Source of the DNA: Thermodesulfovibrionales bacterium
GTDB taxonomy: Bacteria > Nitrospirota > Thermodesulfovibrionia > Thermodesulfovibrionales > JdFR-86
NCBI GenBank assembly: GCA_030682405.1
Contig: JAUXOF010000065.1
Location: 1 to 32,824, forward strand
DNA length: 32,824 bases
Direction: 5' to 3'
Positions 1 to 32,824 of this stretch are shown here, piece by piece. The notes under the pieces were generated by a model. It saw nothing but the letters and a program-made list of their open reading frames with translations, was not told the origin of the DNA and made no database searches. Every line of letters begins with the position of its first letter. Positions within the stretch are counted from its first letter, which is position 1. Made by a program: the position numbers and the translations under genes.

Positions 1-744
1 TTAAATAGACAAGAAAAAGAACGACTCGGTTATCCTACTCAGAAGCCTGAAGCCTTAATTGAAAGGATTATAAAGGCATCTTCGCAGGAAAATGATTTGA
101 TTCTTGATCCTTTTTGTGGGTGTGGGTCAACTATAGCCGTAGCACAAAGACTTAGAAGAAAATGGATAGGCATTGATATTACCCATCTTGCCGTAAATTT
201 AATTAAATGGCGGATGAAGCACATGTTTGAACTCAATCCGAAGAAAGACTATAAAGTTATAGGCGAACCCGAGGATTTAACGGGCGCTATGGAGCTTGCC
301 TCGCAGAACCGTTTCCAGTTCCAGTGGTGGGTGTTGTCTTTGATAGACGCCCGGCCGTACGGCGACAAGAAAAAAGGCAAGGACACGGGCATTGACGGCT
401 TTATATACTTTACGGAGGACAGGGGTAAGATAGGGAAAGCAATCGTCTCGGTTAAAAGCGGAAAAACCGGCGTTAAAGACATAAGGGACTTGGGGCATGT
501 TTTAGAGCGTGAAAAAGCAGCGATGGGGCTTTTTGTAACATTGCAACCCCCTACGAGGGATATGGCTAAGGAAGCCGCGGCCACGGGTTTTTATCATTCC
601 GTGATATTAAACAAAGATTTCCCTAAAATGCAGATAATGACCATCGAAGAACTTTTAAACGGCAGGAAGCCTAAAATACCGTATCAGTTTGTTTCGTACA
701 AGCAGGCCGAGCGGGTTGACACGCCTGAACCTCGGTTGCTATAA
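1..744 (+). CDS. DNA methyltransferase fused to Mrr-like nuclease domain (5' truncated by window edge)
   Basis: The frame is open from base 1, so the gene begins outside the window. The first ~60 residues are the end of an N4/N6-adenine or cytosine methyltransferase: a [14 protein letters not shown] segment followed by the SAM-binding motif DPFCGCGST, the usual pattern in type III and related beta-class enzymes. A second domain of about 150 residues follows. It contains GIDGF and, about 20 residues later, VSVKSG, which fits the D...xxK core of Mrr-like PD-(D/E)xK nucleases that tolerate a non-acidic residue before the Lys. The protein is therefore probably a combined modification-restriction enzyme. 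The first 240 bases are visibly more AT-rich than the rest, which fits acquisition by transfer. The methylase part is certain; nuclease activity is inferred. Confidence 0.85.
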
Positions 745-755
745 CATTTTCGCTC

Positions 756-843
756 TAAGGACGGATTTCGGGAGAGAGATTTTTGCTGTCCATAAGTTCC
801 CCTGATTTTTTGGGTTTTTTGTCCGTCATGCCCGAAGTCCTTA
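756..843. repeat. imperfect inverted-repeat intergenic element
   Basis: The left arm TAAGGACGGATTTCGGG (756-772) faces the right arm CCCGAAGTCCTTA (831-843). The arms pair apart from a small insertion. The right arm is preceded by CGTCATG, resembling the GTCATNCCC starts of the repeats near 31350 and 32632. This looks like a dispersed non-coding palindrome of the chromosome. Confidence 0.5.
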
Positions 844-900
844 ATCATCCAAAAATGTTGTAATCGCGCATCGGATATTCGGTGATTTGGGGAATTTTTA

Positions 901-927
901 AGGCGGGGCGAAAGCCCCGCCTTTTTT
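901..927 (+). terminator. rho-independent terminator
   Basis: A perfect 9-bp stem (AGGCGGGGC / GCCCCGCCT) with a GAAA tetraloop is followed by a run of T. It lies downstream of the methyltransferase gene and upstream of the next gene. A short T run on the left side could let it work in both directions. Confidence 0.88.
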
Positions 928-987
928 GACAGCAGGCCAGCGGGCTTTGTTGAATTCTTAAGCCGTTTCTGGTAATTTTAATTGTTT

Positions 988-1749
988 ATGGAAAACGGCA
1001 TTGGATTCAAGGAGGGTTCAAGGGGTTTCGGCGTAAGGGCGGCGTCTGTCGCCTTTGCCCTTGCGTTTTTTCTTGCGGCCGGGGTTTGCGACTCCTTTGC
1101 GGATTTGACCTATACGGTTAAAAAAGGCGACACGCTTTTTAAAATTGCAAGAAATTTCAAGCTCACAGTCGGAGAGCTTAAGGCCATGAACGGGCTTGGC
1201 TCAAGCAGGATTAAAAAGGGGCAGAGGCTTTATCTAAAGCGCGCGGAGGAGACTCAAAAGGCAGGACAAGAGGCGGTTTTGCCGGCGGAGGAAAAACTTG
1301 CCGAGGACTTAAAATCCCTTTCTGAACAGCCGGCCTCCTCCCCGTCCGTCCGTCTGGCTCTCATTGCCGGCATGATGCTGGACATGCCTTATAAGTTCGG
1401 CGGAAGCACCTTGAAGGGGCTTGACTGCTCCGCCTTCGTACAGAAGGTCTTCGGGTTTGAAGACGTAATCCTTCCGAGGGTCGCGAGGGAGCAGTTTAAG
1501 CTCGGCATCCATGTAGAGAGGGGGGAACTCAATATCGGAGACCTCGTGTTTTTCAGGACTTATGCGCGTTTCCCCTCGCACGTGGGAATTTATCTCGGCA
1601 ATAACCTCTTCATACACGCATCCTCCAAGGTAAGAAAAGTGACTATAGACAGCCTTGACGCGCCTTATTACTTCAGGCGGTTTATCGGGGCCAAAAGGAT
1701 ACTGGACGACCGGCCTGATTTGCCGGGCGGACTGCCCTTTCTCAAATAG
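988..1749 (+). CDS. secreted LysM-NlpC/P60 peptidoglycan hydrolase
   Basis: This is a cell-wall peptidase expected to cut peptide stems of peptidoglycan. An N-terminal hydrophobic segment (about residues 19-38, ending SFA) looks like a signal peptide cut by signal peptidase I. The Cys after AGV does not make a good lipobox. A LysM domain (about 42-85; YTVKKGDTLFKIA) provides glycan binding. After a charged linker comes the NlpC/P60 domain with the catalytic Cys in GLDCSAF, His in SHVGIYLG and a second His in FIHASS. I chose ATG 988; a TTG six bases upstream is possible. No convincing ribosome-binding site precedes either start, and an AAGGAGG lies inside the 5' coding region with no start codon after it, so the start is uncertain. 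Confidence 0.85.
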   Translation: MENGIGFKEGSRGFGVRAASVAFALAFFLAAGVCDSFADLTYTVKKGDTLFKIARNFKLTVGELKAMNGLGSSRIKKGQRLYLKRAEETQKAGQEAVLPAEEKLAEDLKSLSEQPASSPSVRLALIAGMMLDMPYKFGGSTLKGLDCSAFVQKVFGFEDVILPRVAREQFKLGIHVERGELNIGDLVFFRTYARFPSHVGIYLGNNLFIHASSKVRKVTIDSLDAPYYFRRFIGAKRILDDRPDLPGGLPFLK

Positions 1750-1795
1750 CCTTGCCCGCCGGTTTGGCGTATAATATATCAGGCAGGAGATGTCC

Positions 1796-2005
1796 ATGAG
1801 AAGAGAAACGCTCTGCGCGAAAAGATACTGCGAGGCCACCGGGAAGCTCCATGTTCCATGCCCCCACAGGGTAAAAAGCGGCGTTTATGTCCATGTGGTC
1901 ATAAAGGGCGGGTACTGCTACAGGTCCAAGGACTGCCTTGTCTTTGAATGCAAGTTCAACGGGATGCAGAGCGACCTTGACAGCGTCGTCTCGGTTGTGT
2001 GGTGA
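1796..2005 (+). CDS. small Cys-rich protein of unknown function
   Basis: This 69-codon ORF occupies an otherwise empty gap. ATG 1796 has a CAGGAG sequence at suitable spacing; the in-frame ATG at 1790 directly abuts that sequence and is less likely. The product has six cysteines, including C-x5-C and PCPH arrangements, spread over a basic N-terminal half, which would suit metal binding or redox chemistry. I do not recognise the family and see no signal peptide. The longer ORF on the opposite strand (1742-2020) has no comparable start signal. It is probably real but unproven. Confidence 0.45.
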   Translation: MRRETLCAKRYCEATGKLHVPCPHRVKSGVYVHVVIKGGYCYRSKDCLVFECKFNGMQSDLDSVVSVVW

Positions 2006-2071
2006 TTTTATGTCCCGCACCGATAAGCCCGATGCTGTTAAGAGGCTTTATCAATATTTCAAGGAGGCTCT

Positions 2072-2506
2072 ATGAAATATCAGTCTGGAGGCATGGGAAG
2101 GGTAGTCATCGCAAGGTTTGATGACGGCGACGATGTGCTTCGTGGCCTTGAATCTTTGGCGGAAAAAGAGGGCATAAAGGCGGGGGTGCTTTACCTGATA
2201 GGCGGCATGCGCCGCGGCAATGTGGTGGCAGGCCCGAAAAATGACGAGCTTCCGCCGGTGCCGGTATGGAAGGAGCTTAAAGGCCCGCATGAGGTTGTCG
2301 CAATAGGAACGCTCTTCCATGACGAGGAAGGGCCGAAGGTCCATCTTCACGGCGCATTCGGAAGGGCTGATGATGTGAGGGTCGGGTGCCTGCGGGAGCT
2401 CTCTGAAACCTTCCTCTTGCTTGAGGCCGTTGTCATGGAGATAACCGGCATTGAGGCAAGGCGGGAGCTTGACCCTGCCTCCGGCCTGAAGCTCCTCAGG
2501 CTTTAA
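2072..2506 (+). CDS. PPC-domain (DUF296) protein
   Basis: The 144-residue product matches the PPC/DUF296 fold: an N-terminal strand with FDDGDDVLRGLESLAEKEGIKAG, a central LIGGMRRGNV, and VHLHGAFGRADDVRVGCL near residues 90-108, the usual conserved His pair and Gly. In plants this domain sits beside AT-hooks; stand-alone bacterial versions are trimeric proteins of unsettled role, often called DNA-binding. A strong AAGGAGG precedes the ATG. It lies between unrelated small genes, so context gives no function. Confidence 0.82.
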   Translation: MKYQSGGMGRVVIARFDDGDDVLRGLESLAEKEGIKAGVLYLIGGMRRGNVVAGPKNDELPPVPVWKELKGPHEVVAIGTLFHDEEGPKVHLHGAFGRADDVRVGCLRELSETFLLLEAVVMEITGIEARRELDPASGLKLLRL

Positions 2507-2559
2507 AAACAGTATAATACGGCGAACCTTGAAGCAGGAGATTTTTAAGGAGGCAAGTG

Positions 2560-3003
2560 ATGGATGAAACAGCGCTTTTAAAAAAGCTGGACTTCTTCAG
2601 CAGCCTGACCACTGAGGAACTATTTAGGATGAGCGAAATCACCGAACCCGCTGTCTTTAAAAAGGACGAGGAGGTCGTCAGGGAGGGCACGCCGTGCGAT
2701 TCCCTGTTTGTCATCAAAAAAGGCTCTGCGAGGGTTTTGAAGGAAGGAAAACTCTTAATAACCCTTGAGGAGGGGAGCCCGATAGGAGAGGTCTCGTTCG
2801 TTGACAGGGGAAAAAGGTCTGCAACGGTAATAGCCGATTCGGATATGGAAGCCGTAAAAATACCGCTCCATGCCTTTGAGAGGTTCCTTGAAACGGAAAA
2901 AGGCATTGGTTTAAAAGTCTACAGCTCTATTGCCGTCATCCTGAGCCAGAGGCTCAGGGACACAAACGACACCCTTATGCTCTATGCCGCGGAAAAGGGC
3001 TGA
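2560..3003 (+). CDS. stand-alone cyclic-nucleotide-binding domain protein
   Basis: The 147-residue protein is a single CRP-type beta-roll. The phosphate-binding cassette is intact: GEVSFVDRGKRSATV with Glu77 and Arg86, the residues that hold cyclic-nucleotide ribose and phosphate in CAP and PKA. No helix-turn-helix or other output domain follows, so it is not itself a transcription factor of the CRP type. Signalling through a partner is an inference. ATG 2560 is chosen because TAAGGAGG lies six bases upstream; a GTG three bases earlier would crowd that site. Confidence 0.82.
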   Translation: MDETALLKKLDFFSSLTTEELFRMSEITEPAVFKKDEEVVREGTPCDSLFVIKKGSARVLKEGKLLITLEEGSPIGEVSFVDRGKRSATVIADSDMEAVKIPLHAFERFLETEKGIGLKVYSSIAVILSQRLRDTNDTLMLYAAEKG

Positions 3004-3062
3004 GGGCTTAATTTAACATCGTTTGTAATTCCCTGTGGAGAGGACTCTGAATAAAAAAATGC

Positions 3063-3091
3063 TTGCATTATGAAAAATAATCGTATATGAT
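3063..3091 (+). promoter_or_regulatory. sigma70-type promoter for the nifU-like/amidase operon
   Basis: TTGCAT (3063-3068), a 17-bp spacer and TATGAT (3086-3091) lie in an AT-rich gap 22 bases before the NifU-like start codon. This is the only good promoter seen before the long + strand run that follows. Confidence 0.65.
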
Positions 3092-3113
3092 TAAAAAATC
3101 GTGAGGAGGCAAT

Positions 3114-3335
3114 ATGTTAAGGGAAAAAGTTGAAGCAGTCCTTGATAAAATAAGGATAGGTTTAAAATCAGAGGGCGGGGACATAGAGCTTGTTGACATA
3201 AAAGACAGTGTTGTTTATGTGAGGCTTAAGGGCGCTTGCGGGACGTGTCCCATGTCAACCCTTACGATGAAGAACTGGGTGGAGGCCAGCATCAAGCGCG
3301 AGATACCAGAGGTAACTTCGGTTCAGGCCGTATGA
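3114..3335 (+). CDS. NifU-like C-terminal domain Fe-S scaffold protein
   Basis: The 73-residue product is the NifU C-terminal (Nfu) domain alone, with the CGTCP pair (Cys42 and Cys45) that binds a transient Fe-S cluster in a dimer. Family members store or deliver clusters to apo-proteins in the cytoplasm. The length is typical for the free-standing domain. GAGGAGG precedes the ATG. The TGA stop overlaps the ATG of the amidase gene (ATGA), so the two are translationally coupled even though their functions look unrelated. Confidence 0.9.
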   Translation: MLREKVEAVLDKIRIGLKSEGGDIELVDIKDSVVYVRLKGACGTCPMSTLTMKNWVEASIKREIPEVTSVQAV

Positions 3336-4468
3336 GATTCGGGATACGGGCATATATTATCTTCTGCTTTGCTCTAATTCTTAGTGCGGTTCCATGCCGT
3401 CTTCAGGCAGAAGCAGGCGTTACTGTAGATGACATCCGCTATATTTCAGGGGAAGGCCGCACAAGGATTTCCATTGAGCTTTCAGGCCCTGTAGAGCACA
3501 AGGAGTTGAGGCTTTCAAAACCCGAAAGGCTCTGCATAGACCTTCCGGGCGGGGTGCTGGGCAAGGGCATTACGAGAACAATCAATGTCAAAGACGGCGT
3601 GCTTAAGTCTCTGAGGGCAGGGCAGTTCAATCCGGAGACGGCAAGGGTTGTGCTTGATTTTGAGGGTGAGGGGAAAGTGGAGAAATTCGAGGTCTCTATA
3701 ACGTCCTCTCCTTACAGGTTGCTTATAGATGTATTCCACAAGGGGCACAGTCCGCGTTCCAGCGTTCAGAAGATAGTTATAGATGCCGGGCACGGAGGGC
3801 ATGACCCCGGGGCCGTCGGAAAAAGAGGGCTTAAGGAAAAAGACGTTACGCTTGCCATAGCATTAAACCTTAAAAAGATGCTCGAGGAGAGCAAAAAGTG
3901 CGAGGTGTTCCTTACGAGGAGCAGCGACGTTTACATAAGCCTTGACAAAAGGACGGAAATCGCAAACAAAAGGGATGCCGACCTTTTTATTTCCATACAC
4001 GCAAACGCAAACCCGAACAGGGATGTAAGCGGCATAGAGACATATCTTCTTAACTGGACCGACAATGAGGAGGCGATGAAGGTTGCGGCAAGGGAAAACG
4101 CCATATCCGTAAGAAAGATGAAGGAGGCCCGCAACGAAGTCGGGCTGATACTTGCATCCTTAGAGCTTCAGAGCAAAAGGGACGAGTCCCTGAAACTTGC
4201 CCACTCTGTGCAGGGTTCGGTTGTCACGGGACTTGACAGCTATTACAATGCCGTGGTTGACCTTGGGGTAAAACAGGCGCTCTTTTATGTCCTTGTGGGC
4301 GCAAAGATGCCCTCTGTGTTGGTTGAGGTCTCTTTCATAAGCAATTCCTCTGAAGAAAAACTCCTCGGGAAGAACAGCTACAGGGAGAAGCTGGCTGAGG
4401 GTATAGCCGCGGGCATAGAGAAGTATATCGCACAGACCCCTCCGGTTCAGAAATTCGCAAGCAAGTAA
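3332..4468 (+). CDS. N-acetylmuramoyl-L-alanine amidase (AmiC-type, AMIN + amidase_3)
   Basis: This periplasmic enzyme cleaves the bond between muramic acid and L-Ala in peptidoglycan, usually during cell separation. The frame stays open upstream, but ATG 3332 is preferred: it overlaps the preceding stop and starts a signal peptide (about residues 1-26, hydrophobic IIFCFALILSAVP). An AMIN targeting domain (about 31-135) precedes amidase_3. The zinc ligands are visible as His154 (DAGHGG), Glu169 (GLKEKD) and His223 (SIHANA), and the catalytic Glu332 as VEVSFISN. A helical insertion around 245-310 corresponds to the autoinhibitory region of AmiB/AmiC proteins, which suggests activation by an EnvC/NlpD-like partner (inference). 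Confidence 0.93.
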   Translation: MRFGIRAYIIFCFALILSAVPCRLQAEAGVTVDDIRYISGEGRTRISIELSGPVEHKELRLSKPERLCIDLPGGVLGKGITRTINVKDGVLKSLRAGQFNPETARVVLDFEGEGKVEKFEVSITSSPYRLLIDVFHKGHSPRSSVQKIVIDAGHGGHDPGAVGKRGLKEKDVTLAIALNLKKMLEESKKCEVFLTRSSDVYISLDKRTEIANKRDADLFISIHANANPNRDVSGIETYLLNWTDNEEAMKVAARENAISVRKMKEARNEVGLILASLELQSKRDESLKLAHSVQGSVVTGLDSYYNAVVDLGVKQALFYVLVGAKMPSVLVEVSFISNSSEEKLLGKNSYREKLAEGIAAGIEKYIAQTPPVQKFASK

Positions 4469-4473
4469 GAGCA

Positions 4474-6108
4474 ATGCCCCCCGGAACATTAGACCTCCTG
4501 ATAAAAGACGGCAGGGTTTTTGACGGAACCGGCTCTGAGCCTTTCACAGCCGATATCGGCATAAGAGGCGGCGTAATTGCCCTTGTCGACCGGAAAAGAA
4601 ATAGCAAAAAAACCCCTTCAAACCGGGTCGTAGAGGCTGCGGGACTTATAGTCTCACCCGGTTTTATAGACACCCACGGACATTCGGAGTTCAGCATGCT
4701 TGCCGACCCACGGGCAGAGGGAAAAGTCTCTCAGGGAGTGACCACGGAGATAAACGGAAACTGCGGGCTTTCTGCAGATCCCCTTCTCAGGGACGCCCTC
4801 AGGCAGAGGGAGGAAGACCTCAGGGAGTACGGCATAAAGGACAGGTGGGGCACGCTCGGGGAGTACCTTGGGATTTTGGAGCAAAAAGGTCTCGTAATCA
4901 ACTACGCCACGCTTGCGGGACACGGAAACGTCCGCGCCTCGGTCATGGGGTATGAGGACAGGCATCAGACACCGGCAGAGATGGAGGCGATGAAGGGACT
5001 CCTTTTGGAGGCCCTCAGGCAGGGCGCGATAGGCCTTTCAACAGGGCTTATTTATCCTCCGGGCGTTTTTACGGAAACAGAGGAGCTGATAGAGCTGTCC
5101 AAATGCGGAGCAAAGGGTGCGAGCCCCATAACCGGAGGGGGCCGTGCCCCCTTTATTTATGCATCTCATATGAGGAGCGAGGGCAGCGGGCTTCTTGAGG
5201 CCATAGGAGAGGCCATAAGGATAGGTGAGGAGGCGGGAGTCCATGTTCACATATCCCATATTAAGACTTCAGGCAGGGACAACTGGCACAAGATAGATGA
5301 GGCCGTAGGCATGATAGAGGAGGCGCAAGCAAGGGGGATAAAAATCACATGCGACCGCTATCCCTACACAGCCGCGTCCACGGACCTCGATTCCGTCCTG
5401 CCCCGATGGGCGCTTGAGGGCGGAAACGATGCGGTCTTAAAAAGACTCAAAGACAAAACCGCGGGTGAAAAGATAAAAGCCGGGCTTCTGGCCGAGCATC
5501 CTGACGAGGGATACTGGGAGTCTGTTAAGGTCTCATCCGTGGCCTCTGATAAGAACACGTGGATGGAAGGAAAGGGCATAAAAGAAATATCCGTGGAACT
5601 TGGACTGAACCCTGTTGATGCGCTCTTTCAAATACTTTTAGAGGAAAGGCTGAGGGCAGGGGGAATTTTCTATTCAATGGACGAGGGCAACTTAAGAAGG
5701 TTCCTGAAGCTGCCTTATTGTATGGTAGGCTCGGACAGCACGGCGCGCTCGACCGACGGCCCTACAAGAAAGGGCAAGGTTCATCCGAGGGGTTTTGGCA
5801 GTTTCACCCGTTTTTTGGGAAGATACGTAAGGGACGGGGGGCTTATTGCAATGGCGGAGGCGGTTTACAGGATAACGGCCCTTCCGGCAGAGACATTCGG
5901 CCTCGGCAGGAGAGGACGCATTAAGGAGGGTTTTGCAGCCGATGTCGTGGTATTTGACGAAAGTGAGATTATAGACAGGGCGACTTTTGATGAGCCTTTT
6001 TTGCCCTCAGCAGGCATCCGGCATGTAATTGTAAACGGCGTAACCGTGCTGTCTCACGGGGTTATGACAGGCAGGAGGCCGGGCATGGTTCTAAGGCATG
6101 GGATTTAA
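4474..6108 (+). CDS. D-aminoacylase / N-acyl-D-amino-acid deacylase family
   Basis: The 544-residue protein is a metal-dependent amidohydrolase that removes acyl groups from N-acyl-D-amino acids. The metal-binding DTHGH (His68, His70), the family Cys97 in NGNCGLS, and ASHMR (His232) and HISHIKTSG (His262) are all present. The C-terminal GSDSTARSTDGPTRKGKVHPRGFG region is typical of the family. The start lies five bases after the amidase stop; the stop overlaps the next gene by 11 bases. A D-amino-acid function fits downstream processing of wall peptides released by the amidase, but this is inference. Residues about 214-227 look like extra loop sequence coded by a GC-rich palindrome. Confidence 0.9.
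   Translation: MPPGTLDLLIKDGRVFDGTGSEPFTADIGIRGGVIALVDRKRNSKKTPSNRVVEAAGLIVSPGFIDTHGHSEFSMLADPRAEGKVSQGVTTEINGNCGLSADPLLRDALRQREEDLREYGIKDRWGTLGEYLGILEQKGLVINYATLAGHGNVRASVMGYEDRHQTPAEMEAMKGLLLEALRQGAIGLSTGLIYPPGVFTETEELIELSKCGAKGASPITGGGRAPFIYASHMRSEGSGLLEAIGEAIRIGEEAGVHVHISHIKTSGRDNWHKIDEAVGMIEEAQARGIKITCDRYPYTAASTDLDSVLPRWALEGGNDAVLKRLKDKTAGEKIKAGLLAEHPDEGYWESVKVSSVASDKNTWMEGKGIKEISVELGLNPVDALFQILLEERLRAGGIFYSMDEGNLRRFLKLPYCMVGSDSTARSTDGPTRKGKVHPRGFGSFTRFLGRYVRDGGLIAMAEAVYRITALPAETFGLGRRGRIKEGFAADVVVFDESEIIDRATFDEPFLPSAGIRHVIVNGVTVLSHGVMTGRRPGMVLRHGI
5137..5151. repeat. GC-rich palindrome within the D-aminoacylase gene
   Basis: GGGGGCCGTGCCCCC is a 5-bp stem around CCGTG. It codes GGRAP just before the conserved YASHMR motif, where family members usually have a shorter connection. 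The same core in the same reading frame codes GRAP in the E2 gene (9213-9230). Confidence 0.5.
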
Positions 6109-6760
6109 AGACAGGCCGGTAATAGGCATAACCATAGATATAGATGGCGGGCAGCTTAAGCTCAGGCAGGAGTACATGTCTGCTGTTGAGGGGGCAGGTG
6201 GGCTTCCGCTTCTCATATCCCCTTTAAGCGGGCTTGATTATGCTGCTTTCATAGACGGGCTTTTAATTCCCGGGGGAGATGACATCGCCCCTAAGTATTA
6301 TAATGAAACCCCGGAGTTTGAGATAAAACCGGTTGACCCCCGGAGGGCAGGGTTTGAAATTAATCTGTTTCATGAGATAATAAAGTCAGGCAGGCCTGTT
6401 CTTGGGATATGCTACGGCATGCAGCTTATTAATGTTGCGCTTGGAGGGACACTGTATCAGGACATAGAGTCGCAGTTAGGCGGGGCGGTAAACCATAAAG
6501 AGGCCCATGACATTGAGATTTCCGGCGGGCCTTTCAGTCATGGAAAGCGGAGGGTGGGGAGCACGCATCATCAGGCCCCCAAGGCCCTCGGCAGGGGGCT
6601 TGAGGTCATCGCACGCTCGGATGACGGCATAGTAGAGGCTTTTTACATGGAAGGCCATCCGTTTATAGTAGGCGTTCAGTGGCATCCGGAGCGCATGGCG
6701 GACTCCTTTTCGGATGAGATATTCGGCATGTTTATAAAGGCGGCTCATGCAGGCAAATAG
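6098..6760 (+). CDS. gamma-glutamyl-gamma-aminobutyrate hydrolase family (PuuD-like, peptidase C26)
   Basis: The 220-residue product has the class I glutamine-amidotransferase fold used as a hydrolase of gamma-glutamyl amides. The nucleophile is Cys105 in LGICYGMQL, and the triad is completed by His196 and Glu198 in VQWHPERM. The early PGGDDIAPKYY segment is characteristic of the PuuD group. It overlaps both the preceding D-aminoacylase and the following membrane-protein gene, so the three are likely co-translated. The true substrate is unknown; no other putrescine pathway genes are nearby. Confidence 0.88.
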   Translation: MGFKDRPVIGITIDIDGGQLKLRQEYMSAVEGAGGLPLLISPLSGLDYAAFIDGLLIPGGDDIAPKYYNETPEFEIKPVDPRRAGFEINLFHEIIKSGRPVLGICYGMQLINVALGGTLYQDIESQLGGAVNHKEAHDIEISGGPFSHGKRRVGSTHHQAPKALGRGLEVIARSDDGIVEAFYMEGHPFIVGVQWHPERMADSFSDEIFGMFIKAAHAGK

Positions 6761-7796
6761 GTTTTACATGTTCAGCCTGATAATCCTCGTCCTTCTGATG
6801 GGTTTTCTGAGTTTTCAGGTGATGAGGCCTTTTCTTCAGCCCATAGCATGGGCGGTGGTGCTTTCGATAATCTTCTATCCGCTTTATGCCGCACTGAGGA
6901 AATCCGTGAGGTTTAAGTCAGTGGCCTCCATAATTACGCTCGGCATAATCCTGATAATCATTCTGGGGCCTTTCTCATATCTCTCGTTCCTTCTCGTTTC
7001 GGAACTCAGGGCCGTTGCAGGCTATATAGAAAGCGGAGAGATAGAAAGCCTTAAAGATGTTCTTGAATATCCCAAGGTTGCATGGCTCGCCGAATGGATG
7101 GGCTCCGTGCTCAATATCACCCATGAGAATATGCAGGAACTCCTTGTGCAGAACCTCTCAAAAGTGGGCACGCAGCTTATAGGGAAGGTCACAACAGGCG
7201 TCGGCAACGTCCTCTCGGCGTTGCTCAATTTCATACTCATGTCCCTTTCCCTATTCTTTCTTTTGAGGGACGGCCCGGATTTCATAAAAAGGCTCAGAAA
7301 CTATATGCCGTTTTCCGAGGAGCAGAAAAGCAGGCTTGAGAATCAGGTAAAGGACATGGTCGTCTCCACGATATTCGGCGGCGTGGTGGTTGCCGTCGTT
7401 CAGGGCTTAATCGGAGGCACGGCATTTTATTTCTTGGGTATAAAGTCTCCGGTCATCTGGGGCATCGCCATTGCGATAATGTCGTTCGTGCCGATAATGG
7501 GGACATTTTCCATATGGGGCCCGGCAGTGGTATATCTCTTCATAGAGGGGTTTACAGGCAAGGGGCTGATTCTGCTTTTAATCGGCACCTTCGGCATAAG
7601 CCTCGTTGATAATATATTGAAGCCGATAATCATCGGGGGCAGGACGAAAATGCCTACGCTTCTGATATTCTTCAGCGTTCTGGGGGGCATGAAGCTCTTC
7701 GGGCTGATAGGGCTTATTATGGGGCCGTTGGTTTTAGCTCTTTTCATATCTTTTTTGGAGATTTTCAGGAACATTGAAGGAGGCGACAATGCTTAG
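6747..7796 (+). CDS. AI-2E family (PerM/UPF0118) membrane protein
   Basis: The 349-residue protein has the layout of the AI-2E/PerM family: two N-terminal membrane helices, a third before a soluble central stretch (about residues 90-130), and a block of helices in the C-terminal half, including the glycine-rich GGTAFYFLGI and PTLLIFFSVLGGMKLFGLIGLIMGP segments. Members are inner-membrane proteins implicated in autoinducer-2 export or Na+/H+ antiport, so the name does not fix the substrate. The start overlaps the end of the hydrolase gene by 14 bases; a second in-frame Met lies seven codons later. Confidence 0.88.
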   Translation: MQANRFYMFSLIILVLLMGFLSFQVMRPFLQPIAWAVVLSIIFYPLYAALRKSVRFKSVASIITLGIILIIILGPFSYLSFLLVSELRAVAGYIESGEIESLKDVLEYPKVAWLAEWMGSVLNITHENMQELLVQNLSKVGTQLIGKVTTGVGNVLSALLNFILMSLSLFFLLRDGPDFIKRLRNYMPFSEEQKSRLENQVKDMVVSTIFGGVVVAVVQGLIGGTAFYFLGIKSPVIWGIAIAIMSFVPIMGTFSIWGPAVVYLFIEGFTGKGLILLLIGTFGISLVDNILKPIIIGGRTKMPTLLIFFSVLGGMKLFGLIGLIMGPLVLALFISFLEIFRNIEGGDNA

Positions 7797-8910
7797 CAGG
7801 GAAGAACTCAAAGAGATTGCAAGGCTTGAGGGTAACGGCACGTATTATGTGTCCCTTTATCTGAACGTAAACCCGGTGACGAACCCGGGCGGCGAGCATA
7901 TCATAAGGTTAAAAAACATGCTCAAGGACTCTGCCGAGTCGCTGGACAAGGCAGTGCTCAAAAAGGTAAAGGACGACCTTTCGGCCATAGAGGCCCACGT
8001 GCTCGGCAACAAGAGGGAATTCAAGAAGGGACTTTCGATTCTAAGTTCAAGCGGCAACTCCTTCTGGCGCGAGTATAACGTCTCCGTGCCCCTGAGGAGC
8101 GAGCTTATAGTGGACAAGACGCCCCACATAAAGCCCCTCTTGGACATACTGGACAACTACAAGCGCTATGCCGCGCTTCTTCTTGACAAGGAGTCCGCGA
8201 GGATATTCATCGTCCACCTTGGCGAGATAACCGAGTACGGCGAGGTGCACACCCCGGATGTGCCCGGCAGGCACAAGAAGGGCGGATGGTTTGCCCTTTC
8301 CCAGAACCACTATGCAAGGCACGTCAACTACCATGTGGGGCTTCATCTTAAGGATGTCGTGGAGAAGTTAGACTCTTTTCTCAAGGGCGAAGTTGTAAGC
8401 CGGGTTATAGTCGGGGGCTCGGAGGCGGCGGTAGTCATGATAAAGGGGCTTTTGCCGAAGACCGTCTCCGACAGGATTATAGGGTTTTTTCAGGCCGGGA
8501 TGTTTGAAAGCAATACGGACATACTGAAGAAGGTCGAGCCTGTGCTTGCATCGTTTGAGAAAAAAAGCGAGCAGGAGACCGTAGGGGAGCTTATAACGAG
8601 GGCTGAGAAGAACGAGAGGGCGGTGCTCGGCATAGGCAATGTCCTTAATGCGGTGCAGGGGGGCAAGGTGATGAAGCTGCTTTTTGTGCGGGACTTCGGG
8701 CTTCAGGGCTATTCGTGCAAATCCTGCGGCACGGTCTCTACAACAAGGCTCAAAGAGTGTCCTTACTGCAAGGGCCGGATGGAGGACGTAAACTATCTCG
8801 TTGACCTCGTTGCCCAGAAGGCAGTGGAGCAGGGAGCCGTAATAGAGGTCGTTGACGAGGCCTCTGAACTTTCAAAGGCCGGGGGCATAGGGGCGATACT
8901 GAGGTTTTAG
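7789..8910 (+). CDS. Vms1/eRF1-like protein (bacterial archaeo-eukaryotic release factor family) with zinc ribbon
   Basis: This 373-residue protein resembles the bacterial eRF1-like (baeRF) families related to Vms1/ANKZF1, which release peptidyl-tRNA from stalled ribosomes. An N-terminal domain is followed by a central eRF1-domain-2-like region (about 125-200) with GRHKKGGWFALSQNHYARH at the position of the catalytic loop. It has GGW followed by a Gln four residues later rather than a canonical GGQ. A C-terminal eRF1-3-like domain carries a zinc ribbon (Cys310, Cys313, Cys324, Cys327). ATG 7789 follows GAAGGAGG, and the gene overlaps the membrane-protein gene by eight bases. A ribosome-rescue role is inferred from the family. 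Confidence 0.72.
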   Translation: MLSREELKEIARLEGNGTYYVSLYLNVNPVTNPGGEHIIRLKNMLKDSAESLDKAVLKKVKDDLSAIEAHVLGNKREFKKGLSILSSSGNSFWREYNVSVPLRSELIVDKTPHIKPLLDILDNYKRYAALLLDKESARIFIVHLGEITEYGEVHTPDVPGRHKKGGWFALSQNHYARHVNYHVGLHLKDVVEKLDSFLKGEVVSRVIVGGSEAAVVMIKGLLPKTVSDRIIGFFQAGMFESNTDILKKVEPVLASFEKKSEQETVGELITRAEKNERAVLGIGNVLNAVQGGKVMKLLFVRDFGLQGYSCKSCGTVSTTRLKECPYCKGRMEDVNYLVDLVAQKAVEQGAVIEVVDEASELSKAGGIGAILRF

Positions 8911-8963
8911 CTTTAGACGGGTTTCTCATGCTATCTTTGAGTAAAAAAGCAAAGGAGTTTTAA

Positions 8964-10121
8964 ATGCCGTTTGAATTTCTTCTTCCGGACTTGGGAGAGG
9001 GCATCACAGAGGCAGAGGTAAGGAAATGGCTCGTTAAAGCGGGAGATTCCGTGAACGAGCACCAGAGCGTCCTTGAGATAGAGACGGACAAGGCGGTTGT
9101 TGAGGTCCCTTCGCCTAAAAAAGGAAGGGTGCTTAAAATCAATAAAGAGGCCGGAGATGTAGTGAAGGTGGGCGAGTCCCTTATGACGATTGCCGAAGAG
9201 ACCGAGGAAGCCGCGCGCGGCCGTGCCCCCTCGGTCTCAGTAGTCGGCGTCCTGCCTGAAGAGGAAGAGGTGCTTGCCGCGCCTTCCGTGCGGGCATACG
9301 CAAAGGAACTCGGGGTTGACCTTGCAAAGATAAAGGGCTTGGGGCCGGGCGGAGGCATCAGCATGGAGGACGTAAAAGAGGCCTCTAAAAAGGGCATTGC
9401 GGCCAATGACCGGTACGGCCCGGTCGAGTTCGTTGAGATAAAAGGGCTTCGTAAGACCATAGCAAAGAACCTCCTTGCCGCTCAGCGGACAACAGCATTT
9501 GTAACAGGCATGGACGAGGCAGACGTCACGGATTTATGGGGACTGAGGGAGAGGGAGAAAAAACCCCTGCTTCAAAAGGGGATTCATCTTACGTTCCTGC
9601 CGTTTTTCATAAAGGCCGCACAGCATGCCCTCAGGGAGCACCCCATGCTCAACGCATCAATGGATGAAGAAAAGGGGGCGGTCATAGTCAAGAAATACTA
9701 TAATATCGGGGTCGCGGTGGACACGCCTGAGGGGCTGATGGTGCCTGTGATAAAGGATGCGGATAGAAAAACCCTGCTTGAGATTGCCGCCGAAATACAG
9801 GGCATGAGCGAAAGGGCAAGGCAGAGGAAGATACGGCTTGATGAGATGAAAGGAAGCAGCTTTACGATAACCAATTTCGGGCACTTCGGCGGGACATTCG
9901 CAACGCCCATAATCAACTACCCGGATGTCGCAATACTTGGCACTGGAAAGATTGCCGAAAAACCGTGGGTCAGGGACGGACGGGTTGCCGTAAGAAAGAT
10001 ACTGCACCTTTCGCTGACATTCGACCACAGGGCGACCGACGGCGCGGATGCCGCGCAGTTTCTTACGAAGGTAATCCGATATCTCGAGGACCCTGCGATG
10101 CTCTTTATAGAGAGCGCATGA
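8964..10121 (+). CDS. pdhC: dihydrolipoamide acyltransferase (E2) of a 2-oxoacid dehydrogenase
   Basis: This is the core E2 subunit that moves the acyl group from lipoamide to CoA. It has a single lipoyl domain (residues 1-77; lipoylated Lys43 in EIETDKAVVEV), an E1/E3-binding domain (about 105-140; PSVRAYAKELGVDL) and a catalytic domain ending in DHRATDGA with active-site His355 and Asp359. At 385 residues it is normal for a one-lipoyl E2. The stop overlaps acdA (ATGA), so acetyl-CoA production and acetate/ATP formation appear co-expressed. E1 is coded at 15381-17386 on the other strand; no E3 is seen. The linker at 83-90 contains a palindrome-coded insert. Confidence 0.92.
   Translation: MPFEFLLPDLGEGITEAEVRKWLVKAGDSVNEHQSVLEIETDKAVVEVPSPKKGRVLKINKEAGDVVKVGESLMTIAEETEEAARGRAPSVSVVGVLPEEEEVLAAPSVRAYAKELGVDLAKIKGLGPGGGISMEDVKEASKKGIAANDRYGPVEFVEIKGLRKTIAKNLLAAQRTTAFVTGMDEADVTDLWGLREREKKPLLQKGIHLTFLPFFIKAAQHALREHPMLNASMDEEKGAVIVKKYYNIGVAVDTPEGLMVPVIKDADRKTLLEIAAEIQGMSERARQRKIRLDEMKGSSFTITNFGHFGGTFATPIINYPDVAILGTGKIAEKPWVRDGRVAVRKILHLSLTFDHRATDGADAAQFLTKVIRYLEDPAMLFIESA
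9198..9238. repeat. long palindrome within the E2 linker
   Basis: GAGACCGAGG (9198-9207) and CCTCGGTCTC (9229-9238) form a perfect 10-bp inverted repeat around a GC-rich core containing GCGCGCGGCCGTGCCCC. It lies in frame in the flexible linker after the lipoyl domain, where an insertion is tolerable. Confidence 0.6.
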
Positions 10122-11458
10122 GCTCTCTGGACTTCCTTTTCAGGCCCAAAACAGTCGCCCTCATAGGCGCCTCGCACGACGAACGGAAATTAGGCGGCGT
10201 GATACTGAAAAACCTGCTTAAATTCAAAGGCAGGCTCTATCCCGTAAACCCCAAATACGACAGCCTCATGGGGATTAAGTCATATCCTTCGGTGGATGAG
10301 GTGCCTGAATTCATAGACCTGTCCTTAATCATGAGGCCCGCAGAGGAGATACCGGCGCTGCTTAAAAGCCATAAGGGCAAGGCACGGTGCGCAGTGGTGA
10401 TGAGCTCCGGTTTTTCAGAGACCGGCAGGGGGGACATTCAGGACGAGATAAAAAAGATAGGCATCGAAACCGGGGTGAGGATTTTAGGGCCAAATTGCAT
10501 GGGCGTTTACAACCCCGGAGAGAGGCTTGATACCCTTCTTTTGCCTGCCGAAAAAATAGGAAGGCCGAAAAAAGGCAACGTCGGAGTCGTAACACAAAGC
10601 GGGGCGATACTTCACTGCTTCTTCGGGATAATGAAGGCGTCAAACATAGGGATATCAAAGGCGGCCACTTACGGAAACGCCGTAGACATTGACGAATGCG
10701 ACCTGTACGAATATTTCAGCAGGGACAGGCGCACCGATGTCGTAATCTCGTATATCGAATCCGTGGGTGACGGAAGGCGGTTTTTGGAGGCGGCAAAGGG
10801 GCTTTCCGGGGAAAAAACCCTGCTGATACTCAAGGCAGGCAAGGGCTCAAGCGGAGAGGCGGCCGCATACTCCCACACCGGAAGGCTTGCCGGCAGGTAC
10901 GAGGTCTTCACCTCCCTCCTTAAGCAGTTCGGGATAAAAGAGGTGCGGGACTTCGACGAGATGGCCGATGCGGTCAAGGCCCTTTCCTACCAGAGGCCCT
11001 CAAAAGGCAACCGCGTGCTTATCATCACAAACGGCGGAGGCTCCGGAGTCCTTGCCGCGGACGAGTGCATGAGGCAGGGGCTTGAAGCGCCGCCGCTTCC
11101 TCCTGAGAAGACGGCAAGACTCAAAGAGACATTCCCGCCCTTTTACGCCATCCATAACCCCCTTGACCTCACGGCACAGGTAGAGGACGGGGATTACCTT
11201 ACCGCTTTAAGCGAGTTGAAGGACGACTTTGACGGCTTTGTGGTCATCGCCCTTGCCGGGGTTCCCGGGATTACGGAGGGGCTTTCCGCAATGATTGCGG
11301 ATTTCAAAAAGAAGACGGACAGGCCGATTGTTTTTCATACGACATGCGGCTGCGGCGAGGGAAAACTAATCAGCGCCTTTGAGCGCTCCGGGATTCCGGT
11401 CTATCCCTCTCCCGAGAGGGCCGTAAGGGCAATGAAGGCGCTTCTGGGCGAAAGATGA
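10118..11458 (+). CDS. acdA: acetate-CoA ligase (ADP-forming), alpha subunit
   Basis: The 446-residue protein carries the CoA-binding Rossmann domain (VALIGAS near residue 15) followed by the two succinyl-CoA-ligase-like domains. His253 in AAYSHTGRLAG matches the phosphorylated His of ADP-forming acyl-CoA synthetases. With the beta subunit it would turn acetyl-CoA, ADP and phosphate into acetate and ATP. The frame is open far upstream within the E2 gene, but ATG 10118 overlaps the E2 stop and starts exactly at the conserved SLDFLFRPKTVA sequence. ATGA overlaps at both ends show tight coupling. Confidence 0.92.
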   Translation: MSSLDFLFRPKTVALIGASHDERKLGGVILKNLLKFKGRLYPVNPKYDSLMGIKSYPSVDEVPEFIDLSLIMRPAEEIPALLKSHKGKARCAVVMSSGFSETGRGDIQDEIKKIGIETGVRILGPNCMGVYNPGERLDTLLLPAEKIGRPKKGNVGVVTQSGAILHCFFGIMKASNIGISKAATYGNAVDIDECDLYEYFSRDRRTDVVISYIESVGDGRRFLEAAKGLSGEKTLLILKAGKGSSGEAAAYSHTGRLAGRYEVFTSLLKQFGIKEVRDFDEMADAVKALSYQRPSKGNRVLIITNGGGSGVLAADECMRQGLEAPPLPPEKTARLKETFPPFYAIHNPLDLTAQVEDGDYLTALSELKDDFDGFVVIALAGVPGITEGLSAMIADFKKKTDRPIVFHTTCGCGEGKLISAFERSGIPVYPSPERAVRAMKALLGER

Positions 11459-12120
11459 TAACGGAATTCTTAGAAAGGCATAAAGGCAAAACATCATTCC
11501 TTGAGCACGAGGTTAAAGGGCTTCTTAAAGACATGGGGCTTTCCGTTCCAAATGGCGTATTCACAGCCAAAGGGGAAACGCTAAGACTGCCTGCCGGCCT
11601 TTCATATCCGCTTGTCGCAAAGGTATCATCCTCAAAAATCGCCTCAAAGAGCGATGTCCGCGGGGTGAGGCTCGGGATACGAAATGAAAATGAGCTCGAA
11701 ACGGCTGTGAGGGAACTTTTTGAGATAGAGGATGCCGAAGGGGCGCTTATTGAGGAGACTGCGCCCGCGGGGGTGGAGGTGATTATAGGCGGGATAATTG
11801 ACAGGCAGTTCGGCCCTGTTGTGATGTTCGGCCTCGGCGGGGTGTTCGTCGAACTCTCTAAGGATGTTGCCTTTGCACTTGCGCCTTTAACCAGAGAGGA
11901 CAGCCATTGGATAGTCCGTCAGGTCAAAAGCTACAGGCTGCTTGAGGGCGTGAGGGGAAGGCCGCCTTCCGACCTGAATGCCCTATCGGATATAATCGTC
12001 GCCGTGGGGGAGATTATCTCAACCGGCCTTATCAGGGAGATAGACCTCAACCCCGTGGCCGTTTATCCGAGGGGGGCGTTAATACTTGATGCCAAGGCCT
12101 CTCCCCTGCCTCCGGGATGA
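11455..12120 (+). CDS. acdB: acetate-CoA ligase (ADP-forming), beta subunit (ATP-grasp)
   Basis: This 221-residue ATP-grasp protein completes the Acd enzyme. It has the family's N-terminal helix, the PLVAKVSSSKIASKSDVRGVRLG nucleotide-binding stretch, VMFGLGGVFVE and IREIDLNPVAVYP with the metal-binding Glu/Asp/Asn. The length matches free-standing beta subunits. The start overlaps acdA (ATGA). The stop is only one base from the stop of the convergent tupC gene, with no room for a terminator in between. Confidence 0.92.
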   Translation: MITEFLERHKGKTSFLEHEVKGLLKDMGLSVPNGVFTAKGETLRLPAGLSYPLVAKVSSSKIASKSDVRGVRLGIRNENELETAVRELFEIEDAEGALIEETAPAGVEVIIGGIIDRQFGPVVMFGLGGVFVELSKDVAFALAPLTREDSHWIVRQVKSYRLLEGVRGRPPSDLNALSDIIVAVGEIISTGLIREIDLNPVAVYPRGALILDAKASPLPPG

Positions 12121-12121
12121 T

Positions 12122-12757
12122 TTAGGCGAGCCTGCCGCCCTCGATAGAGAGCACCCTTCCTGCAAGCCTCCGTGCCTGAGCCTCATCGTGGGTTGCGATA
12201 ATAACGGTCTCTTTTTTCATGTTTGATATCATTTCCTCTATAAGCTCCGAATTCCTCCTGTCTATATACGCCGTAGGCTCATCGAGAAAAAGCACCTCCG
12301 GCTCCACGGCAACGGCCCTTGCGATGCCGAGCCTGCGGGCCTCTCCGCTTGAAAGGGTAAGCGCACTGTGGTCTTTTTTATGGATAAGTCCGGCAAACTC
12401 AAGCGCACTCTCCGCCCTCTGCCGTAGCTCGTTTTTATCCATCCCCCTGATTCTCAGGCCGTAAGATGCGTTTTTTAAAACCGTTAGATTGAAAACCCCT
12501 ACATCTGCAAGCAGGAGGGTTATCCTCCGCCTGAGCTTGATGTCCTTTTCGAGCAAGAGGGCGCCGGAGTAGTAGTTGACCTCGCCCATGTCAGGGTCTT
12601 CTATCAGGGCGCATATCCTGAGAAAAGTGGACTTGCCGCAGCCGTTTGTCCCCATCAACGCATAAACACCGCTTTCAAAGGAAAAAGAGCAGCCCCCAAG
12701 CACCGCATTCCCGTTATACGCCTTGTGTATTCCAGATGCCTCAAGCCTCAGGCCCAT
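12122..12757 (-). CDS. tupC: tungstate ABC transporter ATP-binding protein
   Basis: The 211-residue ATPase has Walker A GTNGCGKST (36-44), the signature LSSGEARRLGIARA (135-148), Walker B EVLFLDEP (154-161) and the switch His190. The Q-loop is odd: the position usually read as FQ (after TL) is LLADVGVFN, so the conserved Gln is replaced by Ala85. The rest of the site is intact. It overlaps the permease gene by 10 bases. Tungstate specificity comes from the neighbouring TupA. It is convergent with acdB. Confidence 0.88.
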   Translation of the reverse strand: MGLRLEASGIHKAYNGNAVLGGCSFSFESGVYALMGTNGCGKSTFLRICALIEDPDMGEVNYYSGALLLEKDIKLRRRITLLLADVGVFNLTVLKNASYGLRIRGMDKNELRQRAESALEFAGLIHKKDHSALTLSSGEARRLGIARAVAVEPEVLFLDEPTAYIDRRNSELIEEMISNMKKETVIIATHDEAQARRLAGRVLSIEGGRLA

Positions 12758-13479
12758 GACCGTCCCCTTTTCATGCCTCCGCTCCTTTGAAGCAGATACA
12801 GGACTGCATTGACGGCAAGAGATATCATAAGGAGTATTATCCCCAAGGCGAGGGCAAGCTCGAAATTCCCCTTGTCCGACTCAAGGGCAATGGTTGTGGT
12901 CATGACACGCGTAAGCCCGGCGATGTTCCCTCCCACTATGAGAATAGCGCCGACCTCTGCCATCAGCCTTCCGAAGGCCGCAATCACAGCGGACATCACC
13001 CCGTATCTTGCCTCATTAAGCACTGCGATTGCGGCCTGAAACGGAGTTGCGCCGAGAGTAAGGGCCGCCTGCCTTATAACCGGGTCTACGCCCATGACAG
13101 CAGAATGGGAAAGGGATGCCACTATGGGGAATGCAAGCACGCTCTGGGCAATGACCATTGCAGAGGGCGTATAAAGAAGCCCCATAAAGCCCAGAGGCCC
13201 GCTCCTTGAAAGCAGGATATAAAGGAAAAGCCCGACTACAACCGGCGGAAGCCCCATCATGGTGTTCATGAGGCTGACGGCAGCCCCCCTCAGGGGAAAC
13301 CTCCTAAGCCCGACCACTGCCCCAAGCGGAACCCCAAAGACGGCTGCAATGAAAAGGGCGGCTGCTGAGACCTTCAGAGAAAGCAGTATTATCCTTAGAA
13401 GCTCCCTGTCAAGGCGTATTATCAGCAGAAACGCCTGCTTGAATCCGCTTAAAACCAAGTCCATTTGATTATCATACAC
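12748..13479 (-). CDS. tupB: tungstate ABC transporter permease
   Basis: The 243-residue integral membrane protein has about five to six helices and the TupB-type central sequence NTMMGLPPVVVGLFLYILLSR. A cytoplasmic loop, EARYGVMSAVIAAFGRLMAEVGAILIVGGN, contacts the ATPase. The start is uncertain between the first Met and a second Met five codons later; neither has a clear ribosome-binding site, as expected for coupling to tupA 23 bases upstream. Confidence 0.9.
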   Translation of the reverse strand: MYDNQMDLVLSGFKQAFLLIIRLDRELLRIILLSLKVSAAALFIAAVFGVPLGAVVGLRRFPLRGAAVSLMNTMMGLPPVVVGLFLYILLSRSGPLGFMGLLYTPSAMVIAQSVLAFPIVASLSHSAVMGVDPVIRQAALTLGATPFQAAIAVLNEARYGVMSAVIAAFGRLMAEVGAILIVGGNIAGLTRVMTTTIALESDKGNFELALALGIILLMISLAVNAVLYLLQRSGGMKRGRSWA

Positions 13480-13502
13480 AAAAAGCGCTTAAAAGCCCCT
13501 GC

Positions 13503-14327
13503 CTATTTCAAAACTGCATTCGGAATAAAGAGCCGGTTTCCGTTTTTATCCTTAAACGATGCTATAGCCTCCTGCCCTTCTTTTGATACGAGCCATTCCG
13601 TAAACATCACCGCTTCTTTGTGCTTCACATGCGGATGCCTTTGGGGGTTTACCGACATGACGCCGTACTGGTTAAACAGCGCAGGGTCTCCCTCAAGCAC
13701 GATAATCATGTCAAGCCTGCCGCGGTCTTTTGTGCCAAGCCACGTGCCTCTGTCCGTAAGCGTGTAGGCGCGCTTTTCATTGGCAATCCTCTGGGTCTTC
13801 TCCATGCCCTGCCCTGCCTCAAGATACCATGCCGCACCTTTTGGGTTTACCGCAGCCTCCAGCCATACTGAAAGCTCTTTGATGTGCGTGCCTGAGCCGT
13901 CCCCTCTTGAAACAAAAGGATGCCCTGCCTTTGCAATCAGCCGGAATGCCTCAGCCGCGGACCTTACGGCCTTTACCTTCACAGGCTCCTCCACCGGCCC
14001 GATAATCACAAAGTCGTTGTACATGACGTCATGCCGGTTGACGAAGTATCCTTGCTCCACTGCCTTAAGCTCAAGCCCTTTTGCATGCACCAAGACCGCA
14101 TCCGCATCTCCCCTTTTTCCTATCTCTATTGCTGCGCCTGTGCCGACGGCCAACACATCCACCTTAATCCCGGTCTTTTTCTCGAATATGGGAAGTATAT
14201 GGTCAAATAGCCCTGAATTCAGTGTGCTCGTTGTAGAGGCGCAGCGCAGCCTTGTTTCCGCAGAGGCTGAATAGATAACGAACAAAGATAGAATCAGAAT
14301 TGAAAAAATAAGTAATTTGGGCTTCAT
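13503..14327 (-). CDS. tupA: tungstate-binding periplasmic protein
   Basis: The 274-residue protein starts with a signal peptide (about 1-23, ending SASA) and then shows the TupA signature: TTSTLNSGLFDHILP, VGTGAAIEIGKRGDADAVLVHA, NDFVIIGP and SRGDGSGTHIKEL. These segments surround the oxyanion in the family. It delivers tungstate to TupB/TupC. A good GGAGGAG site precedes the ATG. Tungstate import suggests tungsten enzymes such as aldehyde:ferredoxin oxidoreductase or formate dehydrogenase elsewhere in the genome; none is in this window. Confidence 0.93.
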   Translation of the reverse strand: MKPKLLIFSILILSLFVIYSASAETRLRCASTTSTLNSGLFDHILPIFEKKTGIKVDVLAVGTGAAIEIGKRGDADAVLVHAKGLELKAVEQGYFVNRHDVMYNDFVIIGPVEEPVKVKAVRSAAEAFRLIAKAGHPFVSRGDGSGTHIKELSVWLEAAVNPKGAAWYLEAGQGMEKTQRIANEKRAYTLTDRGTWLGTKDRGRLDMIIVLEGDPALFNQYGVMSVNPQRHPHVKHKEAVMFTEWLVSKEGQEAIASFKDKNGNRLFIPNAVLK

Positions 14328-14336
14328 GTCTCCTCC

Positions 14337-15302
14337 TTAAAAATACTCAATGATATATTTGACCGATAGAAAGACTATGATTAAACCGAGCATGAGTTTG
14401 ATGAACCTCTGGGGGACGAACTTCTGGAACCTTGCGCCGAGGTACATGCCTGCAAACCCTCCGGCCCCAAAGAGCAGGCCCAAGAGCCAGTCAGGAGATG
14501 TGTTCAGACTCGATGGGACAAGGCTGTAAAAAGCCGCGCCTGCAATGGAAGTGATGAAAGTGCCCATTAGCGCGGCGCCTGCCACCGTATAGACAGGCAG
14601 GTGGAAGACTGCCACGCAAAAAGGCGCTATGATTGCGCCCCCGCCGATTCCGTAAGTGCCGCCTATTATCCCGACGAAAAACGCAAGGACCAACATGCCT
14701 CCAGTGCTGAAGGAAAACCTCTCCCCCCAGAACTCATACTCGACCCTTGATATGCTGAATGAAACCGTCCTGACGACCGCCTCAGGCGGAAGCCCGGCGG
14801 CAAACCGCGCGCTCTGTTTTTGTTTCATCTCTGCCGCCCTCTGCCTGAACCTCTCCTCAAGCGCCTTCGTCTTCTCCTTGCCTGCCGCGGCCTTGCCCGT
14901 CATCTCATAAAGCAGGCGGACTCCGATATAGAGGAGGACGCAGCCTACGAAGAGCTTAAACGCCTTCGGGTCAGGCAGATAGGCCACCCTCAGGTAATAT
15001 CCGATGAACACCCCCGGAAGTGTGCCTGCGGCAACAACCCATGTCATGGGCCATGCCATCCGCTTCTCCCTGATATAGCGGTAGACGCCGCTTGGGATGG
15101 CCACGATATTAAATACAAAATTGGTCCCGCTCACAGAAGGGCTTGTGTAGTTAAGCACACTCATCTGAAACGGTAAGAGAAGGAACGCGCCTGAAATCCC
15201 GCCCATGGAGGTGAAAAACGAAACGACCAGCGCAACGAGCGGAGGGATGAAGACATGCGTTTTTACGCCTGATACAGGAAACAGAATCTCAAAGAAGTCC
15301 AT
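14337..15302 (-). CDS. TSUP family permease (TauE/SafE-like exporter)
   Basis: The 321-residue membrane protein has the TSUP pattern of two repeated helix bundles, with the glycine-rich GGIGGTYGIGGGAIIAPF in the second half and FTSMGGISGAFLLLP in the first. The halves are separated by a long charged cytoplasmic loop (about 128-185) containing an alanine/lysine-rich helix. Family members export sulfite, sulfonates or other organosulfur anions. It stands only nine bases before tupA on the same strand, so it is probably co-transcribed with the tungstate importer; its substrate cannot be told from the sequence. Confidence 0.88.
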   Translation of the reverse strand: MDFFEILFPVSGVKTHVFIPPLVALVVSFFTSMGGISGAFLLLPFQMSVLNYTSPSVSGTNFVFNIVAIPSGVYRYIREKRMAWPMTWVVAAGTLPGVFIGYYLRVAYLPDPKAFKLFVGCVLLYIGVRLLYEMTGKAAAGKEKTKALEERFRQRAAEMKQKQSARFAAGLPPEAVVRTVSFSISRVEYEFWGERFSFSTGGMLVLAFFVGIIGGTYGIGGGAIIAPFCVAVFHLPVYTVAGAALMGTFITSIAGAAFYSLVPSSLNTSPDWLLGLLFGAGGFAGMYLGARFQKFVPQRFIKLMLGLIIVFLSVKYIIEYF

Positions 15303-15380
15303 GCGGAAGTATACCCACGGGGAGCAAAAAATTCAACGCACCTGATTCCCTCTGTCTTTGCGCCGAAAGGCAATGATTTA

Positions 15381-16343
15381 TCAGTATTTCATTGCCTCTT
15401 CTATTGCCCTTCGTATCCTGTCTGCGGACGGCACATAATAGTCCTCAAGCTTTGGAAGCGGCATGACCGTGTCATAGCCTGTAACCCTGAATATCGGGGA
15501 CTTAAGGTGGAGCATCGCATATTCTGCAATGGAGGCCGAAAGCTCCGCCCCGAACCCGCAGGTCTTCGGGGCCTCATGCACGATTACGACCCTGCCGGTC
15601 TTTTTGACCGACCTGTATATCGCCTCCTCGTCAATCGGGGTGAGCGTCATCATGTCTATCACCTCGGCATCAAAGCCCTCGGATGCCTCAATGGCCTTAC
15701 GGAGCATGCCTCCCCATGCAATCAGTGTCACCTCTGTGCCCTCTCTTACAATCCTTGCCTGCCCCAGAGGTATCTCATATTCTCCTTCCGGGACTTCCTC
15801 TTTTACCGAGCGGTAAAGCCGGGTTGACTCAAGGAATATCACAGGGTCCGGGTCTCTTATGGCTGAGATGAGAAGCCCCTTTGCATTATAAGGCCCCGAA
15901 GGGACAACGACCTTTATGCCCTGCATGTGGCAAAACATGGCCTCTGTGCTTTCCGAATGAAGCTCCGGGGCCTTTATCCCCGCGCCGTAAGGCGTTCTTA
16001 TGACGAGCGGGCAGGTAAAGCGTCCCCTTGAGCGCGAGCGTATCCTTGCGGCATGTGAGAATATCTGGTCTACCGCCGGATAGATAAACCCCATGAATTG
16101 TATCTCGGCCACGGGCTTCAGTCCGTATGCAGCCATGCCCACGGCAGCGCCTGCAATGCCGGATTCCGCAAGCGGTGTGTCCATGACGCGCTCAGCCCCG
16201 AACTCATGAAGCAGCCCCTCTGTGGCCCTGAACACGCCTCCGTCTGCGCCAACGTCCTCTCCGATTACGATGACGTCTCCATCCCGCCTCATCTCCTCCC
16301 TGAGCGCCGAGTTTATCGCCTGAACCATATTCAGGTTGGCCAT
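15381..16343 (-). CDS. pdhB: pyruvate dehydrogenase E1 beta subunit
   Basis: The 320-residue protein is a full-length transketolase-like E1 beta: GEDVGADGGVFRATEGL binds the thiamine diphosphate region, MDTPLAESGIAGAAVGMA and EIQFMGFIYPAVDQI follow, and the C-terminal half holds VIDMMTLTPIDEEAI. It decarboxylates the 2-oxoacid together with E1 alpha. ATG overlaps the pdhA stop by one base (TAATG), with GGAGG just upstream. A branched-chain 2-oxoacid substrate is possible, but pyruvate is favoured because E2 is coupled to the acetyl-CoA ligase genes. Confidence 0.9.
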   Translation of the reverse strand: MANLNMVQAINSALREEMRRDGDVIVIGEDVGADGGVFRATEGLLHEFGAERVMDTPLAESGIAGAAVGMAAYGLKPVAEIQFMGFIYPAVDQIFSHAARIRSRSRGRFTCPLVIRTPYGAGIKAPELHSESTEAMFCHMQGIKVVVPSGPYNAKGLLISAIRDPDPVIFLESTRLYRSVKEEVPEGEYEIPLGQARIVREGTEVTLIAWGGMLRKAIEASEGFDAEVIDMMTLTPIDEEAIYRSVKKTGRVVIVHEAPKTCGFGAELSASIAEYAMLHLKSPIFRVTGYDTVMPLPKLEDYYVPSADRIRRAIEEAMKY

Positions 16344-17386
16344 TAGAAATCCTCCATCTCTTTTGCCTGCCGGGGCGTGGGGCTTTTGAGGGCATACCTG
16401 AACATATCGGCGGGCTCGGGCGGACTTAGGGATTCGGCCTTCCTTATAGCCTGCTCGACGGCTGTCTTTGATTTTTCTTCAACCCCTTTTTGGTACTGTT
16501 CGTTCCAGAGGCCTTTTTTTTCCATGAAGAGCTTAAGCCTCAGCAGTGGGTCTTTTGGCTTCCATGACTCGACCTCCTCATTGGATCTGTACTTTGAGGA
16601 GTCATCCGCTGTGGTATGGTCGGACATCCTGTAGGTGAAGCACTCTATGAGTGTCGGGCCTCCTCCGCCCCTTGCCTTCCGGACGGCCTCGCTTGTCGCC
16701 TTGTAAACGGCGAATACGTCGTTGCCGTCCACCTGTATGCCTTCAAACCCGTAGGAATATGCCTTCTGGCTCAGGGTCTTTGATGCGCTCTGCCTCCTGC
16801 GCGGCACTGAGATTGCCCACTGGTTGTTCTGGCATATGAAGACAACAGGCAGCTTAAATACGCCGGCCATGTTCAGGCCCTCGTGAAAATCACCCTTCGA
16901 CGTCCCGCCGTCTCCGAAATAGCAGCAGGCAACGGCCTTATCCCCCTTGTATTTGGCTGCCATGGAAGCGCCGACCGCATGGGGTATCTGCGTTCCGACC
17001 GGCACGCACACTGGGAATATGTTGAGGCCTGCGGGCGCCCTTGCCCCCCTTTCATCGCCTGACCAGTACTGAAGCAGCATATACATGGGATAGCCCATTG
17101 TTATGTATACGGCCATCTCCCTGAAGGAGGGGAAAATCCAATCGGACTTTTCAAAGGCAAGCGCAGAGCCTATCTGTGAGGCTTCCTGCCCGAGCATCGA
17201 GGCGTATGTGCCTATCCTGCCCTCTCTCTGAAGGCTGAGGGCGGCCTCGTCGAATGTCCTTGAAAGCACCATAAGCTCGAAGATGCGCTTTATGTCGTCG
17301 TCAGGGAGGGAGGGCATGAGGGTCTCGTCGGCTTCACCCTTTTCATTGAGAATGCTTAGGGACTTTACCTCAAAAGAGGCGGTCAC
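16343..17386 (-). CDS. pdhA: pyruvate dehydrogenase E1 alpha subunit
   Basis: The 347-residue protein contains the thiamine-diphosphate motif beginning GDG (158-160) and ending with Asn187-Asn188 (CQNNQWAIS), plus the phosphorylation-loop-like YRMSDHTTADDSSKYR. Length and order are standard. Translation starts at GTG, overlapping the stop of the upstream unknown gene (GTGA). Residues 196-200 (RRRQS) are locally basic. Function: thiamine-dependent decarboxylation, passing the hydroxyethyl group to the lipoyl domain of E2. Confidence 0.9.
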   Translation of the reverse strand: MTASFEVKSLSILNEKGEADETLMPSLPDDDIKRIFELMVLSRTFDEAALSLQREGRIGTYASMLGQEASQIGSALAFEKSDWIFPSFREMAVYITMGYPMYMLLQYWSGDERGARAPAGLNIFPVCVPVGTQIPHAVGASMAAKYKGDKAVACCYFGDGGTSKGDFHEGLNMAGVFKLPVVFICQNNQWAISVPRRRQSASKTLSQKAYSYGFEGIQVDGNDVFAVYKATSEAVRKARGGGGPTLIECFTYRMSDHTTADDSSKYRSNEEVESWKPKDPLLRLKLFMEKKGLWNEQYQKGVEEKSKTAVEQAIRKAESLSPPEPADMFRYALKSPTPRQAKEMEDF

Positions 17387-18087
17387 TGCTTTCTGCTGGC
17401 CGATATGAGTCTTCTTGCGGCTGCCCTTATGACCTCGGGTACGTTTTTGTTCTTTTCCAAAAGGGAAAGGTCTTTTTTCTTAAGGCTGCTTATGAAACCC
17501 ACGGCTATGCCTGCCGGTGTCTTGGGGTTGGTGATGAGGGCCAGAAGTATGGAGTAGTTTTTCATCCATTCCCTGTTCCTTGCGACGATCCGCAGGGCTT
17601 CGTCCGGGACGTTGCGGGAGCGGGCTATCATTTCCACTTCGGTCTCGGTGAGTTTGGGGTTATCGAGGACCGTCAGGACGACTTCCTTGTTCGTGTCCTT
17701 AAGGAGCAGGGATCTGATTTCTCGTCCGCCCCTAATGGCCAGCCGTATCCTATCGGAAACGCCGAGCTTCTGCACCTTTTGGGCGACGCTCTGGCCGCGC
17801 ACCTCCTTCGACTTTGCAAGCTCCCTCTTTTTTATCTCTTCAAGCTCCCTTGAGACTATTACGGGGAGATGGAGAAACTTGGCCACGGATTCCCTTACAT
17901 TATCCGGAGTGCGCGGGTGTTCATAGAGCAGTCTGAGTATCTCTGAGCGGTCTTTATTTACCCTCTCAACCTCTTCAAAGACCGAAGGGTCGTCGGCCTC
18001 GTCAAGGAGGACATCAATGACATCCTTTGATGCAGTGGAAAGGTCTAATCCTATCCGCCGTTGTTCTTCCTGCCGTTGTTCTTCCAT
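17383..18087 (-). CDS. helical-repeat protein of unknown function
   Basis: The 234-residue product is almost wholly alpha-helical and carries repeating units of about 20-25 residues, each with a short turn and a pair of helices: DTNKEVVLTVLDNPKLTETEVEMIARSRNVPDEALRIVARN and similar. This resembles HEAT or leucine-rich-variant repeats. There is no signal peptide or catalytic motif. I recall similar uncharacterised proteins in Deltaproteobacteria and Nitrospirota but cannot name a function. ATG 18087 shares a base with the tlyA stop (TGATG), and its stop overlaps pdhA, so translation is coupled on both sides. Confidence 0.75.
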   Translation of the reverse strand: MEEQRQEEQRRIGLDLSTASKDVIDVLLDEADDPSVFEEVERVNKDRSEILRLLYEHPRTPDNVRESVAKFLHLPVIVSRELEEIKKRELAKSKEVRGQSVAQKVQKLGVSDRIRLAIRGGREIRSLLLKDTNKEVVLTVLDNPKLTETEVEMIARSRNVPDEALRIVARNREWMKNYSILLALITNPKTPAGIAVGFISSLKKKDLSLLEKNKNVPEVIRAAARRLISASRKQ

Positions 18088-18836
18088 CAATACCTCTTTA
18101 GATGTATCAAGTATTCTATGTTGCCTTTTTGTCCTTTGAGAGGCGACTCGATTAAGCCGGCTGCCTCCATCCCCAGTTCCTCCATTGCCTGTTTTACGTC
18201 CTCCACTGCCTTAAGCCGCTTTTGCCCGTCCCTTACGATACCCCCTTTGCCGACATCCGCCCTTCCCGCCTCAAACTGGGGCTTTATCAGGGCGACTATC
18301 TCTCCGCCGGGACTGAGGAACTCCATCACCTTCGGTATCACCTTCCTCAGCGAAATGAACGAGACATCTACGGCAGCGATGTCTATCTCATCCGGGATAG
18401 CCTGCCTTTGAAGGTATCTGATGTTTGTCCTTTCAAGCAAAAACACGCGCGCATCCTGCCTCAGTCTCCAGTCGAACTGGCCGTAGCCGACGTCTATGCT
18501 GTAGACCTTTTTTGCGCCCATCTGGAGCAAACAGTCGGTAAACCCGCCGGTCGATGCCCCGACATCCATTGCAATCCTGCCCTGAAGGTCTATGCCGAAG
18601 GCCCGGACGGCGGCCTCAAGCTTCAGCCCGCCCCTGCTGACATACGGAATGTCCGGGGACTTAAGGCTTATGAGGGAGGCATCGTTTATCATGGCGCCGG
18701 CCTTCGTGACCGGGCTTCCGTCGACGAGGACATTGCCCCCTATTATCAATGCCTTTGCCCTTTCGCGGCTGCCGGCAAGCGCTTTTTTAAAAAGAACAAT
18801 GTCAAGCCTCTCCTTCACGCCTTGATATTTTTTCAC
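18087..18836 (-). CDS. tlyA: TlyA family rRNA 2'-O-methyltransferase
   Basis: The 249-residue protein combines an N-terminal S4 RNA-binding domain (about 8-70; RLDIVLFKKALAGSRERAKALI) with an FtsJ/RrmJ-type methyltransferase. The SAM motif is MDVGASTGGFTDCLLQ, and DVSFISLRKVIP and KPQFEA follow. TlyA proteins methylate ribose in rRNA; some are annotated as hemolysins. The likely start is GTG 18836 and no strong ribosome-binding site is visible. It is the first gene of the tlyA-unknown-pdhA-pdhB run. Confidence 0.9.
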   Translation of the reverse strand: MKKYQGVKERLDIVLFKKALAGSRERAKALIIGGNVLVDGSPVTKAGAMINDASLISLKSPDIPYVSRGGLKLEAAVRAFGIDLQGRIAMDVGASTGGFTDCLLQMGAKKVYSIDVGYGQFDWRLRQDARVFLLERTNIRYLQRQAIPDEIDIAAVDVSFISLRKVIPKVMEFLSPGGEIVALIKPQFEAGRADVGKGGIVRDGQKRLKAVEDVKQAMEELGMEAAGLIESPLKGQKGNIEYLIHLKRY

Positions 18837-18906
18837 AAAAGGACGAAAGAATCAATAGGCCCCCCAAAATTTGCCGATAGAAATCTCCTCTATAATCTCC
18901 CCTACG

Positions 18907-18927
18907 CCCCTCTTTTCCAAAGAGGGG
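18907..18927. repeat. 9-bp stem hairpin (CCCCTCTTT...AAAGAGGGG)
   Basis: A perfect 9-bp stem with a TCC loop, not followed by a T run on either strand, so it is a poor terminator. Such CCCCTCTTT palindromes are typical of dispersed intergenic repeats; only one copy is seen here. Confidence 0.5.
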
Positions 18928-19065
18928 TAATTTCATCTTTTGCCTTTCACCTCTACGAGCCTTCGGCCATCAGGTGATGCCTCATGCTGCCTTAAGGCAT
19001 TAAAACTTAAGAACTTTTCCGTTCTAAGAAAACTCTATCTCTATTTCAGGGGCGGGATTTGTGCC

Positions 19066-19094
19066 TTGACTTTTCATGGATGCTATGATATGTT
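19066..19094 (+). promoter_or_regulatory. candidate sigma70-type promoter of the WD40-caspase gene
   Basis: TTGACT (19066-19071), 17 bases, TATGTT (19089-19094). A TATGAT at 19084-19089 is also present but leaves only 12 bases. A transcript would begin within the AT-rich tandem repeat. Confidence 0.5.
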
Positions 19095-19137
19095 CTGTTA
19101 TATATATTATATATATCTGTTATAGGATTATATATAA
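19094..19137. repeat. imperfect 22-bp AT-rich tandem repeat
   Basis: TCTGTTATA at 19094 and again at 19116 each begin a 22-base unit ending in TATATA-type sequence, about two helical turns apart, immediately downstream of the promoter. This could be a pair of binding sites for a regulator or simply flexible DNA. Confidence 0.45.
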
Positions 19138-19191
19138 GTTAAGCTCAAGCATGAAATAATGGCTTATTATGAAATCTGCCGGGGGGCGACG

Positions 19192-21618
19192 ATGAGGAAA
19201 ACGGTTTTAGTCTTGGTGGCAGCGCTCTTCATTCTCTGGCCGGCAGGGGAGCAGGTCTCTTACACTGAAGCTTCTGATGTCGGCATAATCATCCCTCTTA
19301 CAGGCCTGAAGGGGTTGGACAGAAACCTTCAGGGACATACAGGGGATGTCCTTTCACTTTCTTTCAGCCCGGACGGAAGTACCCTTGCCTCAGGAAGCGA
19401 GGACAAGACCGTAATACTCTGGAACGTAAATACCGGGGACAGGCTCTTGACCCTCAAGGGCCATTCCGGGGACGTGCTTTCGGTCTCATTCGGTCCGGAC
19501 GGAAAGACCATGGCCTCGGCCTCAAGCAGCGAAATAATACTCTGGAACATCCTGACCGGGGCCAAGACGAACACGCTTAAGGCGCAGCGCTTCTCCAACC
19601 TCGGCCCTATTGCAATCAGTCCGGACGGGAAAACCCTTGCTGGAAGCGAGGACAAGACCGTAATACTCTGGAACATAAATACCGGGGACAGGCTCTTGAC
19701 CCTCAAGGGCCATTCCGGGGACGTGCTTTCGGTCTCATTCAGCCCTGACGGAAAGACCGTGGCCTCAGGAAGCGACGACAAGACAGTAATGCTCTGGAAA
19801 ACCGATAGCGGGGAGAGGATAACGACCTTAAAAGGCCATAACGGGGATGTGTTTTCAGTGGCCTTCGGCCCAAATGGCGGAACTTTGGCCTCGGCAGGCG
19901 AGGATAAGACGATAATCATCTGGGGCACCACCACGGGGAATAAGCTCTTTGCCCTCAAGGGGGCCGGGGCCGGCGGGGACGTCAGTTCGCTCTCCTACAG
20001 CCCCCAGCACGGCAGGATGCTCGCCTCAGGCGGGAAGGACAAGACCGTGCTCTTCTGGGACCCGCTCGTGGGCGACAAGATTAAGCTCTTCAGCACCCAG
20101 AAATCCGATGCCTGTCCGGTTGCCTTCAGCCCTGACGGCAGGGTTCTCGCGTACGGCAATAACTATAGGGCAGTCGTGATGGACGTGTACGAGCTTTACC
20201 TTTCGAGGTATTTAGAGAAAGGGGAATTCGAGACGAAAAAGGCTTACGAGGACAGGCTTAAAGAGGAGTTCCCTTACTTCTCAACCGCGCTCTCCCTTAC
20301 GAACTATGATGCAGACAGCAAGAACTACGAGGCCGAGATAGAGGGCAACAGGGTTTTGGTACGCATGCCGGTGGATGCGGCAAAGGAGATAAAGAGGCGG
20401 AAGGGTGATGTCTATGTGGAGGGAAAGCTCAAGTATCTCGATTCCAAAAGCCTTGAGCTCCTTAACCCGATGCTTGTTGATAAGGCCACGGGTTCTAAGT
20501 ACTACGTTCAAAGGGAGTCGTCCCCTGCCGTCTCCGAAGCGCCCCCTGTTCCTCCTGCACCCGCCGTGTCTCCCCTTTTACCTCCCGTTGTGCCTGTGCC
20601 TCTTCCGTCCACCCCGGCTAAGGATGAACAATCCCCTTCTGCCGAAAAGTTCCCCCCCCTGCGCACTGACGCATACGCAATCGTCATAGGGATAGACTAC
20701 ACGGGCAGGGCCGACATCCCCAGGCTCCGGTACCCCTCTCAGGACGCAAAAAAGGTTTACGACATACTCACCGACCCGAAATACGGCGGGATACCCAAAG
20801 AGAACTCAATACTTCTTTTGAACGAGCAGGCCACAAGGAGCGACATCATAGCCTCCCTGCGGAAACTTAAGACTTGGGAGGGCTACGTCTATGTCTATTA
20901 TTCAGGGCACGGCGCCCCGAAAACAAAGGACAGGGAGTTTACGGACGCTTACCTGATACCCAACGACGTCGTAATATCCGACGCCCAGTCCCTCGACGAG
21001 ACGAGCGTCAAGTTGTCTCTGCTTCAGAACCTCGTTGATTCTTCTCTGGCAAAGGGGGTCTTTGTGGCCCTTGATGCGTGTTTTACAGGAGGGGGGAAAT
21101 CCATAGTGGCGATGGGCGGAAAACCCATAGTGGGCATTTTAGCTTCCCCTGATATTTTGAAGCCACAGACCGAGGGCAGGGTCGTGATAACCTCCTCTTC
21201 TTTCAATCAGGAATCATGGGAGGACGAAAGCGAACTCAGGGGAGGCATCTTCAGCCACTACCTCCTTGAGGGCCTGAAGGGGCAGGCGGGAAAGGGTTCA
21301 CTCGTGAAGGCCGACGACCTTGGGGAGTACGTCAAGGACCGCGTGGCTAAAGCGGCTTGGAGACTGAAAGGGGCCGAGCAGACGCCAAACGTATTAGGGA
21401 AGGGCGATTTTTTGGTCACAAGGAACCTTGAAAAGGCGCGGGCTGAAGACACGGAAAAGACAAATGAAAAACTAAAGGCCGCTTTTGAAAACGGCAACAT
21501 TACGGTAAAGCAACTGAACAGGGCCCTCGGCGAGCTTCAGAGCGGGACATTCTCCAAAACCCTCGACGCCTTCCTCAAGGAGAAGATAGACGAAAAGAAC
21601 TTCGGCGCGCTTTATTGA
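19192..21618 (+). CDS. exported WD40-repeat/caspase-like (peptidase C14) protein
   Basis: The 808-residue protein starts with a signal peptide (MRKTVLVLVAALFILWPA). About seven WD40 units follow (roughly 45-330), forming a beta-propeller. Next is an accessory alpha/beta segment (about 340-440), a Pro-rich linker (about 450-490), and a caspase-fold domain with the catalytic dyad His573 (YYSGHGAP) and Cys630 (LDACFTGG). The C-terminal ~70 residues are charged and helical. ATG 19192 is preferred over ATG 19159 because of the G-rich site before it and the signal peptide directly after it. It is followed ten bases later by a DUF4384 gene, a frequent partner of bacterial caspase-like proteins. Target and trigger are unknown. 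Confidence 0.9.
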   Translation: MRKTVLVLVAALFILWPAGEQVSYTEASDVGIIIPLTGLKGLDRNLQGHTGDVLSLSFSPDGSTLASGSEDKTVILWNVNTGDRLLTLKGHSGDVLSVSFGPDGKTMASASSSEIILWNILTGAKTNTLKAQRFSNLGPIAISPDGKTLAGSEDKTVILWNINTGDRLLTLKGHSGDVLSVSFSPDGKTVASGSDDKTVMLWKTDSGERITTLKGHNGDVFSVAFGPNGGTLASAGEDKTIIIWGTTTGNKLFALKGAGAGGDVSSLSYSPQHGRMLASGGKDKTVLFWDPLVGDKIKLFSTQKSDACPVAFSPDGRVLAYGNNYRAVVMDVYELYLSRYLEKGEFETKKAYEDRLKEEFPYFSTALSLTNYDADSKNYEAEIEGNRVLVRMPVDAAKEIKRRKGDVYVEGKLKYLDSKSLELLNPMLVDKATGSKYYVQRESSPAVSEAPPVPPAPAVSPLLPPVVPVPLPSTPAKDEQSPSAEKFPPLRTDAYAIVIGIDYTGRADIPRLRYPSQDAKKVYDILTDPKYGGIPKENSILLLNEQATRSDIIASLRKLKTWEGYVYVYYSGHGAPKTKDREFTDAYLIPNDVVISDAQSLDETSVKLSLLQNLVDSSLAKGVFVALDACFTGGGKSIVAMGGKPIVGILASPDILKPQTEGRVVITSSSFNQESWEDESELRGGIFSHYLLEGLKGQAGKGSLVKADDLGEYVKDRVAKAAWRLKGAEQTPNVLGKGDFLVTRNLEKARAEDTEKTNEKLKAAFENGNITVKQLNRALGELQSGTFSKTLDAFLKEKIDEKNFGALY
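19393..19740 (+). repeat. 99-bp near-identical direct repeat inside the WD40 region
   Basis: Bases 19393-19491 and 19642-19740 match at 98 of 99 positions by direct comparison (GTAAA versus ATAAA at one site), offset 249 bp or 83 codons, which is two propeller blades. Synonymous sites are also identical, so the duplication or conversion is recent. Confidence 0.9.
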
Positions 21619-21628
21619 AACAAAGCCA

Positions 21629-22537
21629 GTGACTCCTTTGAGCCGGTTGAGATTCGCCTTACCTGAAAAGACTATACTCTTATTGTCCTGCTTTCGCCTG
21701 CGTCTCTCAGCGGCGTTTGTCTTTCGCTTGGCAATCTCAGTCTCGCTCTCTCTGATGTTTTCATCCTTCTCCATTGCCTCCGATGCCCCGCTCTGGGTGG
21801 AGGCCGGGGGCGAGGCTTATCTTGGGGAGATAGACACCCCGAAGGAAGTAAAGGAGAGGGCAAAGAGGGACGCCGATGGAAGGGCAGTCGAGCAGGCAGT
21901 CGGGACTTTCATAAGGTCCCACACCCTCGTCTCAAACAGCCAGCTTGCCGAGGACCTCGTGTATGCCTCTGTGAGAGGGAAGATAGAGAAGGTCGAGGTG
22001 CTTGAAGAGGGCTGGGACAAGGAGGACAAGCATCTCTACAGGGTCCGCATAAGGGCACTTATCGAGCCCGTATATCCGGAGAAAGGCGGGGGGATTTCAG
22101 TTAAGCTCTCCCTTTCAAAAACTGATTTGAGGGAGGGCGAGGAGGTAAGGGTTTTTTATCAGGCAAGCAGGGACTGCCATGTTTACGTTTTCTCCGTGGC
22201 CGCGGACGGCTCCGTGACGCTTCTTCTGCCTAACTCCCTTAGCAGGGATAATGCCGTCAAGGCAGAACAGGCTTACGAGTTTCCGCCTGCCGGAAGCAGG
22301 GTCAGGCTTAAGGCACAGTTCCTGCCGGGTTATAAGGAAAGACAGGCAGAGGAGAAGATCAAGCTCATTGCCACAACCAAGAAAGAGGATATAATCCCCC
22401 TGGGGTTTCAGGAGGGGTTTTTAAGGGTCTACGACGCCAAATCCACGGGCCTCATAAGCGACCTCGTGAAGAGATTAAATCAGCTTGAGCCTTCCGAATG
22501 GGCCGAGGCGACTGCGGTGTATACGATTAGCAGGTAG
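21629..22537 (+). CDS. exported LPP20-like/DUF4384 protein, partner of the caspase protein
   Basis: The product (up to 302 residues from GTG 21629) has a hydrophobic export segment (about 27-50, ending SIAS). An alpha/beta domain of the LPP20/FlgT-N type follows (about 55-145; GEAYLGEIDTPKEVKERAKRDADGRAVEQAVGTFI). The next domain is DUF4384 (about 150-245), with LREGEEVRVFYQASRDCHVYVFSVAADGSVTLLLPN. The N-terminal start is uncertain: no ribosome-binding site stands out, and the true start may be one of several later codons before the hydrophobic segment. Gene order and spacing indicate co-transcription with the caspase gene. Both appear to act outside the cytoplasm. Confidence 0.78.
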   Translation: MTPLSRLRFALPEKTILLLSCFRLRLSAAFVFRLAISVSLSLMFSSFSIASDAPLWVEAGGEAYLGEIDTPKEVKERAKRDADGRAVEQAVGTFIRSHTLVSNSQLAEDLVYASVRGKIEKVEVLEEGWDKEDKHLYRVRIRALIEPVYPEKGGGISVKLSLSKTDLREGEEVRVFYQASRDCHVYVFSVAADGSVTLLLPNSLSRDNAVKAEQAYEFPPAGSRVRLKAQFLPGYKERQAEEKIKLIATTKKEDIIPLGFQEGFLRVYDAKSTGLISDLVKRLNQLEPSEWAEATAVYTISR

Positions 22538-22580
22538 GAGGGCTGGAGGAGGCGAGCGGACTTGGGTCTTATCGGCTTGC

Positions 22581-22609
22581 TTGACAACAAAAACCCAAAT
22601 GCGTAATCT
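22581..22609 (+). promoter_or_regulatory. promoter of tRNA-Phe
   Basis: TTGACA (22581-22586), 17 bases, TAATCT (22604-22609), with the tRNA 5' end ten bases further on. Confidence 0.8.
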
Positions 22610-22619
22610 TATAGTTTGA

Positions 22620-22695
22620 GGGCAGTTAGCTCAGTCGGTAGAGCAGAGGCCTGAAAAGCCTCGTGTCCGCAGTTCGATTCTGCGACTGCCCACCA
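22620..22695 (+). tRNA. tRNA-Phe (GAA)
   Basis: The 76-nt cloverleaf is complete: acceptor GGGCAGT/ACTGCCC, a D-arm with GCTCAGTCGGTAGAGC, anticodon stem GAGGC/GCCTC with loop CTGAAAA giving GAA, and T-arm CGCAGTTCGATTCTGCG. The CCA end is encoded. The gene lies between the DUF4384 gene and the convergent pyk. Confidence 0.97.
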
Positions 22696-22715
22696 TCATT
22701 TTCCCTGATATTTTC

Positions 22716-24122
22716 TTATCCCCTGATTCTGTGAAGCTTAAGCAGGTTGGTCTTGCCCGCGCCCAGTATGGGCGCGCTTGCCGTGATTACGATGCTGTCT
22801 CCGGGCCTTGCCATCTTCTCCTTTAGGAGAACCGCCTCCACTTCCCGGAAAAGGGCATCCGTGCTTTTAAGAGGACGCATCGTCTTTGGCGTCACACCCC
22901 AGTAAAGGGACATGCGCCTTCTTACCTCCTCGCCCGGGGTGAACGCCACTATGGGGACGGACGGCCTGAATTTAGACACGAGCCTTGCAGTGAAGCCGGA
23001 CTGGGTAAACGCGATTATGTATCTGGCCTCTATGTCCTCGGCAGCCCTTGCAGCCGCCTCTGAAACCGCCTCTGAAAAAGACCTTCCCTGCACATACAAA
23101 GACTTTATTTCCCTCTGCCCTTCGGTCTTCCTTATTATGCGGTCCATCATTGAGACCGCCTTAAGCGGGTATTTCCCGCTTGAGGTCTCTGCCGAGAGCA
23201 TCAGGGCGTCGGTGCCGTCAAGCACTGCGTTTGCAACGTCCGCGGCCTCTGCCCTTGTAGGCCGCGTATGCTCTGTCATGGACTCAAGCATCTGCGTTGC
23301 CGTGATGACCAGTTTGCCCGCGGAATTGGCCTTCTCTATGAGCATCTTCTGGAGTATCGGAACCTCCTCTGTGGAGACCTCCACTCCGAGGTCTCCCCTT
23401 GCCACCATTATGCCATCGGCCTCTTCGAGTATCCTGTCTATGTTTTCAATGGCCTCGGGCTTTTCTATCTTTGCTATGAGGGGGATGAGACGGCCGTGCC
23501 TTTTAAGCCGGTCTTTGACCTTTCTTATGTCCTGCGCCTCCCTGACAAACGATATGGCAACGTAGTCAACGCCCAGCTTAAGGCCGAAGGCAAGGTCCTC
23601 AGCGTCCTTTTCCGTAAAAGACGGGGTCCTTATCCTCATGCCCGGAAGGTTAACCCCCTTTTTGTCTTTTAATATCCCGCCCTCAATAACCCTTGCCCTG
23701 ATGCCGGCCGTTGTCTTCCCTATGACCCTCAGCTCCATCATCCCGTCATCGAGCAAAATCTTGTTGCCGAGCCGGGCATCTTTTATGAGGCTGTGGTAGG
23801 AGATGTAAATGCGCTCATTGTTCCCCGTGCCTTTTCCCGGCAGGATTAAAACATCCTGCCCCCTTTTAAGGGCGGCGGAGCCGCCTTGAAACGTCCCTGC
23901 CCGTATCTTTATGCCCTGAAGGTCCTGAAGAATCGCAACCGGACGGTCATGCCGCTTTGAACCCTCTCTTATGAGTTCTACGGCCCGCCTGTGGAATGCG
24001 TAATCGCCGTGCGAGAAATTAAGCCGGGCCACGTCCATCCCCGCCTTTATGAGAGAGAATAGGACTTCTTTAGATATAGAGGCGGGGCCTATTGTGCAGA
24101 CTATTTTTGCGCGGCGTTCCAT
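22716..24122 (-). CDS. pyk: pyruvate kinase
   Basis: The 468-residue protein is a standard-length pyruvate kinase, converting phosphoenolpyruvate and ADP to pyruvate and ATP. The N-terminal RRAKIVCTIGPAS, the active-site LIAKIEKPEAIENID with its catalytic Lys, the metal-site MVARGDLGVE, and TATQMLESM are all present. LSAETSSGKYP replaces the commoner LSGETA form. The C-terminal allosteric-type domain is complete. It would feed the pyruvate dehydrogenase coded nearby. No promoter is obvious; the preceding gene slyD on the same strand is 58 bases away. Confidence 0.96.
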   Translation of the reverse strand: MERRAKIVCTIGPASISKEVLFSLIKAGMDVARLNFSHGDYAFHRRAVELIREGSKRHDRPVAILQDLQGIKIRAGTFQGGSAALKRGQDVLILPGKGTGNNERIYISYHSLIKDARLGNKILLDDGMMELRVIGKTTAGIRARVIEGGILKDKKGVNLPGMRIRTPSFTEKDAEDLAFGLKLGVDYVAISFVREAQDIRKVKDRLKRHGRLIPLIAKIEKPEAIENIDRILEEADGIMVARGDLGVEVSTEEVPILQKMLIEKANSAGKLVITATQMLESMTEHTRPTRAEAADVANAVLDGTDALMLSAETSSGKYPLKAVSMMDRIIRKTEGQREIKSLYVQGRSFSEAVSEAAARAAEDIEARYIIAFTQSGFTARLVSKFRPSVPIVAFTPGEEVRRRMSLYWGVTPKTMRPLKSTDALFREVEAVLLKEKMARPGDSIVITASAPILGAGKTNLLKLHRIRG

Positions 24123-24180
24123 TAGGGGTAATTATAGCAGACAAAGGGAGTCCGTGCCCCATCCATAGGGGACTGCGCCC

Positions 24181-24621
24181 TTATTGGGTTTTTTCGTCCC
24201 CTATCCCTACGAGCTTCATCTCGAAGTTAAGGTCTTTTCCTGCAAACGGGTGATTGGCGTCTATGATTACATAGTCGTCCGTAATCTCGGTTACCTGCAC
24301 GTTCAGTATCGAGCCGTCGGGCTGCCTGAGCTGAAGATGAAGCCCGAGTTCAGGCGTTATGCTCGGGGGGAATTTCGCCCTGTCCACCCTTATGGCAAGG
24401 TCTTCGTTGCGCGGGCCGTAGGCGTCGTTCATCGGCACCCTCACCGTCTTTGTCTCGCCTATGGACATGCTCTCCACCGCCTTTTCAAACCCCCGGATTA
24501 CGTGGCGGCTGCCGAGCGTGAACTCAAGCGGCTCTCCCTCGCGTGAACTGTCAAAGACTGTCCCGTCATCAAGCCTGCCGGTATAGTGAACCTTTACAGT
24601 ATCGGTCTTTTTTACTGACAT
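24181..24621 (-). CDS. slyD: FKBP-type peptidyl-prolyl isomerase (SlyD family)
   Basis: The 146-residue protein has the split FKBP domain (VKVHYTGRLDDGTVFDSS, PLEFTLGSRHVIRGFEKAVESMSIGE, and the C-terminal HPFAGKDLNFEMKLVGI) with the IF chaperone insert between. It assists folding and prolyl isomerisation. It lacks the His/Cys-rich metal-binding tail of E. coli SlyD. ATG 24621 is chosen because AAAGGAGG lies just upstream; the frame extends 15 codons further back without a better signal. Confidence 0.93.
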   Translation of the reverse strand: MSVKKTDTVKVHYTGRLDDGTVFDSSREGEPLEFTLGSRHVIRGFEKAVESMSIGETKTVRVPMNDAYGPRNEDLAIRVDRAKFPPSITPELGLHLQLRQPDGSILNVQVTEITDDYVIIDANHPFAGKDLNFEMKLVGIGDEKTQ

Positions 24622-24753
24622 AAAACCCTCCTTTAAATCTTTTCGATCCGCATCTAAGTGTAACACGGAACAGCGCTATGCGGGAAGGGGGTGTATGGGT
24701 TCAGGACATATGAGACTGAAAGAGGGCGAATACTCTGCGGCTTGACATCCTGC

Positions 24754-25377
24754 CTAATATCTCTTTTCCTTTTTCACCACTCTGCCTATTATCGTAAAGT
24801 CCCCGCGCCTGACTTCGAGGTCCGGGTATCTGGAGTTAAGGGGGTGCAGTACCCACTTTGTGCCGTACTTTTTAAGCTGCTTGAATGTGGCCTCGCCGTC
24901 TTTGTTTTTGACCACGATGAAATCGTTGGGGTTTACGTCCACATGCGGGGTTACGATGATTATCTCGCCTTCTTTGAACTCCGGCTCCATGGAGTCCCCT
25001 GTGACCCTGAGGGCGAATACGCTTTTCCCTTTTACATCGGAATCTATCCATTCGTCAGCATCCCCTGGCTCAAAGGCATCGCATACCTCTTTCCACCTGC
25101 CTGCCGTAACCCATGAGACAACAGGTATCTTAAAGAGCCTGCCTGCCGCGCCGATGGCCTCCACGTTTGCCTCCATGTAGCCTGTCTCCTTCAGGAACTC
25201 CTCCATCGAGACGCCGAGGGCGTTCAGAATCCTCACAAGGACATCGAATGTCGGCTTCCTCTTTTCCTTCTCTATATAAAGGATGTGCGCATCCGAGACC
25301 CCGGCCCTTTTTGCGGCCTCCTTTGCAGAAAGCCCAGCCTTAAGCCTCCGCTCTTTTATGAAGTCTCCAACTCTCAT
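24754..25377 (-). CDS. CI-type repressor: XRE helix-turn-helix + S24 peptidase domain
   Basis: The 207-residue protein has an N-terminal HTH (about 5-62; SAKEAAKRAGVSDAHILYIEKEKRKP), a linker with a putative self-cleavage bond Ala92-Gly93 (SWVTAGRW), and an S24 domain with nucleophile Ser129 (VTGDSM) and general base Lys166 (GEATFKQL). This is the layout of phage repressors inactivated by RecA-stimulated autocleavage. The promoter's -10 box ends seven bases before the ATG and no ribosome-binding site is present, so the mRNA is probably leaderless, as for lambda cI from PRM. It is divergent from the Cro/Ner-like gene. Confidence 0.9.
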   Translation of the reverse strand: MRVGDFIKERRLKAGLSAKEAAKRAGVSDAHILYIEKEKRKPTFDVLVRILNALGVSMEEFLKETGYMEANVEAIGAAGRLFKIPVVSWVTAGRWKEVCDAFEPGDADEWIDSDVKGKSVFALRVTGDSMEPEFKEGEIIIVTPHVDVNPNDFIVVKNKDGEATFKQLKKYGTKWVLHPLNSRYPDLEVRRGDFTIIGRVVKKEKRY

Positions 25378-25381
25378 GCTT

Positions 25382-25393
25382 TAACTATAGTTT
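25382..25393. promoter_or_regulatory. operator O1 (TAACTATAGTTT)
   Basis: A near-palindromic copy of TAACNNNNGTTA, with one mismatch in the last base. It completely covers the -10 box of the repressor promoter, so occupancy should shut off the repressor gene. Confidence 0.75.
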
Positions 25394-25412
25394 AATTTTT
25401 TTATAATGTCAA
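25384..25412 (-). promoter_or_regulatory. repressor promoter (TTGACA-17-TATAGT)
   Basis: Read on the minus strand: TTGACA (25412-25407), 17 bases, TATAGT (25389-25384). The expected transcription start falls on or next to the A of the repressor ATG (25377). Confidence 0.85.
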
Positions 25413-25422
25413 TGATATTTTC

Positions 25423-25434
25423 TAACTATCGTTA
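25423..25434. promoter_or_regulatory. operator O2 (TAACTATCGTTA)
   Basis: A perfect TAACNNNNGTTA palindrome lying just upstream of the -35 boxes of both divergent promoters (25412 and 25441). Confidence 0.82.
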
Positions 25435-25440
25435 TTTTTC

Positions 25441-25469
25441 TTGACAAAGGGAGAGCGCCGGAATATACT
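25441..25469 (+). promoter_or_regulatory. rightward early promoter (TTGACA-17-TATACT)
   Basis: TTGACA (25441-25446), 17 bases, TATACT (25464-25469), near consensus. It drives the Cro/Ner-like gene with a leader of about 15 bases. O3 begins on its last -10 base. Confidence 0.87.
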
Positions 25470-25480
25470 AACTAAAGTTA
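25469..25480. promoter_or_regulatory. operator O3 (TAACTAAAGTTA)
   Basis: A perfect TAACNNNNGTTA half-site pair placed between the -10 box and the AGGAGG ribosome-binding site (25480-25485) of the Cro/Ner-like gene. Binding here should block transcription. Confidence 0.82.
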
Positions 25481-25490
25481 GGAGGGCATT

Positions 25491-25706
25491 ATGGATGAAT
25501 TCATTCCGGAGAGGGTCGGGGCAAGGAGAAAGGAGCTTTGTATGACGCAGAAGGAGCTTGCCGAAAAATCAGGGCTGAGCGCTGTTACAGTATCCCTCAT
25601 GGAAAAGGGAAAGAAGGAGCCGCGGGCAGGCACTATTTCTAAGATTGCAGCGGCGCTCGGTGCGGATATCGGATATTTTTTTGGCAGAAGAACTAACAAT
25701 AGTTAA
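25491..25706 (+). CDS. Cro/Ner-like XRE family regulator
   Basis: The 71-residue protein is a single helix-turn-helix domain (about 5-62; MTQKELAEKSGLSAVTVSLMEKGKKEPRAGTISKIAAALG) ending in a short tail. Size, orientation and position opposite the S24 repressor match Cro- or Ner-type phage proteins. AGGAGG lies six bases before ATG 25491. The fourth operator overlaps its last codons and stop. Confidence 0.88.
   Translation: MDEFIPERVGARRKELCMTQKELAEKSGLSAVTVSLMEKGKKEPRAGTISKIAAALGADIGYFFGRRTNNS
25694..25705. promoter_or_regulatory. operator O4 (TAACAATAGTTA)
   Basis: A fourth perfect TAACNNNNGTTA site, at the end of the Cro/Ner-like gene and 16 bases before the next start codon. It could act as a roadblock or as a distal looping site. 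Confidence 0.7.
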
Positions 25707-25721
25707 TATAAGGGGGTTTCT

Positions 25722-26198
25722 ATGACAATAGCTGAGAAGTTAGAAAAACTGAATGGGAAAAATGTGGTTGTAAGAAGGGGCAGAAGAAAGCATGTCATAA
25801 AGGACAGGCGGCTTGAAGAGGCGATATCAAAATGCATAAGGCTTGCAGGCGAGATTAAAGAGGCAGAGGCCGGACTTAAAGGGCATAAGGAAATCATCAT
25901 CAATAAGGCGCGGATGCTCTTGGGCGAAGGAGGCACGCTTACATTCGATGCGGACGGCGCATCCGTCAGGATTACCCTGAGGCGCGAGGCCCTAATACCG
26001 CCTGAGAACATCCTGAAGTTAAAGGCTATCCTCGGCAGAAGGTTTAATGACCTCGTAAGGGTTCAGACGAAATACTCCTGCTCGCAGGCCCTCGTAGAGG
26101 GCGCCTCTGGGCTGGGCGTCTCAGGGCTTATCGAGATTAAGGAACTAAGCCCCCAGCTTAGGTGGGAGAGCGTCCCCGGCGAGAGGAACGGCAGATGA
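25722..26198 (+). CDS. phage-switch-associated protein of unknown function
   Basis: The 158-residue protein is not one I recognise. It begins with a basic segment (KNVVVRRGRRKHVIKDRRLEE), then a helix likely to form a coiled coil (about 28-65; LEEAISKCIRLAGEIKEAEAGLKGHKEIIINKAR), a beta-rich stretch (FDADGASVRITLR) and a C-terminal part with LKLKAILGRRFNDLVRVQTKYS. The arrangement is loosely like Mu Gam-type host-nuclease inhibitors, but no motif confirms that. An AAGGGGG site precedes ATG 25722. It overlaps the Mor-like gene (ATGA), so the two are made together from the rightward promoter. Confidence 0.8.
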   Translation: MTIAEKLEKLNGKNVVVRRGRRKHVIKDRRLEEAISKCIRLAGEIKEAEAGLKGHKEIIINKARMLLGEGGTLTFDADGASVRITLRREALIPPENILKLKAILGRRFNDLVRVQTKYSCSQALVEGASGLGVSGLIEIKELSPQLRWESVPGERNGR

Positions 26199-26530
26199 GT
26201 CCTCAGGATAAAGAGGCCGAGATAATCTCCATGCTTCCGGGCGACCTCAAGCGCATAGCAGAAGTTGTAGGCATAGAGGCCACAGTAAAGATAGGCAGGT
26301 TTTTCAGGGGCACGCGCCTTTACATAGGGGACATCGGGTTTCTTGCAAGGGAACTGAGGGACTTAAAGATACGGCAGGACTTCGACTCAGGGCTTAACTC
26401 AAGGAGGCTTTCAATAAAATACAGCCTCTCGGAAAGATACATACGCAAGATACTTGGAAGGCCTGAACAGGCACTTCCCGAGGTGCTGAGCGTTCTTGAC
26501 GTGGCTTCGAAGGCGGAGGAAAGCGGGTGA
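26195..26530 (+). CDS. Mor-type (phage Mu middle/late operon) transcription activator
   Basis: The 111-residue protein matches the Mor/C activator family of Mu-like phages. An N-terminal dimerisation region (about 13-50) contains LPGDLKRIAEVVGIEATVKI and FFRGTRLYIG. A helix-turn-helix (about 59-88) contains IRQDFDSG and LSIKYSLSERYIRKIL. In Mu, Mor turns on middle transcription, including the late activator C. Here no middle or late phage genes follow; the next gene faces the other way. ATG 26195 overlaps the stop of the previous gene, so the longer upstream frame is not used. Confidence 0.82.
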   Translation: MSPQDKEAEIISMLPGDLKRIAEVVGIEATVKIGRFFRGTRLYIGDIGFLARELRDLKIRQDFDSGLNSRRLSIKYSLSERYIRKILGRPEQALPEVLSVLDVASKAEESG

Positions 26531-26537
26531 CCGGAAC

Positions 26538-26924
26538 CTACCTTAACCTCTTGTACCGTACCCCGATTTCATATTCGACGCTTGCATGTTCGGCAGGGTC
26601 GAGGACATCGCCATGGCCGAGGCATGAGAGCTTTCCCTTGGCCGCACCCTTGCGGGACATGACCATCTTTGAAACCACGGAGGTCAGGTCAAAGCCGCCA
26701 TCGGAGCAGCCCTTTATCATGCAGTTCATATTAAAACAGGCCTCGTCCACCGGAAGGATATTCACTGTGCGCAGCATGAGGATGGGGTTTGCCCTTTTCC
26801 GATAATACGTCATCTTAATCACAATGCCCGCAACCGTGGGAAAACACTCGGACAATGGAGGGGACGGGGGCTTTTTCAGCATGCCCTGTTCCGCCTTTGA
26901 TGCATAATTTTGTTTCTGCGGCAT
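26538..26924 (-). CDS. conserved Cys-containing protein of unknown function
   Basis: The 128-residue product has an N-terminal basic/proline-rich stretch and a compact domain from about residue 30: VIKMTYYRKRANPILMLRTVNILP, then CFNMNCMIKGCSDGGFDLTSVV with three Cys, KLSCLG with a fourth, and HASVEYEIGVRYKR. It appears to be a beta-rich, possibly metal-binding fold. I recall similar uncharacterised proteins in related bacteria but no assigned function. A GAAGGA site precedes ATG 26924. It is convergent with the Mor-like gene, seven bases away. Confidence 0.68.
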   Translation of the reverse strand: MPQKQNYASKAEQGMLKKPPSPPLSECFPTVAGIVIKMTYYRKRANPILMLRTVNILPVDEACFNMNCMIKGCSDGGFDLTSVVSKMVMSRKGAAKGKLSCLGHGDVLDPAEHASVEYEIGVRYKRLR

Positions 26925-26953
26925 CCTTGTCCTTCAGTTGAAATTTTAAGATA

Positions 26954-26983
26954 TAAGCCCCCCGCTTGTCAGCGGGGGGCTTA
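26954..26983 (-). terminator. strong hairpin downstream of csp
   Basis: A perfect 13-bp stem (TAAGCCCCCCGCT / AGCGGGGGGCTTA) with a TGTC loop lies between csp and the next minus-strand gene. The T run after it is weak (TATCTTAAAATTT), so it may be a partial terminator or processing hairpin. Confidence 0.68.
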
Positions 26984-26996
26984 CTTCGGCGGTAAA

Positions 26997-27197
26997 CTAC
27001 GCTTTTACCACGTTGACTGCCTTGGGGCCCTTAGGGCCGCTTTCGACATCAAAGCTTACTGAATCACCCTCGGCAAGGGACTTAAATCCGTTGCCTGCAA
27101 TGGATGAGTAGTGGACAAACACATCTGTGCCGTCTTCGCTTGTGATAAAGCCGAAACCCTTGGACTCGTTGAACCACTTCACTGTTCCGTTCGACAT
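26997..27197 (-). CDS. csp: cold-shock domain protein (CspA family)
   Basis: The 66-residue protein is a single cold-shock domain with both RNA-binding motifs: RNP1 KGFGFI and RNP2 VFVHYS. It begins [16 protein letters not shown], standard for the family. It binds single-stranded RNA/DNA and melts hairpins. ATG 27197 follows AAGGAGG; the frame extends 21 codons upstream without signal. The likely promoter is about 120-150 bases upstream, leaving a leader of roughly 110 bases that contains a terminator-like hairpin. Confidence 0.96.
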
Positions 27198-27248
27198 TCT
27201 TGCTTCCTCCTTCTTATAAACTAAGCCCCAGAATGACATGCTCCTAAT

Positions 27249-27280
27249 AAAAAAGGCCACAAAGCTAAAAGTCTTTGTGG
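27249..27280 (-). terminator. terminator-like hairpin inside the csp leader
   Basis: Read on the minus strand: CCACAAAG (27280-27273), an 8-base loop, CTTTGTGG (27264-27257), two bases, then six T (27254-27249). It lies between the csp promoter and its ribosome-binding site, about 50 bases before the ATG. Confidence 0.65.
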
Positions 27281-27316
27281 TCTTTTCAGTTACAAAAACT
27301 TCTGAAACTCAAGTTA

Positions 27317-27345
27317 ATTTAACACGGCCAATACCAAAAAGTCAA
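27317..27345 (-). promoter_or_regulatory. csp promoter (TTGACT-17-TTAAAT)
   Basis: Minus strand TTGACT (27345-27340), 17 bases, TTAAAT (27322-27317). This is the best promoter upstream of csp and implies a leader of about 110 bases. Confidence 0.6.
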
Positions 27346-27361
27346 TAGTATTTTCACCACT

Positions 27362-27388
27362 GGACATTTCCATTTTGGACAGGACATT
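27362..27388. repeat. pair of GGACATT repeats 20 bp apart (possible IS end relic)
   Basis: GGACATT occurs at 27362-27368 and 27382-27388 in the gap between csp and mfd. Spaced repeats like these occur at the ends of some insertion sequences, for example IS21-type elements. No transposase or partner end is seen, so this is tentative. Confidence 0.25.
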
Positions 27389-27444
27389 CTCAGCTTATGT
27401 GTTGTGTCTGCCGTGCCCCTGATGAAAAAGCCCGCCCCTGCCCT

Positions 27445-30400
27445 TTACGCCGACGGCAGCGTCTCCTTACTGCCGGCAATAATTTCCAGAGCCCCTCGGA
27501 CCTCGCTGAAGATATCCTCCCTTGCATGAATCTCAAAACCGTCCTTAAAAAACCTGACCCTGTTTTTGAAACCCCTGAGAATGCCATGAGGAGACGCCTC
27601 CGCACCGGGCAGGAACACAAACCTCACCCTGTCTCCGGTCTGGCTGATGGCTGCGATTGAAAGCCTCAAGGCAAGGAGCTTCATCTCCATTACCTTCAGC
27701 AGGCAGTGGAACTCCGCTGGAGGGGGGCCGAACCTGTCCCTCATCTCGGCCTCTATAGCGCCCAGCGCATTTGCGCTTTCCGCCGAAGCTATCCTCCTAT
27801 AGGCCGTAAGCCGCAGCATCATGTCCTCTATGTAATCCTCAGGTATAAAGGCGTTTGTCGTAAGGCTTATCCGGGCTTCCGCCTTTTCCTTAACCTCCAT
27901 GCCCTTTAATTCGGACACCGCCTCTTCAAGCATCTCAATATACATGTCAAAACCGACCGCATGGATATAGCCGGACTGTTCAGGGCCAAGGAGGTTGCCC
28001 GCACCCCTTATCTCAAGGTCCTTCATGGCAAGCCTGAGGCCGGCGCCGAGGTAGCTCAGTTCCTGTATCGCCTGAAGCCTTTTCCTCGCCTCCTCTGTAA
28101 CCGCGCCTCCTCCTGAGATGAGGAAATAGGCATAGGCCTTAACATTGCCCCTGCCCACCCGGCCCCTCAACTGATAGAGGTCCGCAAGCCCCATCCTGTC
28201 GGCCATGTCTACGATTATGGTGTTTGCATTTGATATATCGAGGCCCGAACCTATGATAGCCGTTGACACGAGCACGTCCACCTCCGCGCCGAGGAAACGG
28301 AGCATTATCCTCTCAAGCTCGCGTTCCGGCATCCGGCCGTGCGCAACCGCTATCCTCAGATGCGGCATGAGCCTTCTTATGTAGTCCGCAACCTTCATTA
28401 TGTCCCCTATCCTGTTATGGACGAAAAAGACCTGCCCTCCCCTTTCCGTCTCGCGGCTCAGGGCCTCCACTATCACATCGTCGTTGAAGGCGGATACCAT
28501 GGTTTTCACCGCAAGCCTTTCCTCAGGCGGCGTCTCGATTATGCTCATCTGCCTTATGCCTGAAAGGGACATCTGAAGGGTCCTCGGAATGGGCGTTGCG
28601 CTTAAGCTTAGGACGTCTACCCCTTTTTTCAGTTCCTTAAGCCTCTCCTTCTGGGCGACGCCGAACCGGTGCTCCTCGTCTATTATGAGAAGGCCGAGGT
28701 CCGGAAACAGGATATCCTTTTTAAAGAGGGCCTGCGTGCCTATGATTATATCTATCCCGCCCTGATTGACGGCCTTTACAGTCATAAGCTGTTCCTTTTT
28801 CGGCTTAAACCTGCTTATATAATCTATCTTTATGGGAAATGCCGAAAACCTGCTTTTGAAAGTCCTCAGGTGCTGGTCGCAAAGAAGCGTGGTCGGCACT
28901 ATCACAGCCGCCTGCCTTCCGTCATACACTGCCCTGAACGCGGCCCTCATCGCAACCTCGGTCTTTCCGTACCCGACGTCCCCGCAAAGAAGCCTGTCCA
29001 TGGGCGCATCCGAGGTCATGTCCTTCTTTATCTCCTCTATGGCCCTCGCCTGGTCAGGGGTCTCCTCGTAGAGAAAGAAGCTGTCAAACTCCCTGTGAAG
29101 CTCGGTATCCCCGCTGAATATAAAGCCCTTTGAGACCTCCCTTTCGGCATAAAGCTTAATGAGCCTGCCGGCCATCTCCTTAATCCTCTTTCTGGCCTTC
29201 TCCTTTGTCCTGTGCCACGACGACCTGCTCCCAAGCCTGTCTACCTTCGGCAGCACCCCCTCCTCGGAGTGATACTTGCTGACCTTGCCTATGCCCTGAA
29301 GCGAAAGATAGAGCCTGTCGCCGCCGGCGTATTCGATGACCATAAGGTCGCATTCATAGCCCTCCATGGACTGCCTGACAAGCCCCATAAACCTTCCGAT
29401 GCCGTAGTCCTTATGGACGACATAGTCTTCTATCGAAAGGTCGTCAAGGGATGCAATAAGCTCCGAAACACGGGATTTCTTCATCGCCCTGTAAGGCGGC
29501 TTCCTGAATATCTCGCCCTCGGTAAGTATCAAAAGCCCGGGCAGGAAAATCCCGGATGAGAGGTCTCCGACGGATATTGAAACGCGGCCTTCGTAGAGAA
29601 AAGCCTCTTTTATATCAACAAGCGGAGCGATTACCCCGCTGTCTCTTAATATCTCTTTCAGCCTCTCGGCCTGCCCTGCCGAGGACGAGATTAATATCAC
29701 CCTGTTTGCGGCGCTGAGTTTCCCGATTGCAGCGGCAAGCCCGTAGACATCCTCCCTTTCTTCCGGCAGGATGCCGTGCCCGCTTATAGGCATAAGCCCG
29801 GCATCAACCCCCTCGCCTCCTATGGCAAAGCCCGACAATGCGCGCGTGCCGTCCGGCATCCCCTCAATAACCGTTTCCGAACAGAAAAACTCGAATCCCC
29901 TGAAAAGCCCTGTCAGGCTTCTGCCCTCTTGAGGGTCTTTTGCAGGCATTATGAGACACTCGCGTATCTCCGATACCGACCTCTGACCCGAGGTATCAAA
30001 AGTCCGGATGCTCTCGGCAACATCCCCGAAAAATTCGACCCTTACGGGGTTTTCATAAGTGGAGGGGAATACGTCCAGAATCCACCGCCTCATGCTGTAT
30101 TGGCCCTTTTCAGTGACAAGGGGAACAGGCATGTACCCTGCCCTGATGAGACTCTCCTCTATGTAAGGCCTGTCCGTCTCCTCCGAGGCCTTTAAATGTA
30201 CGATATTGTCCCTCAGTTCCTCAGGCGGCCATAAGCCGTCATGAAGCGCCTCCCTGTAAGTGATAACCGATTCTCGGCCTCCCTCAAGAAAAAGCCTGCG
30301 GACTACCTCCGCCCTCTGGCCGGAGGCGGAAGGGGAATCAGGGGCGGGAAGAAAAAGGGGCACGGCCCCACCGGGCAGGGGCGCGGCCCCCTCTGATTGG

Positions 30401-30594
30401 GCAACAACCCCCTTATAGAACCGCACATCCCTCAAAAGCCTCTGCGCAGACTCCTCGTCAGAGTCCACCATAAGAAAAGGCCCCTCCTTGAGGGCAAGAA
30501 AAAGGGCGGTGGCAGAGCCTCCCAGATTGTAAATCCTCGGCGGATGCGGGGTCAGGCGGGATATAAAGTTTTCGATAGGCTCAGGAAGGGTCAT
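27445..30594 (-). CDS. mfd: transcription-repair coupling factor
   Basis: The 1049-residue protein displaces stalled RNA polymerase and recruits UvrA. An N-terminal UvrB-like region (about 1-330) is followed by the RNA-polymerase-interacting domain (around residue 390; YVVHKDYGIGRFMGL). The translocase motor has Walker A GDVGYGKT (~541), the DEEH box (IDEEHRFG, ~640), LSATPIPRTLQMSL, and the TRG/QLRGRVGRG motif. The C-terminal TRCF domain is present. It is about 100 residues shorter than E. coli Mfd. Residues about 65-80 are an Ala/Pro/Gly-rich insert coded by two GC-rich palindromes. AGGGTCC before the ATG gives a usable ribosome-binding site 12 bases after the DUF5615 gene. Confidence 0.96.
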   Translation of the reverse strand: MTLPEPIENFISRLTPHPPRIYNLGGSATALFLALKEGPFLMVDSDEESAQRLLRDVRFYKGVVAQSEGAAPLPGGAVPLFLPAPDSPSASGQRAEVVRRLFLEGGRESVITYREALHDGLWPPEELRDNIVHLKASEETDRPYIEESLIRAGYMPVPLVTEKGQYSMRRWILDVFPSTYENPVRVEFFGDVAESIRTFDTSGQRSVSEIRECLIMPAKDPQEGRSLTGLFRGFEFFCSETVIEGMPDGTRALSGFAIGGEGVDAGLMPISGHGILPEEREDVYGLAAAIGKLSAANRVILISSSAGQAERLKEILRDSGVIAPLVDIKEAFLYEGRVSISVGDLSSGIFLPGLLILTEGEIFRKPPYRAMKKSRVSELIASLDDLSIEDYVVHKDYGIGRFMGLVRQSMEGYECDLMVIEYAGGDRLYLSLQGIGKVSKYHSEEGVLPKVDRLGSRSSWHRTKEKARKRIKEMAGRLIKLYAEREVSKGFIFSGDTELHREFDSFFLYEETPDQARAIEEIKKDMTSDAPMDRLLCGDVGYGKTEVAMRAAFRAVYDGRQAAVIVPTTLLCDQHLRTFKSRFSAFPIKIDYISRFKPKKEQLMTVKAVNQGGIDIIIGTQALFKKDILFPDLGLLIIDEEHRFGVAQKERLKELKKGVDVLSLSATPIPRTLQMSLSGIRQMSIIETPPEERLAVKTMVSAFNDDVIVEALSRETERGGQVFFVHNRIGDIMKVADYIRRLMPHLRIAVAHGRMPERELERIMLRFLGAEVDVLVSTAIIGSGLDISNANTIIVDMADRMGLADLYQLRGRVGRGNVKAYAYFLISGGGAVTEEARKRLQAIQELSYLGAGLRLAMKDLEIRGAGNLLGPEQSGYIHAVGFDMYIEMLEEAVSELKGMEVKEKAEARISLTTNAFIPEDYIEDMMLRLTAYRRIASAESANALGAIEAEMRDRFGPPPAEFHCLLKVMEMKLLALRLSIAAISQTGDRVRFVFLPGAEASPHGILRGFKNRVRFFKDGFEIHAREDIFSEVRGALEIIAGSKETLPSA
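30357..30391. repeat. two GC-rich palindromes inside mfd
   Basis: GGGGCACGGCCCC (30357-30369) and GGGGCGCGGCCCCC (30378-30391) lie nine bases apart. On the coding strand they read as the same GGCCGYGCCCC core as in the D-aminoacylase and E2 genes, here in a different frame (GAAPLPGGAVPLF). Confidence 0.6.
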
Positions 30595-30605
30595 GGACCC
30601 TCCGG

Positions 30606-30941
30606 CTAAACGTACAAAAGACGGTTTTTAATGCTGTCTTTCGTATAACCTGAAAGCACGCGCGATACTCTTCTGGCAAGCTCGTATACATTCCTTCTTG
30701 TAGCTATAATAACGCCGGCATTGTCTCCGCCCTGCGCCGTGAGTTCCGAATAAAGTTGTTCATAATGCACACGGTTATGGGTCAGGAAAACACGCCCCTT
30801 GCTTAAAGCATACATTATTTGCTTAGTATCGGAAACGCCGAGCATCTTTTCATCGAGTGCGGTCAAGACCTTAAAGCCCTTTGCCTCAAGGAGCGGCTTT
30901 ATCAGGACATCCACGTCTTCATCGCAATATATAGAAATCAC
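30606..30941 (-). CDS. DUF5615-type PIN-like protein (putative toxin)
   Basis: The 111-residue protein has the DUF5615 layout: an acidic start YCDEDVDVLI, a central LGVSDTKQIMYALSKGRVFLTHN, and a C-terminal helix RRVSRVLSGYTKDSIKNRL. The family is a PIN-like nuclease fold usually paired with DUF433 antitoxins. The motif usually read as THDxDF is here THNRVHYEQL, so an acidic residue is lost; activity may differ or be absent. Its ATG overlaps the stop of the DUF433 gene (ATGA). Confidence 0.8.
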   Translation of the reverse strand: MISIYCDEDVDVLIKPLLEAKGFKVLTALDEKMLGVSDTKQIMYALSKGRVFLTHNRVHYEQLYSELTAQGGDNAGVIIATRRNVYELARRVSRVLSGYTKDSIKNRLLYV

Positions 30942-31213
30942 TTTAAGGAGGGATGAACCTTGCTTGCGGGTATCTTGTTCTTTTCTATGTATCCGTTGAT
31001 TTCCTTCTGATAGTCGCTGTAATAGCTCAGGGCCTCGAATACCTGAGCGAGCGTGAGGTGAGGCATGTGGATGACTATCTCCTCGGGCGATAGGCCGAGA
31101 CGCCAGTTTTCCACAACCGCCCTTACAGGAGTCCGCGTCCCTTTGATTACAGGTTCTCCGCCGAGTATCTTCTTGTCTTTAACAACATATTTATATTCAG
31201 CTACCGTTCCCAT
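30938..31213 (-). CDS. DUF433 protein (putative antitoxin)
   Basis: The 91-residue protein carries the DUF433 domain: GGEPVIKGTRTPVRAVVENWRLGLSPEEIVIHMPHLTLAQVFEALSYY, a winged-helix-like fold commonly found upstream of DUF5615 or VapC-like toxins. It probably binds DNA and neutralises the partner (inference from the family). It heads the DUF433-DUF5615-mfd gene row on the minus strand. Confidence 0.87.
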   Translation of the reverse strand: MGTVAEYKYVVKDKKILGGEPVIKGTRTPVRAVVENWRLGLSPEEIVIHMPHLTLAQVFEALSYYSDYQKEINGYIEKNKIPASKVHPSLK

Positions 31214-31364
31214 ATTTGGATTTTAATTTATAGGGTATAGTTTTGTAAAGCGTGAATGCCATGCTACAGAGGCGGTTATGCCGGCACGTCTCATAAGGTC
31301 ATGGCAGCTTTACTGATACTGAAAAGACCGCATAAAAGCAGGTGCTATCGTCATTCCCGCGAAG

Positions 31365-31396
31365 GTCTATGACCCGTGGGTCACGACCCATAGGGC
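31365..31396. repeat. 32-bp intergenic repeat module, copy 1
   Basis: Identical over 32 bases to 32727-32758. The core is an imperfect palindrome (TATG..CCGTG / CACG..CATA). It sits in the loop of a larger hairpin formed by ATTCCCGC and GCGGGAAT. A further CCAG / CTGG inverted repeat follows (31402-31424). Confidence 0.85.
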
Positions 31397-31433
31397 GGGA
31401 ATCCAGAAAGGAGACAAATGACTGGATTCCGCA

Positions 31434-31553
31434 TCAAGGCCCCCCCTCACCCCCATGCACCCCCTTAATCTTCTCGATTATCCCTGTTGTTGATGCCCCT
31501 TCTATATAAGGCAGGCTCAGTGTCACATAGTCAACCATCTCAATGGCCGAGTG
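31434..31553 (-). pseudogene. C-terminal remnant resembling a nucleotidyltransferase tail
   Basis: The minus strand is open for 39 codons between two stops. It contains MVDYVTLSLPYIEGASTTGI followed by IEKIKG. The PYIEGASTTGIIEKI pattern resembles the C-terminal end of RfaE2/HldE-type sugar-phosphate nucleotidyltransferases (G-x-STT-x-IIEKI). There is no start codon context and the rest of the gene is absent. The upstream break falls next to the IS-end-like hairpin, so an insertion/deletion probably removed the body of the gene. Confidence 0.4.
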
Positions 31554-31642
31554 TCAAGCCAATTTGAGACTTTTTCAGGGGTCTCAATTTAGAAATATCC
31601 TATTTGGAGAACTTAAAGAGGAGATAGTCGAGCTTTTAAAAG

Positions 31643-31726
31643 TGCCGGTGGTGGGAGTCGAACCCACACGGAGTTGCCCCCACCGGATTTTGAGTCCGGC
31701 GCGTCTGCCAATTCCACCACACCGGC
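31643..31726 (-). tRNA. tRNA-Leu (CAA)
   Basis: The 84-nt class II tRNA has acceptor GCCGGTG/CACCGGC with discriminator A, anticodon stem CCGGA/TCCGG with loop CTCAAAA giving CAA, a variable arm (TGGGGGCAACTCCGT region) and T-arm GTGGGTTCGACTCCCAC. CCA is not encoded. The 32 bases of its 5' part (31695-31726) are repeated exactly at 32224-32255. No clear promoter is seen just upstream. Confidence 0.95.
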
Positions 31727-31742
31727 TGAAACTGCTTTAAGG

Positions 31743-31940
31743 CTACCCTGCCACCGCGTACTCGACCGAGCGGGGGTTCTCCATACGGCGCGAGGCGTCA
31801 AGTATTTCCAGCCCGACAATGTTCCCGCTTTTGTCGAAATCGAGGATTATGCCCGGTTTCTCTTCGTCGCTTTCCTCGATGGGCAAGTCGGTAAAAATGA
31901 TGCGAAGGACATCCACATCGGGGTCATAAGTTATTTTCAT
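31743..31940 (-). CDS. DUF2283 family protein
   Basis: The 65-residue protein begins MKITYDPDVDVLRIIF and ends with GLEILDASRRM, the DUF2283 signature of a small beta-rich protein. It is commonly coded next to a DUF4258 protein in pairs thought to be toxin-antitoxin-like (the role is inferred). ATG 31940 overlaps the DUF4258 stop (ATGA) and follows GGAGG; an upstream in-frame Met adds four residues but is less likely. It stops 16 bases from the tRNA-Leu 5' end. Confidence 0.88.
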   Translation of the reverse strand: MKITYDPDVDVLRIIFTDLPIEESDEEKPGIILDFDKSGNIVGLEILDASRRMENPRSVEYAVAG

Positions 31941-32197
31941 TGCTGCCTCCAATACTTGTTAATTTTACTTGTCTTATAAGCAGTCACCACTACTTTTGGG
32001 TTAACGGCTTCATTCACTATCACCCGTAATAGATATATTTTACCCTTACCGAAATCAATTTGCGACTGGTACGCCTTTTTATCGCCATACTCCTCGACAA
32101 TCTGCCGAGGGTCATTCAGGACGGATTCTACAAATTTTCTCGAAATCCGTCTCCGCTTCATTTCCTCTTCGGCATGAAGGGAAAATTTAAAATTCAC
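31937..32197 (-). CDS. DUF4258 family protein (RelE-like, putative toxin)
   Basis: The 86-residue basic protein fits DUF4258: FSLHAEEEMKRRRISRKFVESVLNDPRQIVEEYGDKKAYQSQI, then strands VVVTAYKTSKINKYW. The fold is compact and RelE/ParE-like, with the conserved early His. It begins at GTG 32197, preceded by GAGGAG. The pair with DUF2283 is bracketed by a 32-bp duplication of the tRNA-Leu 5' part. Confidence 0.83.
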   Translation of the reverse strand: MNFKFSLHAEEEMKRRRISRKFVESVLNDPRQIVEEYGDKKAYQSQIDFGKGKIYLLRVIVNEAVNPKVVVTAYKTSKINKYWRQQ

Positions 32198-32223
32198 TTC
32201 TTCTCCTCGCTAAAATATAGAAA

Positions 32224-32255
32224 TCCGGCGCGTCTGCCAATTCCACCACACCGGC
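32224..32255 (-). repeat. 32-bp copy of the tRNA-Leu 5' part (possible attachment site)
   Basis: Bases 32224-32255 are identical to 31695-31726, running from the tRNA 5' end through the 5' side of the anticodon stem. The copies are direct repeats 529 bp apart, enclosing only the DUF4258-DUF2283 pair. No integrase gene lies between them. Confidence 0.92.
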
Positions 32256-32298
32256 ATGGAGGCCACGGGCCTCGGCGAAATATGCTATTGAAGCCTGT

Positions 32299-32493
32299 TT
32301 ATCCCTTGTGCATCTTTATAAAGCTCCCTATGCTCCTGTTGTATGTCCTTTCCGCCTCAGCGGTGAAAAAACAGGCCGGAAGCTCGCCGCTTTTCCTATG
32401 GTAATGAAGGCACTCGCAGCACTTATGCTTCCTCGGGCAAGGCTCATATGTGCAGTTGCAGTACTTTTTGTTTTTCTCACTCATGCATTCCAT
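32299..32493 (-). CDS. DUF6485 family Cys-rich protein
   Basis: The 64-residue protein has the DUF6485 pattern: [33 protein letters not shown] followed by [15 protein letters not shown]. Seven cysteines, mostly in CxC and CCxC groups with nearby His, suggest a small metal-binding protein. Function is unknown. The first Met (32493) follows GGAGG; a second Met lies three codons on. Confidence 0.82.
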
Positions 32494-32565
32494 AGCAGCC
32501 TCCGATACGAAAACGGCAATATTTTAAAATATCACAGAAAAACAATTATGTCCAAGTTATAACGG

Positions 32566-32824
32566 TGACATAACGGTGGGGTCTGCGACATAAAAGTGGG
32601 TTTTGTAAATTTACCGGATATTGCTTTATTTGTCATACCCCGACTTGATCGGGGTATCCAGAGGCATAACTATGTAAAAAACAAGAAAATTACTGGATTC
32701 TCTCCTGCGAGCCAGTGGCCGGTCAAGTCTATGACCCGTGGGTCACGACCCATAGGGCCGGAGAATGACGAGAACTCTTGTCAATACTGCGATATTTTGC
32801 CTGCCCCACTTTTATGTCGCAGAC
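32566..32824. mobile_element. small non-autonomous element with terminal inverted repeats (reaches window end)
   Basis: GTCTGCGACATAAAAGTGGG (32581-32600) is an exact inverted copy of 32805-32824, the last 20 bases of the window. On the left, GACATAACGGTGGG and GACATAAAAGTGGG are 20 bp apart, the arrangement of spaced transposase-binding repeats at IS21-like ends. Between the ends there is no gene, only another palindromic repeat. It is probably a MITE-like derivative or nested ends; the right boundary may extend outside. Confidence 0.6.
32727..32758. repeat. 32-bp intergenic repeat module, copy 2
   Basis: Identical to 31365-31396, again placed in the loop of a larger hairpin (ATTCTC ... GGAGAAT), here inside the small mobile element. 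Confidence 0.85.

Follow-up and report, generated by a model that had tools for sequence, protein, structure and literature searches.

A detached repressor-Mor switch and a Mu-type virion cluster in a Nitrospirota family: a probable gene transfer agent-like system

Introduction

The described gene transfer agents (GTAs; e.g., RcGTA, CcGTA, BaGTA, and BhGTA) are phage-derived virion clusters that are inherited vertically and have control genes outside the structural cluster. The small terminase (TerS) of RcGTA is short, and the lack of an N-terminal DNA-binding domain in TerS has been proposed as a GTA hallmark. In a 2022 classification, three independently exapted GTA groups are distinguished, two in alphaproteobacteria and one in spirochetes, and the BhGTA cluster measures 16.3 kb (PMC9662315). 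CcGTA is described as having its activator genes in a separate operon, gafYZ, under the repressor RogA, and ~18 accessory promoters (PMC11150451).

Phage Mu and Mu-like prophages resemble the system described here in their Mor family, in their Mu portal, protease, gpT, and gp36, and in a repressor at one end, and a DDE transposase A/B serves as the criterion for a Mu-like prophage. The position of the -10 box in the Mu middle promoter Pm sets it ~34 bp downstream of the centre of a dyad, as here, and the Mu repressor is not known to be an S24 protein, whereas that of the family studied here is. The Mor site of Pm is centred at -43.5, with half-sites 6 bp apart (PMC4390567).

The window analysed is the complete 32,824-base contig C58 of a Nitrospirota genome (G000), and the family sample comprises six draft genomes (G000-G005). 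The evidence comprises gene content, the dispersal of the loci, agreement among trees, synteny, purifying selection, and a promoter motif; together it argues, at a probability of about 0.64, that a four-gene switch in this window is the control locus, now detached, of a domesticated Mu-type particle that is GTA-like and inherited with its host through the family.

Results and Discussion

A four-gene switch among host-type genes

The initial annotation described a Mu-like switch of four genes with intact frames, promoters, and operators, a description that domain matches and sequence reading bear out: all four frames, read as ORFs in the window, are open at 24754-26530. The minus strand encodes an S24 (CI/LexA-type) repressor of 207 aa (24754..25377; PF00717 Peptidase_S24, E 1.4e-29; HTH_3, E 2.3e-15), for which a promoter, TTGACA-N17-TATAGT, can be read directly from the sequence at 25384..25412. 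On the plus strand, a second directly readable promoter, TTGACA-N17-TATACT (25441..25469), precedes an operon of a Cro/Ner-like HTH regulator of 71 aa (25491..25706; HTH_3, E 7.7e-14), a 158-aa protein without known function, P3 (25722..26198), and a Mor-family transcription activator of 111 aa (26195..26530, with an alternative GTG start at 26162; PF08765, E 1.9e-9; PHROG late activator, E 4.4e-13). The last scores 37.9 bits against PF08765, above the curated cut-off of 24.9, which places it in the Mor/C activator family. Operators with the motif AAC-N4-GTT lie over the repressor -10 (AACTATAGTT, 25383..25392), at 25424..25433 (AACTATCGTT), directly past the operon -10 (AACTAAAGTT, 25470..25479), and ahead of P3 (AACAATAGTT, 25695..25704), and the motif is present in three or four copies in the switch region of all six family genomes. 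Scanning G000 for the operator AACTATNGTTA gave three matches at the switch, one place on C54, and nothing elsewhere; the same scan of G002 gave 35 matches (both strands counted), three of them beside TerS-like fragments.

The repressor is predicted to be of the self-cleaving type: its Ala-Gly site (A92-G93) and Ser/Lys dyad (S129, K166) are invariant in all five rows of alignment A3, which covers five of the six family members, and fit the spacing of the corresponding residues in LexA, the yardstick for such proteins. P3 has no Pfam family at E<=1, no phage relative beyond one weak match (PHROG 27552, unknown function, E 1.7e-5), and none in IMG/VR; searching PDB and BFVD with its AlphaFold model (pLDDT 73) yielded no structural match at E<=0.001. 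It is present in 6 of 101 genomes, the window's own included, and its position in a Mu-like region of G070 (L015) is the one indication that it may be a Mu-like early protein. Surrounding genes were scanned in sets of 3 (FKBP, mfd, and one gene without a family) and 10, and every one that was matched looks host-type, including an AMIN-domain cell-wall amidase.

Virion genes in the same genome and across the family

The earlier statement that no phage lies behind the switch is wrong genome-wide. A Mu-like lysis-terminase-portal-protease-capsid cluster spans the end of contig C87 and the start of C21 in the same genome (L029 17165-19861, then L030 2-9733), with matches to the Mu portal (PF06074), protease (PF10123), gpT (PF10124), gp36 (PF07030), and an M15 endolysin; its terminase is split across the contig break at a repeat tract. 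No transposase or integrase was seen alongside. Six tail genes found in G003 are missing between gp36 and a 245-aa tail gene, and the tail tube, the one absent tail gene for which the search was genome-wide, has no match in this 99.77% complete genome. Because the tail tube was not found, infectious transfer in the window's own species is doubtful.

Relatives of the repressor occur in all six family genomes (62-75% identical to that of the window in the other five), as does Mor, by homology to the window or G005 Mor, while Cro is missing in two and P3 in one. The terminase is present in five, and the sixth, G005, has the preceding genes at a contig end. G003 carries a compact lysis-to-tail set of tailed-phage origin, ~15 kb long, which in G001 (high GC, with gene maps taken from tblastn), G002, and G004 is spread over contigs. 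An adjacent Mu-like remainder, which the initial annotation had named as evidence that would count against it, is found in part, in the relatives G003 and G005, where virion-cluster genes adjoin the same switch, and not elsewhere: switch and virion loci are on different contigs in the other four genomes. The Mu transposase PF09299, the recombinase searched for genome-wide, is found in none of the six, although the same search is positive in G070, G008, and G076. Among the 20 scanned of 22 G003 virion proteins there is no integrase, transposase, or replication gene; genes flanking the virion clusters were read by eye.

Mu-like clusters are also found in a sister family, f4 (G129, G040, G076, and contig C10 of G008). 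Their terminases are 63-72% identical to those of the present family (f1), and several tail or small genes are common to both, whereas the portals are only 34-38% identical across f4 and 34-36% in the clusters just named, the f1 capsid has no match in the f4 stretches examined, the TerS-like gene can be long, and the repressors, where seen, are different. The close terminase and tail genes beside distant portals and an unmatched capsid indicate that modules have been exchanged, and the f4 clusters can be regarded as the same GTA only in part.

A candidate Mor promoter ahead of the virion genes

The proposal that Mor acts on a promoter elsewhere, such as that of a distant prophage, is probably right, since relatives carry a conserved candidate Mor promoter ahead of their virion operon, and the window's own genome has a diverged form of it (L029 17013-17078). 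In leave-one-out trials of the motif, the true site ranked first in 8 of 8 loci. The best match in 158 kb (~8%) of the own genome lies just ahead of its virion cluster, at 13.4 bits against 11.2 for the next-best own site; seven of the eight other loci score 35-45 bits and that of G002 scores 12.0. In G003, the whole-genome motif count of 1 is not above the reversed control of 4, and the candidate promoter was not found in the G001 DNA searched. The candidate half-sites are two 5-bp repeats 2 bp apart, as opposed to 6 bp in Mu, and all eight promoters measured place the dyad at a distance of 34-35 bp from the -10; by motif and by this distance, and with a half-site spacing unlike that of Mu, the dyad may stand in for the -35 box of a Mor target promoter. 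Here the Mor site lies ahead of a lysis and head operon, another difference from Mu. G004 and G005 each have a repressor operator at the virion promoter, ahead of the Mor-type site by exactly 23 nt.

Inheritance and selection

Trees of Mfd (the single host reference gene), of the repressor, and of eight virion genes all give (G000,G002) and (G001,G004) with G003 apart, the virion tree being built from five genomes, without G005 and the second G004 cluster; a terminase-only tree leaves the family unresolved. By gene names read by eye, a tail-PilZ-cinA flank is common to G003 and G001, and sppA lies beside the switch in both G001 and G004, in each case across two genera. Across the six genomes, and with one host gene for comparison, this supports vertical inheritance and co-diversification with the host. 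The dN/dS of the repressor is 0.05-0.14, and between G000 and G003 the capsid dN is 0.13 compared with 0.28 for mfd; the protease, endolysin, Mor, and P3 have dN above that of mfd. The view that open frames argue against random decay is supported, the module being conserved in the family, and the frameshifted copies in close relatives that would have pointed to simple decay did not appear, there being no stop or frameshift in the genes and genomes compared for selection.

The gene before the large terminase

The gene preceding the large terminase is short in all six family genomes (five by tblastn; G004 by position and eye), like the small terminase of RcGTA. In f4, 4 of 10 copies are long, and among 8 IMG/VR loci examined the two that carry a homologue both have a long one; these lengths depend on start codons of which some are unsure, and the identification as TerS-like on position and C-terminal homology. 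The short protein is without the N-terminal domain of its phage-type relatives, a domain that is putative in the long form. Neither the short form nor the long f4 form has a convincing family match, a fold search gave nothing, and a helix-turn-helix in the long form is unsupported by Pfam, PHROGs, or fold search.

Proposed mechanism and alternatives

In the GTA-like reading, contact of the S24 repressor with the AAC-N4-GTT operators would keep the Cro-P3-Mor operon shut, and DNA damage, through RecA-stimulated self-cleavage suggested by the conserved cleavage residues, would release it. The Mor then made would bind the dyad 34-35 bp upstream of the -10 ahead of the lysis-terminase-head operon, acting there, as motif and spacing suggest, like Mor at Pm. 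The product may be GTA-like particles carrying host DNA, a cargo proposed because the cluster was seen without any transposase, integrase, or replication gene and because the short TerS-like protein is without the N-terminal domain. We offer more tentatively, as a possibility at rather less than even odds, that this is a new GTA family of Nitrospirota, independently domesticated, built on a Mu-type head, and of sufficient age to extend through a bacterial family and partly into its sister family; that its SOS-type S24/Cro/P3/Mor switch became detached; that the Mor (and repressor) promoter was copied to dozens of places in some relatives, where certain copies with a TerS-like gene and a GAACA-repeat end may be scattered packaging starts; and that the window's species keeps switch, lysis, and head and has lost the tail core.

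A slowly decaying cryptic prophage, in which one ancestral insertion lost its transposase early and left useless scattered remnants, would also account for the missing transposase, for the own genome's lack of tail genes, and for the patchy occurrence of Cro and P3. Such decay is nevertheless unlikely, because head, lysis, and regulator frames would not be expected to survive over such a distance in a useless remnant, and the low dN/dS, the capsid dN under that of mfd across genera, the preservation of the promoter's motif and spacing in relatives, and the retention of the switch in every family genome tell against it as well. The terminase has relatives in IMG/VR, one of which (contig L140, 72% identical) nests among those of the family; together with the related f4 elements, which have a long TerS-like gene and other repressors, and a second virion cluster in G004, this fits an active temperate phage lineage with an unrecognised or host-supplied recombinase, whose tree agreement would come from host-restricted infection. 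Chromosomal flanks common to two genera, congruent trees, the separation of switch and virion genes onto different contigs in four of six genomes, the gene content of the scanned G003 virion proteins, and the absence of any repressor relative in IMG/VR make that lineage improbable.

Mor-type sites extend far beyond the virion promoter (67 in G008, 53 in G049, and 12 in G004), all 10 sites examined of the 12 in G004 have the repressor operator at a fixed spacing, and some of the G004 copies are followed within ~0.3-1 kb by a host gene, as might be expected if the module mainly regulated host genes under stress and the virion promoter were incidental. The sites examined (10 of 12 in G004, 7 of 67 in G008, 3 of 53 in G049, and 4 of 4 in G002) look instead like parts of a dispersed repeat, some carrying a complete or remnant TerS-like gene, and a motif scan of the own genome gave one poor two-mismatch match and no other, so that a host switch of this kind is very improbable. 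Least credible is a phage satellite, in which a small mobile element would carry its own switch and exploit a Mu-like phage as helper: the module is small and stands alone, and a second element with a Mor-family frame lies on contig C17 of the same genome, but there is no integrase beside the switch, and the sppA neighbour shared by two genera and a repressor tree that follows the host leave the earlier idea of a satellite as the Mor target unsupported.

Relation to known systems and dispersed elements

Like the known GTAs, the proposed system combines a compact virion cluster with separate control genes and vertical inheritance; it differs in its Mu-type portal, protease, and capsid, its Mor activator and S24 repressor, and its phylum; its particles, their DNA, and any transfer are predictions from gene content, and no tail tube match was found in the window's species. 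No Nitrospirota GTA was found among the literature titles listed, and an earlier report is possible. If the GTA-like reading is true, it would add a further kind of GTA that combines a Mu-type head and an SOS-type repressor with one activator whose binding site can be read from sequence, and GTAs in phyla without cultures could then be sought by their signature: a Mor-type promoter, a short TerS, and no transposase.

Where GTA packaging begins could become directly testable through the dispersed elements found in relatives. A dispersed 165-aa protein of G002 matches the PHROG terminase small subunit (E 9.5e-7); its element has no match in G000, G003, or G005 and therefore offers no explanation for the window's own species.

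The switch module and its surroundings

The module comprises an S24 repressor (24754-25377, minus strand) and, divergent from it on the plus strand, a Cro-like regulator (25491-25706), the unknown protein P3 (25722-26198), and a Mor-family activator (26195-26530), in the order given by the initial annotation and with all four frames intact. Four AAC-N4-GTT operators lie within and behind the repressor/Cro intergenic region, and two divergent promoters of the TTGACA-N17-TATA type can be read directly from the sequence under these operators. The sole AACTATAGTTA site of the genome besides those at the switch is found on another contig (C54:9219-9229). The module is flanked by FKBP and mfd; pyk and cspA are also present in the window (names by eye), and the 10 further window genes scanned are host-like (metabolism, transport, cell-wall amidase, release-factor-like, RNA methylase, and WD40). 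The WD40-repeat protein (19159-21618) has 819 residues and a bacterial context. The window is one entire contig (C58) of an assembly of 87 contigs (2.03 Mb, 99.77% complete).

A Mu-like virion cluster in the same genome

The initial annotation held that no phage lies behind the module; however, the same genome carries Mu-like virion genes at the end of contig C87 and the start of contig C21. In two genomes of the same family (G003 and G005), the P3-bearing switch adjoins virion genes, and with the G003 terminase as query, an 80% identical terminase piece is recovered here, divided between the two contig ends. The cluster runs in one direction through a small protein, an M15 endolysin, three small genes, the terminase, a Mu-type portal, an I-type protease, a 136-aa protein, the gpT capsid, gp36, and four more proteins, including two with similarity to G003 tail proteins or a tail family. 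Beyond both ends, the genes are host-like (by eye).

The genes for lysis, packaging, and the head are maintained under constraint. Six tail genes of G003 that would lie after gp36 and before the next tail gene are absent from this cluster, and the tail tube, the one of them sought genome-wide, has no match in the 99.77% complete genome. A contig break at a repeat tract divides the terminase, and transfer by tailed particles in this species looks doubtful. At the break inside the terminase gene, the C21 start (L030 1-60) is a G/C-rich inverted tract; other terminases of the group carry extra in-frame stretches (alignment A4).

Distribution and inheritance

The repressor occurs once in each of the six genomes of the family (f1), where the other five are 62-75% identical to that of the window, and across the order it is found at E<=1e-40 in 15 of 176 genomes. 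By homology, Mor is likewise present in all six, P3 in five (G004 is the one without it), and Cro in four: G003 gives no match, and in G002 no ORF separates the repressor from P3. The terminase is found in five; G005 instead has the terminase-preceding genes at a contig end. In G003 and G005 the switch adjoins the virion genes; in the other four the two lie on separate contigs, the switch contigs of G001 and G002 being only 7.6 and 5 kb long. The Mu transposase profile PF09299 matches none of the six, and matches were obtained in G070, G008, and G076. G004 has an additional Mu-like virion cluster that is more diverged (L035, contig C152), and a second Mor-family gene lies beside a tape-measure-like gene within the G002 virion region (L031 7064-7333, contig C1).

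The tree of the host gene mfd, ((G000,G002),(G003,G005,(G001,G004))), where G000 is the genome of the window, has the same pairs as the repressor tree (support 86/93 and 84/88; family monophyletic, 100/99). A tree of eight concatenated virion genes, built without G005 (just two genes) and without the second G004 cluster, also groups G000 with G002 (95/98) and G001 with G004 (100/100). All three trees are congruent across the five fully represented genomes. The family is not resolved in a tree of the terminase alone. When 35 of the 80 retained IMG/VR relatives (468 found) are added, 34 form a separate clade (81/89) and the remaining one, L140, falls among the Nitrospirota terminases of f1 and the sister family f4. 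Gene context is shared as well: in G003 and G001 alike, PilZ-like genes and cinA come after the tail end of the cluster, and sppA lies beside the switch in G001 and G004 (names by eye).

Estimates of dN/dS, which are rough because dS is near saturation, are 0.05-0.14 for the repressor, 0.23-0.31 for Mor, 0.32-0.36 for P3 (two computable pairs), and 0.05 for capsid (one computable pair), G001 and G004 virion genes being left out of the test. Between G000 and G003, capsid dN (0.13) is below that of mfd (0.28), and the dN of protease, endolysin, Mor, and P3 is above it.

A candidate Mor promoter

Upstream of the virion operon, the relatives share the motif TGACA-YR-TGTCA-TATGGAC-N3-GTCA followed by a TTAT-type -10. 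All six distinct sites (<=2 mismatches) in 39 loci precede virion operons, in a scan of 0.64 Mb of partly overlapping loci chosen around virion clusters. With a matrix of eight virion promoters, themselves picked by motif, the true site ranks first in every leave-one-out trial (35-45 bits in seven, 12.0 in G002); no Mor-type promoter was found in the G001 DNA scanned. A matrix built without the window's genome finds its best match there in front of the virion cluster (L029 17013-17078), scoring just 13.4 bits, with the next site at 11.2 (158 kb, 10 partly overlapping loci).

The dyad centre lies 34-35 bp from the -10 in the eight promoters measured (this genome's included, that of G002 not). 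In Mu, Mor is described as binding two 5-bp inverted repeats, with a gap of 6 bp between them, in an element centred at -43.5 and replacing the -35 contact (PMC4390567); in the candidate site the gap is 2 bp. An AAC-N4-GTT operator stands exactly 23 nt ahead of the Mor-type site at the virion promoters of G004 and G005, so the repressor may also act directly there.

Comparison with gene transfer agents

Gene transfer agents (GTAs) are described as caudoviricete-derived, vertically transmitted, and packaging at most a portion of their own genomes (PMC9662315), and CcGTA as having a repressor that controls a separate activator operon, and about 18 accessory promoters (PMC11150451). The present system resembles these in its layout, and we tentatively file switch and virion set as GTA-like, short of GTA membership.

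Loss of the N-terminal DNA-binding domain has been proposed as the defining character of GTA-type small terminases (TerS) (PMC6854486). All six f1 genomes have a short gene (about 80-120 residues) ahead of the large terminase, located by tblastn in five and by position and eye in G004; its TerS identity rests on position and C-terminal homology. An extra N-terminal domain, predicted to be helical in L140, is found in 4 of 10 f4 copies and in both IMG/VR loci with a homologue (8 examined); profile and fold searches did not confirm an HTH in this long form. In the IMG/VR relatives L144 and L151, Mu Gp27 precedes the terminase.

Dispersed Mor-type elements and possibly mobile relatives

Genome-wide counts of the Mor-type motif (<=2 mismatches) versus its reversed control are 67 vs 0 in G008, 53 vs 1 in G049, 12 vs 0 in G004, 4 vs 2 in G002, 3 vs 0 in G005, and 1 vs 4 in G003. 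The copies inspected (10 in G004, 7 in G008, 3 in G049) appear to be parts of a repeat that has, by eye, a GAACA-repeat right end, and all 10 of those in G004 have the operator at fixed spacing. Some copies are followed by a TerS-like gene, which has no match in G000, G003, or G005, or by remnants of such a gene; others have a host gene close downstream. Packaging sites, a regulon, and simple repeats are three candidate readings of these copies (L240-L259 and L220-L239, from G004, G008, G049, G002, and G005).

P3 occurs in 6 of 101 genomes, five from f1 (the window's included) and G070, a member of another family in which it sits in a Mu-like region with a transposase. Two other families have highly similar repressor/Cro pairs (L131 in G174, L132 in G115) whose operators are of the same kind, so transfer of switch relatives from one family to another may be continuing. 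The genome of the window also contains a second mobile element (L003 374-16000; C17:12373-27999). It carries a Mor-family frame of its own (C17:25318) and an S24-like frame that shares 28% identity with the repressor of the window; a recombinase-like frame and a DNA methylase were recognised there by eye.

Follow-up and report, generated by a model that had tools for sequence, protein, structure and literature searches.

The tRNA-Leu(CAA) locus and its inserted gene pair

The window, as the whole analysed stretch of 32,824 nucleotides from a Thermodesulfovibrionales bacterium is called here, contains a single tRNA according to both Rfam and ARAGORN. The first 32 nucleotides of this tRNA-Leu(CAA) gene are duplicated upstream, in the direction of its transcription, as an exact direct repeat (32/32) with a start-to-start spacing of 529 bp. 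Between the two copies lie a DUF4258 and a DUF2283 gene, and no tyrosine integrase gene. The features of the locus are as follows.

31642..31726, minus strand: tRNA-Leu(CAA), the functional copy at the junction and the sole one found in the genome
31695..31726, minus strand: repeat copy 1, tRNA nt 1-32, attR-like, ending at the 5' edge of the anticodon loop
31727..32223, minus strand: insert of 497 bp between the repeat copies, absent from 13 empty sites in relatives
31743..31952, minus strand: DUF2283 gene (PF10049), putative antitoxin (Pfam E 1.5e-20; alignment A2)
31743-31940, minus strand: ATG-initiated form of the DUF2283 gene (alignment A2)
31937..32197, minus strand: DUF4258 gene (PF14076), predicted RelE/ParE-type toxin (Pfam E 4.5e-12; model; fold comparison)
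32224..32255, minus strand: repeat copy 2, displaced 5' fragment of tRNA-Leu(CAA), attL-like, without the 7-nt overlap CTCAAAA
32299..32493, minus strand: DUF6485 gene, ancestral upstream neighbour of the tRNA (Pfam E 9.2e-09), adjoining the tRNA in relatives

By our own estimate, the chance of a 32-nt exact match within 2.8 kb is of the order of 1e-13, far from random. The 3' boundary of the repeat falls at the exact 5' edge of the 7-nt anticodon loop, and the repeat encloses just the two-gene unit, as the original prediction had described. A third copy of the 32-bp end, which that prediction had proposed to look for, was not found in the 2.03-Mb assembly (99.8% complete) with up to three mismatches allowed; the next-best two tRNA-Leu matches in the genome are the TAA and TAG isoacceptors. 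RNA folds of the displaced fragment are no more stable than those of shuffled sequences.

In 13 relatives, including the same-family members G002, G003 and G005, DUF6485 is followed by a complete tRNA-Leu(CAA) without the pair. DUF6485 and the tRNA share a strand, with a gap of about 20-150 nt between them, and mnmE is found further upstream in several relatives where it was sought. As these sites are empty and the DUF6485 gene of the window lies directly outside the upstream repeat copy, the pair was inserted between DUF6485 and the tRNA. The expectation that empty sites would be found in relatives, and that the insertion had parted the tRNA from its original upstream neighbour, is thereby borne out.

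Within the insert, DUF4258 is the first gene and overlaps DUF2283 by 16 nt; the displaced fragment and the start of DUF4258 are 26 nt apart, and the gap between the stop codon of DUF2283 and nt 1 of the tRNA is 16 nt. The predicted model of the DUF4258 protein is of high confidence (pLDDT 93.6), and almost all of its best structural matches are RelE, ParE, HigB, YoeB or BrnT toxins (top Z 7.5, rmsd 3.1, 82 aligned). With weak Foldseek E-values (best 0.063) and a Z below 8, the support for this fold is moderate, and the protein is predicted to adopt the RelE/ParE-type (BECR) toxin fold. DUF4258 is also listed among the BECR-fold toxin families of the RelE/ParE superfamily in a 2025 paper, with its activity given as unknown (PMC11980606). 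The table in that paper gives the order antitoxin/toxin, whereas in the window the toxin-like gene comes first and its partner is DUF2283. From the gene order, DUF2283 would be the antitoxin of a putative toxin-antitoxin pair. No mention of DUF2283 was found in the literature searched, and its model (pLDDT 67.5) is of too low confidence for use; PADLOC gave no match, and a sequence search of the PDB gave no relative.

The pair is a small operon that is kept together elsewhere, co-occurring at 23 loci besides the window in several phyla, some of which represent one genome found twice, and it is present in 7 of 176 genomes of the order. At none of these 23 loci does it lie at a tRNA-Leu: the homologous pairs (L096-L119) are flanked by unrelated genes, with no tRNAs except a tRNA-Gly near L109. 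The best outside relative covering the whole gene, L096 from a Nitrospirae bacterium, has flanks that match genome G104 of the order. The window genome holds no second copy of the pair, and tblastn found none in plasmid or phage records. At two unrelated loci without a tRNA, the pair is bracketed by exact direct repeats, of 18 nt with a period of 548 bp (L098:1391-1956) and of 26 nt with a period of 601 bp (L103:2954-3580), which derive from sequence at the 3' end of the upstream gene. Flanking repeats of at least 18 nt occur at 4 of the 23 pair loci, compared to about 0.4-1.2% of control positions, although these loci are heterogeneous and some are rich in repeats or paralogues. In the window itself, a second toxin-antitoxin-like pair lies on the other side of the tRNA, just downstream, formed by overlapping minus-strand genes for DUF5615 and DUF433 (30606-31213).

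Integrase islands in the 5' half of tRNA-Leu genes

Elsewhere in the order, which belongs to Nitrospirota, tyrosine-integrase islands of 14.6-21.4 kb occupy the 5' half of tRNA-Leu(CAA). The 21.4-kb island of G035 is bounded by DUF6485 and a displaced fragment of nt 1-40 on one side and by a complete tRNA-Leu(CAA) on the other. Besides a tyrosine integrase, its genes encode an HTH protein and a TrwB-like coupling protein, and there is a weak match to MobL. The island of G123 (14.6 kb) carries an integrase of another type, and the same displaced fragment is found on split contigs in G098, G115, G120, G125 and G126. In G175, an integrase and a promoter are followed by nt 1-40 and then by sequence that is not tRNA and is similar to the far arm of G120, a junction that looks like attP. 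A complete analogue of 6.1 kb lies in tRNA-Leu(TAG) of G050, with a fragment of nt 1-39, so that G035 and G050, together with G123 and its other integrase type, represent the complete 5' islands.

All nine displaced or attP fragments start at nt 1 and end at nt 39 or 40, spanning the 7-nt anticodon loop (CTCAAAA; CTTAGGA in TAG) and the anticodon stem on both sides. These ends agree with the scheme reviewed for integrases at tRNA genes, in which the overlap lies in the loop (PMC8371274). The islands rebuild the tRNA from an element-borne 5' half and leave the host fragment of nt 1-39/40 displaced, and the 5' part of tRNA-Leu(CAA) is a known kind of attB. The unit in the window shares its place, polarity and first nucleotide with these islands. 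Its likeness to a duplicated attachment site at the 5' part of the tRNA, which the original prediction had pointed out, is strengthened, since integrase-bearing islands elsewhere in the order use that very part as their attB.

The G035-type integrases group in one clade of 11 members (support 0.976), to which the integrase of G001 is the nearest sister. G001 belongs to the same family as the window genome and has its member of the G035-type integrase group at tRNA-Leu(TAG). The clade integrases (L120-L131) accompany tRNA-Leu with anticodon CAA, TAG or TAA, and once tRNA-Arg(CCT), and they lie upstream of the tRNA and codirectional with it. In most of these elements, a TTGAC-type hexamer and a TAAAAT-like hexamer, 17-18 nt apart, end 6-10 nt before the rebuilt tRNA, suggesting from sequence that the element brings a promoter together with the 5' half. 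Such an arrangement has been described as seldom encountered in bacteria (PMC8371274), and a 5' fragment was recorded in 159 of 3919 islands by Islander (PMC4383910). A bacterial integrase clade that enters tRNA-Leu from the 5' side with a replacement promoter is the wider finding of this analysis.

In viral sequences, the G035 integrase has distant relatives only, and the tRNA-Leu site gave one match in viral contigs, which is an ordinary tRNA-Leu(TAG) belonging to a cluster of viral tRNA genes. Related integrases of a second group (L134-L137, L145) flank tRNA-Arg, -Thr and -Gly genes at their 5' side, while the sister groups lie on the usual 3' side, suggesting that the side of entry changed within the integrase family. 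At L127, the integrase reading frame extends past its usual end, apparently into the tRNA-Leu(TAA) region, which is reminiscent of integrases that span attP.

Not all insertions at this site carry an integrase. In G049, 2.65 kb without an integrase lies between DUF6485 and the tRNA, with an element-type promoter kept ahead of the tRNA, suggesting that insertions at the tRNA-Leu(CAA) site can lose their integrase. Displaced fragments were not detectable in G049 or in the other possibly decayed sites (G026, G044, G008, G059, G040 and G009), and no other duplication closer than 2 kb was found at the tRNA-Leu(CAA) site across 230 genomes of the class. In G123 (L060:1704-1763) and G126 (L064:2499-2558), sequence like the G035-type element promoter precedes the displaced fragments while the integrase present is of another type; here, a second island probably landed on an earlier one. 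Displaced 3' parts of tRNA-Leu(CAA) are seen in G040 and G058 (L035:1246-1299 and L036:2093-2121), so that this tRNA seems to take islands from both sides.

The genome of the window encodes five integrases, of which two are XerC and XerD-like and three are distant ones on contig C17; one of the five adjoins a tRNA-Lys/Arg/His cluster. An integrase elsewhere in the genome had been suggested as a possible helper, but none of the five matches the G035 integrase at E <= 1e-40.

Origin of the 497-bp insertion

The arrangement in the window resembles the tDNA islands with a 5' fragment recorded by Islander (PMC4383910), in that a complete tRNA lies at one end and a displaced 5' fragment lies upstream at the other end, in the same orientation and on the correct side, with empty sites in relatives. 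To be listed by Islander, however, an island needs an integrase and a length of 2 kb or more, whereas the unit in the window has 497 bp, no integrase and a fragment that stops at nt 32, short of the anticodon loop (nt 33-39) that forms the crossover overlap. The elements pTN3 and TKV4 of Thermococcus likewise use the 5' half of a tRNA-Leu and part it from its original promoter, but they are archaeal, have an integrase gene overlapping att, share 41 bp including the anticodon, and are carried in full (PMC5495485; PMC8371274). CIMEs (cis-mobilizable elements) are also similar, with att-like repeats at both ends and without genes for integration and transfer. This is the established name for integrase-less island remnants, described as decay products of ICEs or IMEs (PMC5704250). 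In the unit, recombination and transfer genes are absent and the repeats are present as putative att ends, one of which is without the overlap.

With confidence only a little above even, we favour the reading that a 5'-targeting island, with its attB in the 5' half of tRNA-Leu(CAA), left the unit behind as a CIME-like remnant that has no integrase. An element with a copy of the tRNA 5' half would have recombined in the anticodon arm, a placement that is seen directly and that was presumably catalysed by an integrase, displacing the host 5' half toward DUF6485 and rebuilding the tRNA with its own. Deletions may then have removed the integrase, attP arms and element promoter, leaving only the DUF4258-DUF2283 operon at its present distances from the displaced fragment and the tRNA, and trimmed that fragment back to nt 32. 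The tRNA would now be transcribed by read-through from the pair, from DUF6485 or from both, in which case loss of the pair would risk losing the only tRNA-Leu(CAA).

This reading is favoured by the 13 empty sites, three of them in the same family, by the use of the same site and polarity by tyrosine-integrase islands whose nine fragments all start at nt 1, by the integrase-less insertion in G049, and by the same-family integrase of G001 at tRNA-Leu(TAG). The description of CIMEs as decay products is in line with it. It is weakened by the end of the fragment at nt 32 rather than nt 39/40, since the overlap expected from a crossover in the anticodon loop is missing. This end argues against a simple, unaltered integration product and leaves two readings, either a deletion that later started at the loop edge and removed what else there was of the island, or a different mechanism. 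Additionally, searches of the 497-bp insert for residues of attP arms or of the element promoter gave scores not above those of shuffled probes, the pair was not found in the stretches read of islands at this site and is not near tRNA-Leu genes at its other loci, the genome has no helper integrase of the 5'-Leu type, and the reduction to exactly two intact genes is convenient.

Another mechanism is envisaged in integrase-independent insertion, in which template switching or repair copied the pair in and duplicated 32 bp of its target, with the location at a tRNA partly coincidental. The absent overlap poses no problem here, and the repeat-bracketed pairs at L098 and L103, together with the enrichment of flanking repeats at pair loci, make an integrase-independent or cassette-like mode of insertion conceivable. 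Given the heterogeneity of those loci, and a repeat that runs exactly from tRNA nt 1 to the loop edge at a site reused by integrase islands with the same polarity, we regard this explanation as unlikely, though credible. More doubtful is a self-contained mini-element, consisting of a promoterless operon and one 32-bp core site, which would form a 529-bp circle and obtain its integrase in trans from a resident or transient 5'-Leu island. The unit is compact with one core repeat per end, integrases that target the 5' side of tRNA-Leu are in circulation both across the order and within the family of the window genome, and in archaea a related disabled element can be excised by an integrase that uses a 5' tRNA-Leu site (PMC5495485). 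Several results speak against such an element: the overlap is absent at one end, recognisable attP arms and a helper integrase are lacking, the genome contains neither the pair nor the site a second time, no other mini-insertion occurs among the 230 genomes, and plasmid and phage records lack it. Mobilisation in trans, as originally proposed, is left unsupported, as none of the integrases in this genome is related to the 5'-Leu type at E <= 1e-40 and the unit has no recognisable attP arms. It is improbable, in turn, that the operon is a promoterless mobile cassette of ~0.5 kb that uses the site of the 5'-tRNA-Leu islands and their integrase in trans, landing ahead of the only tRNA-Leu(CAA); if true, the pair's transcription and retention would be tied to an essential tRNA.

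An assembly artefact, in which the 32-bp repeat joined two assembly paths, is very improbable. Contigs of relatives do break frequently near this tRNA (G117, G120 and G125 among them), as expected of a variable site, but the outer neighbours in the window are as they should be, with DUF6485 on one side and the complete tRNA on the other. Tandem duplication of the 529-bp segment, or a degenerate second tRNA gene, accounts for the existence of a repeat and little else, and its probability is close to nil. Tandem duplication, which the original prediction had offered as a second explanation, is rejected because only 32 of the 529 bp are repeated, and the degenerate tRNA, which it had named as an outcome that would count against it, is ruled out by a displaced copy without a tRNA body. 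Together with the absence of the unit from the empty sites, these results refute both.

The unit in the window, preferably read as an island remnant, is ordinary in kind and unusual in form. It illustrates how little of an island can persist, and places a toxin-antitoxin-like pair directly ahead of a single-copy tRNA. Remnants of this sort at tRNA genes escape notice, as island finders drop candidates that are shorter than 2 kb or have no integrase.

Transcription of the tRNA and nearby repeats

The original prediction had also noted that no good promoter for the tRNA is now visible. This holds for the 16-nt gap between DUF2283 and the tRNA, in which no sigma-70-like site was found. The concern is moderated by the arrangement in relatives, in which the tRNA follows closely behind DUF6485 on the same strand and was therefore probably transcribed as part of an operon before the insertion. 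For the same reason, read-through from the pair is likely, and the sole tRNA-Leu(CAA) is probably co-transcribed with the pair ahead of it. Two candidate promoters lie further upstream.

32212..32240, minus strand: candidate hybrid promoter, TTGGCA in the displaced tRNA fragment, 17 nt, TATTTT past the junction (consensus match only)
32526..32554, minus strand: candidate promoter upstream of DUF6485, TGGACA-17-TATTTT with a TG extension (consensus match only)

Since six promoter-like matches were found compared to 1.9 in shuffled sequences, single candidates carry little weight.

Beyond these features, a perfect 20-bp inverted repeat (32581-32600 and 32805-32824) brackets 204 bp at the very end of the contig, a segment with partial matches at 28 further places in the genome. 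Furthermore, a 36-bp interspersed repeat with the palindromic core GACCCGTGGGTC is present at 31365-31400 and 32727-32762, with further copies in the genome.
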